The notes beneath the pieces are model-generated. The model saw only the letters and a list, made by a program, of their open reading frames with translations. It did no database searches and was not told the origin of the DNA. A DNA stretch of 64,000 nucleotides from positions 1-64,000 of the forward strand of contig MPMP01000015.1 in NCBI GenBank assembly GCA_002238565.1, in the 5' to 3' direction. Numbering within the stretch: position 1 is the first letter of the stretch; each line of letters begins with the position of its first letter. Origin of the DNA: Albidovulum sp. bin36 (GTDB lineage Bacteria; Pseudomonadota; Alphaproteobacteria; Rhodobacterales; Rhodobacteraceae). The translations under genes and the position numbers were made by a program. Below, piece after piece: positions 1 to 64,000 of the stretch.

Positions 1-107
1 GCCGGAATCATAGGTTCAATCAGCGACCATTCCTCATCAGTCAGATTGTTTTGACGGCAATCGTCCGTCCGTTTATACTTTGCCTGATTGGCCTCGGTCC
101 AAGCCAT
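1..107 (-). CDS. IS5-type transposase, N-terminal part (cut by window edge)
   Basis: The first 35 codons of a minus-strand gene are visible; the rest lies beyond the left edge. The start ATG at 107 is preceded by a good ribosome site (GGAGG about 5 bases upstream). The peptide begins MAWTEANQAKYKR and continues with NLTDEEWSLIEPMIP, the characteristic N-terminal DDE-transposase leader (DUF4096) of many IS5-family elements. The protein would cut and rejoin element ends. Whether it is intact cannot be judged here. It sits beside other mobile-element debris, which fits an insertion hotspot. Confidence 0.75.
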   Translation of the reverse strand, partial: MAWTEANQAKYKRTDDCRQNNLTDEEWSLIEPMIP

Positions 108-299
108 GATAGCCTCCATCTGGTGTTACTTTCCTGATGGAATACCATGGTTCGGGGCCAATTGCCACTTTAGGAACAAACTCTGAGAGGCACGCTCGGC
201 AGGTCTACTTCAAACACTTGGCGGAATTCGCCTCGCACTTCCCGTTTCGGGTCAGCTAAGCCATGGGCGTACGCGCATCGCGCTATTTGAACGCTACTC

Positions 300-551
300 A
301 TCCAGGCGCGGGCTTTTGTGGGTGCTCTTGCGGACGACGTAATACCGACCAAGCTTCGCGTCGCCCTTCCGGAGGGCCTCTCGGACGAGCAACGCAGACA
401 TCTGGCCAGCGGCGGACGCAGTGCCCCGACGAAATGATCTGCTCGACCATCCACGGCTTCTGCCAGCACATCATCGCCCCATATCCGGTGGCATCCAGAA
501 TAGATGCCGACGACGGCGTTTTGGACCGCTATCAGACGGAGCTTGTTGTCG
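300..551 (+). pseudogene. Fragment of a UvrD/AddA-type helicase-nuclease, frameshifted
   Basis: Two reading frames together resemble the central part of UvrD/RecB-like ATP-dependent helicases of the AddA type. From about 312 one frame reads ALADDVIPTKLRVALPEGL followed by SDEQRRHLA. Near 420-430 similarity moves to another frame that reads ICSTIHGFCQHIIAPYPV and then IDADDGVLD, the conserved TIHGFC block of these helicases. No Walker A or nuclease part is present. The fragment is squeezed between an IS5-type gene on the left and an IS630 element starting at 576, so it was probably cut by insertions. It cannot be functional. Confidence 0.6.
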
Positions 552-575
552 CCAAGATCACCTACTCCTAGTGGT

Positions 576-1717
576 TCAACTTTGTTGAATAACTGGGTAA
601 AGTGACTTGAGTCCTATTCGCGCGTCTTCGGTCGTGAACCGCCAATTGACCGTTGCCTTGGCGGCATTGCGACAATTCCGCCATGCGGCGACTTCCCTTC
701 TCATGGCTTCCCGGTCGGGAATCCGGCGCTCGGGGCATTGCTTCGCCAAGACCCCGATTTCGATTTCAGCCATGTCCGGCCAGCTGCCGCGCTTCGGCGT
801 GAAGACGGCATTGATCCGGGACGCCGTGCGATGGGCTTCGGCCGGCGGGAATGTCTCGTATGGCGAGCCGATATCGCGGGCGTTCAAATTGTCCATGACC
901 AGCGTGATGCGCTTGCCGGGAAAATCCTCATCGACAAGCTTTTCGATCTGCCTGGCCCAATCCTGTCTTGTGCGCCTTTCCGTCACCTCCGCGCGACGCC
1001 CGTTGTCGAGAGGCGCGTAGAACATGAACAGGCTCGACACGCCGTTGCGAACATATTCGAAATCATGGATTTCGGGACGCCCCGGCCCGGCATCAATGGG
1101 GGCGGCCACTTCAAGCGTCTGCTGCTTGCCGGTTTCATCCATGCAGACAAGAACCTCGTCCTCGGCGTATTCCTTTTGGCAAGCGTCGAGCAAATTCTCC
1201 ATCCCGGCTACGAATTCCCCGCTGGACCTTGCCGGAATGCAACAATACTGGACCTTCCAAGGCTTAAGCCCTTTTTTTTAAAAGCGAGGCGCACCGTCTC
1301 GGCGCCGGTCGCTTCAACAATCTCCAGCTAGGCCATCTCGTCCGCCGGCAGCGAAAGCGTCCAGGAAGCGTATCCCTCCGGGGGTTCGCCGCAGCACGGA
1401 AAAACCAGCTTCGCCTCGGCATCGCCGTCGAGAACGGGCTTCTTTCTATTGACCTGCTCCCTGCGTTCAAGCGCGGCTTCAAGGCCTTCCATGACGCAGC
1501 GCCTTCGAACGCGCTCCACGGTGGTCGCATGCGAACCGGTGACGCCCGCGATCTCCAAGTCGGAAAACCTTTTCCCCGCGTATTCGCCTTCGTCCGCCAA
1601 ATGCGGAATGTGGGCGCGCTTCCCGTGCTCCTTCGACGACTTGACGTAGACCGGCGAATCGAGATGATCGCGCTCCTCCTTGCCCAGAGCGACTTTGCAT
1701 TTTCTTGCTCCCGCCAT
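576..1717 (-). pseudogene. IS630-family transposase, interrupted by TAG and needing a frameshift at an A8 run
   Basis: The N-terminal helix-turn-helix part (from about 1717, MAGARKCKVALGKEERDHL) reads through DLEIAGVTGSHATTVERVRR to an in-frame TAG at 1328-1330. It continues as LEIVEATGAETVRLAFKKKG to a run of eight A on the coding strand (1272-1279 as T on the plus strand). A -1 shift there joins the frame GLKPWKVQYC that enters the DDE domain: MDETGKQ, LVMDNLNARD, GSWPDMAEIEIGVLAKQC. The acidic triad is present. The whole is about 380 codons, normal for IS630. A-rich slip sites are known in this family, so the shift may be genuine recoding, but the TAG makes the gene look dead. Start chosen by family length. 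Confidence 0.75.
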
Positions 1718-1983
1718 TTGCCTGCCGGCATTGCGTTTCGAAAATTCCGGCGCTCTCCGGACGCAACCCTTTTCTACTGCGCGACGGGCTTTATTGCGCG
1801 ATCCAGATAGGCATGGCCCGCTGCGGCAAAAAACAAGGCTTGACAAGCCTATCGAAAAGGAATGCGCCCCCGCGACTTTCGCATCGTAAATGCGCCGCGG
1901 CATCAAACTCATCGAATCCGGCAATTCTACGCTGGCGAACCACTAGTCGCGATTGTCAGAAATGATTGCCCTGCCCTCCTGAT

Positions 1984-2124
1984 TTAAGGGTACCAACACA
2001 TTTCGTGCAGAAATGTTCGGAAAGGACCCGGCGCAATGCCTCTTGTTCGGATGAATTGATAGAGGGCTTGCTTGGAGACGCCGAGTTCGATGAACTGGCG
2101 AATTTTGGCCTCTTTTCCGTCTAG
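1984..2124 (-). pseudogene. C-terminal relic of a serine recombinase (resolvase)
   Basis: The minus strand reads LDGKEAKIRQFIELGVSKQ followed directly by ALYQFIRTRGIAPGP. This matches the helix-turn-helix tail of Tn3-type resolvases, where LDGKEAEI...LGVSK is normally followed by about eleven more residues of recognition helix before the LY.F.RTRG ending, so this copy appears to have an internal deletion. No catalytic domain can be found upstream. Its position close to a Tn3 transposase fragment (about 3.1-3.55 kb) suggests both come from one decayed Tn3-family transposon. Confidence 0.5.
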
Positions 2125-2434
2125 GCACGACACGCCCAGTGATCCATTCGGGCATCCGAGCTTCTTTCCGGATGCCTGCTACCGCGAAGCCCACCACCAC
2201 GCCATTGCCGCTTCTGCCATTCCCGTCGAACACAGGCATGACGACATTGCTGCTCCTCGTGTAATCTGGCGGGGTGGACCATAATCCTGCATGAGGGTCT
2301 TCCTTCTGAAAAAGCTAAAATTCCCAGAATCCGGGACCCCGCCCCGGTTCCAAGTCTGAACCAGAACATCCATCTCCAAGAGTTTTCAACAGCCAACCTA
2401 TGGGGTCCTCATGCCGCGATCGCGTTTGAGGCCT

Positions 2435-2749
2435 TTATCGGCTGGTCAGGACTTCGCGTCGCAGAACCTCGTTCATCCGGGTTTGCCAGCCCGGGCCTGT
2501 CGCCTTGAATTTTGCGACCACGTCCCGATCCAGTCGGATCGACACCGGCACCTTCGGGTTTGCGGACCGCGGTCGCCCGCCGGCATTTTTCCGCATGTTC
2601 TCGGCCAGGGCCGGGAAGGCTTTTGCGAAAGGCCTGGCCTCGGCCATCTGTTCGTCGGCAACCTCGGGCGCATCCGGGTCGCTATCGATCATCCTCTGTA
2701 TCCGCTTCTCTTCGGCGTCGGAGATCGGCTTGCGATTCCTGTTGGTCAT
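2435..2749 (-). CDS. brnA: BrnA-family antitoxin / DNA-binding repressor
   Basis: A 104-residue protein whose C-terminal half carries the BrnA ribbon-helix-helix signature (VSIRLDRDVVAKFKATGPGW then QTRMNEVLRREV). The N-terminal half is charged and polar, as expected for the part that wraps the toxin. BrnA neutralises the BrnT ribonuclease and represses the shared promoter. Its ATG overlaps the stop of the upstream brnT frame (shared ATGA), the usual translational coupling of this module. The reading frame is intact whereas the toxin gene is not, so this may be an orphan antitoxin. Family assignment is secure; present activity is inferred. Confidence 0.88.
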   Translation of the reverse strand: MTNRNRKPISDAEEKRIQRMIDSDPDAPEVADEQMAEARPFAKAFPALAENMRKNAGGRPRSANPKVPVSIRLDRDVVAKFKATGPGWQTRMNEVLRREVLTSR

Positions 2750-2993
2750 AGCAGGCTCCTTTCCTTGCGGCTCGCCGGGCGCATGGAGATCACCGAGATG
2801 CCCTCTGTTCCCAGAAGCACGAAAACTACGGCGATGGCCTCATCGTTCAGGCGTCCTATTGCCATGTGACGGTTTTCCTAGCGGGAACCGTCACTGCGCC
2901 CAGGAAAATCCATTCGTCCAGATCGGCAAAATCCAATCCGTGCCGGGCAAGATTGCTTTGCCTTTTCGGCTCATCCCAAACGATCATTGCCAT
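2746..2993 (-). pseudogene. brnT: BrnT-family toxin, broken by a single-base frameshift
   Basis: From ATG 2993 the frame reads MAMIVWDEPKRQSNLARHGL then DFADLDEWIFLGAVTVPARK, the start of BrnT (ribonuclease toxin of the RelE-like fold). It then runs into TAG about 16 codons into the second half. The other half is intact in the next frame: MAIGRLNDEAIAVVFVLLG, then ISVISMRPASRKERSLL, ending in a TGA that overlaps the brnA start. The 248-base span is not a multiple of three. A one-base change near 2870-2885 therefore separates the halves, and an active toxin is unlikely unless recoding or sequencing error is involved. Confidence 0.85.
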
Positions 2994-3001
2994 GGTTGTT
3001 G

Positions 3002-3030
3002 TATATACGATAGCCAAAGCGCTGATGCAA
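3002..3030 (-). promoter_or_regulatory. Predicted brnTA promoter with palindromic -10 region
   Basis: On the minus strand a -35-like TTGCAT (3025-3030) and a -10-like TATATA (3002-3007) are separated by 17 bases. The -10 lies inside a perfect palindrome GTATATAC (3001-3008), a plausible operator half for the BrnA repressor. Only 8 bases separate the -10 from the brnT ATG, so the transcript would be leaderless or nearly so. Predicted by eye only. Confidence 0.5.
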
Positions 3031-3084
3031 TACTGGGCCTATCCGAACAAAAGTAAGTGAAGACCCAAAGGATCAGCCCCGATC

Positions 3085-3552
3085 TCTCACGCGCATGATA
3101 GCCTGCCGGCCAGCCGCTCGCTCAGGTATTTCGGGCAGGGTCAGGGCATCGGCGCCTGCACAATCGTCGACGAGCGGCACCTTCTCTGGCATTCCCCGAT
3201 GATCAGCTCCGCCGACCGCGAAAGCGCCTATGTCATTGATGGGCTGATGCGCAACAATGTCGTCAAAAGCGACATCCATTCGACCGACACCCGCGGCTGC
3301 GCCGAGGCCGTGTTCGGCCTCACGCACCTACTCGGCTTCTCGTTCTCTCCCTGCATAAAAGGCATCGACAGGCTGACCCGCCATGTCTTCAAGCCGATGG
3401 GCCGGGCGGAGGACAATTGGGTGATCCGCCCCGACAAAGCCGTTAATGAAGAGCCGGTTCACCGCAACCGAGATGATCTCCTGCGCCTGGCCGCAACCAT
3501 CAAGCTCAGGGCGAGCACCGCGTCCGACATCTTCCGAAGGTCGTGGATTTAA
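3085..3552 (+). pseudogene. Tn3-family transposase (TnpA) fragment
   Basis: The frame around 3110-3552 reads SLRYFGQGQGIGACTIVDER, then ISSADRESAYVIDGLM, then VVKSDIHSTDTRGCAEAVFG and LTHLLGFSFSPCIKG. These are blocks from the catalytic DDE region of Tn3-type TnpA. The upstream RMIACRP block sits in a different frame, and after IFRR at the end the frame is lost, so both ends are degraded. Intact TnpA is about 950-1000 residues; under 160 remain. Probably the same decayed transposon as the resolvase relic near 2.0 kb. Confidence 0.78.
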
Positions 3553-3559
3553 GGGCCTT

Positions 3560-4338
3560 GATGCGCGGATCCATGGCGATTTTCCAGCGGACGGACCAAT
3601 TCGATTCCTGCAAGACCGATTCGCGGCCATGAGTTAAGCCCTCTTCCGAAGATTCCGCGGCTTTCCGAAAGTCCCTTAAATCAGACGGTTAAAGTCAATA
3701 AATAAATGTCGGCGGAAAGTCCGGCGCTTAAAGCAATGCCATTGGGCGGCGACCTGCCGACAAGCCGAACTGCCGGGGAAAGCGAGGTCCGCCCGGCCTT
3801 GATCCAATGATCGCGAGATTTGCGGTCGACACGGCCCGCCTCGCGGTATTCACCCCGGCGAGGCGGCAGCCGATGCCGGGAACCAAAAAACTCTGGGAGG
3901 GATATATGCTGCTATCACTATTCGTCGAAAACTACAGAGCCGGTCGAGACTACAAGGTGACATGAATTCACAATGTCCGGTTGAAAGGCCCGGGGATTTC
4001 CTTGCTCGGCAGGCGTGAGCAGGATCGGAATGGAGGGGCCAATGAGCACGAGCATTCAATTCTCGCGAGCGCCATAGGCGTATCGAAGTCCAGCCGATCA
4101 CGTCCGAATGCGCAAAAAAAATATTCTGGCAATTCAGTCTCGAAGGACGTGAACCGAATTTGTTCTTGAGCGTAGGTTCGGCGACGTCTTAGAAGAGCGT
4201 CAAGCGGGACAATATGGACCAATAGTCGCGTTGCACCCTCGAATTCTACACTTTTAACGACTTCCGAGATTATTGGGCGGCGTGGAAAAAAGCGGCCTAA
4301 GGAGCAAATCTGACCCATGCCCGGTTTCGAACCTCGCG
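3560..4338. other. Intergenic region without a recognised gene
   Basis: I see no supported gene. A short plus-strand stretch near 4105-4170 and another near 4232-4300 (EFYTFNDFRDYWAAWKKAA) have a protein-like composition but are in frames interrupted by stops, and I cannot name a family. They could be a decayed regulator of the betaine importer downstream, but this is weak. Confidence 0.4.
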
Positions 4339-4367
4339 TTGACTTTCGCATTCGCGAATTTTAGTCT
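4339..4367 (+). promoter_or_regulatory. Predicted promoter of the betaine-type ABC operon, with an inverted repeat in the spacer
   Basis: TTGACT (4339-4344) and TAGTCT (4362-4367) are spaced by 17 bases, a good sigma-70-type match about 70 bases upstream of the binding-protein gene. The spacer contains TTCGC-ATTC-GCGAA (4345-4358), a short inverted repeat that could be an operator. Predicted by eye. Confidence 0.5.
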
Positions 4368-4436
4368 ACCCAAACGACAGAACTAAAGGCGACCGGCAAC
4401 GAGGATTTCCGGCTTCGTCAGAAAAAAGGGGTGAAG

Positions 4437-5384
4437 ATGCTTAAAACATCATCGGCCGCCGCTGTTTGCTCTCTAGCACTTTTGATTTCGAACGGCGCAG
4501 CTTGGTCAGACACGATTCCCGAATCTTCGGATGCAATCAAGATCGTCATCAACGACTGGACAGGTCAGCACTTCTCTACGAAAGTGGCAGGTTCGCTTTT
4601 GGAGAAGATGGGCTACAACATCGAATATGTAAGCGCCGGCGCATTGACTCAGCACGCCGGCCTTATGCAAGGCAACCTGCACCTGCAGACCGAAGTATGG
4701 ACCAACAACATTGGCGACATTTACCCGAACGCACTTGCGGCAGGCGACATAGTCCTGCTAGGCGACCTCGGGCTGGAACCGAAAGAAGGCTGGATCTACC
4801 CGCCCTACATGGAAGAAAAATGCCCCGGCTTGCCGGACTACAATTCGCTTTACGATTGCGCGATGGCGTTCGCGTCCTCCGATACGTTCCCGAATGGACG
4901 CCTGATAACCTACCCGGCCGACTGGGGCACTCGCTCTCGCGACGTAGTCGCCGCCCTTGAAATGCCTTTCGAACCGATTCCGGGCGGCAGCGAGGGCGCC
5001 ATGGTTGCCGAGCTTAAATCAGCCGTAGCGACGCAGGATCCCGTTATCATGATGTTCTGGCAGCCCCACTGGATTTTTGCCGACTATGATTTCAACTGGG
5101 TTTCGTGGAACCCGACGGAAGGCGAATGCGTCGAGGAGACCCAAAGCAGGGAGACCGCCTGCGGATTTCAGCAGGCCGAGGTTCACAAAGTCGCGTGGAG
5201 CGGCTTCGAGGCCAAGTGGCCGGCCGCACACAAGTTGATGCAGGCGCTCACCCTCACGAACGAGGACGAAAACCTCGCGATCCTGGAGATCGATTTCAAG
5301 GGCCGCGACTTGGACGATGTCGTAGCCGAGTGGGTCGAAAACAACGAAGGCACCTGGCAGGCATGGATTGATGCCGCGATGTGA
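4437..5384 (+). CDS. proX: Glycine betaine/proline-type ABC transporter, periplasmic binding protein (ProX-like)
   Basis: Captures a quaternary ammonium compound or related osmolyte in the periplasm and delivers it to the ProW/ProV complex. The first 25 residues form a signal peptide (basic start, hydrophobic core, AWSD cleavage region). The mature part has the OpuAC/ProX fold signature: IVINDWTGQHFSTKV, LLEKMGYNIEYV, a region rich in aromatic residues (EVWTNN, FWQPHWIF). The length (315) is typical. I start at ATG 4437 because AAAAGGGG lies about 5 bases upstream; a GTG two codons earlier is also possible. A strong hairpin follows before the ATPase gene. The exact ligand (betaine, choline, carnitine, proline) cannot be read from sequence. 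Confidence 0.88.
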   Translation: MLKTSSAAAVCSLALLISNGAAWSDTIPESSDAIKIVINDWTGQHFSTKVAGSLLEKMGYNIEYVSAGALTQHAGLMQGNLHLQTEVWTNNIGDIYPNALAAGDIVLLGDLGLEPKEGWIYPPYMEEKCPGLPDYNSLYDCAMAFASSDTFPNGRLITYPADWGTRSRDVVAALEMPFEPIPGGSEGAMVAELKSAVATQDPVIMMFWQPHWIFADYDFNWVSWNPTEGECVEETQSRETACGFQQAEVHKVAWSGFEAKWPAAHKLMQALTLTNEDENLAILEIDFKGRDLDDVVAEWVENNEGTWQAWIDAAM

Positions 5385-5413
5385 TTTTGTTCGAGTCGGA
5401 CATTAGCATTGTT

Positions 5414-5445
5414 GGGGGCGGCGCAGGATAATCGCCGCCCCTTTC
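5414..5445 (+). terminator. Hairpin with short T tract between proX and proV
   Basis: A perfect 9-bp stem (GGGGCGGCG, 5415-5423, with CGCCGCCCC, 5433-5441) around a 9-base loop is followed by TTTC. It probably acts as a leaky terminator or RNA-stabilising structure, giving more binding protein than transporter. Confidence 0.65.
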
Positions 5446-5515
5446 ACTTGGCGCCAACCGAATCGGGCGGAATGATAATGGCTTTCAAGGGCTAGCACGC
5501 GAATCGGGGCAACCA

Positions 5516-6604
5516 ATGAAGCGCAATTCCAGCGATACCAAAAAGGTCAAGCTGTCCTGTCGAAACGTATGGAAGGTTTACGGCGCGCACCCGGATCAGT
5601 TCTTGAAGGATTCAAAGGACCGCTTTCAAGATCCCGCGAAGCTCGCCGAAGCAATTCGAGAGAGCGGCCAAATCGTCGCCAATGCAAATGTAAGCTTCGA
5701 TGTCCATGTTGGCGAAACCTTTGTAATCATGGGATTGTCGGGATCGGGCAAGTCAACGATCGTCAGATGCCTCTCGCGCCTTGTCGAGCCCACGGCCGGA
5801 GAAATCCTGCTCGACGGCGACGATCTATTGAAGAAGTCCGAAAAGGAGCTGATCGAAATCCGCCGCCATAAAATGGGCATGGTTTTCCAGAACTTCGGCC
5901 TCCTGCCGCATTTAAACGTCATCGACAACATCGCGTTCCCGCTCAAGCTGCAGGGCAGGGACGAATCGGAACGATATTCGCAGGCGGAACGCGTCATCAA
6001 GCTGGTCGGGCTCCAGGGCCGAGAATCCAATTTTCCCAAAGAGCTGTCCGGCGGGCAGCAGCAGCGAGTCGGGATCGCGCGGTCGCTTGCCGTGGAGCCG
6101 GACGTGTGGTTCCTCGACGAGCCCTTTTCGGCGCTCGACCCGCTGATCCGCAAGCAGATGCAGAACGAATTCCTTCGCATCCAGTCCGTTCTGCACAAAT
6201 CGATCGTCTTTATCACTCACGACTTCCACGAGGCCCTGCGAATAGCCGATCGGATGGCGATTATGCGCGATGGCGAGGTCGTGCAAATCGGCCGACCCGT
6301 CGATTTGATCCTGAATCCGGCCGACGGCTACGTCCGGGACTTCACAAGCGACGTTCCCTGGGAAGGCGTGCTGCGCGCCGCGGACATCGCGGAACAGCCG
6401 CAGGGGCCTGTGGACGGCCTGGAAAGAATACCCGGCGATACGCTTATCGAAAACATGCTGCGGCAACTAGCCGACCATGAGGAAGGCGTAGTTGTCGAGG
6501 GCGAGGACGGATCCGTCCTTGGCATTGCAACCGCGCGCGGCGTCGTCGCCGCGCTCGCTTCAGGCTCCAGCGACGCCCCCGAAGCCGCGAAAAGGTATTC
6601 CTGA
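5516..6604 (+). CDS. proV: Glycine betaine/proline-type ABC transporter, ATPase (ProV-like)
   Basis: Hydrolyses ATP on the cytoplasmic face to drive the ProW permease. Walker A GLSGSGKST is at residues 73-81, the signature LSGGQQQR at 177-184 and Walker B VWFLDEP around 197-203. The unusually long N-terminal segment before the nucleotide-binding core (QFLKDSKDR...LAEAIRESGQIVA) is diagnostic of the ProV/OpuAA group. The C-terminal 75 residues look like a single, shortened CBS-type region rather than the full pair used for osmotic sensing in OpuA. It ends 2 bases before the permease start, so the two are translationally linked. Confidence 0.9.
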   Translation: MKRNSSDTKKVKLSCRNVWKVYGAHPDQFLKDSKDRFQDPAKLAEAIRESGQIVANANVSFDVHVGETFVIMGLSGSGKSTIVRCLSRLVEPTAGEILLDGDDLLKKSEKELIEIRRHKMGMVFQNFGLLPHLNVIDNIAFPLKLQGRDESERYSQAERVIKLVGLQGRESNFPKELSGGQQQRVGIARSLAVEPDVWFLDEPFSALDPLIRKQMQNEFLRIQSVLHKSIVFITHDFHEALRIADRMAIMRDGEVVQIGRPVDLILNPADGYVRDFTSDVPWEGVLRAADIAEQPQGPVDGLERIPGDTLIENMLRQLADHEEGVVVEGEDGSVLGIATARGVVAALASGSSDAPEAAKRYS

Positions 6605-6606
6605 CA

Positions 6607-8676
6607 ATGCTGGCGAAATTCGACCGCGGGTTCGCGCAATGGATTGCCGTAATCATCGTGACGCTGATATTCGTTGTCGCGCAGAAGGAATGGGGCTGGC
6701 TATCCAAGTATCCTGAAGGCTGGATCATTCCGCTTGACGATGCGCTAAACGCTATCCTGGATTGGCTGGTCGGCAACTTGGGCTGGTTCTTTTTGGGAAT
6801 ATCCTGGCTGCTGGATTGGCCGATCAAGGGCGTTCGGTGGGCGTTGAATTCCCTGCCCTGGGCCGTATCCGTTTTTCTGGTCACTTTGATCGCGCAGGCC
6901 GCCTCCGGCTGGCGCCTGGCGGTATTCGCCTTGCTCTCGACTCTCTACATGGTCGTTATAGGCTACTGGGAAGAAAGCATGAATTCCCTGTCGCTGCTGG
7001 CGATTTCAGTGCCGCTGGCGATACTGGTCGGCTTTTCATTCGGAGTACTCGGTTTCTTTTCCAGGCGCGCGGAACGCGCAATCATGCCGATGCTAGATAT
7101 TCTGCAGACCGTGCCGGCGTTTGCGTACCTTCTTCTGATTCTTACGCTATTCGGCTTCGGCACCGTGGTCGGATTGATCGCCAGCGTTCTATACTCGTTC
7201 CCGCCGATGGTACGGAATACCATCGTGGGCCTTCGCGGCGTATCGGACGAAATAATCGAATCGGGCATTATGTCCGGGGCCACGCCCGCGCAGCTGTTCT
7301 GGCAAGTCCGCGTTCCCTCGTCGCTACGGCAATTGCTGCTGGGCGTGAACCAGGCGACAATGGCTTCTCTCAGCATGGTCATCATAGCGTCGATTATCGG
7401 CGGCACGGCGGACATCGGCTGGGAAGTCCTGTCGACCATCCGCAAGGCTCAATTCGGCGAAAGCCTTCTTGCGGGCCTCGTGATTGCTCTCATGGCCATG
7501 ATTATCGACCGCGTGACATCCGGTTTCGCGGCGAGATCGGGCGAATACGATCCGACGGAAAAGAGCTTCGCTCGGCGACATCGCTATTGGATCGCGGCGA
7601 TTATCGGCACTGTTCTGTTTTTCGCCCTAGCCGAATTCGTCAATGTCCTCGAGGAATGGCCGCGCGAAATGGAGTTTAGCCCGGCGGGCGCATTGAACGA
7701 CGGATTGACCTATCTGATTGTTAACTTCCGTACTGAAATCGAAACTATCAAAACTCTGTCCCTATTTTTTGTAATGCTGCCGACCAAGATCGGCCTGCAG
7801 ATGGCTGTTAGCCCGTTTACCTGGGGCTTCGCCATGACGCCGGCGCATGCTGCGGCCTATGCTTTCGGCATGATCGCTATCGCAGCCTTCTGCACTGCGA
7901 AATGGAATTGGCGGATCGGCATATTCATTCTTCTGTTTGCGATTTTCTTCTACATCGGGCTGACAAATATGCCCTGGCCCGCCGTGGTACTGGTTTACTC
8001 CGTTGCCGGCTGGAGGATCGGCGGCTACAGGCTGGGAATCGGAACGGCTTTGGGGTTCGGATTCATGGCCGCCACGGGTATTTGGCACGAGGCCATGCTA
8101 TCCATCTACCTTTGCGGCATAGCAGTGATCATTTCGTTCGCGATCGGAGCAAGCATCGGCATCTGGGCCGCGCACAACGACACGGTGTCGGCGATTATGC
8201 GGCCGATCAACGATACGCTTCAGACCATGCCGTTGTTCGTGATCCTAATCCCGTTCGTCATGATTTACAAAATCGGAGAATTCACGGCTCTTCTCGCCAT
8301 CATCGCCTACGCCTTCGTTCCGGCAGTACGGTATTCCGAGCACGGACTCCGGAATTTGCCGGAAAATGTGATCGAAGCGGCTAGGATGATGGGCAGCACG
8401 AAATGGCAAATGCTGTGGCAGGTCAAGGTGCCCCTGGCGCTTCCGGTGATGATGCTGGGCCTAAATCAGACGATTATGTACGGCATTGCCATGCTTGTCA
8501 TTGCCGCGCTTGTCGGAACGAAGGGACTAGAACAAGTCGTCTACGTCGGACTAAGCGACGGCAACTTCGGCCATGGTTTCGTCGCGGGCATCGGCATGGC
8601 GATTATTGCGATCATCGCCGATCGAATGACGCAGGCATGGAGTGGCAAGCGACAAGTCGAGCTGGGACTTGCGTAG
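6607..8676 (+). CDS. proW: Double-length ProW-like permease (two permease domains in one protein)
   Basis: Forms the membrane channel of the betaine-type importer. At 689 residues it is about twice a normal ProW. Two complete binding-protein-dependent permease modules can be seen. The first has its ATPase-contact (EAA) loop near residues 205-235 (SDEIIESGIMSGATPAQLFW) and the second near 585-615 (LPENVIEAARMMGSTKWQML). Further hydrophobic segments lie at the N terminus and between the modules. One polypeptide could thus supply both halves of the pore. Such tandem ProW proteins occur in some alphaproteobacteria as far as I recall. It ends in TAG, and no further operon member follows. Confidence 0.88.
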   Translation: MLAKFDRGFAQWIAVIIVTLIFVVAQKEWGWLSKYPEGWIIPLDDALNAILDWLVGNLGWFFLGISWLLDWPIKGVRWALNSLPWAVSVFLVTLIAQAASGWRLAVFALLSTLYMVVIGYWEESMNSLSLLAISVPLAILVGFSFGVLGFFSRRAERAIMPMLDILQTVPAFAYLLLILTLFGFGTVVGLIASVLYSFPPMVRNTIVGLRGVSDEIIESGIMSGATPAQLFWQVRVPSSLRQLLLGVNQATMASLSMVIIASIIGGTADIGWEVLSTIRKAQFGESLLAGLVIALMAMIIDRVTSGFAARSGEYDPTEKSFARRHRYWIAAIIGTVLFFALAEFVNVLEEWPREMEFSPAGALNDGLTYLIVNFRTEIETIKTLSLFFVMLPTKIGLQMAVSPFTWGFAMTPAHAAAYAFGMIAIAAFCTAKWNWRIGIFILLFAIFFYIGLTNMPWPAVVLVYSVAGWRIGGYRLGIGTALGFGFMAATGIWHEAMLSIYLCGIAVIISFAIGASIGIWAAHNDTVSAIMRPINDTLQTMPLFVILIPFVMIYKIGEFTALLAIIAYAFVPAVRYSEHGLRNLPENVIEAARMMGSTKWQMLWQVKVPLALPVMMLGLNQTIMYGIAMLVIAALVGTKGLEQVVYVGLSDGNFGHGFVAGIGMAIIAIIADRMTQAWSGKRQVELGLA

Positions 8677-9427
8677 CGCCAAACCCGCCGGTCCTTGTAG
8701 GACGGCAAGGGAATTCGCTGTCGGCGGATAGCGCGAGAGGATTTCGAATCCGGACTGGACGCGCGGCCGGCGGACATGTCCCAACCGGGCCGGCCACCAG
8801 GCTGAAAACGGACTTTTACCTGAAATCCAGATCCGGAGCTTCGCTAGCCTGAATTCCCAACGGGACCAATTAACATAAATTTGCCTAGGAATCCGCCCCG
8901 GGCGAATACGTCTTTGCACCCGCTTTAGTCTGAAGTTCCAAGGGAAGTAAGAGTTCGGTCCAGCGGTGACGATCCGTGTAGTCCGACTGCCGCCGACGCC
9001 CTAGACGCTGCAGTGAACGGTTGACCGGAGCGCGCGCCGCGCGGAATGCGCAATCGTGCCGGGGTTCCCCAAATACCGTGAACGCGGGAACCGCCAATTG
9101 CTTCATTTTATGTGGTTGCTCATAATGGGCAGGGTGCAGCATAATTTTCTTGAAAATCTTGCCGTCCGGAATTGACTAGGCCGGTTGCCGAACAAATTTC
9201 GTGATCAAGCCGCCGAACGCAACTGAAAAAGGATCGGGATTCGGTTGTTCAACTCGCGGCATCGAATCGTCATTTCGCCGTCTGCGAAATATTTGATCCG
9301 CACCCCCTTTCAAAGCCTTGCCGCTTTCCGTTCGCCGCTGTAAAGCGGCGCCGCCGCTATAAATTTGGCAATCAGCTCGCTCGTAATGAAGACCGGAAGA
9401 TCTACCGAAACCAGGAAAATTGCGATC
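8677..9427. other. Intergenic region without a recognised gene
   Basis: I find no supported open frame, tRNA or repeat. The stretch precedes the amidinotransferase gene and should hold its promoter; a TTGACT occurs near 9172, but I cannot pair it with a convincing -10. I looked for guanidine-type riboswitch hairpins and saw none. Confidence 0.4.
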
Positions 9428-10570
9428 ATGGCGAAAACGGAAGCAACGCGCGTTTGCAGCTGGAATGAATGGGACCCGCTTCGGCACGTGATCGTCGGCG
9501 TGGCCACGGATTGCCACATCCCGCCGCCCGAGCCGGCGGTCAATGCCAAGGTACCGGACGATTCCGATATGAAAGGCCGGCACGGGATGCGGCCGAGGGA
9601 GACTATCGATAAAGGAAATCAACTTCTAGATAAATTTGCGGATGTTTTGAAAAGCCGCGGAATTCGAGTGGACAGACCGACTCCGATCGATTTTTCGCAG
9701 CCGGTGCAAACGCCGGATTTCCGCACGCCCACCCAGTTCGGCTGCATGCCGCCGCGCGATGTTCTGCTAACCGTCGGCAAGGAAATTCTTGAGGCTATCA
9801 TGTCGTACCGGTGCCGCTGGTTCGAGTATCTCTGCTATCGACCGTTAATGCAGAGGTACTGGGAGGAGGATCCGGACTTCAGGCACGAAGCCGCCCCGAA
9901 GCCTCGCCTAACGGACGAGGACTACCATCCGGACTATCTTTCGCATGGAATCAGCGAGGCGCAGCGGCTGGAGTGGACGGCGAACAAGCACTTTGTCACG
10001 ACCGAGGAGGAGCCTCTTTTCGATGCCGCGGATGTTCTGCGCCTGGGCCGCGACCTGGTGGTTCAGCATGGATTCACGACGAATCTCAAGGGCATTGACT
10101 GGATCAGGCGCCATTTCCCGGATCACCGGGTGCATGCGGTAAATTTTCCGGGCGACCCTTTCCCGATACATATTGACGCCACGTTCACGCCGCTGCGGCC
10201 GGGACTCATTCTGAACAACCCAAACAGGCGCCTCCCCGACGATCAACGCGAACTCTTTAGAAGGAATGACTGGGAAATCGTCGATGCAGCTCCGCCGGCG
10301 CACAACCAGCCTCCGCCGCTCTGCTATTCTTCGGTCTGGCTTTCCATGAACGTACTGGTCCTCGATCCGAAAACAGTTTGCGTTGAAAAATCCGAGGTCT
10401 ACCAGGCAGAGCAGCTGGACAAGCTGGGAATGAATGTCGTTGAGGTCGAGCTAAGGGAAGCCTACGCATTCGGCGGCGGGCTGCATTGCGCGACAGCGGA
10501 TGTCTTGCGAGAAGGTGAATTCGAGGATTACTTTCCGATTCAGCCTGCTTCCGACACGGCGAATTTATAG
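9428..10570 (+). CDS. Amidinotransferase of the arginine:glycine amidinotransferase (AGAT) family
   Basis: Moves an amidino group from a donor such as arginine to an amine acceptor through a Cys-bound intermediate. The predicted triad is Asp199 (FDAADVLRLGRD), His248 (FPIHIDATF) and Cys354 (GGGLHCATADVLREG), matching human AGAT Asp254/His303/Cys407. Length (380) fits the family. ATG 9428 is chosen because the family-like sequence WNEWDPLRHVIVG begins just after it and AGGAAAA lies upstream; an ATG at 9365 would add 21 unrelated residues. Just before the catalytic His the human NPMH reads FPIH. These positions contact the substrate and also differ in cyanobacterial CyrA, so the acceptor may not be glycine. 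Confidence 0.88.
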   Translation: MAKTEATRVCSWNEWDPLRHVIVGVATDCHIPPPEPAVNAKVPDDSDMKGRHGMRPRETIDKGNQLLDKFADVLKSRGIRVDRPTPIDFSQPVQTPDFRTPTQFGCMPPRDVLLTVGKEILEAIMSYRCRWFEYLCYRPLMQRYWEEDPDFRHEAAPKPRLTDEDYHPDYLSHGISEAQRLEWTANKHFVTTEEEPLFDAADVLRLGRDLVVQHGFTTNLKGIDWIRRHFPDHRVHAVNFPGDPFPIHIDATFTPLRPGLILNNPNRRLPDDQRELFRRNDWEIVDAAPPAHNQPPPLCYSSVWLSMNVLVLDPKTVCVEKSEVYQAEQLDKLGMNVVEVELREAYAFGGGLHCATADVLREGEFEDYFPIQPASDTANL

Positions 10571-10962
10571 AATTCGGCTAGGCTCCGCCGCGCAGCGGTC
10601 GAAGCATTGGAGCAGCGCGCTCGAATATATTTTCGGGAGCGCAGTATGCGAAGGAGCGTGACATGCATTGTCAACGATGCCCGGAGACTCCCGAGTTTCG
10701 TTCCCGCATCCGCATTTTCGCGAGAGAATTCGCGATTTCGCGCGGCGTTCCATTCGACGCGGCCGACAATCGCCTCAGGCGCAAATTCCGCCGCCCGAAT
10801 GCATTGGATTCCGAAAATGAAGTCCCGAAAGCCGCTCCTCCGGGACTGGATCGACGATTCAGCGCCGGGCTATCCCGTCGGGCGCCGGTCCGGATTTATT
10901 CCGCCCGGACCGGGCCGCCGCATGACGGCAACATTTCCGCATTTCTAGAAGGATGACGAAAA
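10571..10962. other. Intergenic region without a recognised gene
   Basis: Open frames here have no recognisable motif and look like chance frames in GC-rich DNA. No convincing terminator or promoter was found. A ribosome-site-like AGAAGGA at 10947-10953 belongs to the next gene. Confidence 0.4.
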
Positions 10963-12141
10963 TTGAACCTGCAAGAAGCTTCGGATCTTACAAACACGGT
11001 GCCGGTTAGCGCGCGCCGCTTCGAAGAGTCGCCGTTCCTGCCGCGCCAGAATACATCGAATATGGTTCGCGGCGTCTATGCCGGTCGGTACTTCGCTGTC
11101 TATAACGGCGAGGATCCGATTGAGAACTACTGGCTTCTGCGTCGAAAGGCGCTGCTATTCGACACGCCGGAGAAACCGATCGAAATTACCGGTCCCGATG
11201 CGATCCCTTTCCTCGACAAGGTGCTGGCCCGCAGGGTCGACAATATGCGGGAGGGTCGCGGATACTACGCGATCGCCTGCACGCCGCAAGGCGGCGTCTT
11301 CATGGACGGTATCGTATTCAAGCTAGCCGAAAATCGATTCTGGTACGTGCAGGCCGACGGACCGTTCGAAGCCTGGCTCATCGCCCACTCCGACGGAATG
11401 GACGTGACGATATCGGACCCTCGCTCGCGCGTTCTTCAAATCCAGGGGCCGGCTTCGATAGACATAATGAATGCGGCCTCGAATGGAAAAATCGACGAAT
11501 CAATTCGCTACTTCCGCTCCGGCTATTTCGACCTGGGCGGGCAGGAGCTTTTCATCTCTCGCACCGGGTTTACGAACGAACTGGGATTCGAGATCTACTG
11601 CGACGGAGCCAGTACCGATCATTTGGCTCTGTGGGATCACCTGATGGCCGCCGGCGGACCATTCGGCATGGAATTTTCTTCAACGCGCGCAATGACAATT
11701 CGCCGGATTGAAAGCGGCATCCTCGGCAATATTACGGATATGGACGTTAGCATGACTCCGTTCGAAGCCGGTCTCGAAAAATTTATCGATATGGGCAAAT
11801 TCGATTTCATAGGGCGCGCCGCGCTGGAAGGCCGCGACAGGCGCTCTGTGCTTCTTGGCCTGACCTGCGAAACGGAAACGCCTCGCGCCGGCAGCGTCAT
11901 TCTCGACGGCGGCGACGAGGTCGGCCGAATTACGGCCGGCGTGCCATCGCCGACGCTGGGACTAGGCATCGGATACGCAAGATTCAACGCGCCGGGAGAC
12001 TGGCTCGGACGCGCGCTGTCGTTGCGCCTGCCGGACGGAGAAGTTCATCGATGCCGGATCGTGGACTTGCCGTTCTTCGATCAGGAAAAGAATATTGTCA
12101 GAGGCGTGGACCGCAGCATTCCTCCGGAACCGACGACGTAG
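10963..12141 (+). CDS. GcvT/DmdA-like folate-dependent aminomethyltransferase family protein
   Basis: Members bind tetrahydrofolate and accept a methyl or methylene group from substrates such as glycine-bound aminomethyl, dimethylglycine or DMSP. Family signs are EVTG-like IEITGPDAIPFLDKVL, the GGVFMDGIVFKLAENRFW block, LQIQGP, SRTGFTNELGFEIY and the C-terminal barrel. The length (392) suits GcvT/DmdA stand-alone enzymes. I use the TTG at 10963 (AGAAGGA about 9 bases upstream); the nearest in-frame ATG would remove over 30 conserved-looking residues. Neighbouring amidinotransferase and betaine importer suggest N-methyl or guanidino compound metabolism, but I cannot choose between DmdA-like and dimethylglycine-type activity. 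Confidence 0.75.
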   Translation: MNLQEASDLTNTVPVSARRFEESPFLPRQNTSNMVRGVYAGRYFAVYNGEDPIENYWLLRRKALLFDTPEKPIEITGPDAIPFLDKVLARRVDNMREGRGYYAIACTPQGGVFMDGIVFKLAENRFWYVQADGPFEAWLIAHSDGMDVTISDPRSRVLQIQGPASIDIMNAASNGKIDESIRYFRSGYFDLGGQELFISRTGFTNELGFEIYCDGASTDHLALWDHLMAAGGPFGMEFSSTRAMTIRRIESGILGNITDMDVSMTPFEAGLEKFIDMGKFDFIGRAALEGRDRRSVLLGLTCETETPRAGSVILDGGDEVGRITAGVPSPTLGLGIGYARFNAPGDWLGRALSLRLPDGEVHRCRIVDLPFFDQEKNIVRGVDRSIPPEPTT

Positions 12142-12438
12142 CGCGGACTGCCTCGAGGCGAAATCGAGGCGGGAATGCTATCGGACAAACGTTTCTCGGC
12201 AATGCGCGGCGAGCTATGAGACGGTGCGGGGCCATAGCTGAAAGACGGCCTGGCGGCCTGCTCCCGGCAAAGTCCGTCTTTGCCGATTAGCTGTTTCGCC
12301 GGGCGGTTCCCGGAAGCGCCGCGAGGCCGAGCGCGCCCTGCGATTTCGAGTGCGGGAACTCGCGAAGCCTAGGCGCAGCTGCGGCCTCCCGGGAGAATTT
12401 CGGGAGAGAGACGATTGCTGCGGATTTACGGCCAGGGC
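12142..12438. other. Convergent intergenic region with a hairpin
   Basis: Between two converging genes. A 7-bp stem GCCTCGA/TCGAGGC (12150-12156 with 12164-12170) follows the GcvT-like gene by 9 bases. It has no T tract, so it is only a possible transcript end. Nothing else recognised. Confidence 0.4.
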
Positions 12439-13299
12439 CTACGCGGCACCGACTCGGTCGGCTATAGCCATTATCCGATGCATCTCGCGCAGGACAGGTT
12501 TTTCAATAAGCTTTCCGTCGATTACGACTAGACCTGTATCCGCCGCCTCGAATTCGGCGATAATTCGGCGAGCTTTCGCAATTTGCTCTGCGGAGGGCGT
12601 GAACACCTCGTTGAGCGACTTGATCTGCTTGGGATGCACGGCGCCCTTTCCGGAAAATCCCAGTTCGCGCGCCTTGATCGCAGCCTCCTTCATGCCGGCA
12701 GGGTCGGCAAGATCCAAGTACGGAACGTCGACCGCGTCGAGGCCGGCGCTTGCGGCCGCATGCACGACGCGCGACCGCGCGTATAGCAGCGGCTCCCATT
12801 CGTTTCGGCATCGCAATTCCGCGGCCATGTCGACGCCGCCGAAAAACAGCGTGTCGACCCTTGGACTGCAATTCGCGATTTCGTAGGCCGCCTCGAGCCC
12901 TTCATTCGTCTCTATTATCACGTGCAAGCGAATTTCGTGCCCGCGCTCGGTCAGAAGATTGTCAAGCATCACAACCTCGTCCGGCGTCCGCACTTTCGGC
13001 ATCATGAGCGAGGGCGGCGGAGTATCTGAATCCAGAACGGCCTCAATGTCGGCAATTCCGAACCGTTCGCGCAGCGAGTTGATGCGGAGAATCCGCTCCA
13101 CTCCGTCGTCCGCCTGCGGCCTGCTGAATAGTTTCAAGGCATTGGCGCGCGCGACTGCCTTGTCCTTTGGCGCTATTCCGTCCTCAAGCTCCACGCAAAC
13201 GATGTCGGCTCCCGACGCCAATGCTTTCGGAAACATTTCGGGCCTGAGGCCCGGCGTGAAGATGAACGACCGGCGCGGCCGGATTCCTAGCTCAGTCAT
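12439..13299 (-). CDS. HpcH/HpaI aldolase / CitE-like CoA-ester lyase
   Basis: Likely cleaves or hydrolyses a beta-hydroxyacyl-CoA such as malyl-CoA or citramalyl-CoA in a Mg-dependent TIM barrel. Landmarks are RRSFIFTPGLRPEMFPKA at the start, the metal-binding ELEDGIAPKDKAVARANA, MMPKV, VIIETNEGLEAAYEI and GKGAVHPKQI. The length (286) is typical of CitE-like proteins. It ends in TAG. It stands alone on the minus strand between kdsB and the GcvT-like gene, 350 bases downstream of kdsB. The precise substrate cannot be inferred from context. Confidence 0.85.
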   Translation of the reverse strand: MTELGIRPRRSFIFTPGLRPEMFPKALASGADIVCVELEDGIAPKDKAVARANALKLFSRPQADDGVERILRINSLRERFGIADIEAVLDSDTPPPSLMMPKVRTPDEVVMLDNLLTERGHEIRLHVIIETNEGLEAAYEIANCSPRVDTLFFGGVDMAAELRCRNEWEPLLYARSRVVHAAASAGLDAVDVPYLDLADPAGMKEAAIKARELGFSGKGAVHPKQIKSLNEVFTPSAEQIAKARRIIAEFEAADTGLVVIDGKLIEKPVLREMHRIMAIADRVGAA

Positions 13300-13652
13300 C
13301 GGTACGATTTCCCTCCGTCCTCGGGTTCGGCGGCAAAATTGCCGCTCGCGACCGGATAGTCAATCGGATCGTTCGAGACGAGCATTCGCATTCATCGTCG
13401 ATCGAGTTGCAAGAGCCATTGAATCGTTCCGGAGATTTTTTTCGCGCAGGAAAGCGAATCGGATGCGGTCCGGAATGCCGCTCGAAGGTTTCGCGCGCCC
13501 AAACGAATTGCTTGCGAAATGGCATCAATCGCTTTTCAGCCGGCATGCCTGTTGACCATTTCCGGGATCCTAATCCGCAATCCTCCGCCAAGCGGGGAAT
13601 CCGTCGGAGCGCCCGCGGGCCGAATATGCGCGCCCGCTCGATGCCCGACCGT
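13300..13652. other. Intergenic region without a recognised gene
   Basis: Lies between two minus-strand genes. No family resemblance in any frame, and no clear promoter or terminator could be read. Confidence 0.35.
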
Positions 13653-14453
13653 CTATTCGATGCCTTCAGCTGCAAGAATGCGCTCGATTTCGGCGATGTC
13701 GCCCGGATTGTTCAATTCCCAGAATTCGCGTCCTCGCGGGTCCACCTCGACGCATTCGATCGAGATATTGCTTTCCAGAAACCGCAATTGCTCCAAGCCC
13801 TCCACGGCCTCCAGGAAGCTGACGGGCCTTCGCGAATACCAGTTCAGCGCGTCTATGGTGTACGCGTAAACTCCCACATGGTAGAAAATCGGCGTCTCTT
13901 CCCGGTCCTGATAGGCTCGATTCGTCCAGGGGATGACCTGCTTGGAAAAATAAAGCGCTCGCCTGTTTTCGTCGAACACGACCGTGGTTCCGCCAGCCAG
14001 GCCGTTGCTTCGAATCTCTTTCAATTGCTCGAAGACTTCGCCGTTGCAGCGAATTACAGGCGTCGCGACATGCGCATCGGAGACATTTTCCATAGCGTTT
14101 ATCAAGTCTTCAACGAACCAGGGGGGCGTAAGCGGAGCGTCGCCCTGAACATTGATCACCAGCGCGTCCGACACGCCGAGTACTTCCGCGGCATCCGCGC
14201 ACCTTTCGGTACCGTTCCGGCAGGACGGAGATGTCATGATCGCTTCGGCGCCGAAATCTTCCGCTGCATCCCTAATTCGAATATCGTCCGTCGCCACGAC
14301 AACCTGATCCACCCCCTCAACCATTGACGCGGCTTCCCAAGTTCTTTGAATGAGCGATTTTCGGCCGCCTCCCGAACCGGCAAGCAGCTGAAGAGGCTTG
14401 CCGGGGAATCTGGTGGACGAGTACCTGGCGGGAATTACGATCAAGCGCTGCAT
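13653..14453 (-). CDS. kdsB: KdsB-family CMP-sugar synthase (3-deoxy-manno-octulosonate cytidylyltransferase type)
   Basis: Activates Kdo or a related 2-keto sugar acid with CTP for lipopolysaccharide or capsule synthesis. The N terminus IPARYSSTRFPGKPL is the nucleotide-binding signature, followed by VVVATDD, NGTERCADAA, VINVQGDAPLTPPW, FYHVGVYAY and LEQLRFLE. At 266 residues it is slightly longer than classic KdsB (about 250). Two normally strict motifs differ: QGDEP reads QGDAP, and the Y-F-S-R-[SAD]-PIPW type motif reads YFSKQVIPW. It may therefore belong to a KdsB subfamily with another sugar or metal geometry. It is divergent from the racemase gene and has no LPS neighbours here. Confidence 0.85.
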   Translation of the reverse strand: MQRLIVIPARYSSTRFPGKPLQLLAGSGGGRKSLIQRTWEAASMVEGVDQVVVATDDIRIRDAAEDFGAEAIMTSPSCRNGTERCADAAEVLGVSDALVINVQGDAPLTPPWFVEDLINAMENVSDAHVATPVIRCNGEVFEQLKEIRSNGLAGGTTVVFDENRRALYFSKQVIPWTNRAYQDREETPIFYHVGVYAYTIDALNWYSRRPVSFLEAVEGLEQLRFLESNISIECVEVDPRGREFWELNNPGDIAEIERILAAEGIE

Positions 14454-14658
14454 CGCAGAGCCCCTATGAAAATGGTTGTCAATTGTCGATCTCTATCGGC
14501 TTTGCCCGCGCGAACCCGGGAGCGTTGAAACGCCCGGCGCATTGTTGCGGAAGCGCAATCGCGGCTCCAAGCGAAGGCCAAGGCGTAGATGTTTCATTTT
14601 CCCTAGTTTCCGTATAATTTCGCTTTTAGGATTTTTTCAAGGCGGAAGTTTCACGACC

Positions 14659-15345
14659 GTGAACAAGATTGTCGTTATAAACCCGAACAGTTCGGAATCC
14701 GTGACTAGGGATATCGATGCTGCGCTAGACCCGCTTCGCGCGGCCGGAAGACCGGATGTCGCCTGCGTTACGCTGCATGACGGCCCGCCGGCCATCGAGA
14801 GCGACGACGATGTCGCGGACGCCGCCGGGCGAATATGCCGATATGTCCGCCGCCGCGGCGAGGAATGCGGCGCTTTCGTAATCGCGTGCTTTTCGGACCC
14901 CGGGCTGCAGGAAGCGCGAGCTGCCTGCAAAACGCCGATTATCGGCATTGGAGAAAGCTCAATACTGGCTTCGCTGGCGATCGGCAGCCGCACGGGCGTG
15001 ATTTCGATACTGGAAAGTTCTTTCGACCGGCATATGCGCCTTTACAGGAGCCTCGGCGTGGAAAAGCGAATTGTCGGCGAGCTTTCGGTCGAAACAGGCG
15101 TTGCAGGTCTTAGCAGCGAAGACGACGCGTTTCGGCGCCTCGCCGACGCGGGACGGCGCCTGCGCGATGAATGCGGCGCCGATGTCATTGTTCTCGCCTG
15201 CGCCGGCATGGCGCGCTACCGGGCGAAACTGCAGGACAGGCTGGAATTGCCCGTTATCGATCCAACCCAGGCGGCTACCGGCCTGGCGCTGACACTACTG
15301 CAGGTCCGAATAGCCGGGAATCTGAATTCGAATGAACTTGGCTAG
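14659..15345 (+). CDS. Asp/Glu/hydantoin racemase family protein
   Basis: Expected to invert a carbon next to a carbonyl using two Cys residues, or to act as a related decarboxylase/isomerase. Both Cys are present: Cys77 in FVIACFSDPGLQEAR and Cys181 in VIVLACAGMARYRA. The start INPNSSESVTRDID is the classic INPNTS..MT opening of hydantoin racemases. I choose GTG 14659, preceded by GGCGGAAG, because the frame upstream of it has no family resemblance; the resulting 228 residues match the family. Its neighbours include an FAD amine oxidase and amino-acid transport genes, suggesting amino-acid or hydantoin racemisation before oxidation. Confidence 0.8.
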   Translation: MNKIVVINPNSSESVTRDIDAALDPLRAAGRPDVACVTLHDGPPAIESDDDVADAAGRICRYVRRRGEECGAFVIACFSDPGLQEARAACKTPIIGIGESSILASLAIGSRTGVISILESSFDRHMRLYRSLGVEKRIVGELSVETGVAGLSSEDDAFRRLADAGRRLRDECGADVIVLACAGMARYRAKLQDRLELPVIDPTQAATGLALTLLQVRIAGNLNSNELG

Positions 15346-15630
15346 GCCGCGCTAGGTCGGAACATGCGCGCAAGATGCATATCGCCGCCGGCTCTATTCG
15401 GCGAACGCGGCTAAAGTCGAACGGACCAATTCATAAACCCAAATGCGAAGTTCGCAAAGAACGCAAAACGAATGCTATCGCCGGGAAGAATTCCGCCTTC
15501 GCCTTCGGTTGCTCTCCAGAGCGTAGAAATCGCGAAACGGGCGATTCGGCGGGACGAGAAAATTTCGGTTGCCTATGCCCATGGCCACCTGCAATGCCGC
15601 CATCGAAACGGCGGCTCTTTCCGACTTGCA

Positions 15631-16944
15631 TCAGTTGATTTTCGGCGGGCGGCCGCATTCGACGCTGTCGCGCAGCCGCGACCAAGGCAGCAAAAGCGCG
15701 GGTAGATGCCTTGCCAGGCTCCGACCGGGAATTGGAGCCGGAAGACTGAGAGGAACGCACAATTCCCCTTCGTCGCCGGAACGAAGGAACGCCGCCAGGT
15801 TTTCGCCGAGCGCCGTAGACAGAGCCAGGCCCCGACCGCAGCAGCCGACCGCCGCATAAAGCCCCTTGTCTATCGCGTAGAGGCGCGGCAGCAGATCCGG
15901 CGTAATCGAAATCGCGCCATTCCAGCCGAATTCAACCTTGCAGGGTCCCGTTATCGGCAGAATGGACCGCAGACGCCGCAAGAGCTTTCGATAGATCGCT
16001 TCGGGCGATGCGAACCCCGCCGCGCCCAGCCCGCCGGTCAGCAAACGGCCATCCGGCGTCCAGCGATATGCGAATATGTCCCTCCTAGTGTCCGATGAGC
16101 ACTGCCGCCGAGGTAGAATAGTCGCGCGATTCTCGCTATCCAGAGGCGACGTGGCGATCTGCCAGACGACAAGAGGCAGGATGCTTCGGGAAAATCGCGG
16201 AACGAGCGCGCCGTCCATCGCATTCGTGGCGACGAGGACACGATCGGCATACAAGTGTCCGCGGGGCCAGCGAATGCGCCAGCGCCCGCCAAGCCTATCG
16301 ATGCCGGTTACCGGAGACTCGGTCAGGATGCCGGCGCCCCCGTCCTTCGCCGCCTTCGCCAGACCCCGGGCGAATCCCAGCGGATTCAACTGGCCGCCGC
16401 TCCTGTCCAGCAACGCTCCTCTGTAGCCGGCGGCGCCGGTCAACGCCGCTGTCTCATCGCTGTCCAGCAAATCCACATTCTTGCCGATATCGGCCCATTC
16501 CTCCCGGCGGCGCTTGAGCAGGTCGGCGCTTGCGCTGCCGTGCGCGGGCTGCAGCCAGCCGGATTGCTCCGCGTCGCATTCGATGCGCTTTTCCCGTATC
16601 AAGTTGAACACCGCGTTGCCGGAATTTGCGGCTAGGCGGCACAGCTGCTCCGCGCGGTCGTCGCCTAGGAGCTGCCGAACCCTGCCTGGCCCGAGAGCTG
16701 AAACGAATGCGGGGACGACAAATCCCGAATTTCGTCCCGATGCGCCATGCCCGGGCGCATTCGCCTCCATCACGACCGTTTTGACGCCCGCCTCGGACAG
16801 ATGCAACGCCGTCGAGAGGCCGAGATAGCCGGCGCCGATAACGGCCACTTCCGCCGCCGCGCCGCTTTCGACGGAGCACGGCGACGGCGCTTTCGCAGTA
16901 CGCGTGAACCAAAACACGTCTTCCAAAGGTACAAGTTTCATCAT
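15631..16944 (-). CDS. FAD-dependent amine/amino-acid oxidase (DAO superfamily, PuuB/OrdL-like)
   Basis: Probably oxidises a secondary or primary amine of an amino acid or gamma-glutamylated polyamine, reducing FAD. The dinucleotide fold IGAGYLGLSTALHLSEAG has its GxGxxG at residues 37-42. GASGRNSGFVVP is the flavin-attachment-region motif of the GlpO/DadA/PuuB group, and near the C terminus YAAVGCCGRGLALSTALG is the second FAD contact. ATG 16944 (437 residues) is preferred to the ATG at 17085, because upstream residues look non-coding and AGAGA precedes it. The gene diverges from the amino-acid importer at 17.07 kb, so the importer may supply its substrate. Confidence 0.82.
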   Translation of the reverse strand: MMKLVPLEDVFWFTRTAKAPSPCSVESGAAAEVAVIGAGYLGLSTALHLSEAGVKTVVMEANAPGHGASGRNSGFVVPAFVSALGPGRVRQLLGDDRAEQLCRLAANSGNAVFNLIREKRIECDAEQSGWLQPAHGSASADLLKRRREEWADIGKNVDLLDSDETAALTGAAGYRGALLDRSGGQLNPLGFARGLAKAAKDGGAGILTESPVTGIDRLGGRWRIRWPRGHLYADRVLVATNAMDGALVPRFSRSILPLVVWQIATSPLDSENRATILPRRQCSSDTRRDIFAYRWTPDGRLLTGGLGAAGFASPEAIYRKLLRRLRSILPITGPCKVEFGWNGAISITPDLLPRLYAIDKGLYAAVGCCGRGLALSTALGENLAAFLRSGDEGELCVPLSLPAPIPGRSLARHLPALLLPWSRLRDSVECGRPPKIN

Positions 16945-17001
16945 TTGATCTCTGCGAGAGCGTCCGCGCGGGCGGCTCGGGCAATCGAACCCGCCAAAAG
17001 G

Positions 17002-17030
17002 TTGCAATTGCATATTCGGATGTCTACACT
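17002..17030 (+). promoter_or_regulatory. Predicted promoter of the amino-acid importer operon
   Basis: TTGCAA (17002-17007) and TACACT (17025-17030) are 17 bases apart, 40 bases upstream of the start codon. It lies in the divergent gap shared with the FAD oxidase gene. Predicted by eye. Confidence 0.5.
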
Positions 17031-17069
17031 GGCGTGCGGTAGTCAGCAAATTACAGGGGAGGCACGCTG

Positions 17070-17942
17070 ATGAGTACGTTATCACTTACTATGCGTAGAA
17101 TTCTGCAGTCGGCAAGCGCTGCGCTTATATTCGGCGCGACGGCCGCGAGCGCGGACATGATGCTGCCGGAAGGCGCGACGCAATCGTCGGGAACGCTGCA
17201 TCTGGGCGCCGATTTCGCGGCTGCGCCCAACCAGTTTATCAACGCCGACGGCGAAAACGACGGGCTGAACGTCGATATGTGCGGCGAAATCGCGGTTCGT
17301 CTCGGCGCTGAGATCGAATGGACCAATTTGGCATTTCCGGGACTGGTTCCCGGACTGCAAGCGGGCCGGTTCGACGGAATCTGCACGTCGATCTTTATCA
17401 ACCCCAAGCGCAAGGAAATCATGCACATGGTCGCCTATGTTCAGTGGGGCGAGGGGCTGATGGTTCGAACCGACGATTCTCTCGTCGTCGAATGCAGCCC
17501 GATGATCGGCGACGCGGCGAGCTACAATGCCTGTTTCGACCAGCTATCCGGGCGCACCGTAGCCGTGGCGGCGGCGGGCACGACCAACCAGCACCTTATC
17601 GCCGAGAGCGAGAGAATGGAGGCCGCCGGGCATGAAGGGATCGATATAAGGGCATTCGACACCAATGCCGATGCGATCCAGGCTCTGGCAAGCGGCCAGG
17701 CCGACGGCGCCTACCTGAACGACCCGCAGGCGCACTTCTACCTAAGCCGGAATCCAGGATATGTAATGCCGTTCGCAGCCGCCTATCCGAACACGCTGGC
17801 TATTGCCACGCTGAAGAACAATCTGGCTCTGGCCGAAGCAGTCCAGGCGGCGCTCGAATCGATGAAATCCGACGGAACCTACGACGAAATCGTTAACAAG
17901 TGGGGAGTGGCCGGCGTTTCGGAATTCGCTCTTAACCCGTAA
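17070..17942 (+). CDS. Amino-acid-type ABC transporter, periplasmic binding protein (SBP family 3)
   Basis: Periplasmic capture of a polar amino acid or similar small molecule. Residues 1-28 are a signal peptide ending ASA. The mature part shows the family-3 pattern: the VDMCGEIAVRLG segment, LVPGLQAGRFDGICTSIFI with NPKRKEIM, then the second lobe with TVAVAAAGTTNQHLI and ADAIQALASGQADGAYLND, and SDGTYDEIVNKWG at the end. Length 290. Excellent ribosome site GGGGAGG about 8 bases upstream. A hairpin lies between it and the permease gene. An extra Cys pair (VVECSPMIGDAASYNACF) could form a disulfide. The ligand is not predictable. Confidence 0.85.
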   Translation: MSTLSLTMRRILQSASAALIFGATAASADMMLPEGATQSSGTLHLGADFAAAPNQFINADGENDGLNVDMCGEIAVRLGAEIEWTNLAFPGLVPGLQAGRFDGICTSIFINPKRKEIMHMVAYVQWGEGLMVRTDDSLVVECSPMIGDAASYNACFDQLSGRTVAVAAAGTTNQHLIAESERMEAAGHEGIDIRAFDTNADAIQALASGQADGAYLNDPQAHFYLSRNPGYVMPFAAAYPNTLAIATLKNNLALAEAVQAALESMKSDGTYDEIVNKWGVAGVSEFALNP

Positions 17943-17974
17943 ATCGATTTCGCAAGCGCGACTACGAGTTTTCC

Positions 17975-18009
17975 GGGCCGCTTCGCGAAACCGGCGGAGT
18001 GGCCCTTTT
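17975..18009 (+). terminator. Hairpin with T4 after the binding-protein gene
   Basis: GGGCCGCT (17975-17982) pairs with AGTGGCCC (17998-18005), eight pairs including one G-U, followed by TTTT. Likely partial termination that lowers permease relative to binding-protein transcript. Confidence 0.55.
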
Positions 18010-18078
18010 CAAAATCTATAGCCTCGTTCAATGGCTATCGCGACTTTCCCCATTTGAATTTCGGCGGCTAGGCTTGCG

Positions 18079-18789
18079 ATGAACTGGTCCTCCGAAACTT
18101 TTTTCGCCTATTTGGGCGATCCGCTTTTCACGAATGCGGCAATGGTGACTGTTTGGGTCGCCGTGGTCAGCCAGGTCATCGGCGTTATCGTGGGATTCGG
18201 GGTGGCCCTCATGCAGCTGTCCCAGAATCCCGCTATTCGCTGGCTGGCCAACTTCTACGTCTGGTTCTGGCGCGGCTCGCCGCTGCTTGTCCAGCTATTC
18301 CTGCTCTATTTCGGCCTGCCTCAACTTGGCATCAGGCTCAACGTTATCGAAGCCGGCCTGATCGGACTTGGATTGAATGCGTCCGGTTTCATGGCCGAAA
18401 TCATTCGAGGCGCCATTCTGTCGGTAGACAAAGGCGAAATCGAGGCCGCCCGTTCGCTCGGGTTGAGCCGAGGCAAGACTATGATGTACGTCATTTTGCC
18501 TCAGGCCTTTCGGATTATCATACCGCCGCTTGGAAATGAATTCCTTTCCAATCTCCGCACGACATCGCTGCTGTCGGTGATTTCGTTCGAGGAATTGCTT
18601 CGAGTTACCACATTGGCGATAAACCAGACATTCCGCCCGATCGAACTCTATTCCGTTGCGGCAATCTACTATCTGGCGATGACAACTGTCTGGACGCTGG
18701 TGCAAGCGCAGCTCGAACGACGATTCGCAGCCGGATGGTCAAATGCGCCTGCGGCGCAGCGAGCCAGATGGTTTTCGCTCAAACTCTAG
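18079..18789 (+). CDS. Amino-acid ABC transporter permease (HisM/GlnP type)
   Basis: One of the two pore subunits of the amino-acid-type importer. At 236 residues with about five membrane segments it matches the HisMQ group. The ATPase-contact loop is ASGFMAEIIRGAILSVDKGE followed by IEAARSLGLSRGKTM, and the motif RGSPLLVQLFLLYFGLPQLG is the family N-terminal signature. It is followed 15 bases later by a dehydrogenase gene, an unusual insertion in a transporter operon. Its partner permease is the N-terminal half of the fusion protein encoded at 19.9 kb. Confidence 0.88.
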   Translation: MNWSSETFFAYLGDPLFTNAAMVTVWVAVVSQVIGVIVGFGVALMQLSQNPAIRWLANFYVWFWRGSPLLVQLFLLYFGLPQLGIRLNVIEAGLIGLGLNASGFMAEIIRGAILSVDKGEIEAARSLGLSRGKTMMYVILPQAFRIIIPPLGNEFLSNLRTTSLLSVISFEELLRVTTLAINQTFRPIELYSVAAIYYLAMTTVWTLVQAQLERRFAAGWSNAPAAQRARWFSLKL

Positions 18790-18804
18790 ATATGGAGAAA
18801 CCCA

Positions 18805-19920
18805 ATGAAGAATCGAGATCGAGCAAGAGCCATACTCTGGGGACTCGGCGCTCTGGGAAGCAAAGTCGTGGATGCGTTCGCCGCCGGCGTCGACGACCTG
18901 GAAATCGCTGGCGCGGTTGACCACGACCCGCGTCTCGCGAACAGGTCGCTTAGAGACGCCTTCTCCAGCGCCGCGCTGCCGGATTTAATTATCCAGCCAA
19001 GCCTCGAATCATGCATCGCGGGACTGGAGCGGCCGGCGGACGTCCTGTTTCACATGACTGAATCCCATGTTCCGACAATTCGGCCGCAGCTAGACGCGGC
19101 GATGAATGCCGGCATGAACGTCATATCCGCATCGGAGGGCATGTTCCATCCGAAGCTAAGATTTCCGGCGGAGGCTCGAGCCCTGCACGACTGCGCGCTT
19201 CGAAACGGCGTTAGCGTGGTCGGCTGCGGAATTAACCCGGGATTCGTATTCGACTCGCTCGTTCTGGTGCTGGGGCGAGTTTCAACCGCCGTCACATCGG
19301 TTTCCGCGTCCCGCGTCGTCGATGTAACCGGAACCGGGCCGCACGACATTGACCACGTGGGATTCGGCCTTCCGACCGGCGAATTCGAGGACAAGCTCAA
19401 AACGGGCCGCATCGTCGGCCACATGTCCATGCCGGAATCCATTGCGTCGCTCGGCGAACGGTTCGGCTTGGAAATCGAGCGCATCGACGAGGACTGGAAG
19501 GCGCATACCTATCCGGAGGCAATCGAGTCCGGTTCCGATCTCGGCCCCATTGAGCCGGGGTGCGTTGTCGGCATTACGCAGACCGGCGCGGGGTACGCCC
19601 GCGGCAGGGCCGCAATTCGCTTGACGCTCGAAATGTTCTACGGCCCCGACCGGTTCGGCCATAGGCAGATCGACGAAATCTTCATCGAAGGCACTCATCG
19701 CATCCATGCGTCGCTGACTCCGGCTGCGGTATCGATCAAAGGCGCCGGGCTTATGATTATCAATGCGGCGCACGACGTCATCTCCGCCGCGCCCGGCCTA
19801 TGCAGCGTGCTTGATTTTTCGATGGGCGGCCGCCGGCGCGGCGGCTTTGAACTGATTCTCGACCCTGACAACGCGCCCGCGCACAACAAGACCTGGCTTG
19901 CGCCCAGGTATTTGGAATGA
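18805..19920 (+). CDS. NAD(P)-dependent dehydrogenase related to 2,4-diaminopentanoate dehydrogenase (DapB-like fold)
   Basis: Likely oxidatively deaminates a short-chain diamino acid or amine to a ketone. The N terminus AILWGLGALGSKVVDAF is a Rossmann dinucleotide site (Gly13, Gly15, Gly18). PADVLFHMTESHVPTI, NVISASEGMFHP and VVGCGINPGFVFDSL match the DapB-like group that contains 2,4-diaminopentanoate dehydrogenase of ornithine fermentation. Length 371 fits. GGAGA lies 9 bases upstream of ATG. It is embedded between two transporter genes, so its substrate is probably what the importer brings in. The ornithine-mutase partners are not in this window, so the true substrate is open. Confidence 0.72.
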   Translation: MKNRDRARAILWGLGALGSKVVDAFAAGVDDLEIAGAVDHDPRLANRSLRDAFSSAALPDLIIQPSLESCIAGLERPADVLFHMTESHVPTIRPQLDAAMNAGMNVISASEGMFHPKLRFPAEARALHDCALRNGVSVVGCGINPGFVFDSLVLVLGRVSTAVTSVSASRVVDVTGTGPHDIDHVGFGLPTGEFEDKLKTGRIVGHMSMPESIASLGERFGLEIERIDEDWKAHTYPEAIESGSDLGPIEPGCVVGITQTGAGYARGRAAIRLTLEMFYGPDRFGHRQIDEIFIEGTHRIHASLTPAAVSIKGAGLMIINAAHDVISAAPGLCSVLDFSMGGRRRGGFELILDPDNAPAHNKTWLAPRYLE

Positions 19921-19946
19921 CTTCAATTATTCCATCGGAGCGCTGA

Positions 19947-21479
19947 ATGAGCTGGGGCTGGTCGTACTTTTTCGATGCGCTGACATCTCAGCAAATGCTT
20001 CGAGCGGCCTGGACGACCATCTGGGTTGCGGTTGTCGCGCAGGCGATGGGAACCTTGATCGGCATATTGGTGGCGCCGACGATGCTGTCTTCGAATCCGC
20101 TGGTAAGAGCGCCGGGCTGGGGCTATCGCTGGCTGTTTCAGGGAACGCCGCTGCTCGTTCAGATTCTCGCCTTTTTCGCAGTCGTCCCCCAGCTCGGGAT
20201 TCCGCTCGGGATCGTCGCGTCCGGGCTCTTGGCCCTCGGCCTCAATGAAGGCGCGAGAATGGCCGAAATCGTCCGGGCGGGACTGCTGTCCGTCGATTCC
20301 GGGCAACGCGATGCGGCGCAGTCGCTGGGAATGCCGCGCTGGCAGGTCTTTTTTCTTATCGTTCTTCCGCAGGCGGTTAAGGTGATTATTCCTCCGCTGG
20401 GCAACAATTTCAATTACATGCTCAAGGCGACTTCCCTGCTGGCCGCAATCTCGTTTGCCGAACTGCTCAGGGTATCGCAGCAGATCGCCCAATTCACGAC
20501 TCGTCCGCTCGAGGTCTATAGCGCCGCCGCGATCTACTATCTCGCGATGACCAGCGGATGGGACGCAATTCAGAGGCATTTGGAGAAATGGTCTTCGCCA
20601 ACGCGGCAGCGACCCGGGCAGCAGCTCTGGCCGCGCCGCGTCCGCCGCGCCGAAACAAGCTTGGAACTCCGGGAATTCGCGGAACGGCTGTCCGCTCGAA
20701 AGCCTCGGGCGACGCAGGCCGCGATTTTGGAAACTTGCGGCTTGCGAAAGAAATTCGGCGACCACGCCGCTCTGGACGGCATCGATTTCAGCGTTCGGCC
20801 CGGAGAGGTCGTGGCCATTATCGGACCGAGCGGCTGCGGCAAAACGACGTTTCTGCGCTGCCTGAACGGGCTTGTGGTTCCGGACGGCGGCGCCGTGGCG
20901 GTCGCAGGCGAGATCGTCGGCTCCCGCCTCGACGGCGCCGGAGGGCTTTCGCCGGTATCGACGCGAATCATGAATTCGCAGCGTCAGGAAATCGGCTTTG
21001 TTTTTCAGCGGTTTCACCTGTTCCGCCACTTGACCGCCAGGCGAAACATCTCTCTGGCCCTTCGCCTGGTCCGAAGGCTTTCGCGCGAACGGGCCGACGC
21101 GCAGGCGATCGAGCTGCTTGAAAAAGTCGGGCTGGCCGAAAAGGCGAACGCGTATCCCCATCAATTGAGCGGCGGCCAGCAGCAGCGCGTTGCAATTGCC
21201 CGCGCATTGGCCATGAAGCCGAATCTTATGCTGTTCGACGAGCCGACGTCGGCTCTCGATCCCGAAACCGTGATCGATATCCTGGATGTCATTCGCAGGC
21301 TGGTAAGAGACGGAATGACAATCATACTCGTCACGCACGAAATCGGGTTCGCTCGCGAGATTGCCGACCGGTTCGTCTTCATGTCCGGCGGCCGCATCGT
21401 CGAGCAGGCGCCGACCGAGGAGTTTTTCAACCGCTCCCGCGACGAGCGAACCCAGGAATTCCTTGAAAAGCTCATCTAA
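19947..21479 (+). CDS. Amino-acid ABC transporter permease-ATPase fusion protein
   Basis: Combines the second pore subunit and the motor of the amino-acid-type importer. Residues 1-215 are a HisM/GlnP-type permease with the contact loop EGARMAEIVRAGLLSVDSGQ at 101-120 and RDAAQSLGMP after it. Residues about 216-255 are a basic, poorly conserved linker. Residues 256-510 are an ABC ATPase with Walker [10 protein letters not shown] (293-301), LSGGQQQR and Walker B LMLFDEPTSALDPE. These two functions are usually separate genes. In dimeric transport complexes the fusion would fix a 1:1 ratio and place the stand-alone permease as the other pore half. It ends the operon. Confidence 0.9.
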   Translation: MSWGWSYFFDALTSQQMLRAAWTTIWVAVVAQAMGTLIGILVAPTMLSSNPLVRAPGWGYRWLFQGTPLLVQILAFFAVVPQLGIPLGIVASGLLALGLNEGARMAEIVRAGLLSVDSGQRDAAQSLGMPRWQVFFLIVLPQAVKVIIPPLGNNFNYMLKATSLLAAISFAELLRVSQQIAQFTTRPLEVYSAAAIYYLAMTSGWDAIQRHLEKWSSPTRQRPGQQLWPRRVRRAETSLELREFAERLSARKPRATQAAILETCGLRKKFGDHAALDGIDFSVRPGEVVAIIGPSGCGKTTFLRCLNGLVVPDGGAVAVAGEIVGSRLDGAGGLSPVSTRIMNSQRQEIGFVFQRFHLFRHLTARRNISLALRLVRRLSRERADAQAIELLEKVGLAEKANAYPHQLSGGQQQRVAIARALAMKPNLMLFDEPTSALDPETVIDILDVIRRLVRDGMTIILVTHEIGFAREIADRFVFMSGGRIVEQAPTEEFFNRSRDERTQEFLEKLI

Positions 21480-22375
21480 GCCCTGCCGGTCTTTCCCTCC
21501 TTGCGGATATTCTGGCCTGCGGAAGTCGAATTTCGGCTTCCGAGCTATTGCTGGGCCGGCGGAAAGACAGAAACAGCGATGCGTTCATTGATCGCTTGAA
21601 ATGCGGGCAGTTTTCGAATGCGCGGAATTCGGGCGGCAAGATGCGTTTTTCGGAACGGATTTACGCTCGGGTCGAGTTCGGATCGACTTTTGGTCGTTTT
21701 GAGGACCGAGACCGAAAATATTCCGGCATCGGACTGGCGCGGGGTAAACAGCAACGTGCGCATCAAAGCGCCGAATCGCTAGAGGCAAGCTAAGTTTAAA
21801 AGCGGAGGCGACCTGGAAAAAGCAGTTTGCGCCGCCCGATCGCGTCGATTTGCCTTCGCGCTCATATGCCTCAGTGCGATGAATTCCGCGTGTCCGAGGC
21901 GGGTATTCGTCCCGACAGGACGAAAGGCAAAGGGTTGTCCGCCGTGTGGCGGAGTCCGGGACCGCCGACGCAGTCAGTCGCGCTCGTGAGCGGCTTCGCC
22001 GCTACTTGCCCATCGATCGGCCATTAATCCGACCGTATGGCGGTTAACCTTGATGTCTCCGACTTCCGGCGGGATCTCGGCAAGACGATCGCCGCATTCG
22101 GATGTCAGGGGAGCGCTCTGTCCAAGGCAAGCCGATCCCTCCTAGCGAATTCCGCGCGGGCGACGGAGCGCGAATGGGAAATCTAAGAAGATTTTCGTCG
22201 ATGCTGCGAACGGGCGATGCGGTGCCGAATGAAAAGCTTGGTGTCGACGGCTGTGTAGAAGTGCGGGATTTTGGCGATTCCCCGCGCTTTTGCAGGATTG
22301 CCTGTTTTTTCCCTTTTGCTTGACACTTATTGTCGCCGACCGGAAACTCAATGCCCGGCGGCGCGGCGCGTTCCA
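21480..22375. other. Long convergent intergenic region, no gene recognised
   Basis: About 900 bases between the end of the amino-acid importer and the end of the amidase gene. None of the open frames shows a known motif or a ribosome site, and composition does not stand out. I see no long repeat or structured RNA I can name; it could hold degraded sequence. Confidence 0.4.
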
Positions 22376-23779
22376 TCACTCGATTGGCGGAATGAATTGG
22401 CTCCAAGGCCTTGCCGCCTCGAATGCGGCGCACGCCCTGAAAATATCCTCCTCCCGAATCGCCCGGGAGATAACCTGCAATCCTACCGGCAGGCCATCGG
22501 CGGTAAATCCGACTGGCAGCGAAGCCCCGGGATTGCCGGTTAGGTTGAACGGATACGTATAGCAAACCCACGAAATGATGTTTGCGTCCGGCATTTCCGG
22601 AGGAACGTTTAATCCAACGTCAAATGCGGCCACCGGCAGCGTCGGCGAAAGAAGCAGGTCGAAATCCTCCATAAAGGAACGCATTTTTTCTCGGAAATCG
22701 TAGCGCAGAAAGACCTTGGAATAGTATTCTTCAAGCGTTTGATCGAGCGCCCCGTCCAATACCTGGGCAACCGCGGGATCCAACTGGTCCGGAGATTGCT
22801 CAAGAACTCCTTTGAGCCGAGTTCCGACGCCGGCGTAAAACTCCGCCATCCAAATATGGCTCGGGTCTTCGTCCATCACTTGATCGACCAATTCCACTTC
22901 GCAGCCTAATTCTTCGAATACTCCAACTGCTTGCTCGCAGATTTCCACGACCTCCGGCAACGGGTTCGCATAGCCGAGTGTCGGGCTCCATGCGATCTTC
23001 ATGCCCTTCACGGGCTTGTCGCACGCCGCCAAAAAGTCTGGCACGCCGCCGGCGACCGAAAAAGGGTCTCTCCGGTCGAATTCCGAAATCGCGGACAATA
23101 CCAAGGCGGCGTCCCTGACCGTTCGCGCGATCGGGCCGACGTGAGCCAGCGTCGGAGTGGCCGAAACGGGGTAAACCGGCACTCGGCCGAAATGCGCCTT
23201 GATACCAAACAGTCCAGTCAGCGAGCAGGGGATCCTCACGGACCCCCCACCATCGGTTCCAAGCGCAAATGGCGTTACGCCGCTTGCTACGCTCGATACG
23301 GCTCCGCAGCTCGAACCTCCCGGCGTCTTCTTCAGGTTCCACGGATTCCGGGTAATCCCGGTAATCGGGCTGTCTCCCACCGGCTTGCATCCGAACTCGC
23401 TCGTCGTAGACTTGCCTATTACGACTGCGCCCTGCCGTTTGGCCTGCTCAACCGACGGCGCGTCGACAGCCGCGATATTCCCCGCCATGGGTTTCGACCC
23501 GAAAGTCTGTCGAACGCCGCCGACGGCGATCAGGTCTTTGACCGAAAACGGCAGGCCATGAAGCAGGCCCGGCGTTTCCCCGTCCAGTATCGCCTTCTCG
23601 GCCGATTTGGCGGCCGCCATGGCCATATCGTCGGTATTGGTGGCAAAGCAGTTGAGCGACGGCTCAACTTCGTCCCGTCGCGCCAGGCAGTGCTCCAGGA
23701 GCTCTACAGGCGAAATCTCCTTGCCTACAACCAGATCGCGCAATTCGACTGCGTTCTTGAAAAGCAGTTCCTTACCCAT
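22376..23779 (-). CDS. Amidase (amidase-signature family)
   Basis: Hydrolyses a carboxamide to acid plus ammonia or amine. The Ser-Ser-Lys triad is readable: Lys81 (LPFSVKDL), cis-Ser156 in TPGGSSCGAVSSVASG, and nucleophile Ser180 in GTDGGGSVRIP, with the usual spacing of 24 between the two serines. The first GGSSGG Gly is replaced by Cys. Length 467 is typical of stand-alone amidases, and the lack of gatB/gatC nearby argues against a GatA role. It lies 44 bases downstream of a cyclase-family hydrolase gene in the same direction, at the end of the Liv importer cluster, pointing to an imported amide or formamide substrate. Confidence 0.88.
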   Translation of the reverse strand: MGKELLFKNAVELRDLVVGKEISPVELLEHCLARRDEVEPSLNCFATNTDDMAMAAAKSAEKAILDGETPGLLHGLPFSVKDLIAVGGVRQTFGSKPMAGNIAAVDAPSVEQAKRQGAVVIGKSTTSEFGCKPVGDSPITGITRNPWNLKKTPGGSSCGAVSSVASGVTPFALGTDGGGSVRIPCSLTGLFGIKAHFGRVPVYPVSATPTLAHVGPIARTVRDAALVLSAISEFDRRDPFSVAGGVPDFLAACDKPVKGMKIAWSPTLGYANPLPEVVEICEQAVGVFEELGCEVELVDQVMDEDPSHIWMAEFYAGVGTRLKGVLEQSPDQLDPAVAQVLDGALDQTLEEYYSKVFLRYDFREKMRSFMEDFDLLLSPTLPVAAFDVGLNVPPEMPDANIISWVCYTYPFNLTGNPGASLPVGFTADGLPVGLQVISRAIREEDIFRACAAFEAARPWSQFIPPIE

Positions 23780-23823
23780 GGCCTTTTTTCTCCGCAGACC
23801 CCGGCGAGTCCTATTCTTCTAGT

Positions 23824-24525
23824 TCAATCCTCAACAATTGCGAATGCTCGCACGGGCGACCCGGATCCGCCCTTGAATTTCAGCGGCGCGCCGAAAAACT
23901 GAAATTCCCCGACGCCGACCAGTTCTTCCAGGTTTACCAGCCATTCAAAGTGCGAAACGCCTAGATCTCTGCACGCCCGGTGCTGCGCGAAGATGTTGTC
24001 GGTTGGCTTGTCGGTGGAAGGGCCTTCCACGCCATGCATTTTCGAACCGCGATCATTAAGCCAGTGAGTTGCGTCAACCGTCAGTCCGGGATTGGTCCAG
24101 CAAACCTTTCGGTCGGGATAGTGCCTATTGTGCAAGCCCGTGCAAAGTAGGACGATATGCCCGTCGACTTTCACGCCGGAAGCGGCTTCCGCCTTATCCA
24201 TTTCCGCTGCATCGATATCGCCGAGGTCCGGAATGTGCCGCAAGTCGAAGCAGACGGCCTTCCCCATAAACAGGTCGAGCGGCATCTCGTCAATCGTCGC
24301 TCCGCTGGGATTGACGTGACGGAAGCCGTCCACATGGGTTCCGACATGGTCTAGCATGCCCATGTAGTTCGTCTGGAACGTCATCGGATCTTCCGGCACG
24401 CCGAGATTAAATGACTTGGTGCTCTCGTGATTTAGCGCCGTCAAATAGATTGGGCTCTGAAAGAGCTTGTGCGCCGGCATGTTGTCTTCAATCGTAACAC
24501 TCAGGTCTATGATGCGTTGTCCCAT
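23824..24525 (-). CDS. Cyclase-family metal hydrolase (kynurenine-formamidase-like)
   Basis: Metal-dependent hydrolase of the KynB/cyclase fold, expected to open an amide, formamide or lactone. The metal motif HVGTHVDGFRH occupies residues 60-70 (His60, His64, Asp66, His70); the usual Pro before the last His is Phe here. Further family positions are GHIVLLCTGLHNRHYP and HRACRDLGVSHFEWL. I choose ATG 24525, preceded by AAGGAGG at 7 bases, over an ATG ten codons upstream with no ribosome site. Length 233. Placed between livF and the amidase gene, so it probably acts on the same imported compound. Confidence 0.85.
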   Translation of the reverse strand: MGQRIIDLSVTIEDNMPAHKLFQSPIYLTALNHESTKSFNLGVPEDPMTFQTNYMGMLDHVGTHVDGFRHVNPSGATIDEMPLDLFMGKAVCFDLRHIPDLGDIDAAEMDKAEAASGVKVDGHIVLLCTGLHNRHYPDRKVCWTNPGLTVDATHWLNDRGSKMHGVEGPSTDKPTDNIFAQHRACRDLGVSHFEWLVNLEELVGVGEFQFFGAPLKFKGGSGSPVRAFAIVED

Positions 24526-24626
24526 AATGTCCTCCTTTTTCGCACGTTTAACCAAGTTGAAGCTGGAGCCGGTACTGCGCCAGCCAGACTAAATTTCCTG
24601 CAACCGCAATTGCTCTGCGCCTGGGG

Positions 24627-25367
24627 CTATGCGGCTCTGCGACCAAGATAGGCTTCGATAACTTGCCGATTGGAGGCAAGGTCGTCCGCAGATCCGCTAA
24701 TTGTGATGCGCGAGTTTTCGAACACATATCCTCGAAGCGAAACCTTTAAGGCCAAGGTCGCCAGCTGCTCGACCAACAAAATCGCGAGCCCTTCCCGATT
24801 TAGCCTCTCAAGAACGGGAAACAATGTTGCCAGGATTCTAGGAGCCAATCCGAGCGACATTTCGTCAATCATCAATAGCTTCGGTCGGGAAAGAAGTCCC
24901 CGTGCCAGCGCCAGCATCTGCTGTTCGCCGCCGGAAAGGCTGCCGGCAATTTGACCGCGGCGTTCGCCGAGAATCGGAAAAAGCTCGATAACCCTGTCCA
25001 AATCCGTTTCAAGGGATCCGGCTTCCTCTCGTCTTCTCGAGTAGGCGCCTAGCATAAGATTGTCGTAGACCGTCTGGTCGGCGAATAGCTGCCGGCCCTC
25101 GGGAATCAGGCTGATTCCATGGCGCACGACCTTGTGCGGCGGCAGGCTCCCAACCTCTTTGCCCTCCATTCGAATTGAGCCGCCCGACGGCTTGACCACT
25201 CCCGCAATCGCCTTCAGCGTCGAGGATTTTCCGGCTCCATTGTTGCCGATTATCGAAACGAAGTCGCCGGCCATTACCCGGAGCGAAACGCTTCTTACTG
25301 CTTCGACTTTGCCGTAGCTAACGCTGAGGTTCTCGACCTCCAGCAATGGCACTTCGCGATTATTCAT
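24627..25367 (-). CDS. livF: Branched-chain-amino-acid-type ABC transporter ATPase (LivF)
   Basis: Second ATPase of the Liv-type importer. Walker A GNNGAGKSS, signature LSGGEQQMLALARGL and Walker B LLMIDEMSLGLAP are all present; the EQQML and MSLGL variants are typical of LivF. The ATG overlaps the stop of the livM-livG fusion (ATGA), so translation is coupled. Length 246. It pairs with the ATPase half of the preceding fusion protein. Confidence 0.92.
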   Translation of the reverse strand: MNNREVPLLEVENLSVSYGKVEAVRSVSLRVMAGDFVSIIGNNGAGKSSTLKAIAGVVKPSGGSIRMEGKEVGSLPPHKVVRHGISLIPEGRQLFADQTVYDNLMLGAYSRRREEAGSLETDLDRVIELFPILGERRGQIAGSLSGGEQQMLALARGLLSRPKLLMIDEMSLGLAPRILATLFPVLERLNREGLAILLVEQLATLALKVSLRGYVFENSRITISGSADDLASNRQVIEAYLGRRAA

Positions 25368-27205
25368 GATGCGCCTTCGGGAGCCGACCGCCCCGAATTC
25401 TTGTCGCCCGCCACATGTTCAAGCATCTCGGGACTTCCGAAGTACGCCTCGATAACTTTCGGGTCGGCTTGAACGTCGGCGGCGCTGCCTTCCGCGATTA
25501 CCTCGCCGTAGTCGAGAACGGTAATGTGCGACGATATCGCCATGACCAGTTCAATGTGATGCTCCACGACGACGATAGTGATGCCATGCTCGGATAGGCG
25601 TATGATCAGATCCCGAAGATCGTCGATTTCCGACTGGGTAAGGCCGGCGGCCGGTTCATCCAGCAGGATCAGTTTCGGCTTCGTCGCAAGCGCTCTGGCG
25701 ATCTCGAGCCTGCGCTGAAAACCGAACGGCAAATTCTTGGCCTTTTCGAATGCGGAATCCGACAAGCCGACGAATTCCAGCAGATCAAGCGCGGATTTCC
25801 GGAACTTTTCCTCTTCATTTCGATACGCGGGCAGGCGCAAAATCGCCGACAGCAGCCCGGTGCGGTAATCTGAGTAGAAGCCGGTCCAGACATTTTCAAG
25901 CACCGTCATCTCGCCGAACATTTCAGTATTCTGGAAAGTGCGGGCCAGCCCTCGACGCGCAAGCTGGTGGCTTTTCATTTTAGTAATGTCTTCGCCAAAA
26001 AAATAATTCCGGCCGGAACTGACGCGATAAATACCCGAAACCGCGTTAAGGAGAGTCGATTTGCCGGCGCCGTTGGGACCGATAAGCCCATGGATCTTGC
26101 CGCTGCCGATATTGGCATCAACTTTGTTCAGCGCAGCCAAACCGCCGAAATGCAAGCTAATATTCCGGGCCTCCAGGCAGTTGCCGGCGCCGACCGTTTC
26201 TACTCCGACTATCTCGCCGATGGACTTGCCCGACGAGGCGGTCCGATTCGGCGCGGGCCGAGACGTGAACCGCTGCAGTAAATCAGTCGCGCTGCCGACG
26301 ATTCCGCGCGGCAGAAAGAACATGACTGCGGCAAGCAATGCGCCGTATACGAACCTTTGCCATTCTCCGAACTGCTGCAGAAGCTCGGGCAGATAGCTCA
26401 GCAAGCCGGCTCCGACCACCGGTCCGAGGGTGGTTCCGGCGCCGCCGAGGATAACCATGAGCAGAAACCGGATTGAATCGCTAAATGAAAAAATATCCGG
26501 GCTGATGTATTTGTTGAGAAAAACGTAAAGCACCCCGGCGGCGCCTGCGGTTACGGCCGACAGCACGAATGCTAGCGTGCGCATCGCCGTTACGGAAATT
26601 CCTAGCGAGCTTGCCGCGATTTCGCTTTGGCTCGTCCCCAGCATCGCTCTTCCGTACCGGGAGTTCATAATGTTGACGTTGACCGCGAACGCGATGAGCG
26701 CGCTGAGTCCAACAAAGTAAAAGTATACCTTGTGGTTCATCGGCAGCCCGAGCAGGGTCGGTTTGGGAACGTTCGAAATTCCGACCCAGCTGCCGGTCAG
26801 CGAATCCCATTCAATCGCGATGTTCTCAACGATAATGCCGAACGCAATCGTAACGACGGCGAGATAAACACCGCGAACCCGGACGGTCGGATAGGCCAGC
26901 AAAACCCCGAAAACGCCTGCGAAGACCATGCCGAGGACTAGGCAAGGCACGAATCCGATGCCGACTCTCGTCGCCAGGATAGCGGCTGTGTACGCACCGA
27001 TGGCGTAGAGTCCGGCCTGCCCCAGCGACACTAGTCCGGTAAAACCGACGAGAACGTTCAATCCCAGCGCCAGGATCATATAGATCAGCATCAGCGTATA
27101 GAATCGGAGGGCGTATTCATTGCCGGCGATATCCGGCATCGCCAAGATCAAGACCGCTGCAACGGCAACGAAGAGTCCGTTGAGGTGGCGCGCGACCCAG
27201 CTCAT
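25364..27205 (-). CDS. LivM-LivG fusion: permease plus ATPase of the Liv-type importer
   Basis: Residues 1-310 are a LivM-type permease with about eight to ten membrane segments (GLNVLVGFTGLVSLGQAGL is the LivM hallmark, GRAMLGTSQSEIAASSLGI the contact loop). A linker of about 35 residues leads to a LivG-type ATPase, residues 345-600, with Walker A GPNGAGKST (376-384), LARRGLARTFQNTEMF, signature-region FGFQRRLEIARAL and Walker B LILLDEPAAGL. In the ATPase signature the usual LSGGQQR is replaced by FGFQRR, a LivG-like variation. It overlaps livH and livF by ATGA at both ends. The fusion fixes the pore-motor ratio. Confidence 0.92.
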   Translation of the reverse strand: MSWVARHLNGLFVAVAAVLILAMPDIAGNEYALRFYTLMLIYMILALGLNVLVGFTGLVSLGQAGLYAIGAYTAAILATRVGIGFVPCLVLGMVFAGVFGVLLAYPTVRVRGVYLAVVTIAFGIIVENIAIEWDSLTGSWVGISNVPKPTLLGLPMNHKVYFYFVGLSALIAFAVNVNIMNSRYGRAMLGTSQSEIAASSLGISVTAMRTLAFVLSAVTAGAAGVLYVFLNKYISPDIFSFSDSIRFLLMVILGGAGTTLGPVVGAGLLSYLPELLQQFGEWQRFVYGALLAAVMFFLPRGIVGSATDLLQRFTSRPAPNRTASSGKSIGEIVGVETVGAGNCLEARNISLHFGGLAALNKVDANIGSGKIHGLIGPNGAGKSTLLNAVSGIYRVSSGRNYFFGEDITKMKSHQLARRGLARTFQNTEMFGEMTVLENVWTGFYSDYRTGLLSAILRLPAYRNEEEKFRKSALDLLEFVGLSDSAFEKAKNLPFGFQRRLEIARALATKPKLILLDEPAAGLTQSEIDDLRDLIIRLSEHGITIVVVEHHIELVMAISSHITVLDYGEVIAEGSAADVQADPKVIEAYFGSPEMLEHVAGDKNSGRSAPEGAS

Positions 27206-28077
27206 ACCTTGACGATTTCCTTACGGCCGAATAGGCCTTGCGGCCAAATCATCAACACTAGGATCACAATGCTGAATCCGACCGCTTCGCGCGCCGCCGT
27301 GCTGATGTAGCCGTCGACAAATTTTTCGATCACCCCGTAAAGCAGCCCGGCGATAACGACACCGGGCGCACTTGTAATCCCCCCAATGATCGCCACTGCA
27401 AATCCCTTTATGCCCAGCAACAGCCCCATCGTTGCCGAGGCTTGAATGACCGGCGCCACCAGGATTCCCGAGAGCCCGCCCAACGCGCTGGCCATCGCGA
27501 ATGAGATCATGGCGATTCCAGTAACGTTTATGCCGACGATTCCCGCCGCCTCTCGATTGTACGCGACGGCGCGCATCGCGCGGCCAAGCTGGGTTCGGCG
27601 CTGAAACACGTGCAGGACCGCCACGATAGCGATAGCGGCAATAGGAATGAGCAGTTCCTGCGGATAGATGCCGGCGCCCAGAATGATTACAGGATTCTCG
27701 ACTAGGGGCGACGGCAAGGGCCTGGCAAAGGCTCCGAAGCTGATCGTCGTGTAGCTCTCGAGCATGATGCCTATGGCGATGGTGGTAAGCATCCATCCAA
27801 TCGACCGTGCCTGGGTGGCGAATGGTCGAATAGCGACTCTCTCGAGCACGACTCCGAACAACATGCCGACTAGAATGGCCAGAGCAATCGCAATCGCAAT
27901 CGGCAGCCCAAAATCTAGGAACACGATTGTAAGCACCGCTCCGAGCATCAGCGTATCGCCATGAGCGAAGTTAACCGCCTTTGCCGAAGACCACATGATA
28001 TGGAACCCGATAGCGACAAGCGCATAAATGCCGCCGATCCCGAGCCCCGCGAGAAAATACTGAACGACTTCGCTCAC
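27202..28077 (-). CDS. livH: Branched-chain-amino-acid-type ABC transporter permease (LivH)
   Basis: Membrane pore subunit pairing with the LivM half of the next protein. It has the LivH hallmarks GGIYALVAIGFHIMWSSAKA, NFAHGDTLMLGA and the contact loop RAMRAVAYNREAAGIVGIN. Length 291 and about eight membrane segments are typical. The start is GTG 28077 with GGTGGA just upstream. Its stop overlaps the next start. It is separated from livK by a strong hairpin. Confidence 0.92.
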   Translation of the reverse strand: MSEVVQYFLAGLGIGGIYALVAIGFHIMWSSAKAVNFAHGDTLMLGAVLTIVFLDFGLPIAIAIALAILVGMLFGVVLERVAIRPFATQARSIGWMLTTIAIGIMLESYTTISFGAFARPLPSPLVENPVIILGAGIYPQELLIPIAAIAIVAVLHVFQRRTQLGRAMRAVAYNREAAGIVGINVTGIAMISFAMASALGGLSGILVAPVIQASATMGLLLGIKGFAVAIIGGITSAPGVVIAGLLYGVIEKFVDGYISTAAREAVGFSIVILVLMIWPQGLFGRKEIVKV

Positions 28078-28092
28078 GATTCCACCCTTATT

Positions 28093-28125
28093 CGCGGCGC
28101 GAAATGGAACCCACTTCGCGCCGCG
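28093..28125 (-). terminator. Strong hairpin between livK and livH
   Basis: An 11-bp perfect inverted repeat (CGCGGCGCGAA, 28093-28103, with TTCGCGCCGCG, 28115-28125) and an 11-base loop sit in the short livK-livH gap. No T tract follows on the minus strand, so it may protect the livK transcript rather than stop transcription. Confidence 0.55.
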
Positions 28126-28156
28126 GCCAAGTTCATTCGATCAAGTCAGCAATGCG

Positions 28157-29335
28157 TCATTCGCAAGGCGTTTGATCGAGCGGAAGCAGCTTGCCGTCAT
28201 ACCATGCGGTGAGCTTGTACGCTTCCGGCAGTATCGCATCGTGCCTTTCCTCTGTTCGTTCGAAAGCGGGGCTGTAGCTTGTGACCAATCCCTCGTGCTC
28301 GACTTCGAACAGCGCGTCGTAAACCTTGGCGCGGTCGAAACTTCCTGCGATTTCAATTGCCTTTGCAATGATATGAACCGCATCATAGGCATTGGCGACT
28401 CCCGATCCCATGCGAATTTCTTCTTGGCTGCCTATGCCAAAATCTTCCTGCATTCGATCATAAAGCGCTTGCGCACTAGGCTCTAGCTCGCCCATCCACG
28501 AGTAGGTCTGCATAATCAGGGCGCAATTCGCCAGTTCTCCGGCGAGTTCGCCTAGATTTCCGGCGAATCCCCAGGCGCCGATGACCTGCGGCGACCAGCC
28601 GATCTTCTGCAGGCTGCGCAGGATTTGGTTTCCTTCGCGATCAAGTCCCCACATAATCAGAACTTCCGCCCCGGCGTCGCGCAAGCGAATGAGCTGCGGC
28701 GTCATGTCGGTATCTTCCCAATTGAAGGTTTCGGCGCCAACCTCCTCAAGGCCCTGCTCGCGCAGCGCGTTTTGCAGGTCCGGATACGCCCCCTTGCCCC
28801 ATCCGGTATTCTCGTACATGATCCCGATAGCGTTGTTTGCAGAGCGCTGCATGCCCTCGGCCACTAGGAATTTTGTAACCCAGCGGTCTTTTGCCGAGAC
28901 GCGGAACATGTAGTTTGGATCCCTGCCGTTCTCGATTACTTTCGTATTCGCGGCAATGGTGCCGACATAGGGCATTCCGATTTCGTGGATCGGATCCCGC
29001 TGGGCAAGAGCGACGGTCGAGTGATATCCGCCAATCATAGCCACGCAGTTGTCGGCTAGCCCGATTCTTCGCACATTGTCGACGCCTCGCGGAGGCGCGC
29101 CCGCATCATCGTACTGGATGAATTCAAGCTCCTGCCCAAGGACGCCGCCGGCGGCATTGATATCCTCGACGGCCAATTCGGCGCCCATCCTAATCGCCTT
29201 GCCGCCGAACGCGGCAGGGCCGGTAACCGGACCCGAATTGCCAATGCAGGCATTTGCCTCGTCTGCAATGCTCGCGCCGCCTTGCAAGGCTAGGGCAGCC
29301 GTTATCGCCCCAGCTATAACAGTTCTCGTAATCAT
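28157..29335 (-). CDS. Liv-type ABC transporter, periplasmic binding protein (LivK-like)
   Basis: Periplasmic receptor of the importer encoded downstream. Signal peptide residues 1-24 (MITRTVIAGAITAALAL, cleaved near GGASIADE). The mature part is a family-6 peripheral binding protein: GSGPVTG-like NSGPVTGPAAFGGKAIRMG, AVEDINAAGGVLGQELEFI, MIGGYHSTVALA, and the second lobe with AEVLIMWGLDREGNQILRS. I choose ATG 29335 (392 residues) with AGGAGGT 8 bases upstream over the longer open frame. The co-transcribed amidase and cyclase hydrolase hint at an amide-containing ligand rather than leucine, but that is inference. Confidence 0.88.
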   Translation of the reverse strand: MITRTVIAGAITAALALQGGASIADEANACIGNSGPVTGPAAFGGKAIRMGAELAVEDINAAGGVLGQELEFIQYDDAGAPPRGVDNVRRIGLADNCVAMIGGYHSTVALAQRDPIHEIGMPYVGTIAANTKVIENGRDPNYMFRVSAKDRWVTKFLVAEGMQRSANNAIGIMYENTGWGKGAYPDLQNALREQGLEEVGAETFNWEDTDMTPQLIRLRDAGAEVLIMWGLDREGNQILRSLQKIGWSPQVIGAWGFAGNLGELAGELANCALIMQTYSWMGELEPSAQALYDRMQEDFGIGSQEEIRMGSGVANAYDAVHIIAKAIEIAGSFDRAKVYDALFEVEHEGLVTSYSPAFERTEERHDAILPEAYKLTAWYDGKLLPLDQTPCE

Positions 29336-29703
29336 TTGCTTTACCTCCTCTATAGCAAATTGGTTAACAGCCGAACCGCCCCGATGCTCTACGACTTCGT
29401 TAGCAAAATCCTTTTCCCAAGTTGTAACCGCAATTCTCGATCCGCCGGAGCGGTTCCGGCGAGCGTACCACTTCCGTCGCGCATCTGTCAATCAATTCGA
29501 GCAATTGATCAAACGGCCAAAACCTCCAGACTCGGCGCGTAGATCTACAGCCGTAGCATATTGGCCGGCGATGCATATCCATGGTCCCGCTTCCGCAGGA
29601 TTGCGAACCGCTTGGCCCTATGCTCCGCGGAATTAGCCGTCCGGAATCGGCGGTCGGCGAACTGGAGGATTGAAACGGGAAAGGAATAAAAAAACCGCGG
29701 AGC
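29336..29703. other. Leader and promoter region of the Liv cluster
   Basis: Between cysQ and livK, both on the minus strand. It contains the predicted livK promoter (29462-29491), leaving a leader of about 120 bases before livK. No gene was recognised, and no known riboswitch pattern was seen in the leader. Confidence 0.4.
29462..29491 (-). promoter_or_regulatory. Predicted livK promoter
   Basis: On the minus strand a perfect -35 TTGACA (29486-29491) and a -10-like TACGCT (29462-29467) are spaced by 18 bases. Predicted by eye. Confidence 0.5.
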
Positions 29704-30531
29704 CTATTGCGAAGCGCGCATGAAAGCGCGAAGCGCTTGTGCGGACGAGGCGGCGAGGAATGCCGGGTTCGAATACTCCGGCTTGCCGTACGTCAGCACG
29801 TCGCGTTCATCGTAGCGAAGAACAGTGCCGCCGGCGGCGGCAAGAATGGCGTGGCCGGCAGCCGTATCCCATTCCATCGTCGGGCCGAACCGCGGATAGA
29901 AATCGAAGTCACCTTTGGCGAGCATGCAGAATTTAATGGACGAATTCCTGTAATCCGAGTTTGAATCCCCGATTCTCTCCAGAAACTCGTCGAACCTGGG
30001 CGATTTCCTAGCCGAGCGCGATGCGACGACCTTGAAGGGCGGAACGGCGTCTCGAACAACGCACATTGCCGACTCGGCATCGGCGGAACTAGCGGCGCGA
30101 GTTTCGATCGCTCCGCCCGCGGGAGCCGTGTGAAACATCTGATCGCAATCGGGCGCGTAGACGACGCCTTGAACCGGAACTCCGTTTCTGACGAGAGCAA
30201 TGTTGACCGTGAATTCGGACGATCCCTTCGCGAAATTGCGCGTTCCGTCCAGCGGATCGACAATAAAAAATTCATCCGAGTACGTCGCATGGCTTTCGGC
30301 GCATTCCTCGCTGACCACGGGGAGTTCGGGAAAGCATTCCTGAAGACCCGAGCGCAGAATCTCGTCTGCGGCCTTATCGGCCTCCGTTACTAGGCTGCCA
30401 TCGGACTTGCGCCTGGAATCCAGCCCGGCGGAATCGCGGATTTCGATTATTCTGGCTCCCGCTTCGAGCGCAAGCTTCATGAAAACCTTTTCGAGCAATG
30501 CTAAATTCACGAGCTGTCCTATTTGCGGCAT
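29704..30531 (-). CDS. cysQ: 3'(2'),5'-bisphosphate nucleotidase / inositol-monophosphatase family (CysQ-like)
   Basis: Mg-dependent, Li-sensitive phosphatase that removes the 3'-phosphate of PAP formed in sulfate assimilation or sulfotransfer, or acts on inositol phosphates. Metal-binding motifs are VVSEECAE (about residues 73-80), VDPLDGTRNF (91-100, Asp92 and Asp95) and the C-terminal MEWDTAAGHAILAAAGG. SDGSLVTEADKAAD is the family lead-in. Length 275. ATG 30531 gives a family-like N terminus, although ATG 30480 has the better ribosome site (AAAAGG). It ends TAG. Immediately upstream is the exonuclease-CBS gene, in the same direction, about 80 bases away. Confidence 0.85.
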   Translation of the reverse strand: MPQIGQLVNLALLEKVFMKLALEAGARIIEIRDSAGLDSRRKSDGSLVTEADKAADEILRSGLQECFPELPVVSEECAESHATYSDEFFIVDPLDGTRNFAKGSSEFTVNIALVRNGVPVQGVVYAPDCDQMFHTAPAGGAIETRAASSADAESAMCVVRDAVPPFKVVASRSARKSPRFDEFLERIGDSNSDYRNSSIKFCMLAKGDFDFYPRFGPTMEWDTAAGHAILAAAGGTVLRYDERDVLTYGKPEYSNPAFLAASSAQALRAFMRASQ

Positions 30532-30611
30532 CCGAATGTTCGATTTCCGGGCTGCCTATCCAATGCCATCGCCGAATCGATGCGCCGCTTCGGCAACCGC
30601 CGCCATTCCTT

Positions 30612-32711
30612 TCAGCCGATTGCCGGAATGCCAAGAAGCCCGGTTGCGAATTCGACCTGCTTCAAAGACCACTTTAGCTGCGAACGTTCGGCTCCGCTCA
30701 ATTCATCGGCCGCGACGCCGTTGGACAAGGGGATGCCCGCCTCCATATCCCGAAGCTGCTGGCGAAGGATCAACTCGAGAAAAACGCCGTGCGCTGCAAT
30801 CACGTCCTCAACATTCCGGTCGCTGGAGCCGCAAAGCTTGCTGAACGCCCGAAGACGCCCGGCGGTTGAACGCGCCGCGATTCCATTTTCCAGAGCTAGC
30901 ACGCGCGCAACGGAGAATAAAGGCATGACGCCGTGCGCCTTTAGGTCGATGCGCCCCCTATCGAGCCGGAGCCGGCCCAGCCACCCGAAAGGGCTGCGAC
31001 GGCTGACTGCGTTTTGCGCAAGCAGCCTCAGGAACGGCAGCGACCGCCCGGCGGAATCAATGGATTCCCTTCTTAGCCGATTCGCCAGAGCGGTATCGCC
31101 ATGCACCGGCATGGCATCGAAAAAAATGTCCGAATTCAGCAAATCGCCCGGCTTCGTGCGAGAGAGCCAGAGGGAGACCGTTTCGGTCCAATCCGCATAG
31201 CTCATGCGCCAGGCCGGATTCGATGCCATTACGCCGCCGCTGCAGCGCCTGACCCCGGCCTCGTCCAGTATGCGGGCCGCTCGGCAGCCGACCGCTTCGC
31301 ACCAGAGGTCGGTTTCGCCTCCCCTTTCGCCCTCGCCGAACACGATCGCATTGTCCTGATCCATGGCCAGCATGCTTTCGCCGCGTCCGCCGGAGCCTAG
31401 AACCATCACGGCGTAGGTGGAAGACGGCGGCTTCAAGCCTTTTTCCAGGAGTTCCGCTTCGGCCATCTCGCAGGCTCGGCGGGTCAAAGCCCGAAGCTCG
31501 CGGGAAATGATCGCGGTTATGTCGCGCGCATCCATCGACTCTTGAATCAACGCGCGCGCGACCGTCGCCAGACCCTCCCAGACAAGACCGAGATCGGCAG
31601 GGGATATCGCGTCTTCAATTTCGCGGCCAAGCGAAACCGCGGCCTCCAGATTGCTGTTGAACAGGTCTCGGGCGCTGATGGCGCCTACTAGCTTGCCGTC
31701 GTAGTCTTCGACCCCTAGATGCCGAAATCGTTTCGACGACATCTTTATCGCGGCTCGATAGACGAATTCCTTCCGATGCACCGCGACCAGCGGGCGCGAG
31801 CAGAATTCTCCTATTCTCCTGTCCAGGGCGCCCGCGCCTTCGCCGTGCAGCGACCGAATGACATCCCCCTCGGTTAGAATTCCGAATTCTCCGGAATCCG
31901 CGTCGAATTCAACGAAAAGCCCGCCGACGCGGTTTTCGACCATTTTTGCGACTGCGCTGTTCATTTTCTCGTCGGACTTCGCGGCGATAGGCGGCGACGC
32001 CATGACGTCCCCGACGCGGACGCGAAATCGGAAACTTTCAACGTTTAACGGTCCTGCCGACGCGGCCCGATCCGAAACCGCGACTTGACCGGTTCTTGTT
32101 CGTATGATGCTGCAGGACTTTTCGGCCTCGGCGAATGATGAAACGCCTGCTTTTCTGAGATCGGGGATCAGGCTGGCAAACACCCGGGCCGCTAAAATCG
32201 CGTCCGGGACCGCGCGATGGCGACTCTCGATTTCTATCCCCCGCCACTCCGCCACGGTTTCAAGCGAAAAGTTCTTCAGATCCGGGGCCAGCAATTGCAC
32301 GAGTTCCTCGACATCGAGCATTCTCGGCGCGTTCCAGGGCATGCCGTGCCGAGCGTGCTCGGCTTCCAGCACGGATAAGTCGAAACTCGAGGAATAGCCA
32401 AGCATCGCGCTGCGGCCCGCCCATTTGGAAAATGCGGCCATGGAGTCCGGAAAACCGGGCTTTTCCGCCACGTCCTCGTCGGCTATGCCGTGAATCGATG
32501 TCGAAAGAGCCGGAATCGCGATGCCCGGATTTACTAGAGTCGAATACGGCCGAGCATCCTGGACGCGCCCGCCGGCAATCCTCGCGGCGCCGAATTCGAC
32601 CACGCGCGCGCTTGATGCATCCAGCCCCGTCGTTTCCAGATCGAACGCAACCGCTTCGATCGCCGCCAGCGGGACGCTGCCGATCATCGCCGAGGCCGGT
32701 TGGAAGCTCAT
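30612..32711 (-). CDS. DnaQ-type exonuclease fused to CBS pair and DUF294 nucleotidyltransferase-like domains
   Basis: Four modules in one 699-residue protein. Residues 18-190 are a DEDD 3'-5' exonuclease: AFDLETTGL (Asp24, Glu26), LGYSSSFDLSVLEAE, and ESRHRAVPDAILAARVF supplying the final His-Asp. Residues about 230-350 are two CBS motifs (VRVGDVMASPP, GILTEGDVIRSL, KLVGAISARDLF), likely nucleotide sensing. About 430-520 is a DUF294-type nucleotidyltransferase core, VLGSGGRGESMLAMDQDNAI, and the rest is the DUF294 C-terminal helical domain. CBS-DUF294 proteins are usually cAMP- or nucleotide-linked regulators; the added exonuclease suggests nucleotide or RNA turnover under ligand control. 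ATG 32711 is chosen for its AGGAG site. Confidence 0.82.
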   Translation of the reverse strand: MSFQPASAMIGSVPLAAIEAVAFDLETTGLDASSARVVEFGAARIAGGRVQDARPYSTLVNPGIAIPALSTSIHGIADEDVAEKPGFPDSMAAFSKWAGRSAMLGYSSSFDLSVLEAEHARHGMPWNAPRMLDVEELVQLLAPDLKNFSLETVAEWRGIEIESRHRAVPDAILAARVFASLIPDLRKAGVSSFAEAEKSCSIIRTRTGQVAVSDRAASAGPLNVESFRFRVRVGDVMASPPIAAKSDEKMNSAVAKMVENRVGGLFVEFDADSGEFGILTEGDVIRSLHGEGAGALDRRIGEFCSRPLVAVHRKEFVYRAAIKMSSKRFRHLGVEDYDGKLVGAISARDLFNSNLEAAVSLGREIEDAISPADLGLVWEGLATVARALIQESMDARDITAIISRELRALTRRACEMAEAELLEKGLKPPSSTYAVMVLGSGGRGESMLAMDQDNAIVFGEGERGGETDLWCEAVGCRAARILDEAGVRRCSGGVMASNPAWRMSYADWTETVSLWLSRTKPGDLLNSDIFFDAMPVHGDTALANRLRRESIDSAGRSLPFLRLLAQNAVSRRSPFGWLGRLRLDRGRIDLKAHGVMPLFSVARVLALENGIAARSTAGRLRAFSKLCGSSDRNVEDVIAAHGVFLELILRQQLRDMEAGIPLSNGVAADELSGAERSQLKWSLKQVEFATGLLGIPAIG

Positions 32712-32981
32712 CCGCGCTCCTGTTGACTTGCCGTTTCGCAATCCGGATCGGACCGGATTGGTTTCAGCGGACCACATGCGCTACCGATCCCGGAAATTGC
32801 GATCCCAGTATATCAATAGGCGATCGCAGGCAAATCGCCAGCCGACGACCCGCTTCGAATTGCGCAGCGCATCTTCGTTGGACAGCGCCTGCGATTTCCG
32901 ACTAAAGCATGCAGACTGAATTTCGGATGCGATTATTCGACGCGTTTCAGCAAACCTACTTTTGGCAGCCGAACGAATAGC

Positions 32982-34673
32982 ATGAGCCTAGAAATGACCG
33001 ATCCGACAGGATCCTGGACTGATCCCTTGCACGAAATTCCGTCCTACGGCGACGAAACCGTCTGGGACCGGTTTTCGAAAGCAGCGGAGCGATGGGGAAG
33101 CCGCCGGTTTTTTTCGGCCGGCCCCCGCATTCGGGATGAATCCGGCGGGGCCGAAGGCTGGACGTTCGAGAAGATGCGCGAGTGCGCGGCGCGGCGAAGG
33201 AGGGACTACGAGCGTCGCGGATTCGGGCATGGAGACCGGGTTGGATTATGCCTTCCCAATTCGCCCGAATACTTTATCGAATGGCTGGCTCTGAACTCGC
33301 TGGGGATCTCGGCCGTTCCGATCAATCCCGACTTGCGCGGAGCGGATGCCTCGCGACTAGTCGAGCATTCGGAAATGCGGCTAGCGGTGGTTGCCCCGCC
33401 TTGCCGGCGCTTCGGCCTCGCCTTTAGAGCCGCGTGCGAATCTCGTCGCATCGCGGTTGCGGAAACGCTTCGAAGCGTGCCCGAGCCGATCGCGCATGCG
33501 CCGCGTCCCGAAAGCGCGAAAACCGCGGCTAGTCTCGCGGAAGCCGCGCTGATGTACACGTCCGGCACGACCGGCCTTCCGAAAGGATGCGTGCTTTCCA
33601 ACGAATATTTCCTTGCGGCGGGCGACTGGTACGCGTCGCTTCGCGAGCCCTGGGCGCTGCTCGAGGGCGCGGAGCGCATGCTGACTCCGCTGCCGCTCTA
33701 CCATATGAACGCGATGGCGTTTTCGTCCATGGCGATGATCGCGACGGGAGGATGCCTCGTTGCGCTGGACCGCTTCCATCCCGGGCGCTGGCGCGACGAC
33801 CTTCGCGAAAGCCGAGCGACAATCGTCCACTATCTCGGAATCATGCCGGCGATTCTCATGAAATCCGCGCCTAGCTCGAAGGACCGCGACCATGGCGTCA
33901 GGTTTGGATTCGGCGCGGGCGTGAACCCGGATCTGCACGCCGGATTCGAAGAGAGATTCGGATATCCTCTGATCGAAGCGTGGGCGATGACCGAAACCGG
34001 CGCCGGCGCCTGCATCGCCGCGACGGGACCCGACAGGATTGTCGGCGAGGGCTGCTTCGGGCGGCCGGGGCCCGAAATCGAAACCAAAGTCGTCGGCGAG
34101 CGCGGCGAGGCCCTGGCCGCGGGAACGCAGGGAGAGCTTCTGGTGCGCAGGGCCGGTCGGAATCCGCGCTTCGGATTCTTTTCCCGCTATCTCAAGGACG
34201 AGGGCGCCACGCGGGAAGCCTGGCGCGGCGGCTGGTTCCATACCGGCGACATCGTAGCGCAGGATTCGAACGGGCAATTCGTCTTCAAGGACCGCAAGAA
34301 AAACATGATCCGGCGTTCCGGGGAGAACGTATCCGCCGCCGAAGTCGAGTCCGTCCTGGTCAAGCATCCCGGGGTCGAAGCCGTCGCCGTCGGCGCGGTG
34401 CCCGACGAGATTCGCGGCGAGGAAGTCGCCTGCCTCGTCAAGACGGCCGAAAGATCGCCCGAAGCGGATTGCGGGATTTTCGGCGAGCTCTTTAAGCACT
34501 GCATTGAAAATCTCGCCTATTTCAAGGCTCCCGGCTGGTTCGCCTCGGTGCCGGAACTGCCGCTTACGGGAACCGAGAAGATCCAGCGCGCCGAGCTTAA
34601 GGTGCTGCTGCTCCGAATGCGCGAAGCGGGCGAGCTTGCCGACTTCCGCTCTGAAAAGAAACGAAATGGCTGA
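32982..34673 (+). CDS. Acyl-CoA synthetase / CoA ligase (AMP-binding family, CaiC/FadD-like)
   Basis: Activates a carboxylic acid with ATP to acyl-AMP and then acyl-CoA. The ATP loop TSGTTGLPKG is at residues 193-202. The adenylation core continues with YHMNAMAFS, EAWAMTETGAG and FHTGDIVAQD, and the hinge KDRKKNMIRRSGENVSAAEV precedes the mobile domain with the catalytic Lys in LTGTEKIQRAELK. Length 563. It heads a four-gene plus-strand operon and overlaps the next gene by 8 bases. The nearest relatives by motif are crotonobetaine/carnitine-CoA ligases, but the substrate is unknown. No strong ribosome site is visible; ATG 32994 is an alternative start. Confidence 0.88.
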   Translation: MSLEMTDPTGSWTDPLHEIPSYGDETVWDRFSKAAERWGSRRFFSAGPRIRDESGGAEGWTFEKMRECAARRRRDYERRGFGHGDRVGLCLPNSPEYFIEWLALNSLGISAVPINPDLRGADASRLVEHSEMRLAVVAPPCRRFGLAFRAACESRRIAVAETLRSVPEPIAHAPRPESAKTAASLAEAALMYTSGTTGLPKGCVLSNEYFLAAGDWYASLREPWALLEGAERMLTPLPLYHMNAMAFSSMAMIATGGCLVALDRFHPGRWRDDLRESRATIVHYLGIMPAILMKSAPSSKDRDHGVRFGFGAGVNPDLHAGFEERFGYPLIEAWAMTETGAGACIAATGPDRIVGEGCFGRPGPEIETKVVGERGEALAAGTQGELLVRRAGRNPRFGFFSRYLKDEGATREAWRGGWFHTGDIVAQDSNGQFVFKDRKKNMIRRSGENVSAAEVESVLVKHPGVEAVAVGAVPDEIRGEEVACLVKTAERSPEADCGIFGELFKHCIENLAYFKAPGWFASVPELPLTGTEKIQRAELKVLLLRMREAGELADFRSEKKRNG

Positions 34674-35844
34674 GCCGGCTCCGCTGTCCTACGAGGGCGT
34701 CGCCGCTGTCGCGCCGGTGTCCGTTCCCTATGAGAGGTATTCGAGCAAGTCCGCGCACTGGTGGCTTCTCAAGGCGCTGCGGGGATTGACGGAAGCGGCG
34801 CGAATACGGCCCGATCAAATAGACGGGCTCGCGGTTTCCAGTTTTTCTCTGCATCCCGATACGGCCGTCGGGTTCGCGCAGCATGCGGGCCTGGAGCTTA
34901 GATGGCTTGAACAAATTCCTTCGGGCGGAGCCTCCGGGCCGATGGCCTTGACGCGAGCTGCGAGAGCGGTGCAGGCCGGAGACGCCGGCATTGTCGCCTG
35001 CATCGCCGGCGATACCAACCACATCCACAGCTTTCGCCGGATGACGGCGGGGTTTTCGCGGTTTTCGCTGGATGCCGCCTATCCCTACGGCGCGGGCGGC
35101 CCGAACGCCTACTTCGCGCTGCTTACCGCCCACTACATGCGGCGATTCGGAGCGACGAGGGAAGATTTCGGCCACATTGCGGTTTGCCAGCGGCAAAACG
35201 CGCTGTCCTACCCCTTTGCGCTGATGAAGAGCCCCTTGAGCCTCGAGCAGTATCTCGGCGCGCGGGCGATTGCCGAGCCGCTTGCTCTTTTCGACTGCGT
35301 CATGCCGTGCTCGGGCGGCGAAGGATTCCTCGTCATGCGTGAAGACGTCGCGGACGGGCTCGATCTCGGCGGCGCGCGCATTCTCGCGGCGATAGAGCGC
35401 CACAACGCATTCGCGGACGATCCGATCCAGTTCCGCGGCGGCTGGGCCAGGGATCGCGAATCCTTCTGGCATCGGGCGGGCGTTTCTCCCGAAGATATCG
35501 ACTTTCTTCAGACCTACGACGATTATCCCGTGATCAGCATGATGCAGATCGAAGACTTGGGATTTTGCCGAAAGGGCGAAGCGGCGGAATTCGTCCGATG
35601 CCGGGACCTTACGAATTCCGGCCAATTTCCGCACAATACGACCGGCGGCCAGCTTTCGACGGGGCAGGCCGGCGCCGCCGGCGGCTACCTCGGCCTAGTC
35701 GACGCGATACGCCAATTGACGGGCGCCTCGCTGGGACGGCAGGTGCCCGAAGCCCGGACAGCCGTAGTTTCCGGATTCGGTATCGTCAATTTCGACCGCG
35801 GCGTGTGCGCCTCCGCCGTCGCTCTTTCCGGATGCGGCGGCTGA
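34666..35844 (+). CDS. Thiolase-like protein (SCP2/Ltp2 type) lacking the catalytic Cys
   Basis: A 392-residue thiolase-fold protein that starts inside the end of the ligase gene. Family marks are PDQIDGLAVSSF, the dimer-core block ASGPMALTRAARAVQAGDAG, YGAGGPNAYFALL, and HNTTGGQLSTGQAGAAGG near the end. The nucleophile position in the C-A-S-G motif reads G-A-S-G (Gly near residue 88), and the H of the usual GHPLGA is Gln. True thiolase chemistry is therefore unlikely. Cys-less relatives such as Ltp2 work as retro-aldolases on CoA thioesters together with a DUF35 protein, which is exactly the next gene (start 3 bases after this stop). I infer an aldolase or aldolase-like role. Confidence 0.8.
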   Translation: MAEPAPLSYEGVAAVAPVSVPYERYSSKSAHWWLLKALRGLTEAARIRPDQIDGLAVSSFSLHPDTAVGFAQHAGLELRWLEQIPSGGASGPMALTRAARAVQAGDAGIVACIAGDTNHIHSFRRMTAGFSRFSLDAAYPYGAGGPNAYFALLTAHYMRRFGATREDFGHIAVCQRQNALSYPFALMKSPLSLEQYLGARAIAEPLALFDCVMPCSGGEGFLVMREDVADGLDLGGARILAAIERHNAFADDPIQFRGGWARDRESFWHRAGVSPEDIDFLQTYDDYPVISMMQIEDLGFCRKGEAAEFVRCRDLTNSGQFPHNTTGGQLSTGQAGAAGGYLGLVDAIRQLTGASLGRQVPEARTAVVSGFGIVNFDRGVCASAVALSGCGG

Positions 35845-35847
35845 CCG

Positions 35848-37107
35848 ATGACGGACCCTCTCCCGCCGCCGCCGAAACGGAATCCGCAGCGCAAGACTAG
35901 ATCGGCGCTAGCGCCGCCTTCCGCGCGAACAAGGCTCGGCATTCGGCTCGCCGCTCTGGCATCCGCCGGGCGGCTGGAACTGCAGCGCTGCGAATCCTGC
36001 CGGGAATTCGCCTATCCGCCGCGGGAGGCATGCCCGATTTGCCTCGACGACGATCTGGAATGGACTCGGATATCAGGCGGGGGAGAATTGATCGCGGCCA
36101 CCGTAGTCCATGCGTCCGCGGACCCCTACTTCAGGGATCGGGCGCCCTGGCGGATCGGCACGGTTCGCCTTGCGGAAGGCCCACGCATCCTCGCCCATCT
36201 GCATGGAGACTGCGAAACCGGCGACAGGGTCAGAGCGAGGCTGCACCTCGACAAGTCCGGTCAAGCCGTATTTTTCGCCTTGCCGGAAAGCGATACTGAA
36301 AACATGGGCGACGACCGTCAGCTGAGAGAAATGACCAACGATCCAAAGCACCGAAGAGTACTAATCACGGATGCCCGAACGCCCGTCGGAGCGGCGATCG
36401 CCGAAGCGCTCGCCGATGCCGGATGCCGCGCGATCTTCGCCGGCGTCTCCGAGCTCTGGCGCCGCGACGAGCAACTGGACAGGATATCGGCGCAGCCGAT
36501 AGTCGAACCCGTGCCGCTCGACCTTACCGACACGGAGTCGGTTCGCGAGTGCGCGGCAGAGTACGGCGGCAAGGTCGACATCCTGATCCATACGGCCGAC
36601 TACCTGAGGCCCGGAGGCCTGGTTGACAGGCGCGGAATCGCCATGGCGAAGGAAGAATTCGAAACCAACGTCTTCGGCTTCATGCGGCTCGCCCAGTCGT
36701 TCGGCCCGCCGATGCGCGCCCGCGGATCGGACGGCATCGACTCGGCTTCGGCCTGGGTCAATGCCATTTCCGTCCGGGCTCTTTCCAGCTGGCCCGCATT
36801 CGGCAGCCATTCCGCCTGCCACGCCGCCCTGCTGTCGATGGCCCAGTGCCTTCGAGGCGAATTCGCGGGCAGCGGCGTGCGAGTCGTCAACGTGTTCAGC
36901 GGACCGCTCGAAACGGACTGGCACGATTCCCTGCCGCCTCCGAAAGTGGCGCCGGCGAGGCTCGCTCGCGATTTGATCGCCGGGCTGCGGCGAGGCGTCG
37001 AGGACATCTATGTCGGCGATGTCGCCAGGGACATCGCGTCCCGCTGGCGAGACGATCCGAAGGTCCTGGAGCGCGAATTGACTACGGGAGAAGAAATCGA
37101 TGGATGA
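35848..37107 (+). CDS. Zinc-ribbon/OB-fold (DUF35) protein fused to a degenerate short-chain dehydrogenase
   Basis: The N-terminal part (residues about 28-150) is a DUF35 module: rubredoxin-like zinc ribbon with Cys48, Cys51, Cys62 and Cys65 (CESC...CPIC), then an OB fold. Such modules are partners of thiolase-like enzymes. The C-terminal part (about 168-400) is an SDR fold starting HRRVLITDARTPVGAAIAEA. The nucleotide loop is altered, and the active-site Y-x-x-x-K of AYSASKAAL-type motifs reads SHSACHAAL, so both Tyr and Lys are His. It is therefore probably not an oxidoreductase of the usual kind. Overlaps the following gene by 8 bases. I have not seen this fusion described. Confidence 0.8.
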   Translation: MTDPLPPPPKRNPQRKTRSALAPPSARTRLGIRLAALASAGRLELQRCESCREFAYPPREACPICLDDDLEWTRISGGGELIAATVVHASADPYFRDRAPWRIGTVRLAEGPRILAHLHGDCETGDRVRARLHLDKSGQAVFFALPESDTENMGDDRQLREMTNDPKHRRVLITDARTPVGAAIAEALADAGCRAIFAGVSELWRRDEQLDRISAQPIVEPVPLDLTDTESVRECAAEYGGKVDILIHTADYLRPGGLVDRRGIAMAKEEFETNVFGFMRLAQSFGPPMRARGSDGIDSASAWVNAISVRALSSWPAFGSHSACHAALLSMAQCLRGEFAGSGVRVVNVFSGPLETDWHDSLPPPKVAPARLARDLIAGLRRGVEDIYVGDVARDIASRWRDDPKVLERELTTGEEIDG

Positions 37108-37891
37108 CCTGCTATCCCGCCTGGCGGGCCGGCTGGCCGAAGGCTCGATCGAGATCGTCGACCTGACGCATGCGCTGGAACCGGATTTTCCGGTGATGGT
37201 GCTGCCGCCGGAATTCGGCCAGTGCGCGCGTTTCCGCATCGAGGAAGTGTCTTGCTACGACGAGCGCGGCCCGGCCTGGAAATGGAACAACTTTTCGTGC
37301 GGCGAGCACACGGGAACGCACTTCGACGCTCCGAACCACTGGATTAGCGGCAAGAACGCGCCGAACGGATCCGTCGATACCGTTCCGCTTGGAAGCATGA
37401 TCGCGCCGGCATGCGTCATAGACTGCAGCGCCGAGGCCGAGCGAGACGAGGATTATGTCATGGATGTATGCAAAATCCGCGAATTCGAGCGGGAGAACGG
37501 ACGAATCCGTCCGGGGTCGTGGGTGCTCATGCGCACCGACTGGTCGAAAAGAAGCGGCGCGGATTACATAAACCTTCGCGAGGACGGCGCGCATTCGCCG
37601 GGGCCGGCCGCCGAAGCCGTCCGATTCCTCGTCGCGGAACGCGACATCGTCGGTCTTGGAACGGAGACCGTAGGGACCGATGCCGGTCAGGCAGCCCATG
37701 CCGACCCGCCCTACCCCGCTCACTTCCATTTGCACGGCGCCGGCAAATGCGGCCTTCAGTGCCTGGCCAATCTCGACAGGCTCCCTGCCACCGGAAGCGT
37801 CGTTGTCGCCGCGCCGCTGAAAATTCGAAACGGAACGGGCAGCCCGCTGCGCGCGCTGGCGCTAAAAGCGAAGACCGGGGCCGACTCCTAG
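37100..37891 (+). CDS. Cyclase-family metal hydrolase (kynurenine-formamidase-like), second copy in window
   Basis: Predicted metal-dependent hydrolase of the cyclase fold. The canonical motif HTGTHFDAPNH is at residues 70-80, with IVDLTHALEPDFPV at the start and GSWVLMRTDWSKR later. Length 263. It begins within the end of the DUF35-SDR gene and closes the four-gene CoA operon, so it may hydrolyse a lactone, thioester-derived ring or amide formed by the pathway. Unlike the 23.8-kb copy it keeps the Pro of the motif. It converges with the polyamine-type importer genes; a short GACTC/GAGTC hairpin lies at the junction near 37885. Confidence 0.86.
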   Translation: MDDLLSRLAGRLAEGSIEIVDLTHALEPDFPVMVLPPEFGQCARFRIEEVSCYDERGPAWKWNNFSCGEHTGTHFDAPNHWISGKNAPNGSVDTVPLGSMIAPACVIDCSAEAERDEDYVMDVCKIREFERENGRIRPGSWVLMRTDWSKRSGADYINLREDGAHSPGPAAEAVRFLVAERDIVGLGTETVGTDAGQAAHADPPYPAHFHLHGAGKCGLQCLANLDRLPATGSVVVAAPLKIRNGTGSPLRALALKAKTGADS

Positions 37892-37903
37892 CCGAGTCGC
37901 CGC

Positions 37904-38974
37904 CTAAAGCAGGCGAACCGCCTCGGGCGGAATCCGGACGGCGACATTCTGGCCCGTTTCCAGCCTGCGCGTTGTCGCGCTTTCGGAATTCGTCTGGCGC
38001 GCGACAAGCGAGAATCCGGCTTCCAATTCAAGCGAAACCTGGACTATGCTTCCCAGATACTCCTTGCCGGCGACGGATGCCGCGATCGCCGAGCTGTCCG
38101 GCCCGGGAGTCGATTCCGCGAATTCTATGTTCTCCGGCCTGATCATGGCGGTCATCGTCGAACCTTTGCGCGCGCCGGGCGATCGAGCGAAGATGCTGGC
38201 TCCCTTGATCGAAATCCTCGTCAGGCCCTCCGATACATCTTCGACAAGGCAGTCGAAAATGTTTGAATGCCCCATGAATTCGGCGACAAATCTGCTGTTC
38301 GGACTTTCATAGATTTCGGAAGGGCTGCCCAGCTGCGCCGCCTTTCCCTCGGACATGACGACGATTCGGTCGGACATCGAAAGGGCTTCGTCCTGGTCGT
38401 GGGTTACGAAGAGCGTCGAAATTCCCAGAGACTTCTGCAGGTCGCGAAGCTCGACTCTCATGTGATCGCGAAGCTGCTTGTCGAGCGCGCCGAACGGCTC
38501 GTCCAGCAGCAGAACGGAAGGCTGGACGATCAAGGCGCGCGCAAGCGCGACACGCTGCTGCTGGCCTCCCGAAAGCTGGGACGGCATTCGGTCGGCAAGA
38601 TGGTCCATGCGCACCATGGAAAGAGCTTCCGAGACGCGCTGTTCTCGAAGCGATTTCTCGCAGTTCGCCATCCGCAGGCCAAAACCGACATTCCGCGCGA
38701 CATCCATGTGCGGAAACAGCGCGTAATTCTGAAATACGAAGCCGACCTTTCGCTTCTGCGGAGGCTTGTCGGTTACGTCGATGTCGCTTATCCGGATGCG
38801 TCCCGAAGTCGGGCGGACGAAACCGCCGACCATGCGGAGAGTCGTTGTCTTTCCGCATCCCGAAGGACCGAGGAGCGTTACGAATTCGCCGCCGCCGACC
38901 GTCAGGTCCAGTGAATCGACAGCGGTAAATCGACCGTATTTCTTGACTGCGGACTGAATTTCAACGTCGCTCAT
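37904..38974 (-). CDS. Polyamine/Fe-type ABC transporter ATPase (PotA-like)
   Basis: Motor subunit with Walker [10 protein letters not shown], signature [15 protein letters not shown] and Walker [13 protein letters not shown], followed by a TOBE-type C-terminal domain (residues about 240-356) typical of spermidine/putrescine importers. The H-loop [15 protein letters not shown] is intact. Length 356. Its ATG overlaps the stop of the preceding permease gene (ATGA). It is the last gene of the importer on this strand and ends TAG. Confidence 0.9.
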
Positions 38975-39780
38975 TTGATGATTCCGCTCTCTCCGGCCAC
39001 CTGGCCCCTGAACATGAGAATCGCCGTTAGCCCGGCGGTTACCGCCAGCGTCAGCGACGAAACCGCCGCGATGGACGGCTTGACCTGGAACATGAGCGTG
39101 GAAAACATCTCCAGCGGCAAGGTTCGGCTATAGGTGGCGAGGAAGAATGTTATGATGAATTCGTCAAAGGAAATAATGAAGCTGAATATCGCGCCGGCTA
39201 TCAGTCCCGGCCGAATGATCGGCAGCGTTACGTGCCAAACCGCGCCGAACCTGGACGCCCCCAGGCTCTGGGCCGCCTCCTCCATCGAAATGTCGAAGGA
39301 TTGGAGGCTGGCCCCGACGGTTATGATGACGAACGGAATCGTGATTGTCAGATGCGCCGGCACGAAGGCGAGCATGGAATCGGATATGTTCAGTTCAAGA
39401 GCTATTCGGAAAATCCCAAGGCCCAGCACGATGTGAGGCAGGACCATCGGCGAAATCATAAGCGCGTAAAGCGCCTGCCTGCCCTTCAGCGGCCCTCTAT
39501 TGAGCCCGAATGCCGCCATCGTTCCGATCGCAAGCGAACAGGGCGTGACGATGCAGGCGAGCAGCAAGCTCAAAGCTGCGGAATCCTGCCAGTCGGCCGA
39601 GGTAAGCACGTTGGCGTACCACCGCAGCCCGTAGCTGGGAGGCGGAAAGCTGAGATAGCTTTCAGCCGTGAACGACTGAATGACCAGTATCGCGAGCGGC
39701 GCGATAAGAAATGTTATGACCAGTGCGGTTATGGCCAGCAATAGCCGATAGCCGAGGCGCGATGAGTATTCGTTTTCCAT
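38971..39780 (-). CDS. Polyamine-type ABC transporter permease (PotC-like)
   Basis: Second pore subunit, 269 residues with about six membrane segments. The ATPase-contact loop is DISMEEAAQSLGASRFGAVW followed by HVTLPIIRPGLIAGA. The central SFDEFIITFFLATYSRTLPL motif is characteristic of PotC. It starts 1 base after the stop of the PotB-like gene. Confidence 0.9.
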   Translation of the reverse strand: MENEYSSRLGYRLLLAITALVITFLIAPLAILVIQSFTAESYLSFPPPSYGLRWYANVLTSADWQDSAALSLLLACIVTPCSLAIGTMAAFGLNRGPLKGRQALYALMISPMVLPHIVLGLGIFRIALELNISDSMLAFVPAHLTITIPFVIITVGASLQSFDISMEEAAQSLGASRFGAVWHVTLPIIRPGLIAGAIFSFIISFDEFIITFFLATYSRTLPLEMFSTLMFQVKPSIAAVSSLTLAVTAGLTAILMFRGQVAGESGIIK

Positions 39781-39781
39781 C

Positions 39782-40633
39782 TCAGCCCTGGCGGCCGAAT
39801 CTGCGAACGGCCGTCGATGCCAGGACCATCGCGCCGATTGCGGCGAGCAGCATCAGCGACATCGCCGATGCCGCCGGCCAGTTGTACTGGTTGCGCACAA
39901 CGTCGGTAATTAGCATCGGAAGCGTAAGGACGAAATTTCCGCCCATGATCACCGGCGTCAGATAGACGCCCATCGACAGGATGAACACGAGGGTGCATCC
40001 GGCGGCGAGCCCTGGCAGGCTTTGCGGCAAGGTCACGAACCAGAAGACGCGCAGCGGGCTCGCTCCCAGGCTGGCGGCCGCCTCCTCCGTGGACGGGTTG
40101 ATCGCCTGCAATGCGCCGTATATCGGAAGCACCATGAAGGACAGGTAAACGTGCACGACGGCCAGCACGACGCCGAAGGTGTTGTACATCAGCGGAAGAG
40201 GCGCGGCGATCAGGCCCCACTCCCGCAGCGTATCGTTGATTATTCCGGACCGTCCCAGAATTAGCACCCAAGCGACGTTTCGAACGATAATGCTCGTTAA
40301 CAGGGGCGATACGATGAAGAACAGCAGCCACAGCCGCCCTCTCGGGCTTGCGCGGCGCATAACCATCGCGACGGGAAAGCCGAGGAGAACGCAGGCGACC
40401 GTTATGTAAATCGACAGCTTTACCGTGCGCCAGAATATTAAAATCGTAATGCCGTCGCCGAAAACTTTCCTGTAGTTGTCCAGATAGAAGCCGAAGCTGG
40501 TAACGCTGTTTTCAAATTTGGCGAAGCTCATTACGACAAGCAGGCAAACCGGCAAGAGAAACGTCAGCGAATACAGCAGCAGAGTCGGCGACAGAAGCCA
40601 CCAGGCCCGGAAGTTCTCGTTCGCCTCAGTCAA
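39782..40633 (-). CDS. Polyamine-type ABC transporter permease (PotB-like)
   Basis: First pore subunit, 283 residues, about six membrane segments. Contact loop NPSTEEAAASLGASPLRVFW; GVYLTPVIMGG is a PotB hallmark. It is separated from the binding-protein gene by a clear terminator hairpin of about 40 bases. Confidence 0.9.
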   Translation of the reverse strand: MTEANENFRAWWLLSPTLLLYSLTFLLPVCLLVVMSFAKFENSVTSFGFYLDNYRKVFGDGITILIFWRTVKLSIYITVACVLLGFPVAMVMRRASPRGRLWLLFFIVSPLLTSIIVRNVAWVLILGRSGIINDTLREWGLIAAPLPLMYNTFGVVLAVVHVYLSFMVLPIYGALQAINPSTEEAAASLGASPLRVFWFVTLPQSLPGLAAGCTLVFILSMGVYLTPVIMGGNFVLTLPMLITDVVRNQYNWPAASAMSLMLLAAIGAMVLASTAVRRFGRQG

Positions 40634-40714
40634 AAAACCGCTCGCCTGAAGTCGTCAAGATTGGCCGTTCCCGCGAAATCCAGGAAAAATCGAGTTCAAA
40701 TAATCTCGTCACCA

Positions 40715-40756
40715 GAGAAAACTAGTCCCCGCCTCGGCGAAGCCCGAAGCGGGGAC
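40715..40756 (-). terminator. Terminator-like hairpin between the PotD-like and PotB-like genes
   Basis: On the minus strand GTCCCCGC and GCGGGGAC (40749-40756 and 40725-40732) form an 8-bp stem around a 16-base loop, followed by TAGTTTTCTC. Probably partial termination favouring binding-protein expression. Confidence 0.65.
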
Positions 40757-40764
40757 AGAGCGCC

Positions 40765-41832
40765 TTAGGACGCCTTCCACTTGTTCCACATGTCGGTCCA
40801 AGCGGCATTGTTGTCCAGAATGCGGGTGAAATCTTCCGCGACGGCCTTCTTGACCACCTCGGGATCGGCGACGATAACCGCTTTCGCCTGTTCGGGCGTA
40901 TGCTCGACCATCTTGTTCGGCGTTCCGTAGCCGAATTCGACCATGCGCTTCTGGGGATCGTGCCCGCAAACGAAGTTCAGCCATTCCATCGCCACTTCCG
41001 GATTGCGCGCATTGCGCGGAATGCCGTACACGCTGCACCGCACGAAGAATCCTTCGTCCGGGACCACGAATTCAAGCGGCAGCCCCTCCGACTTGAGCTT
41101 TGTAACTCGGCCGTTCCAAAACGGCGTCATCACGATTTCGTCGTTGCGGAACAGCTGCTCGGCATCCGCGCCGCTCGACCAGAGCGCAACGAGGTTGGGA
41201 CGAATGTCGGTGAGGTGCGAGAACGTTGCGTCGTCGACCGGATACAGCTGGCCCTTGAAAGCCAGGTTGACCATCTGCAGCGTCTGGTCCTTTAGCGCCT
41301 CGTTTAGCGCGACCCTTCCGGCGTAGGCGGGATCCCAAAGCGCTTTCCAGCTGGTCGGCGCGGGCGAAACGGCTTCCGTGTTGTAGGCGAGGCCGTAGGA
41401 CCAGAGGACGAGGCACGGTCCGTAGTCGGTGATGAACTCATCGTAGACGTTGTCATATTCCGGAATCGCGGATCGCGGAATTTCCATCGCGAGATTGTTG
41501 CGCTTCGCGAATATCAGCTGATCCGGGTGCAGAGGGAACAAATCCGTTTCCGGCTGGCCGGCGCCGATCTGGGCCTGGACCTTCTCCAAGGGGACTCGGC
41601 TTCCCTTCAGGCGGATGAATTCAAGCTTCAAGTCGAACTTTTCCTGGAAGGGATTGTACCAGTGCTCGGTATAGAAGTCGCCGAGCGTGCCGTCGAAATT
41701 ATAAAGGCGCAGCACTTTCGGGTCGGAGGCGGCGTGGGCTTTAACGAAGAAGTAGGGCGTCGCCATCGCTCCCGCCGCGGCTGTCGCGGTCTTCAAGGCA
41801 TTGCGTCTGGAAATGCCGGGCTGGTCTTTCAT
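40765..41832 (-). CDS. Polyamine-type ABC transporter, periplasmic binding protein (PotD/family 1), Tat signal
   Basis: Periplasmic receptor for the importer downstream. The N terminus has a twin-arginine signal (SRRNALK, then a hydrophobic Ala-rich stretch and VKAHA), suggesting export in folded form. The mature protein shows LRLYNFDGTLGDFYTEHW, RVPLEKVQAQIGAGQPETDL, GLAYNTEAVSPAPTSWKALW and VPDEGFFVRCSVYGIPRNA, a PotD-like layout. ATG 41832, preceded by GGAGGT, gives 355 residues and is preferred to the upstream open frame. The ligand could be a polyamine, an amino-acid derivative or another cation; the sequence does not decide. Confidence 0.87.
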   Translation of the reverse strand: MKDQPGISRRNALKTATAAAGAMATPYFFVKAHAASDPKVLRLYNFDGTLGDFYTEHWYNPFQEKFDLKLEFIRLKGSRVPLEKVQAQIGAGQPETDLFPLHPDQLIFAKRNNLAMEIPRSAIPEYDNVYDEFITDYGPCLVLWSYGLAYNTEAVSPAPTSWKALWDPAYAGRVALNEALKDQTLQMVNLAFKGQLYPVDDATFSHLTDIRPNLVALWSSGADAEQLFRNDEIVMTPFWNGRVTKLKSEGLPLEFVVPDEGFFVRCSVYGIPRNARNPEVAMEWLNFVCGHDPQKRMVEFGYGTPNKMVEHTPEQAKAVIVADPEVVKKAVAEDFTRILDNNAAWTDMWNKWKAS

Positions 41833-41875
41833 GATACCTCCGTAGATTGTCAGGTTGAGGTTTGCTAAGAACGGC

Positions 41876-41903
41876 ATATTAGCTATATTGAATGCTTGCG
41901 CAA
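41876..41903 (-). promoter_or_regulatory. Predicted promoter of the polyamine-type importer
   Basis: TTGCGC (41898-41903) and TAATAT (41876-41881) on the minus strand with a 16-base spacer, about 45 bases upstream of the binding-protein start, in the divergent gap with the isochorismatase gene. Predicted by eye. Confidence 0.4.
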
Positions 41904-41989
41904 CCGCGATGTGCGCTTCGCGCCGAAAATGAACCGGCGGCCCTTGGCCGAGGCAATAGAGAGTCAGCCGGGTTGAATTCCGGGAAGGG

Positions 41990-42676
41990 ATGCCTGCAGC
42001 TATGCACAAGGTGAACATTCCAAAAGAAATCAGGGACGCTTGCATGAAGCGCCGCGGGCGCCTGCACGTTTACGACAGTCTCGATGCCCGGTCGACGGCG
42101 CTGGTCGTGATCGACATGCAGAATTCCTGGCTCAAGCCGGGAATGTCGTCGCTCGAAATTCCGAAGGCTCGCTCGATCGTCGGCAATATCAACGCTCTGG
42201 CCCGAGCGATTCGAAGCGAGAACGGCGTCGTCGCGTGGACGCAGTCAACTTTTCCCGAGGACTGGACGAGCAGGGCCTACGAGGGATTTGGTTCCTCCGA
42301 ATGGATCAAAGGCGCGATTTCCGATACGGCGATAGGGTCTCCGGGGTTTCAGATTTACGACAAGCTCGATTGGCGGGAAGGCGACATCACGGTTACCAAG
42401 ACAAGGCCCAGCGCGTTTATTCAGGGAAGCAGCAAACTGGAATCCGAGCTTAGAGCTCGCGGCTGCGACACGATCGTCATAACCGGGACCTTGACGAATG
42501 CATGCTGCGAATCGAGCGCCAGAGACGCCGCTGCGCTGGGATTCCGAGTCGTGTTCGCAAGCGACGGAACCGCGACGCGCACAGACATCGAGCACAACGC
42601 CGCGCTGATAAACCTGATGCAGCTCGTTGCCGACGTGCGAACGACCGAAGAAATCATTGAATGCCTTGAAGGCTGA
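41990..42676 (+). CDS. Isochorismatase-family cysteine hydrolase (N-carbamoylsarcosine-amidase-like)
   Basis: Cys-dependent amidohydrolase. The triad is readable: Asp in ALVVIDMQNSWL (about residue 42), Lys in ITVTKTRPSAF (about 135) and Cys in TGTLTNACCESSARDA (about 169), preceded by the cis-peptide TGT. The layout is closest to N-carbamoylsarcosine amidase, ureidoacrylate and peroxyureidoacrylate amidases. Length 228; ATG 42002 is an alternative start. It diverges from the polyamine-type importer, so the imported compound may yield a carbamoyl or ureido intermediate. With the amidinotransferase and hydantoin-racemase-type genes it fits guanidino/ureido metabolism, but that link is inference. 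Confidence 0.85.
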   Translation: MPAAMHKVNIPKEIRDACMKRRGRLHVYDSLDARSTALVVIDMQNSWLKPGMSSLEIPKARSIVGNINALARAIRSENGVVAWTQSTFPEDWTSRAYEGFGSSEWIKGAISDTAIGSPGFQIYDKLDWREGDITVTKTRPSAFIQGSSKLESELRARGCDTIVITGTLTNACCESSARDAAALGFRVVFASDGTATRTDIEHNAALINLMQLVADVRTTEEIIECLEG

Positions 42677-42949
42677 TCGGCAGCGGGTCGCAGCGGCAGG
42701 AATTCCTTCCGACTCGCCGGGGCCGCGAGGCCGCCGAGCGGGCAATTCAAGCTTAAAGAGCCGGTTTCGGGCTGCTATCGATCAATCATCCGCGCCAAGA
42801 ATTAAAACGATCTCGCGAAAGTCTCGAAAGCTGGTTTCGACGCAACTCTGATCGGGAACGCGCTCGCTCCTTTATTGCGTGCTTAGCCTAGCGACTAGAT
42901 TGATCGGCGCGGCGGACGCCGATAATCTCCCGCACGACCTGCGATTCGC

Positions 42950-43420
42950 TCGTTGAAGATGCGGAAGCTCCAGTCATTGCAGTCGACTGCGTCGGCGCTA
43001 CGGGGCGGAGGATCGCGCTTCGATTCAGGATATCGTTTCCGCTTCTACGCGATGGCCTGCGACCGCGGAGAAGGTCTGCCCGGGCGCAAGCTTGCCTACG
43101 AAACCGGTGCGATTGTCAGTTCTCGCTACATCGTTGACATCCCTAAATAGCGGCGCCGGCGCGGCCCATTCGCAGATACTGTTAACGGATCAAGGGACCT
43201 CGCAATGATCGTTCGCGGGGGCGAATTCCGCTCAATCGCAATTCCGCCTTTAGGAAGCGGCCTCGGCGGCCCTGAATGGAGCGGCGCGAATCCGCGCATC
43301 GAAAGCGCATTGCGCGGATTCAATGGCCTGCAAGTAATTCTCTTCGAGCCAGGCGGTTCGCCTGTCGCGGCCAGTTCGATTGCAAACGTCATTGCGACAA
43401 GGATTTTGCCGGGCAATTGA
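42950..43420 (+). pseudogene. Decayed macro-domain (ADP-ribose-binding) protein
   Basis: A stepwise match to macro-domain proteins of the DarG/Appr-1''-phosphatase type, spread over two frames. VEDAEAPVIAVDCVGATGRR then IALRFRISFP (from about 42951) is the ADP-ribose-binding VNTVNCVGVMGRGIALQF block. A shift leads to YAMACDRGEGLPGRKLAYET then GAIVSSRYIVDIPK, which hits TAG at 43148-43150. The same frame goes on with FRSIAIPPLGSGLGGPEWSG and IESALRGFNGLQVILFEPGG. One frameshift and one stop make it non-functional. No DarT toxin gene is visible nearby. Confidence 0.75.
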
Positions 43421-44029
43421 ACCGGATCAAGGCGCTTGTCGCGAAGCTGGCCCAGAGCATCGTCGACGACATGGGCTTCGAATTTGGCGAGGCGGGGCTT
43501 CGGAAAGGCTTGCATTGGAGCTGCTCGGAACATTCCGGAACAGCTGCTGGGTGTGCCGACCGCGCCGACAGTGGCACGGAGCCGTAGCGCGGCTCCGCCG
43601 CGCCGTCAGCGGACAACGAGAGAGCCTTGGGGATACGGGCGGCCGGCGAAACGGCCCGGTCGCCATATCTATGCCGAGCAATAGATGTGTCGCAGCGCAC
43701 TCGATTGAAGGACGGCGGCTCGCGCGCCGGGAATCGAGACGGCGATTCCGGATCAAACCTGTTGCGGGAGACGAAGCGCGAGTGGGCAACTACTGCCAAG
43801 TTCTGCAAGCTCCGCTCGCCCTTGACAGAGCGGCGCAGTTCGAAAATCCACCGAATTAAGAGCGGATCAATGAAGAATTCGAGGACGCCGGGACGGTTTA
43901 AGCAGCTCCGGTAACGAATTCGTTTTTTGGAGATTCACGGATTATGCTGTAGGAATGCCTTCCCGAGACCGCCAGTGCGGCAATCGCACGGCCATGGCTC
44001 GGCACGATCCGGCAAAGGAGGGCTGCCCG
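43421..44029. other. Intergenic region without a recognised gene
   Basis: Follows the macro-domain relic and precedes the oppA-like gene. Open frames have no motif. It may contain further decayed sequence from the same relic. The AAAGGAGGG at 44014-44022 is the ribosome site of the next gene. Confidence 0.4.
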
Positions 44030-45655
44030 TTGAATTCTAGAATCGCGCCGACCGCCGCGCTCGCGTGCGCCGTTCTGTTCGCCGGCCACGCCGCCGATTC
44101 GCAGATCCATCCAATGACCGGCGAGAAACTGGCCGAGAATCAAACTTTTGTTTATCGCCTGCTCGACGAACCCAGCTCGATTGATCCGCAAATCGTGGAA
44201 GACGTTTCCGGTTCCGACATTGTCCGCGACCTGTTCGAAGGGCTGCTGAATCAGGATGCCAGCGGCAATCTTGTTCCCGGAGTCGCTACGCACTGGGAAG
44301 TTAACGCATCCAAGGATCGCTACACGTTCTTCCTGCGCGACAATGCGAAGTGGTCGAACGGCGAGCCTGTCGTGGCCGGCGACTTCGTCTTTGCCTGGCG
44401 CCGCGCCGTCGACCCCGAAACCGCCTCGCCATACGCGTGGTTCATGGAACTGATGTCCATCGAAAACGCGCATGCCATCATCAAAGGCGAGATGCCGCCC
44501 GAGTCCCTTGGCATACTGGCCCTCGACGAATTCACTCTTGAAGTGAGGCTATCCCTGCCGCTTCCCTATTTCGCGCAAATGGTTACGCACGCTACGACGT
44601 TTCCCGTTCCCGCCAAGATCATTGCGGCTCATGGCGACCAGTGGACAAGGCCCGGCAACATCGTTTCCAACGGCGCATTTGTTTTGCGGGAGCATGTCCC
44701 CGGCGAGCGTTCGGTTCGAGTTCGCAACCGCCATTACTGGGACGCCAGGAATTCGATCATCGAACGCGTCGAGGCGCTTGTAATCAACGACGATAGCCTG
44801 GCGCTAACGCGGTACTTCGCGGGCGAGCTGGATCGCACGGCGGTTCCCGCGGGCCAGTTTCCGAAGCTGAAGACGGAATATCCCGATGAGGCGATCAGCT
44901 TCCCGCGACTTTGCACCTACTACTACATAATTAATATGTCCGAAAAAGGCCCGCTGCCCTTGAAGGACGCGAGAGTGCGGCAAGCCCTTTCGCTCGCGAT
45001 CGACCGGAGCATCATTACGAAGAGCATTCTCGCGGGCGGGCAAACCGACGCCTACAGCTTTACGCCGGGCGCCACCGCAGGATTCGAGCCTCCGCTCCTC
45101 GCTTCCGGGCTAATGTCGCAGGCCGAGCGCGATCGGATTGCGCGCGACCTTTTCGCCGAGGCCGGGTTCGGCGACGAAAATCCCCTTGAATTCGAGTTGA
45201 GCTACAACACTTCCGAAGGCCATAGGAAAATCGCGGTTGCGATCGGACAGATGTGGAAACAGAAGCTCGGCGTAAAAACCGCTCTTCGCAATATGGAATG
45301 GAAGACTTTTCTCGAATCCCGGAGCAACCTGGACTTCGATGTCGCGCGAAGCGGATGGTGCGGCGACTACAACGAAGCCTCGACTTTCCTGGATCTCATG
45401 ACAACGGAATCCGGCTACAACGACTCCAGATACTCGAACGAAGAAGTCGACCGGCTCATGGCCGAAGCGAAGCTATTGGATGATCCGACAGCCAATTATA
45501 CGCGCGTTGAGGAAATTATTTCCACGGACGCGCCGATTATTCCGATCTACCATTACGCCGGCGTATTTATGCTCGGCTCCGATGTAGGGGGATGGCCCAT
45601 CGGCAACGTAGAACAGACCTGGTATTCCAAGGATTTGTACAAGATTGCGGAATAG
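44030..45655 (+). CDS. Oligopeptide-type ABC transporter, periplasmic binding protein (OppA/DppA, family 5)
   Basis: Periplasmic receptor for peptides or similar. Signal peptide within the first 25 residues (AALACAVLFAGHAADS). Family-5 features: LLDEPSSIDPQIVEDVSGSD, IVRDLFEGLLNQDASGNLVP, GVATHWEV, YTFFLRDNAKWSNGEPVVAG, GAFVLREH, VRNRHYWDA and RQALSLAIDR. The start is taken as TTG 44030 because AAAGGAGGG lies 7 bases upstream and the signal peptide follows directly; an ATG at 43955 would bury the signal. Length 541. The permease genes follow after 36 bases. Confidence 0.88.
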   Translation: MNSRIAPTAALACAVLFAGHAADSQIHPMTGEKLAENQTFVYRLLDEPSSIDPQIVEDVSGSDIVRDLFEGLLNQDASGNLVPGVATHWEVNASKDRYTFFLRDNAKWSNGEPVVAGDFVFAWRRAVDPETASPYAWFMELMSIENAHAIIKGEMPPESLGILALDEFTLEVRLSLPLPYFAQMVTHATTFPVPAKIIAAHGDQWTRPGNIVSNGAFVLREHVPGERSVRVRNRHYWDARNSIIERVEALVINDDSLALTRYFAGELDRTAVPAGQFPKLKTEYPDEAISFPRLCTYYYIINMSEKGPLPLKDARVRQALSLAIDRSIITKSILAGGQTDAYSFTPGATAGFEPPLLASGLMSQAERDRIARDLFAEAGFGDENPLEFELSYNTSEGHRKIAVAIGQMWKQKLGVKTALRNMEWKTFLESRSNLDFDVARSGWCGDYNEASTFLDLMTTESGYNDSRYSNEEVDRLMAEAKLLDDPTANYTRVEEIISTDAPIIPIYHYAGVFMLGSDVGGWPIGNVEQTWYSKDLYKIAE

Positions 45656-45691
45656 CTGTCGCAAAGTGAATCGGAAAACGAATATCGCGCT

Positions 45692-46615
45692 ATGCTAGCC
45701 TATGCGGCGCGGAGGACGCTTCTTGCAGCTCCGACGCTGCTTGTACTGATCGTTCTGTGCTACGTGCTCATGTATTTCTCACCGGGCGGCCCGTTTACGG
45801 CGGAGAGGCCGCTCCCGCCTCAAGTGCTAGCCAACATCGAGGCGAAATACGGGCTGGACAAGCCATTGCACGCCCAAATCTGGGACTATGTCGTCGCAAT
45901 AGTCACGCGGTTCGATTTCGGGCCTTCGTTCGTCTACAAGGACAGAAGCGTCAACGAAATAATCGCGCAAGGCTTTCCGGTAACCTTGACTTACGGCTCA
46001 ATTTCGTTCGTCGCAGCAACATTGGTCGGCGTTTCTCTTGGCGTACTGGCGGCCGTCAGGCACAATACTCTATTGGACTTTATCGCCGTCGGAGCCACGT
46101 TTTCGGCTCAGGCGCTTCCCAATTTCGTGATGGCGCCGATTCTCGTTATCGTCTTCACCTGGCAGCTGGGCTGGCTGCCCGGCGGCGGCTGGTCGGGCGG
46201 AAAGTGGGAATACATCGTCATGCCGGTAATCGCGCTTTCCACTTCATTTATGGCTTCAATCGCGCGGATAACGCGCTCGTCGATGCTTGAGGTTCTAAAC
46301 TCGGGCTTTATCCGAACCGCCCGGGCGAGAGGAATCTCGCCGGCAGCAATCCTTTGGCGCCATGCGATGAAACCGGCGATGCTTCCCGTAGTTTCCTATC
46401 TTGGCCCGGTCTTCGTCGCAATGATCACCGGCTCTGTACTTGTCGACCTCTACTTTTCAACCGGAGGCATCGGGCTTTCGTATGTCAATGCGGCCCTGAA
46501 CAGAGATTACGCCGTGATGCTGGGCGTGACCATACTCTACGGATCTCTGACAATCGCATTCAATCTGCTAGTGGATCTGCTTTACGCATGGCTTGATCCG
46601 CGCATTCGCTACTGA
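45692..46615 (+). CDS. Oligopeptide-type ABC transporter permease (OppB/DppB)
   Basis: First pore subunit, 307 residues. The N-terminal YAARRTLLAAPTLLVLIVLC segment is the OppB opening. TARARGISPAAILWRHAMKP is the contact loop and TGSVLVDLYFSTGGIG follows as in DppB. It lies directly upstream of oppC-like, 6 bases away. There is no obvious ribosome site before the ATG, so translation may be coupled to the upstream gene. Confidence 0.9.
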   Translation: MLAYAARRTLLAAPTLLVLIVLCYVLMYFSPGGPFTAERPLPPQVLANIEAKYGLDKPLHAQIWDYVVAIVTRFDFGPSFVYKDRSVNEIIAQGFPVTLTYGSISFVAATLVGVSLGVLAAVRHNTLLDFIAVGATFSAQALPNFVMAPILVIVFTWQLGWLPGGGWSGGKWEYIVMPVIALSTSFMASIARITRSSMLEVLNSGFIRTARARGISPAAILWRHAMKPAMLPVVSYLGPVFVAMITGSVLVDLYFSTGGIGLSYVNAALNRDYAVMLGVTILYGSLTIAFNLLVDLLYAWLDPRIRY

Positions 46616-46621
46616 ATCCAA

Positions 46622-47551
46622 ATGATTTACGGCAAGGCGAGAGTTGAACGAATCGCTGATCGAATCGCGGACGACGGATTTGCCAAGGGCCGTTCGCTCT
46701 GGCGCGACGCCGCCGGAAGGTTCTTTCGAAACCGCGCCGCGACGGGCGCCTTGGCGCTTCTCGGGTTCATTATCGCATTCTCGACAGCCGGCTCGCTTCT
46801 TGCGGTTTGGTCGAACGAGGAAATCGACTGGAATGTTCTTGCCGATATTTCCGGCGCGGGCCAGCCGTCGTTCGCAAACGGGCATTTCTTTGGCGTCGAC
46901 AGTCTTGGACGGGATCTTTTCGCGCGAACGCTCCAAGCAACTCGAACCTCGCTCGCGGTCGGAATTATCGGCGCCTCGGTGGCGGTCTTCATCGGTACGT
47001 TCTACGGAGCCGTTGCCGGATTTGCCGGCGGATTCCTGGATAACCTGATGATGCGGGCGGTCGATGTCCTGATAGCCGTACCTAGCATGTTCATCGTCAT
47101 ACTTCTCATGGTCATGTTCGAACGCTCGCTTGTCATGCTGTTTGTCGGCATCGGAGTTGTCAGCTGGCTTGACATGGCGCGCATTGTCCGCGGCCAAACG
47201 CTTTCCCTAAAGAATAGGGAGTTCGTGGAAGCGGCTCATGCGACCGGCGTAAACTGGCTCGGCATCGTTTTTCGCCATATCGCGCCCAACCTGCTCGGAG
47301 TCGTCGTCGTCTACGCCACGCTTCTTGTTCCCTCGATAATTCTGGTTGAAAGCTTCATTTCCTTTCTGGGGCTTGGAGTGCAGGAGCCGGACACCTCGCT
47401 CGGCTCATTGATTTCGGAAGGATCCTCGACGATCATTTTTGGAACCTTATGGCAGTTCGCCGCGCCGATCGCGTTCTTCCTAGCTCTTATCGCGAGCCTC
47501 TATTTTATTGGCGACGGCTTGCGCGATGCTCTGGATCCGAAGGATTTCTGA
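46622..47551 (+). CDS. Oligopeptide-type ABC transporter permease (OppC/DppC)
   Basis: Second pore subunit, 309 residues. It has the OppC N-terminal cytoplasmic segment (SLWRDAAGRFFRNRAATGAL), HFFGVDSLGRDLFARTLQAT, and the contact loop EAAHATGVNWLGIVFRHIAP. The ending SLYFIGDGLRDALDPKDF is the family C terminus. The ribosome site is weak; the ATG at 46622 gives the usual length. Confidence 0.9.
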   Translation: MIYGKARVERIADRIADDGFAKGRSLWRDAAGRFFRNRAATGALALLGFIIAFSTAGSLLAVWSNEEIDWNVLADISGAGQPSFANGHFFGVDSLGRDLFARTLQATRTSLAVGIIGASVAVFIGTFYGAVAGFAGGFLDNLMMRAVDVLIAVPSMFIVILLMVMFERSLVMLFVGIGVVSWLDMARIVRGQTLSLKNREFVEAAHATGVNWLGIVFRHIAPNLLGVVVVYATLLVPSIILVESFISFLGLGVQEPDTSLGSLISEGSSTIIFGTLWQFAAPIAFFLALIASLYFIGDGLRDALDPKDF

Positions 47552-48039
47552 TATGATCGACACGGCGGCAACAGCGATATTCCGCGCGTCCGCCTAGTTC
47601 TCCGCAATGGTTGGAGCCTGAGAACATTGGAACGATACGGTACGAATTTCAATCTGGAAGGAGTGCGCATGCTGCGCGGACCACGCCCGAAACTCGGCGC
47701 TAAAAATGCCGGCGAAGACGTTTCAACGGCCAAAATTCGCAAGGCGGCCGCGCAATATTTCGACTCGCGCACCCGAATCTTTCGGAATTCTTCGTCTCTC
47801 GAAACTGCAGCCGCGGCGACGGTCGAAGAAATCCGGCATTTATTCCGATGATCCCCCGCATTGACTCCTCGCATACGCCCCGCCTTCGCCGCGTCGGGAA
47901 ATCCGCTCTGATTCTGCTAAGCTTCGTAAGAACGCGAAGATGTCCAACGAATGTCGCGCGGAAGAGCCGCTGGAAGGGAATCCATTTTGATCTCGCGCGA
48001 AATTGTCTCTCGGCGCGCTCATTGCGCGGCGGATGCTAG
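47552..48039. other. Intergenic region within the peptide-importer cluster
   Basis: An unusually long gap (about 490 bases) between permease and ATPase genes of one importer. No recognised gene. An open frame at 47627-47851 has no known motif. It may hold a second promoter or a decayed gene. Confidence 0.4.
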
Positions 48040-49893
48040 ATGCCAATACTGTCCGCCCGAAACCTGTCGGTGCAGTTCAAGACCGGCGACGGACGCGTAG
48101 ATGCCGTCAAATCGCTGAATTTGGAAATTTCGGCGGCGGAATGCCTAGGCATTGTCGGCGAAAGCGGCTCGGGCAAGAGCCAAGCGTTTCTCGCCTGCAT
48201 GGGATTGCTTGCCGCCAACGGCCGCGCTTCGGGGTCGGTCCTGTTCGACGGCAGGGAAATTCTGAATATTCCGGAGAAGAAGATCAATAGCATTCGCGGA
48301 AACGAGATCGGCATGGTTTTCCAAGACCCTCTGGCATCTTTAACGCCGCATCTTCAAATCGGCCGGCAATTGGAAGAAGCTCTCCAGGCCCACACGGAAA
48401 TAGCGGGCGCAGAATCGAAAAAAGTCTGTATCGAGTGGCTCGACCGCGTACGAATTCCCGAAGCGGCGCATCGCTTCAGCCATTTTCCTCACCAGCTTTC
48501 CGGCGGAATGAGGCAGCGGGTAATGATAGCGATCGCGATGATTTGCCGCCCGCGCCTGCTAATCGCCGACGAACCGACGACATCTCTCGATGTAACCGTG
48601 CAAGCCGAAATTCTCGACCTAATGGAGGCAATCGGCAAATCCGAAGGCACGGCAATTGCCCTTATCACCCACGACATGGGCGTTGTCGCTCAAATGTGCG
48701 AGCGAATAGTCGTCATGCAAAAGGGCGAAATCGTCGAACAGGGATCGCCCGAAAGCATATTCCATTCGCCCGGGCAGGAATATACCAAAGCGCTTCTTGA
48801 CGCGGTCCCGCATTTCGACAAGCCAAGGAAGGCCGCCGCCCGCCGAAAAACCTCCGCGAATCCCGTGCTTGCCGTTCAGGGACTCAAGGTGCACTATCCG
48901 TTCCGTCGAACGAGATCGCTGCTTGGCCGCGCTTCGAAGCTGAAAGCGGTCGACGGAATCAGCTTCTCCGTCCAGCCGGGCGAAACGCTTGGCATCGTCG
49001 GCGAGAGCGGATGCGGAAAATCGACTCTGGCAAGATCCGTGCTTCAGCTTATCACTCCGACCGCGGGCAGCGTCAGCTGGCTAGGACGGGAATTAGCCGG
49101 GCTCAGCAGGGCGAAATTGAAACCCTTCAGGAAGGAATTGCAAATCGTCTTTCAGGACCCCACCGCCAGCCTCGACCCTAGAATGACTTTGGGAGCGACC
49201 ATAGGAGAACCGCTTGCGGTTTTCAGACCCGGCATGAACTCCAGGGACCGGCGGCGCGCAGTCTTGGCGGCAATGGAAAAAGTAGGCCTCGAGCCAGGCT
49301 TGCTGAATCGTTATCCTCACGAACTGTCGGGAGGGCAGAACCAGCGCGTCGGCATTGCCAGAGCCATGATCAACGAACCTAGGCTTTTAGTTTGCGACGA
49401 AGCGGTTTCGGCGCTCGACGTTTCCATACAGCGGCAAATCGTAGATCTATTGAAGAATCTGCAGGAAGAATTCGGGCTAGCCATGATTTTCATCAGCCAC
49501 GATCTCGCTGTCGTACGGGAAATAGCGCATCGCATACTCGTACTGTATTTGGGCCGGGCCGTTGAGTTGGCCGATAGCGATGCGATTTGCGAAACGCCTC
49601 TGCATCCCTACACGCGATCCTTGATTGCTGCGATTCCAGTGCCAGATCCCCGAATTCCCCGAAAGCGTCCGGTCGAATGCCGCAGGGGCGACCTGAACTC
49701 GGTTCTAGAGCCGGGCGCCGCGCTGCGATTTCTGCCTTCGAAATTGGAATCCGACGGAGCATCCTACATTCCTAAGTTTCTTGAACCGTTACCGGGTCAT
49801 TTCGTTGAGGAATTCGATTCAATCCATGATGATCAACGCACGCTCGCAACCGGTGTGAAATCGGATTCCGGACGCAAGCAATTCCCGCGTTAG
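48040..49893 (+). CDS. Oligopeptide-type ABC transporter, fused double ATPase (DppD-DppF type)
   Basis: Both motor subunits in one 617-residue protein. The first half (residues 1-265) has Walker A GESGSGKSQ, signature LSGGMRQRVMIAIAM and Walker B LLIADEPTTSLDV. The second half (about 280-560) has GESGCGKST, LSGGQNQRVGIARAM and LLVCDEAVSALDV. Each half ends with the C-terminal peptide-transporter region (HPYTRSLIAA in the second). The first Walker A ends K-S-Q instead of K-S/T-S/T, and the second Walker B has DEAVS rather than DEPVS. Fused DppDF/GsiA-like ATPases are known. The remaining C-terminal 40 residues look unstructured. Confidence 0.9.
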   Translation: MPILSARNLSVQFKTGDGRVDAVKSLNLEISAAECLGIVGESGSGKSQAFLACMGLLAANGRASGSVLFDGREILNIPEKKINSIRGNEIGMVFQDPLASLTPHLQIGRQLEEALQAHTEIAGAESKKVCIEWLDRVRIPEAAHRFSHFPHQLSGGMRQRVMIAIAMICRPRLLIADEPTTSLDVTVQAEILDLMEAIGKSEGTAIALITHDMGVVAQMCERIVVMQKGEIVEQGSPESIFHSPGQEYTKALLDAVPHFDKPRKAAARRKTSANPVLAVQGLKVHYPFRRTRSLLGRASKLKAVDGISFSVQPGETLGIVGESGCGKSTLARSVLQLITPTAGSVSWLGRELAGLSRAKLKPFRKELQIVFQDPTASLDPRMTLGATIGEPLAVFRPGMNSRDRRRAVLAAMEKVGLEPGLLNRYPHELSGGQNQRVGIARAMINEPRLLVCDEAVSALDVSIQRQIVDLLKNLQEEFGLAMIFISHDLAVVREIAHRILVLYLGRAVELADSDAICETPLHPYTRSLIAAIPVPDPRIPRKRPVECRRGDLNSVLEPGAALRFLPSKLESDGASYIPKFLEPLPGHFVEEFDSIHDDQRTLATGVKSDSGRKQFPR

Positions 49894-50255
49894 CCCTTGG
49901 CCGGCGCATGTCGAGCCAATGGCATTTCCGTAATGAATCAACGTCGTTGCCCTGATCGTCGAAGCACTGGCGCACTTGACCGAACCCGGCATTTTCTGAA
50001 CACTCCATCGGGCCATCGCGCGGCGCGCCTCGTTTCGATTGCCGGGCGACCGCGCGAACGCAACTCTAGTGCGAATTTTGTCGGCATCCGGGGCGGCGAT
50101 TCCTCGTCCGGAAGGCGCGGGGCAGCCCGTATCGCCCGAATTCGCCGCGACGCGGACAATCCGCGAAAAATCGGGCCTCGGCATCCGTTGGTGGCGTACG
50201 CGCTGTGTTATGGAATGTTACACAGCAAGAGGCGGGTACCCGGAAATACAAGCGT
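49894..50255. other. Convergent intergenic region, no gene recognised
   Basis: Lies between the ends of the peptide-importer ATPase and the enolase-family gene. Open frames here lack motifs. No strong terminator hairpin was found in either direction. Confidence 0.35.
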
Positions 50256-51353
50256 TCACGTCCGAACTTTCCTTAGTTTCTCATAGTCTACATAGACTCC
50301 CAATCCGGGCGATTCAGGCGGCGACAGCATCCCGGAGACAACCTGCACAGGTGTTTTGACGATATCTGCTGCAAGATATTGGCTGGTGATACTTGCGTCC
50401 CAGTCGAGTTGTTCAACTATGGCTGAGATGTGGGCGATCGCAGCGCTTCCAATCGACGACTCTGCAACTTTTCCGGCTATATTCACACGCATCCCGAACC
50501 GGCTCATGAGCCGGCTCGCCGCTACCAAATTCGCGATGCCGAACTTAAGAGGCTTTAGACTTCCTCCCGCAGCTGCTGCGGAATCACGGTGCCTGCGTAT
50601 ATCCTCAATGCTACGGAAGCCTTCGTCTGCGGCAATTGGAACAGCTGAGGCTTCCGAGCATTCCCGCATGTATTCTAGATTTGACCTGGAAACCGGCTGT
50701 TCGACAAAGTCGAGCCCGGCAGCGCCGGCGCGTCTGCAAAAATCAATTGCATCTTCAAGGCAGTATCCTTCGTTTGCATCCGCCGACACGCGCGATTCGG
50801 CGCCCGCGCTTTCGCGAACGACCCTGCAGCGTTCGATATCTTCAGAGACCTTGGCCGACCCGACTTTAACCTTGAACGCCTGCATCCCGGCATCCCTGGA
50901 CTTGCGAACCTGCTCAGCCTCGGATTCATCGCCATGCGAAGACAGCAGCTGTATGACCGCGACCTCGCTTCGAACCTTGCCGCCGAGCAATTCGAACAGC
51001 GGTAATTCCATTCTCTTTGCCGCCAAATCGACCAAAGCCATTTCCACCGCAGCCTTAGCTCCCGGATTGCCGTAGATCGCACCGCCGATTTGCGCGGAAA
51101 TTCCTTCGATTGATTCAACTTCCTTTCCGGCCAGGCGATCAGAAATATATGTTGCCGCTGCAACCATTCCCGGCAATGTTTCGCCGGTCATCAGCGGCGC
51201 CGAAGCTGCCTCCCCCCAGCCTTCGTTTCCTTCCCCGTCGCTCGCTCGAACAATGAGGTTGCAGGAAACCGTGATTAAATCTCCGGACATTTTCATCGGA
51301 CTGGCCAGCGGCAAGGCGACTGCGATAGGCTCGATATCGAATATTCTAAACAT
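50256..51353 (-). CDS. Enolase-superfamily enzyme (muconate cycloisomerase / mandelate racemase type)
   Basis: Abstracts a proton next to a carboxylate using Mg. The residues expected of the muconate-lactonising subgroup are visible: KxK at 161-163 (AFKVKVGS), metal ligands Asp192 (SADANEGY), Glu218 (DFVEQPV) and Asp243 (IAADEGF), and Lys267 in SLKPLKFGI on the other side of the barrel. The N-terminal capping domain (GWGEAASAPLMTGE) is complete. Length 365. It is the last gene of the large minus-strand cluster, about 95 bases after the CoA-transferase gene. Muconate or aminomuconate-type substrates would fit the RidA and ACMSD-like neighbours, but dipeptide epimerase or other activities remain possible. 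Confidence 0.85.
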   Translation of the reverse strand: MFRIFDIEPIAVALPLASPMKMSGDLITVSCNLIVRASDGEGNEGWGEAASAPLMTGETLPGMVAAATYISDRLAGKEVESIEGISAQIGGAIYGNPGAKAAVEMALVDLAAKRMELPLFELLGGKVRSEVAVIQLLSSHGDESEAEQVRKSRDAGMQAFKVKVGSAKVSEDIERCRVVRESAGAESRVSADANEGYCLEDAIDFCRRAGAAGLDFVEQPVSRSNLEYMRECSEASAVPIAADEGFRSIEDIRRHRDSAAAAGGSLKPLKFGIANLVAASRLMSRFGMRVNIAGKVAESSIGSAAIAHISAIVEQLDWDASITSQYLAADIVKTPVQVVSGMLSPPESPGLGVYVDYEKLRKVRT

Positions 51354-51447
51354 GCGCTAATGGACGAAGCTAATTCAGAGGCAAAAGCGCGGCAGCGGAT
51401 ATTCGGCGAAATTTTCGCCGCGGCGACTCGTTGCCGGAGTCTCCGGT

Positions 51448-52656
51448 CTAGAGGACGCCATCGCGCCGATATTCCTCGATCGTCGCCTGGTCAAGCTTGA
51501 GCAAATCCGACAAAACTTGTTCGGTATCCGCTCCAAGAGCCGGCGGCGGGCGTTCTATTGACGCTGGCGTATCGCTAAGGGCGAATGGTATTCCCAGCAT
51601 TTTGATTCGGCCCGCTGTAGCGTGCTCGATATCGACGACCATATCGGAAGCCAGCGACTGAGGATCATTCAATGCGGAATTTACGTCGTTGATCGGACTG
51701 CATGGAATCTCCTGCCTCTGCAAAAGTTCAATCCAATGCGCCGTACCCCGCGTTTTCATTATGTCGCCGATCCGTCTATCGATCGCCTCGCGGTTCCGCA
51801 CGCGATCTTCATTCCGCTTGAACCGGGAATCGTCGGACCAATCCGAACGGCCCAGGCATTCTGCGAGTCTTCGGAATTGGCTATCGTTTCCTACCGCAAG
51901 CGCAATGCTTCCGTCCGAACACGAAAACGCACGGTAGGGAACTATGTTGGGATGCCCGTTTCCGAATCTGCCGGGATTTCTGCCACTTACCAGATAGTTT
52001 GAAGCAACGTTGACCAGCATGGAAAGGCTTGTGGAATGGAGAGACGCGGAAATTTTTTGCCCGCGCCCCGTCTTTTCGCGATAGTTCAGCGCGGCAAGTA
52101 TGCACATGGCCGAATACATTCCGGTACATACATCGACGATTGCCACGCCCAGCTTTACCGGCTCGCCATCCGCCGCGCCGGTAATGCTCATCAATCCGCT
52201 CTCCGCCTGCATGAGAAAGTCGTAGCCTGGCATGCCGGCGCGCGGGCCTTCGGGGCCGTAGCCTGTAATCTCGCAATGAATCAGCTGCGGCGCCTCTCGC
52301 TCACGCCACTCCCTGGTGAAACCCCATTTTTCGAGAGTCCCGGATTTAAAATTTTCGACCAGAACATCGGCTGAACAAAGCAATGACTTGAGAATTCCTT
52401 GTCCGCGTGGATCCTTGAGATTAAGCGTTATGCCCTTCTTATTTCGATTGACTCCGAGAAAATACGCTGACTCGCTTCCGGCGAACGGCGGTCCCCAATC
52501 GCGCGTATCGTCACCTTTTCCGGGCTGTTCAACCTTGATGACTTCCGCTCCGAGGTCGCCGAGATTCATCGTGCAGAAGGGCCCGGCAAGTATTCGGCTC
52601 AGATCGATGACGCGGATGCCGGAGAGGGCTCCGGGCCCAGCCGAACCAACATTCAT
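51448..52656 (-). CDS. Class III CoA-transferase (CaiB/BaiF family)
   Basis: Moves CoA from one acyl-CoA to a carboxylic acid via an Asp-bound anhydride. The start ALSGIRVIDLSRILAGPFCT then MNLGDLGAEVIKVEQPGKGD is the family signature. Catalytic Asp146 is in GMPGYDFLMQAESGLMSITG, and the end has EQVLSDLL. Length 402. Its ATG overlaps the stop of the crotonase gene (ATGA), so activation and hydration or hydrolysis of the CoA ester are produced together. Confidence 0.9.
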   Translation of the reverse strand: MNVGSAGPGALSGIRVIDLSRILAGPFCTMNLGDLGAEVIKVEQPGKGDDTRDWGPPFAGSESAYFLGVNRNKKGITLNLKDPRGQGILKSLLCSADVLVENFKSGTLEKWGFTREWREREAPQLIHCEITGYGPEGPRAGMPGYDFLMQAESGLMSITGAADGEPVKLGVAIVDVCTGMYSAMCILAALNYREKTGRGQKISASLHSTSLSMLVNVASNYLVSGRNPGRFGNGHPNIVPYRAFSCSDGSIALAVGNDSQFRRLAECLGRSDWSDDSRFKRNEDRVRNREAIDRRIGDIMKTRGTAHWIELLQRQEIPCSPINDVNSALNDPQSLASDMVVDIEHATAGRIKMLGIPFALSDTPASIERPPPALGADTEQVLSDLLKLDQATIEEYRRDGVL

Positions 52657-53537
52657 GATTTCGCTGATTTTGGGGGCGCCATGTTTTCATCGGCGGCGAG
52701 TCCTTCCAGATAATCCTGGACGACCGCGCGGTTTCGTTCCCGGAATTTTTGGAAATCAGGCTTCCTCTTTTCCAGGAAGGCATTCATGCCCTCCATCGCT
52801 TCCTCCGAGCCCCAGACGTGCGCGAGCAGTTCCATGCCCTGCTGCCAGGACGCATAAAGCTCGTCGGACTCGTGATTTAGAGATTTTTTTGTTTGGCGTA
52901 TTGTCTGCGAACTAAGCGATTTGAATTTGGCGCACCATTCTTCCGTCGCTTTTCGCAATTCTGATTTCGGGACGGCTCTGTTAATCAGCCCGATGCGAGC
53001 TGCCTCCTCGCCGCTAAAGGTTCGGCATAGGAAAATCATTTCGCGGGCAAGTCTCTCGCCAATCAGTCTCGGGAGATACTGGGTTGCTCCTACAGTCGGA
53101 CAGGCACCGACGCGAGCGCCTGTTTGCCCGAAGCGAGCGTCATCTGCGGCTATGACCAGATCGCACCAAAGCGCAAGTTCGTGTCCGCCGCCCATGCACC
53201 AGCCGTTCACCATTGCGATGACTGGAATCGGCAACCCCCGAATTGTCATGGCCAACCCTAGCATGCGATCATTCCAATGAGCGGCGTTGACCCAGTTCAA
53301 ACGCTTCATTGCAAAGAAATCGCCGCCAGCGGAAAACGCCTTATCCCCGGCCCCGGTTACAACCGCGCAGGTAATGGAGGGATCGTTGCGAGTCGACCGG
53401 AACGCGTCAATCAGTTCATCAAGAGTCTGCTCGCGAAAGGCATTTCGAACCTCGGGCCTGTTGATGGTAACCCACGCGACGTGATCGCGGACTTCATATA
53501 ATATTTCGCCGTACTTAGTTGTATTCTGCTGGTTCAT
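52653..53537 (-). CDS. Enoyl-CoA hydratase/isomerase (crotonase), BadI/MenB-like
   Basis: Crotonase-fold enzyme acting on a CoA thioester. The oxyanion-hole segments are GDKAFSAGGDFFAMKR and NGWCMGGGHELALWCDLVI. The start EILYEVRDHVAWVTINRPEV then RNAFREQTLDEL and the GQTGARVGACPTVGATQYLP loop resemble BadI (ring-opening 2-ketocyclohexanecarboxyl-CoA hydrolase) and MenB more than classic hydratases; the loop lacks the usual catalytic Glu pattern. ATG 53537 has GGAGGT 5 bases upstream and gives 294 residues. Ring opening of a cyclic CoA ester is an attractive guess. Confidence 0.87.
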   Translation of the reverse strand: MNQQNTTKYGEILYEVRDHVAWVTINRPEVRNAFREQTLDELIDAFRSTRNDPSITCAVVTGAGDKAFSAGGDFFAMKRLNWVNAAHWNDRMLGLAMTIRGLPIPVIAMVNGWCMGGGHELALWCDLVIAADDARFGQTGARVGACPTVGATQYLPRLIGERLAREMIFLCRTFSGEEAARIGLINRAVPKSELRKATEEWCAKFKSLSSQTIRQTKKSLNHESDELYASWQQGMELLAHVWGSEEAMEGMNAFLEKRKPDFQKFRERNRAVVQDYLEGLAADENMAPPKSAKS

Positions 53538-53575
53538 TGGCACCTCCATATTCAGATATTTGCATGCTCGCCGCC

Positions 53576-54019
53576 TTATCCCGATTCCTCGATTTCTATA
53601 AGAGCGCCGAATGTTTCCTTCGGGTGGAGAAAGAAAAGCGGATGTCCGTGAACGCCCTGCTCAGGCATTTGGAGAGGACGCAGTCCATTAGCCTCAGCAG
53701 TTGAATGCGCCGATTCCGCATCTTCGGTGGAAAAACAAATATGGTGAATGCCGCCGCTTGGATTTCTCTCTATGAATCTGCCAACCGGAGACACTTTTTT
53801 CAGCGGCTGAAGCAGCTCGATTTTCGTGTTCGAAAATTCTGCGAAAGCTATTCTAACGCCCTGCGCGGTATTTTCGGTCGGCGCACTGATTTTTGCTCCA
53901 AACCGGTCATGGTAGAACGACATGGCCTTTTCGAGATCGGGAACCGCCACGGCAATGTGGGCCACGGATGAAACTTTCATTCCACCGAGTTCGATGTCCT
54001 GCGATTTTTCGATTTGCAT
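53576..54019 (-). CDS. VOC-family protein, methylmalonyl-CoA-epimerase-like
   Basis: Small metal-dependent protein of the vicinal-oxygen-chelate fold, 147 residues (134 if the internal ATG at 53980 is used). Landmarks are SVAHIAVAVPDLEKAMSFYH (first metal His), KIELLQPLKKVSPVGRFIER, GGIHHICFSTEDAESA (second His) and FGALIEIEE (Glu). This is the pattern of methylmalonyl- or ethylmalonyl-CoA epimerases. Placed directly upstream of the crotonase gene, it probably epimerises a branched or ring-opened CoA ester in the same pathway. No methylmalonyl-CoA mutase is in the window. Confidence 0.82.
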   Translation of the reverse strand: MQIEKSQDIELGGMKVSSVAHIAVAVPDLEKAMSFYHDRFGAKISAPTENTAQGVRIAFAEFSNTKIELLQPLKKVSPVGRFIERNPSGGIHHICFSTEDAESAHSTAEANGLRPLQMPEQGVHGHPLFFLHPKETFGALIEIEESG

Positions 54020-54103
54020 TTCGCCTCATCCAAGCTCCTGTATCTCGCAGCGCGCCTCGCTGAGAATTCTATTCGCTCCAAGCCCGGGCGGCCCATTTTC
54101 CGA

Positions 54104-55627
54104 CTAGGCTGTTTCGTCATTTCCGCCGCGCTTGCCTCGCCTTCTTCGCCGCAATTCGAGATATCCGAATGTAACGAGTACAAGAGCCGTAAGTACCAGA
54201 ATTATGGCAGTAATTGGGCGCTCGAAAAAGGCCAGAAGATTCCCGTCCGACTGAATTAGCCCCCTGCGAAGCGATTCCTCGAGAATTTTCGCCAAAACAA
54301 AGGAAAGAAGCATCGGAGCTATTGCAATATCGAGTTTGCGCATAGCGTAGCCAACAATTCCGAACACGAACATGACCGCGAGGTCGAAGCTGCTCGATTT
54401 AACCGAATAGGTGCCCACGACGCAGAACGCGACGACGATCGAATAAAGAAGAGGCCTTGGAATGGTCAGTACTTTGATCCACCACCTCATTGTCAAACGG
54501 CCGAAAATGTAAAGCGCAGCCGTTGCAAAAAGCACGGACATGAACAATCCGAAAATCACGTCCCGATGTTCCGAAATCAGAAACGGCCCCGGCTGCAATC
54601 CCTGCGCGATCAATGCGCTCATTAAAATCGCGGTTACGATATCGCCCGGAATGCCGAATACGAGCATCGGAATCATTGCCGCGGCGCATACCGCATTGTT
54701 TGCAGCTTCCGGCGCGACGACGCCTTCAAATGCGCCGTGGCCGAATTTTTCGGGGTTTTTGGACGCCCTTTTCGCGAGGCCGTAAGCCACCCACGGAGAC
54801 GTTTCCGAGCCGATGCCCGGCAAAGCTCCGATAAATGTACCCACTAGTGACGAACGCACGATCGTCCACAGGTGGGTTGCGGCCGCTCCAAGCTGCATTC
54901 CGGTGCCGGCGATCCGAACGCCGATAGAATCCGCGGCTGGCTTTCCGGTTCGCCCGAACGACTCCATCTGAATAAGAACCTCCGCGATACCGAAAAGACC
55001 CGTCACAAGCGCGATGACGTTCAACCCTCCCTGAAGTTCGGGCAGACCGAATGACAGCCTTTGAGTGCCTCCAATCGGGTCGGTGCCGATGAGAGCGAAG
55101 AAAACGCCAAGTGATGCGGCAAGCACCCCTTTGGCCAATGATCGTCCCGACACGTAGCAAATCATCGTTAGTGAAAACAAAACGAGGGCGAAGAACTCGT
55201 GCGGGCCGAACTGAATGGCGATCAATGCAAGCGCCGGCGCACCGAATATCAAGGCAACCGTTCCGAATGCATCGCCGACGAGCGAAGCGTTGAGCGCGCC
55301 CATCAATGCCTCGCTTGCCTTCCCCTGCTTTCGCATTTCATATCCGTCGAGCAGCGTCGCCGCGTTCGCTGCGGTTCCGGGAGTCCCGATGAGGATTGCC
55401 GACACCGAGCCTCCGAATGTTCCGCCCTTGAAAAGTCCGATTAGAAACGGAATTCCAATCAGCGGCCCTACAAAGAATGTGAAGGGCGAAAGCAGCGCCA
55501 TGCCCATGGTCGCGCTTAAGCCCGGAATTGCGCCGATCATTAAGCCGACAATCGTACCAAGGGAAATAGCCGCAATAGTTTGCCAGTTGAAAACTACAAC
55601 GGCGGCCGCCAGGAGATCTTCAAGCAT
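54104..55627 (-). CDS. tctA: Tripartite tricarboxylate transporter, large membrane subunit (TctA)
   Basis: Main pore of a TTT importer for carboxylic acids, driven by ion gradients. 507 residues with about twelve membrane segments. The TctA hallmarks are GLMIGAIPGLSATMGMALL, GGSVSAILIGTPGTAANAAT, GALPGIGSETSPWVAYGLAK and PEAANNAVCAAAMIPMLVFG followed by IPGDIVTAILM. It starts 18 bases after tctB. The gene order tctC-tctB-tctA is normal. Confidence 0.93.
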   Translation of the reverse strand: MLEDLLAAAVVVFNWQTIAAISLGTIVGLMIGAIPGLSATMGMALLSPFTFFVGPLIGIPFLIGLFKGGTFGGSVSAILIGTPGTAANAATLLDGYEMRKQGKASEALMGALNASLVGDAFGTVALIFGAPALALIAIQFGPHEFFALVLFSLTMICYVSGRSLAKGVLAASLGVFFALIGTDPIGGTQRLSFGLPELQGGLNVIALVTGLFGIAEVLIQMESFGRTGKPAADSIGVRIAGTGMQLGAAATHLWTIVRSSLVGTFIGALPGIGSETSPWVAYGLAKRASKNPEKFGHGAFEGVVAPEAANNAVCAAAMIPMLVFGIPGDIVTAILMSALIAQGLQPGPFLISEHRDVIFGLFMSVLFATAALYIFGRLTMRWWIKVLTIPRPLLYSIVVAFCVVGTYSVKSSSFDLAVMFVFGIVGYAMRKLDIAIAPMLLSFVLAKILEESLRRGLIQSDGNLLAFFERPITAIILVLTALVLVTFGYLELRRRRRGKRGGNDETA

Positions 55628-55645
55628 TAATTCTACAGACTCATT

Positions 55646-56122
55646 CTAAATCAGCACGCCGACTGGCAAGCCGACATGAAGTCCGAACCTGAATACCAGC
55701 CGAAGCAACACGGCTACGCATATGGCTGTGGGAATGATCACCAGCAGGTTTCGGTATCCGCCCGCGACAGTCGCGCAGGCGACGAACAGCACCGTGGACA
55801 CGACGAACCCGAGGAATACGACGCAAATTAGGTAAATCAAAATTCCGCCGAGCCCAGCGCAGACCCGGAAATAAGATTCGGCGGTCGTGCCGACGGCAGG
55901 CAGAGTATCGGTGCGCAGCGGGATTGTCGCGAAAACGATGATTGCAGCGGCTGCGAGGACAATCGATGACAGTCGCGGAAAAAAGTCCGGCTCCAGCGCT
56001 ACGTCGGTCGTACCGGGGATAGTAAATGCCCAGCCCCGCACCAGATCGGGCGCTTTCAGGAAGAGGGCCACGCCAGCAACGAATACAATTGCCGCTAGCG
56101 TGCCCTCGAGCAGCCACCTCAA
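55646..56122 (-). CDS. tctB: Tripartite tricarboxylate transporter, small membrane subunit (TctB)
   Basis: 158 residues with four predicted membrane segments (LAAIVFVAGVALFLKAP, LSSIVLAAAAIIVFATI, AGLGGILIYLICVVFLGF, and a C-terminal LLVIIPTAICVAVLLRLVF). Sequence conservation of TctB is low, but size, topology and position between tctC and tctA are decisive. The P-x-x-FP motif (EPDFFPRLSS) is typical. Confidence 0.88.
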   Translation of the reverse strand: MRWLLEGTLAAIVFVAGVALFLKAPDLVRGWAFTIPGTTDVALEPDFFPRLSSIVLAAAAIIVFATIPLRTDTLPAVGTTAESYFRVCAGLGGILIYLICVVFLGFVVSTVLFVACATVAGGYRNLLVIIPTAICVAVLLRLVFRFGLHVGLPVGVLI

Positions 56123-56150
56123 TACTTTTGCTCTAGTTGATCCGGCGCTT

Positions 56151-57122
56151 CTAGTTCCCTAAAGCAGCTCTGAGCAGTTCCGCTGCGTTCGCCCAGTCCT
56201 GCCTCCAAGCCGGTTCGAATTCCTCGACCAGGAATGTTGTCGGATCCTGCAGTGTCAGCTCAAACGCCTTGAGCAATGCGGGATCTTCCCTGATCTCTCG
56301 CATCGCGGCTTGTAGAGTTTCCACTTTGTCGTCCGATAAGCCGGGAGGTCCGTAAATCGCCACGGAAGACCCTGCGATAACGTCGTAGCCAAGCTCTTGC
56401 ATGGTGGGAACGTCAGGAAATTGCGCAAGACGAGAACTAGAGGCAACCGCTAGCGGGCGAAGGGTTCCGTCCTTGACGTAGCCTTCGATTTCACCGGCGT
56501 CGTCAAACAGGAGTTCGCCTTCGCCTGCGATAATCGCTCGCATTTTCGGTCCGCCGCCGCCGTGCGGATTCCACTTGAATTTTTCCGCCGACAACCCTGC
56601 CTCCTTGAGCAGCAGCAACCAGCCGTAGTGGTCGGAAGTCGCAATGTCGGAAATTTCGATCGCAATCGGACCATTCGCCTTTGCAGCCGCAATAAACGAT
56701 TCGACGCTGTCGTAGGGAGATGTTGCGCGGGTCGTCATGATCCAGGGAACGAACGATACTTGCGCGATAGGCGTAAAGTCGTCGGCATCCAGATCGAGGC
56801 CCTGCGCGATAGGCGCGATTATAGCCCCTCCGTTGTCGCAAATTGCAAGATCGTAGCCGTCGGGATCAGCATCCTTAATGTATTGCATGGCAACTGTGCC
56901 GGATCCACCGGTTCTGTATTGCGGCAGAAGCGATTGGCTAAGATATTTGGACGCGACGCGTTCTACCATCCTCAGATTTCGGTCGACTCCGCCCCCGGCC
57001 GGATAACAAGCAGCCACGCTAATTGGACGGTCCGGATACATATCTTGGGCATTTATCGCCGCGCCAGCGACCGCCATTCCGACCGCAATCGGCAACCCTA
57101 TAATTGACGAAAAAATTTTCAT
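56151..57122 (-). CDS. tctC: Tripartite tricarboxylate transporter, periplasmic binding protein (TctC/Bug family)
   Basis: Binds a carboxylated ligand in the periplasm and hands it to TctAB. Signal peptide residues 1-25. Bug-family features are YPDRPISVAACYPAGGGVDR (ligand-carboxylate loop; usually V.F.PGG..D), a GSGTVAMQYIKDADPDGYDL block, WNPHGGGGPKMRAIIAGEGE and GPPGLSDDKVETLQAAMREI. Length 323, good ribosome site GAGGAGG upstream. In this position it defines the import substrate of the cluster, probably an aromatic-derived or other organic acid. Confidence 0.9.
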   Translation of the reverse strand: MKIFSSIIGLPIAVGMAVAGAAINAQDMYPDRPISVAACYPAGGGVDRNLRMVERVASKYLSQSLLPQYRTGGSGTVAMQYIKDADPDGYDLAICDNGGAIIAPIAQGLDLDADDFTPIAQVSFVPWIMTTRATSPYDSVESFIAAAKANGPIAIEISDIATSDHYGWLLLLKEAGLSAEKFKWNPHGGGGPKMRAIIAGEGELLFDDAGEIEGYVKDGTLRPLAVASSSRLAQFPDVPTMQELGYDVIAGSSVAIYGPPGLSDDKVETLQAAMREIREDPALLKAFELTLQDPTTFLVEEFEPAWRQDWANAAELLRAALGN

Positions 57123-57388
57123 GCTTTCCTCCTCATTATTATATTACCGAATTCGTAGCAAAAAATGCGGGCTAACACCAATATTTATTTAACTAGTCTT
57201 TCTTTTTCCGGGATTCGGCCTGGAAAAATCGGATACTTGATCGCAGATTGCAGGAAAACGGCGCGATTGCAGGCATGCCACGGTGATAAGGCCGGTGGGT
57301 TCAGCGTCTTAAGATTTGGAGAGTCATGCTCGCCAAAATTCTTTTTAAAGCGCGGCCACTAGACTCAGGGGTTTCACTCCATTCCTGT

Positions 57389-58771
57389 CTAGTCGCAATG
57401 AACGGCCGTAGCATCGATTTGGACCGCAACGGATTCAATCGGACCTGGATTTTGGACGAAGACGCAGTCGAATGCGGGTTGCGCATGCGGGTGCAATTTG
57501 GAGCGAATCGCCTCGTAAACGGCTACATCCGACTCTTCGCGAAGATAGACAACTGTCTTGGCGATGCAATCAATGCCCAAGCCCGATGCTTTGCAAGTAT
57601 CTAGCAGGCGTCGCCAAGCCCACCAAACTTGAGCCGGCAGGGAAGGCGAACTGGACGCATCTTCCAAAGAACGAATGAATTCCACTTCCGTACCTACGGA
57701 ATCCGCAGATGTCGCTATGCACCCCTTGGAATCGATGCCCAGCATGCCGGCGAAAAACAAAAGAGGCCCGGCTCTGCACGCCGCAGGACCAGAATAAGGG
57801 CGCCCGCAATTCCAGGACACGTCCGTTCGCTGAAGCCGTCCCGGCAATAGCGCGGTCGGTTCAATTTCGATTCTGCATCCCTTGTGGCCAACCTCGTCGA
57901 AACCGACGATAGTCATTGCGGGCGCAGAACTTGCAAAGAAATGCGTATGGACGCGATGAAAGATCGCTAGGTCCCGCAGGTCCGAGAGATAGACCCGAAC
58001 ATGGACAATGTCGCGCATAGACATTTCGTTAGATTCCAGCGCGCGCTGAATTTCGTTGTATACGAACCATGTCTGCGCCGCGATCGGCCCGTCGCGCGCA
58101 TCCGGATGGCTGCGTCCGGTCGCAAGGAATCGTCCTTGCTCCGGTATGTCGTCGAAACTGGCGACTACGGGTTTTCTCGGCTCGGCGGTTCGAATGGGAA
58201 TATGACCTGCAAGAAATACGAGCGGCCCGCTTGCGACCATCTGGGAATAAATCGAGGCGGATGGATTTGCCGCATGAAGAGCGGGCGTCAAAACTCGGCG
58301 GGGACCTAGATAATTGGGATGCTCCGGATCGACCGCAATGCTCTCAATTCCGTACCATCGTCCGAAACGCCCTCCCACTGAAGAAACTCCGAGGCCGCTG
58401 CTCGGCGCCGCTTCCGGCTGGCAAAACTTCCGCACGCGCTCAAGTACGGGAAAAAACCTCTTATCCTTCTGCCACATTCTCTGCCGCAGAATTTGGTCGC
58501 TTTGCGTTCCCGCGGCTTTTAGTATCGTATCCATGCGGGCATGCGCGTTCCACGCATCGGAAGTAGCGTCGCCCTCCTGCTCATCTACCAGCCAGAAGCC
58601 CTGCGAATTCTTGCTCAGGACTGAAGGCACGTCCGAGAAGGAACCGGCCTGACCGTCAGGCCTTCCTCCACGGGTCCCGGATACAAAAACAAATCCGCCG
58701 CCGCGAACGGCTAAGGGATATTCAGGCCACGCCTGCGGAACTCCCTCGGCTTGCACGGTTTTCAATGGCAT
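57389..58771 (-). CDS. Three-domain RidA (YjgF/UK114) fusion protein, copy 1
   Basis: Three RidA-like modules in tandem: residues about 13-150 (YPLAVRGGGFVFVSGTRGG to IESIAVDP), 170-310 (VASGPLVFLAGHIPI to CRIEIEPTAL) and 328-458 (CRAGPLLFFAGMLGI to AVQIDATAV). RidA proteins normally form homotrimers of 130-residue chains that hydrolyse enamines/imines at subunit interfaces. This chain could fold as a single-molecule trimer. The Arg that binds the substrate carboxylate (in P-A-R motifs) is replaced in all three modules (PSS, PAM, PAF), so classic 2-aminoacrylate deaminase activity is doubtful. Related aminomuconate deaminases suggest a role with the ACMSD-like neighbour. Length 460, stop TAG. 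Confidence 0.8.
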   Translation of the reverse strand: MPLKTVQAEGVPQAWPEYPLAVRGGGFVFVSGTRGGRPDGQAGSFSDVPSVLSKNSQGFWLVDEQEGDATSDAWNAHARMDTILKAAGTQSDQILRQRMWQKDKRFFPVLERVRKFCQPEAAPSSGLGVSSVGGRFGRWYGIESIAVDPEHPNYLGPRRVLTPALHAANPSASIYSQMVASGPLVFLAGHIPIRTAEPRKPVVASFDDIPEQGRFLATGRSHPDARDGPIAAQTWFVYNEIQRALESNEMSMRDIVHVRVYLSDLRDLAIFHRVHTHFFASSAPAMTIVGFDEVGHKGCRIEIEPTALLPGRLQRTDVSWNCGRPYSGPAACRAGPLLFFAGMLGIDSKGCIATSADSVGTEVEFIRSLEDASSSPSLPAQVWWAWRRLLDTCKASGLGIDCIAKTVVYLREESDVAVYEAIRSKLHPHAQPAFDCVFVQNPGPIESVAVQIDATAVHCD

Positions 58772-58859
58772 TTCGCAACCTCCTCAATTAGGTTTGCAGA
58801 AACTTGGCAGAAACGATCATAGCGCGCGGCCTCTCGGAGCAGTGCCAAAGCATACTCAA

Positions 58860-59849
58860 TTACATCGAAAGAAGCCTGCGCGCGTTTCCGGAAAGGATTA
58901 ATGATTGTTCGCCCGGGCTCAATCCTGAATGCTCGGTCACGAATTCGACGGGTCGCTCATAAGACATGTCAAAACAGAAGTCGCTTCCCAGCAGCACGCG
59001 GTCCGCGCCCACAACCGAGATCAAATAGTCCAGAGCCTGATGCGAATGCGTGATGGTATCGTAATAAAATCGACGAAGATAGGTTTCCGGCGACTTGTTC
59101 AGATGGCGGCATTCGGGTCGAACTCCCCAGCCATGCGTTATCCGCCCGATTAGGAATGTAAATGTTCCGCCCGCATGAGGCAGGCAAAATGTTAGCCCGG
59201 GAAACCTATCCAGCACTTCACCGAAAATTAGGTGAGACGCAGCAATCGCGGATTCCGTCGGATTTCCTATTAAATTTGTCAGGTAGAATTTCCGAAGCCT
59301 CTGCGGATCCACCACGCGAATTGGATGGAGAAAAATCGCTAGCCCTAATTCCTGGACGGCCTCGTAGACGGGGAACAGGCTTTCGTCCGACAATTCGAGA
59401 TCGCCTACGCGAGTACCCATGTAAATTCCCTTTATGCCGGGTTTGCCGGATATTCTCTCCAGCTCCTCAAGGGCTAGATCTGGATGATGAAACGGAAGCA
59501 TGGCCAGGAACGCGAATCTATCGGGGTGCGATGAGTGCGCATGAACGCAGGCATCGTTGAAAGTTTCCGACAATCGCTTGGCAAGTGAGCGCGGAGCCCA
59601 ATAGACCATTGGCTGGGTTAGCGAAAGCACATGAACGCCAACGCGCTGCTTGTCCATCGATGCCAGTCTATCTTCAATATCGTAGAACCTTTTCTCAATT
59701 GGCATGATGGTTCCGCCTATATCAATCGAAGGCGACCCGCCGGGGGGCCAGTCGCAGCTAATGCCGTGCGGCTTTCCCTCGGACTCCACCATCTTCAAGT
59801 AGGATTCGGGATAGAAGTGTGCGTGAATGTCGATGGTATCAAAAGTGTC
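58860..59849 (-). CDS. Amidohydrolase-family decarboxylase/hydrolase (ACMSD-like, amidohydrolase 2)
   Basis: TIM-barrel metal enzyme of the group containing aminocarboxymuconate-semialdehyde decarboxylase and related non-oxidative decarboxylases. Metal-binding DIHAHFYPESYL gives His10 and His12; FLHPIRVVDPQRL supplies a His; the second-shell CLPHAGGTFTFLIGR and the catalytic Asp in VLLGSDFCFDMSYE follow. ATG 59849 is preferred because the HxH motif follows closely and GGAGG lies upstream, though a GTG at 59897 would add 16 residues. It is the first gene of the minus-strand cluster, divergent from the second RidA fusion. Confidence 0.83.
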   Translation of the reverse strand, partial: DTFDTIDIHAHFYPESYLKMVESEGKPHGISCDWPPGGSPSIDIGGTIMPIEKRFYDIEDRLASMDKQRVGVHVLSLTQPMVYWAPRSLAKRLSETFNDACVHAHSSHPDRFAFLAMLPFHHPDLALEELERISGKPGIKGIYMGTRVGDLELSDESLFPVYEAVQELGLAIFLHPIRVVDPQRLRKFYLTNLIGNPTESAIAASHLIFGEVLDRFPGLTFCLPHAGGTFTFLIGRITHGWGVRPECRHLNKSPETYLRRFYYDTITHSHQALDYLISVVGADRVLLGSDFCFDMSYERPVEFVTEHSGLSPGEQSLILSGNARRLLSM

Positions 59850-60184
59850 CATGGCGATTGCGGCGCCTCCGTTCACTGCAACAGCGGAAACCCCCACGTC
59901 ACACGGTGCTTGAGAACGCCGGAGCGAGAGTTCGAATTATTGGCGCCCACTCTACCCTACAAGCATCGCTCCGTCCAGAATTTGCAGGACATTCTAACGA
60001 TTGGCTGAAATTCCACCGGTCTATCCGGATCTTGCGCGACGCTATAAACCAAGCCTTGTCCGAAATTCCAAATCCGATAGTGTTGACGCATTCCATGCAG
60101 CGGCTTTGGTTAAGCCCCGTTCGTTTCGAGTATGCGGAGGTGCAATGACCAATGGAATCGAACAAGGAGGAGGAGTAAACTAAG
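59850..60184. other. Divergent regulatory gap between the amidohydrolase and the second RidA fusion
   Basis: About 335 bases that should hold promoters for both arms of the catabolic locus. I see no gene, and no -35/-10 pair that I would defend. The run of GGAGG repeats at 60165-60175 is the ribosome site of the plus-strand gene. Confidence 0.4.
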
Positions 60185-61474
60185 ATGAAAATCGAATTCG
60201 CGCATCATCCCGACGCACCGGCCGGCTCGCCGCCGCTCGCAGCTAGGGCGGGCGATCATGTCTTCGTCGGCGGCCAATTGGCAGCCCATCCGATTCAAGG
60301 AATTCCAAGCGAAGCGAAACTGCTGCCAAACTATTATTGGCACGGGTCAAGCATTCACAAGCAACTCACTTATATTTATTCGAATTTGGACAATGTCCTG
60401 AAGGGCCTCGGCTCTTCGCTTGGAAAATGCGTCAAGATCAATTCCTACCATACCGACCCTTCGGAAGTGGATATGGCCTTGCGAGTAAGGAAAGAGTGGT
60501 TCGATATCGAGGGACCACCGCCGAGCAGTTTGCTGATAGTTCCCGAATTGCCGGTTCACGGCGCATCGGTTTCCCTGGATATGACGACGCTTGCGGATGA
60601 TTCAGAGCTGGGCCGCGAATTGGTCCAGATCAAAAGCGTCCAGCAAATCGGACAGGTCGCGGCGATTGGCTGGTCGGTGTATTCGCAGGCGGTCCGAGGC
60701 GGCGGCTTCGTATTCACTCGAGGCACAACGCCCACCGGTCCGCGCGGTCCTATCGATGAAATCGTGCCGCATCCCGAATTGAGATATCGGCGCAATCCTA
60801 TTCGATTTCAAACCGAATACGTTCTCGATTATTTGAAGATGCTGCTCGACGACGCCGGCTGCACGCTCGGCGATGTCGTCAGGGCAGAAATATACTTGGT
60901 AGATATGTCGGATTTTGCAGTATTTGATGAGGTTTGGAGTCGGTATTTTCCGGATGACCCACCGGCGCGGATCGTTATCCAGTCTCCTTTGGCAGTCCCT
61001 CACTGCGTCGTTGAAATCGAATTGGTTGCCGTCGACCCCGCCGGACCATACAAGAAGGAAATAATATCCACCTGCAATGCGCCAACGCCGCTGGGTTCGG
61101 AACCGCAAGCCGTTCGTGCCGGCCCATTCCTCTTCCTATCCTCCCAGCTTGCTTCCGACTACGAGAACGGCTTGGCCGAGGAGGCTCGAATCGATCCAAA
61201 TTTTCCGTTTCACGCGAACGCGTCCAAACTGCAGACTCTGTACATCCTGAAGAATGTTCGAGCGATTTGCGAGGCCGCCGGCACAAGCATTGGAAATCTT
61301 GTCAAAAGGCGCGCAATACACACGGATCTGAATGACTTCCCGGAGGCTGAAGTTCACTGGCGAAACGCCATCCCAAATCGTGTGCCGCCCACGACGGCAT
61401 TTCGCACGAGCGGTCCACTTGCAGTACCCGGATGCACTGTCATGTATGATCTGACGGCCGCAGTCGAAGACTAG
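60185..61474 (+). CDS. Three-domain RidA (YjgF/UK114) fusion protein, copy 2
   Basis: 429 residues with three RidA-like modules: about 18-136, 165-285 and 305-427, each showing the ...GPFLFLSSQL-type first strand and a ...VEIELVAV-type last strand. Only the middle module keeps the RidA carboxylate-binding Arg (Arg262, in PPARIVIQSPLAV) with the catalytic Glu (Glu277) 15 residues later, the spacing of Arg105-Glu120 in enteric RidA. In the first and third modules Arg is replaced (PPSS, PPTT). The protein may thus be a one-chain trimer with one canonical site. Strong ribosome site AAGGAGGAGGAG. It diverges from the amidohydrolase and RidA copy 1 genes. Stop TAG. Confidence 0.82.
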   Translation: MKIEFAHHPDAPAGSPPLAARAGDHVFVGGQLAAHPIQGIPSEAKLLPNYYWHGSSIHKQLTYIYSNLDNVLKGLGSSLGKCVKINSYHTDPSEVDMALRVRKEWFDIEGPPPSSLLIVPELPVHGASVSLDMTTLADDSELGRELVQIKSVQQIGQVAAIGWSVYSQAVRGGGFVFTRGTTPTGPRGPIDEIVPHPELRYRRNPIRFQTEYVLDYLKMLLDDAGCTLGDVVRAEIYLVDMSDFAVFDEVWSRYFPDDPPARIVIQSPLAVPHCVVEIELVAVDPAGPYKKEIISTCNAPTPLGSEPQAVRAGPFLFLSSQLASDYENGLAEEARIDPNFPFHANASKLQTLYILKNVRAICEAAGTSIGNLVKRRAIHTDLNDFPEAEVHWRNAIPNRVPPTTAFRTSGPLAVPGCTVMYDLTAAVED

Positions 61475-61520
61475 AATTGCCGTGCAATCCGGAGACTAAT
61501 TCTTCCTTGCGAGTAACTGC

Positions 61521-61904
61521 TCACACCATTTCAGGTTCGATCTGGCCGCTGTGCGACTTTAGCATATCGGCGGCGTTTCCGGTGAGGGCGATCTGGATGG
61601 CGACGAGGGGGTTGTATCCGAGCGCCTCCATCGAGCTCAGGTAGCTTGATATCCGGCACCAGGCCTCGGCGAAGTGCTGGGTGCGGAAGCATCCGGACAC
61701 CTTCATCTTGACTTTCGCCATCCTGATTTTCGGCTCGCCGGCGTTGTTGGTGAAGCTGACGACCGGCTCCGCCATGAAGCGCAGCACGGACTCCTCGTGC
61801 TTCGCAAGGTGCTCGTGCAGGTTGTGCGCGTCCGACTTCGCGATCCGCTCCCTGTACGCCAAGAAACTCGTTTTACGAAACACCCTTGGTCTTGGCCCCG
61901 GCAT
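61521..61904 (-). pseudogene. IS66-family transposase fragment (C-terminal)
   Basis: The minus strand reads HNLHEHLAKHEESVLRFMAE, VSFTNNAGEPKIRMAKVKMK and VSGCFRTQHFAEAWCRISSY. These are the C-terminal blocks of IS66 TnpC (normally FTNN.AE...R..KVK.K.SGGFR). The catalytic Glu of FTNNxAE reads GE in this copy, but the SGGFR Gly is changed to Cys. Most of the 500-residue protein is missing. A relic marking a past insertion next to the catabolic locus. Confidence 0.75.
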
Positions 61905-62017
61905 CGTGCAATGCGATGCGGCGCAGCGGCGGAGGAATCGACGGATCCGACTTCAGTTCAACAATGACCGCCCAGTCATCTGCAGCAGATCCGCGACGCG
62001 AGGTGTCAGCGATCACC

Positions 62018-62797
62018 TCAGGGGAGGGGAGCGACCCGCTGCCGGCCGGTGTAGTCGCCGCCGCGTAGCATCGCTACCTCGCGCAGCTCGTCCGGTGCGT
62101 GACGGTCGCGATCGCGTCCCGCGCCGCGTGGATTGCCGGTCACCCGGACGAACGGCGCGCTTATACGCGGCGTCAGGCCGACACGCGGTTGCGACGTATG
62201 ATTGGGGCCCGAGGAGTGCACGGTGTTCTCGTTGAACAGCACGAACTCCCCGGGACGCAGTACCGGCGCGCGTACCAAGTTGTAGTCGATTGCTTCTTCC
62301 GGAACAGAGCGATCGAACTCGAATCTCCCCGGATCGATGTCGTGATCGAATGTTTTTAGGTGAGAACCGGCGACCACCTGTAAACAGCCATTTTCCTTGG
62401 TCGATTCGGTAATGGCGATCCAGGCCGACACCAAAATCTGCGGCTGGAGGTCGTAGTATGCGCCATCCTGATGCCACGGTACCTTCGTGTAGATTTGCGC
62501 ATTTCCGACAGCCCTTGCCGCCGGTTGCTTAACCTGAAAATACGAGCACCATATCATCAGGTCGGGACCGAGCAGAGATGCCACGCGATCGGTCAATTCC
62601 GGGCGGCGGCAGATCCGGCTCACGGTGCTGTGATCTAGATGGCGGTCATGATAGTCCAGATCGGGGTCGGTGGCGCCTGGGCCGATAATCTCCCGATCAA
62701 TCCCGGCCCATGCCTCATCCATCTCTGCGGGAGACAGCAGTGAGTAGGGTCCTATTACACCGTCACGGTGATAGGCTTCCACCTCGGATTTGCTCAA
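62018..62797 (-). CDS. Phytanoyl-CoA dioxygenase family (PhyH) Fe(II)/2-oxoglutarate oxygenase
   Basis: Non-haem iron oxygenase that would hydroxylate an unactivated carbon. The iron-binding HxD is in VPWHQDGAYYDLQPQ, and the distal His and 2-oxoglutarate Arg are in ENTVHSSGPNHTSQPRVGLT. The N terminus ALSKSEVEAYHRDGVI is the usual PhyH opening. No ATG fits; the TTG at 62797 is the likeliest start. The same frame continues upstream without a stop for 35 codons to the TGA of an IS630 relic, so the native start may have been lost by insertion. Length about 259. Substrate unknown. Confidence 0.82.
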   Translation of the reverse strand: MSKSEVEAYHRDGVIGPYSLLSPAEMDEAWAGIDREIIGPGATDPDLDYHDRHLDHSTVSRICRRPELTDRVASLLGPDLMIWCSYFQVKQPAARAVGNAQIYTKVPWHQDGAYYDLQPQILVSAWIAITESTKENGCLQVVAGSHLKTFDHDIDPGRFEFDRSVPEEAIDYNLVRAPVLRPGEFVLFNENTVHSSGPNHTSQPRVGLTPRISAPFVRVTGNPRGAGRDRDRHAPDELREVAMLRGGDYTGRQRVAPLP

Positions 62798-62902
62798 TGC
62801 ATAGCGTAGACTGCTGATAAAAGGTGTTTCGCTAATTTCTGGAACTAATGCTTTGATTCGAACGGACGATACTCTTTCCTGCAGCTTCTCGTGACCACTT
62901 TT

Positions 62903-63010
62903 TCACGAGGCGACGAGTTCCTCGGGCTTTCTGCTCCAGCGGAAAGTTCGGGCGTCGTTGGCGTTGTGGTGCTCGATGCCGCCTTCTATCGCCGCGATGC
63001 ACTCGTCACG
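62903..63010 (-). pseudogene. IS630-family transposase C-terminal relic
   Basis: The minus strand reads RDECIAAIEGGIEHHNANDA then RTFRWSRKPEELVAS followed by TGA. This is the classic C-terminal helix of one IS630 subgroup (…AI..YI..HNA..KPF.W…LVA.W), where the stop replaces the usual Trp. Only about 35 codons are left, and upstream sequence is not recognisable. A different subgroup from the IS630 copy at 0.6-1.7 kb. Confidence 0.68.
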
Positions 63011-63046
63011 CGAGCTGATACCCTTGCGATACGTATTCCCAAGGCT

Positions 63047-63823
63047 TCAGATTTTTTTCGGGAAGTGCGACGCTTTCGTTCGCTTGTGAAGTTCGCGTAG
63101 CACCGTCAATTCCTCGTCGCTAGGAGGCTCGGTTATTTCGACTTGCTCGGCGAACTTTATGTTCCAGTCAACAGAGGCATGCATCTGCGCCCTGGTTACG
63201 CCGGGATGCAATGACACGACCGTAAGTTCCTTGGATGCGGGATCTGGCTTCCAAATCGCCAAGTCGGTAAATAGAACAACGGGACCGGCTGTCAAAATAC
63301 CCGCTTCGCTCCTCGACAGTCCGCCTTCACCGAAACCGAATGAAGTTCGAAAATCCAATTCCTTCCTAAAGGATCGTCTTGATTGCCTGACAATTAGGTG
63401 AATTCGATCGCAGGATGTCGCGATTTCCGGCGCTCCGCCGCCGCCCGGCAACCGAACTTTGGGTGCATGGTAGTCGCCAATGATCGTCGTATTAATGTTT
63501 CCGAACCTGTCGATTTGGGCCGCGCTTAAGACGCCGATGTCGATATGTCCTCCTTGAAGCCAATAGCAGAACATTTCGGGCACCGAAACGGTGCACAGGG
63601 CTGTCTCGCACAGCTCTCCGTCGCCAACCGAGAGAGGCAGGTTTCGCGGCCGGGCCCGGACAGCACCGGACTCGTAAATCAACACGAGATCAGGAGCATG
63701 AACCGCGCGCGCAAGATTGCACGCCTCGGACGGAGGCCCAACACCCGCAAAGCAAACATCGCCTTCGGCAAGCGAACGGGAAGCCGCAACCGTCATCATC
63801 TCAATGGGAGTGTAGCCAGTCAT
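63047..63823 (-). CDS. Two-subunit CoA-transferase, beta subunit (glutaconate/3-oxoacid CoA-transferase type)
   Basis: Transfers CoA between carboxylic acids together with the alpha subunit encoded just upstream. Family marks are PIEMMTVAASRSLAEGDVCF, AGVGPPSEACNLARAVHAPD, LIYESGAV, HIDIGVLSAAQIDRFGNINT and the glycine-rich LPGGGGAPEIATSCDRIHL. The catalytic Glu of this class is expected in the ESG block (YESGAV, near residue 51). Length 258. Its ATG overlaps the stop of the alpha-subunit gene. Probably feeds CoA to acids made by the neighbouring pathway. Confidence 0.87.
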   Translation of the reverse strand: MTGYTPIEMMTVAASRSLAEGDVCFAGVGPPSEACNLARAVHAPDLVLIYESGAVRARPRNLPLSVGDGELCETALCTVSVPEMFCYWLQGGHIDIGVLSAAQIDRFGNINTTIIGDYHAPKVRLPGGGGAPEIATSCDRIHLIVRQSRRSFRKELDFRTSFGFGEGGLSRSEAGILTAGPVVLFTDLAIWKPDPASKELTVVSLHPGVTRAQMHASVDWNIKFAEQVEITEPPSDEELTVLRELHKRTKASHFPKKI

Positions 63824-64000
63824 TCGACATTCGCCCGCTTCAATGCCCTCGACAAAAATACTTCGGGAGTCGCGTCAAGGACATTCAATTTCATCCAATC
63901 AAGAAATTTCTGCCTATCCTTCGAAATCTCGTTCCATTCAAAATATGAAGCGTTGTCGCGGTCGTAATACGTGTGCGCGTACGAAGGATGCGCTCCGCCC
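63820..64000 (-). CDS. Two-subunit CoA-transferase, alpha subunit (C-terminal end only)
   Basis: The last 59 codons before TGA at 63820-63822 read GGAHPSYAHTYYDRDNASYF, EWNEISKDRQKFLDWMKLNV and LDATPEVFLSRALKRANVE. This is the C terminus of glutaconate-type CoA-transferase alpha subunits, where GGAHPS..H..Y.RD is highly conserved. The rest lies beyond the right edge. Translationally coupled to the beta subunit by an ATGA overlap. Confidence 0.82.
   Translation of the reverse strand, partial: GGAHPSYAHTYYDRDNASYFEWNEISKDRQKFLDWMKLNVLDATPEVFLSRALKRANVE

What the first reader, a model, noticed from the sequence alone, without database searches (positions are those of the whole stretch)
57389..61474. 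Two divergent three-domain RidA fusion proteins that look like single-chain trimers
RidA enzymes are normally homotrimers of 130-residue chains. Here two genes each encode three RidA modules in one chain (460 and 429 residues). In copy 2 only the middle module keeps the carboxylate-binding Arg262 and Glu277, with the same 15-residue spacing as Arg105-Glu120 in enteric RidA. Copy 1 has lost the Arg in all modules. This suggests pseudo-trimers with one specialised site and structural or substrate-selective partners, possibly acting as a pair. I do not know of a described pathway using such a pair.
Basis: partly seen in the sequence, partly recalled or inferred. Interest (0 to 1): 0.75.

Follow-up and report, generated by a model that had tools for sequence, protein, structure and literature searches.

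The report
Two three-in-one Rid enzymes
Two neighbouring bacterial genes each string three small Rid-enzyme modules into one chain, predicted to fold into a one-chain version of the usual three-part enzyme; one keeps the classic Rid site in a single module, while the other lacks the key arginine in all three modules and carries a different, strongly conserved residue set, so it likely does a different reaction in the breakdown of an imported organic acid.

Summary

Three-domain fusions are known ('3x-RidA', 2015), so the architecture is not new. New, as far as searched: the Arg-less copy 1 family, copy 2's one-site asymmetry, and their setting. They flank an ACMSD-like decarboxylase gene beside a TctABC importer and CoA-ester genes. 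In 31 copy 1 loci, TctA lies within about 2 kb in 16. Copy 1 is not tied to copy 2: no copy 2-type protein was found in 16 of 30 genomes.

Likely: copy 2 is a one-site imine deaminase, copy 1 a non-imine hydrolase or isomerase in import-linked carboxylate catabolism. Substrate unknown.

The parts
57389..58771 (-). Copy 1 (RID_A): Arg-less three-module Rid protein, 460 aa
58304..58771 (-). Copy 1 module 1 (residues 1-156); invariant R34, D63, H77, W100, D103-K104-R105, E111, R114, S125
   Evidence: 92 of 92 aligned rows; in all 120 listed hits R34 and D63 have one exception each; module boundary set by me from the alignment
57836..58303 (-). Copy 1 module 2 (residues 157-312); invariant Y175, Q233, W235, D267, H272, H275, E293, H296, E302, E304
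   Evidence: 92 of 92, no exception in all 120 listed hits; matches PDB 3lyb, 33% identity, rmsd 1.3, 134 residues
58094..58135 (-). Invariant loop GRF..TGRSHPD.R (residues 213-226), part of an insertion absent from the genome's own canonical RidA
   Evidence: R214, R220, S221, H222, D224, R226 in 92 of 92; R214 has one exception among all 120 listed; the SGQ-to-helix segment is 42 residues here and 15 in the own RidA
57389..57835 (-). Copy 1 module 3 (residues 313-460); invariant W320, Q381, Q451
   Evidence: 92 of 92; Q381 and Q451 have one exception each among all 120 listed
58860..59897 (-). ACMSD-like decarboxylase gene (Amidohydro_2) between the two Rid genes
   Evidence: PF04909 125.2 bits; the 13 best of 45 PDB matches are 2-amino-3-carboxymuconate-6-semialdehyde decarboxylase, best E 2.7e-53
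60185..61474 (+). Copy 2 (RID_B): three-module Rid protein with one Arg/Glu site, 429 aa
60614..61045 (+). Copy 2 module 2 (residues 144-287), the only one with R262 (60968-60970) and E277 (61013-61015)
   Evidence: R262 in 69 of 69 and E277 in 68 of 69 close rows
56151..57122 (-). TctC-type substrate-binding protein of a tripartite tricarboxylate transporter
   Evidence: PF03401
55646..56122 (-). TctB
   Evidence: PF07331
54104..55627 (-). TctA
   Evidence: PF01970, 457.5 bits
53576..54019 (-). VOC protein of the methylmalonyl-CoA epimerase family
   Evidence: TIGR03081 135.4 bits, cut-off 114.95
52653..53549 (-). Enoyl-CoA hydratase family protein, nearest MenB/BadI models
   Evidence: PF00378; best NCBIfam models MenB and BadI, below their cut-offs
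51448..52656 (-). Class III CoA-transferase
   Evidence: PF02515, 438.2 bits
50256..51353 (-). Mandelate racemase/muconate lactonising family enzyme
   Evidence: PF13378, PF02746; muconate cycloisomerase subfamily model below cut-off

Best explanation
These are two three-module Rid proteins, each predicted to fold as a one-chain Rid trimer, whose genes flank an ACMSD-like decarboxylase gene next to a TctABC importer and CoA-ester genes; copy 2 likely deaminates an imine or enamine at its single Arg262/Glu277 site, and copy 1, which lacks that arginine in every module, likely catalyses a different, non-imine hydrolysis or isomerisation of the imported acid or of a compound made from it. Shown by sequence: the Rid family match, the single Arg/Glu site of copy 2, the absence of Arg and the 29 conserved polar residues of copy 1, and the gene order. 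Predicted: closure into a pseudo-trimer, by AlphaFold2 models that match chorismatase over nearly their whole length. Inferred: copy 1's active site lies at a cleft between modules and uses the conserved Arg/His/Asp/Glu set of modules 1 and 2; copy 2 acts after the decarboxylase on an amino-substituted unsaturated acid; the product passes into the CoA-ester steps. The substrate is unknown.
Against: No ligand, no assay and no atomic coordinates: I could not show that copy 1's conserved residues meet in one pocket. The 92 and 120 rows are the top of 373 hits, so the family's far relatives were not examined. Some copy 1 loci hold a transporter but no ACMSD-like or CoA-ester gene recognised within the fetched flank (for example L060, L073), so the pathway differs or is incomplete. 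Seven loci (five titled Nitrospinota or Nitrospinae) have neither TctA nor the epimerase nearby but an SDR gene and a branched-chain-type ABC transporter. About 10% of ordinary RidA have Ser in place of Arg, and replacing Glu120 had little effect in Salmonella RidA, so neither residue alone decides the reaction. The ACMSD-like protein lacks Arg at the human Arg47 position, so its product may not be an aminomuconate and copy 2's substrate is unsure.
Confidence: 0.5

Rival explanations
1. Copy 1 is a catalytically dead, structural or regulatory partner of copy 2, for example one half of a mixed complex.
For: All three canonical Arg positions are lost, and the genes are near neighbours in the window, L053, L054 and L057.
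Against: 29 polar residues invariant in 92 of 92 aligned rows is not what a dead partner shows; no copy 2-type protein was found at E 1e-40 in 16 of 30 genomes with copy 1, some of them possibly incomplete.
Confidence: 0.12
2. The cluster is a variant 3-hydroxyanthranilate/2-aminophenol type pathway: the ACMSD-like enzyme makes an aminomuconate semialdehyde and copy 2 is the 2-aminomuconate deaminase.
For: ACMSD structures are the best PDB matches of the middle gene; copy 2 module 2 matches AmnE; a distant copy 2-type relative in L109 also neighbours an ACMSD-like gene 49% identical to this one, though that relative lacks Arg in module 2.
Against: None of the ten proteins scanned from 50 to 61 kb is a 3-HAO dioxygenase or a semialdehyde dehydrogenase. 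The 3-HAO family gave no match in the genome, but its controls were silent too, so this says little. Arg47 of human ACMSD is not kept in the window protein or in the 4 other distinct proteins compared. AmnE is only the third-best solved match of copy 2.
Confidence: 0.15
3. Both are ordinary damage-control RidA enzymes in 3x form, with no pathway-specific role.
For: 3x-RidA proteins are known, and 17 of 93 aligned copy 2 rows have Arg in all three modules.
Against: Those 17 are only 31-36% identical to copy 2, and the modules of the four of them put in the tree form their own clade (97/95). The genome has a canonical single RidA elsewhere. Copy 1 lacks the Arg that activity needs, and copy 1 stands beside importer genes in 16 of 31 loci by TctA alone.
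Confidence: 0.1
4. Copy 1 is a ring-opening or enol-ether hydrolase, like cyanuric acid hydrolase or chorismatase, acting first on an imported ring compound.
Against: Chorismatase identity is only 13% and no chorismatase appears among the sequence matches. A shared fold shows no function, and copy 2 matches chorismatase almost as well.
Confidence: 0.2

Closest known systems
3x-RidA (Niehaus et al. 2015, PMC4433059; example EF_0115)
   Same: Three Rid domains in tandem, presumed to be covalently linked trimers
   Different: Defined within the Arg-bearing RidA subfamily. Copy 2 keeps the Arg in one module only and copy 1 in none; copy 1 has an inserted conserved loop and a catabolic setting that I did not find described. 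EF_0115 itself was not compared.
Chorismatase (PDB 4bps, 5a3k, 5ag3)
   Same: One chain of the Rid-trimer type; best structural match of both models
   Different: 12-15% identity; not among the sequence matches of either protein; no chorismate-pathway family among the ten window proteins
Cyanuric acid hydrolase / barbiturase, Toblerone fold (PMC3758960)
   Same: Described as three concatenated YjgF-type units repurposed for hydrolysis
2-Aminomuconate deaminase AmnE (PDB 6izh, PMC6742747)
   Same: Copy 2 module 2 matches it, Arg and Glu kept
   Different: AmnE is a hexamer of single modules; copy 2 has one such Arg/Glu site per chain
KP1_3112 of Klebsiella (PDB 3lyb), uncharacterised single-module Rid
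   Same: Copy 1 module 2: 33% identity, rmsd 1.3 over 134 residues, with a similar loop
   Different: A single module of unknown function, called only a putative endoribonuclease

Membership tests
Rid family (PF01042) | Match over the curated cut-off | tested here: met
   91.6 and 140.2 bits against 27.3
3x-RidA | Three Rid modules in tandem in one chain | tested here: met
   Copy 2 by Pfam (three stretches); copy 1 by Pfam (two stretches) plus predicted structure
3x-RidA | Modules of the RidA subfamily with the catalytic Arg | tested here: not met
   Copy 1: Arg in 0 of 92 rows at any module. Copy 2: in module 2 only. So neither is filed as a typical 3x-RidA.
3x-RidA | Covalently linked trimer in reality | not testable with these tools
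   Predicted only: pTM 0.94 for both
Rid detoxifying hydrolase TIGR00004 | Score over 106.25 | tested here: inconclusive
   Copy 2 133.4, over, summed over three stretches; copy 1 79.1, under
Imine-deaminating Rid (RidA, Rid1-Rid3) | Arg105 and Glu120 | tested here: inconclusive
   Copy 2 module 2 has both; copy 1 keeps only the Glu, in module 2 (E302)
Chorismatase | One-chain fold of Rid-trimer type | tested here: met
Chorismatase | Chorismate hydrolysis and its active-site residues | not tested
   No coordinates and no residue-level structural alignment available
Cyanuric acid hydrolase (Toblerone) | Three Ser-Lys pairs around a threefold site | tested here: inconclusive
ACMSD (middle gene) | Sequence relationship and HxH metal motif | tested here: met
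   E 2.7e-53 to ACMSD 4ign; DIHAH kept in the window and 4 of 4 other distinct proteins compared (L054, L055, L057, L109)
ACMSD (middle gene) | Arg47 (human numbering and role recalled), substrate binding | tested here: not met
   The aligned residue is Met in the window and not Arg in the 4 others; so only ACMSD-like

The most novel reading that the evidence does not exclude
Copy 1 founds a new class of enzyme: a one-chain Rid pseudo-trimer that has given up imine chemistry and built a new Arg/His/Asp/Glu active site between unlike modules, the first cytoplasmic step of an undescribed import-linked carboxylate pathway spread over Alpha- and Betaproteobacteria and further phyla. Copy 2 shows the half-way stage: a trimer in one chain with two sites silenced and one kept.
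Probability: 0.35. Interest if true: 0.72.

Novelty: new variant of a known kind. Interest (0 to 1): 0.52.

Why it matters
Symmetric trimers such as RidA must carry three equal sites. Putting the trimer into one chain lets the sites diverge, and the relatives collected here show three states: three Arg sites (17 of 93 rows of the copy 2 alignment), one (copy 2 and its close relatives), and none but new conserved residues (copy 1 and its 91 aligned relatives). That makes a general question, how a homotrimeric enzyme turns into an asymmetric one, directly testable. Copy 1 is also an orphan family with catalytic-looking conservation whose members, where the sources give a specific name, are mostly called RidA family protein, enamine deaminase or iminobutanoate deaminase, probably wrongly as to function.

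Tried and rejected
A 'fusion' of copy 1 with the epimerase-type VOC protein (P0113) first looked like strong linkage evidence. A dedicated search found this form once among 24 hits, and its junction loses the end of copy 1's last strand and runs through what looks like a separate VOC start. I treat it as a probable frameshift joining neighbouring genes, so it counts only as adjacency.

In the copy 2 alignment, 17 rows seemed to have Arg in module 1 and Thr in module 2. This was a register error: those rows have Arg in all three modules. Over all 120 listed copy 2 hits, a two-column check gave 96 with Arg in module 2 alone, 21 in modules 1 and 2, 2 in none and 1 in modules 2 and 3; I did not look at the 21 one by one for module 3.

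One or two triplications: copy 1 modules group together with 89/88 support, but pairing module 1 with 1, 2 with 2 and 3 with 3 across the copies is not rejected (p-AU 0.24, 0.13, 0.21). Profile comparison aligns the two families module by module, which both histories would give. Unresolved. The first tree held single Rids apparently read in a wrong frame (L002, L003, L008) and is discarded.

Circularity: the scan found its loci by two peptide patterns taken from copy 1's own conserved motifs, so seeing those motifs in these loci is partly by construction and I do not count it as evidence of conservation. Loci lacking the patterns were missed.

Fisher test of a copy 2-type protein in 14 of 30 copy 1 genomes against 2 of 367 class genomes (p 7e-16): the groups differ in taxonomy, relatedness and cut-off (1e-40 against 1e-50), and one of the 2 is the window's own genome, so I do not lean on the p-value. 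The copy 2-type proteins in it include Arg-less relatives.

Plasmid searches with both proteins found nothing at E 1e-20. 3-HAO in the own genome: no match, controls silent. TdcF paper PMC1884159: the searched residue names do not occur in that form. A Men-type pathway (MenB/MenC/MenE-like neighbours in L071) was considered, but those scores lie under the equivalog cut-offs. The regex count of Arg sites is cruder than the column count and is used only for the 17 symmetric rows.

Rows dropped: alignment A1 uses 91 of the 120 listed of 373 hits, plus the window; A2 uses 92 of the 120 listed of 234, plus the window. I left out short or partial rows and thinned the rest by hand; one search then rechecked all 120 of each. 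The 'close' copy 2 set is the first 69 of 93 rows (window to P0207).
Full report
What is there. Copy 1 (57389-58771, minus, 460 aa) and copy 2 (60185-61474, plus, 429 aa) are intact open frames whose only Pfam family is PF01042. Left of copy 1, on the same strand and mostly closely spaced (gaps of -4 to 94 bases, 266 between copy 1 and TctC), follow TctC, TctB and TctA of a tripartite tricarboxylate transporter, a VOC protein over the cut-off for methylmalonyl-CoA epimerase, an enoyl-CoA hydratase family protein, a class III CoA-transferase and a muconate-cycloisomerase-like protein. Copy 2 is read away from the middle gene across a gap of 287 bases.

Sites. In RidA the active site lies at the interface between monomers, with a Tyr, the Arg and a Glu around the bound acid (PMC7311433, passage seen). 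At the Arg position copy 2 has Ser, Arg262 and Thr in modules 1 to 3. In its close relatives (first 69 of 93 rows) Arg262 is kept in 69 and Glu277 in 68; Arg stands in module 1 in none and in module 3 in one. Seventeen more distant rows have Arg in all three modules. Copy 1 has S125, M286 and F434; none of 92 rows, and none of all 120 listed hits, has Arg at any of the three. Yet 49 columns, 29 of them polar, are invariant in all 92 rows: 15 in module 1, 27 in module 2 and 7 in module 3. In all 120 listed hits, 24 of the 29 polar positions have no exception and five have one each. They include the position aligned with an Asn of the own RidA (E111 and H272 invariant, E420 Glu or Asp) and the Glu120 position (G141, E302, Q451), so the three canonical pockets have become chemically unlike. 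Module 2 carries an inserted loop (GRF..TGRSHPD.R) that the genome's own canonical RidA lacks (42 against 15 residues), and resembles the uncharacterised 3lyb. This is the pattern of an enzyme with a new site, not of decay. Whether these residues share one cleft is inferred. The rows are the top of 373 hits; farther relatives were not examined.

Relatives and setting. A scan of a collection of 84,980 species genomes, by two peptide patterns from copy 1's own motifs, gave 31 copy 1 loci, in 30 genomes by their record names, titled as Rhodobacteraceae, Rhizobiales, SAR116 and OCS116 bacteria, betaproteobacteria, Nitrospinota, an actinobacterium and others. TctA lies within about 2 kb in 16 of 31; the epimerase-type VOC gene is 5-68 bases away in 4 and within 4 kb in 3 more; an ACMSD-like gene is within 0.5 kb in all 5 loci with copy 1 of 64-69% identity. 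A TauE/SafE-type permease follows copy 1 within 45 bases in 4 and at about 0.65 kb in a fifth. In L064 and L071 the cluster holds copy 1, the VOC protein, a LysR regulator, an acyl-CoA ligase, a hydrolase, a hydratase 68-69% identical to the window's and a muconate-type enzyme. Seven loci, five of them titled Nitrospinota or Nitrospinae, instead have an SDR gene and a branched-chain-type ABC transporter. The recurring factor is an importer of small organic solutes near copy 1.

Pairing. Copy 2 with its Arg lies within 4 kb of copy 1 in the window, L053, L054 and L057. L055 and L056 (genomes of 3.6 and 3.4 Mb) have the copy 1 cluster and no copy 2-type protein at E 1e-40. In L111 and L118 copy 1 neighbours another three-module Rid without the Arg. 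A copy 2-type protein occurs in 14 of 30 copy 1 genomes; absences may partly reflect incomplete bins. Both families are rare at large: copy 1 in 1 of 367 and copy 2 in 2 of 367 class genomes at E 1e-50, the window's own genome counted in both, with few candidates scored per genome, and copy 2 in 3 of 295 family genomes at E 1e-60. The Arg-bearing pair is a feature of one lineage in what I sampled, not an obligate unit.

Mechanism. Niehaus et al. (PMC4433059, section 5 read) report that changing the Arg to Ala almost abolished imine hydrolysis in plant and Salmonella RidA and presume that Rid groups without it serve other functions; they also note that about 10% of RidA have Ser there and that replacing the Tyr or Glu had little effect. 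On that basis copy 2 likely hydrolyses an imine or enamine at one site per chain; its module 2 matches AmnE, third after two uncharacterised single Rids. Copy 1 likely does something else. The ring-opening amide hydrolysis of the Toblerone family (PMC3758960, passages seen) and chorismate conversion (title of the chorismatase entries) show what a concatenated Rid trimer can become. The middle gene is only ACMSD-like: it keeps the metal motif but not Arg at the human Arg47 position (numbering recalled), so a strict aminomuconate pathway is not shown.

Known and new. Three-domain Rid fusions and the idea that they are linked trimers are known, so the architecture is not novel. New, as far as the searches went, are the Arg-less copy 1 family with its conserved residues, the one-site asymmetry of copy 2, and the import-linked cluster. 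I rate it a new variant of a known kind.

Noticed in passing
L073, L074, L075, L077, L082 against the window: The TctA next to copy 1 is 79-80% and TctC 77-78% identical to the window's, while copy 1 itself is only 42-43% identical, as if the importer moved or was kept with a different copy 1 paralogue.
   Followed up: partly
L060, L066, L068, L069, L070: A TauE/SafE-type permease gene follows copy 1; in L060 the ABC importer beside it scores weakly (below cut-off) with aliphatic-sulfonate models, hinting at a sulfonate in some lineages.
   Followed up: partly
61521-61904: Fragment of an IS66-type transposase directly beside copy 2.
   Followed up: no
62018-62797 and 63047-63823, continuing to L009:3820-4707: PhyH-type oxygenase, matching a chlorinating-enzyme model well below its cut-off, and what look like two CoA-transferase subunits downstream of copy 2 on the other strand; the first subunit was matched to PF01144, the second was read only by position and gave no NCBIfam match.
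   Followed up: no
L009:9988-10434 (contig C164, 70.0 kb, outside the window): A single-module Rid with Ser at the canonical Arg position, next to an SBP/ATPase/permease set; in L053, L057 and L108 it and that set stand near copy 2.
   Followed up: partly
L111 and L118 genomes (G348, G338): Four copy 2-type three-module Rid matches per genome, one of G348's cut by a contig end, several beside TctC genes.
   Followed up: partly
own genome, contig C197:13688-14020: Another Rid match inside a 504-residue open frame.
   Followed up: no
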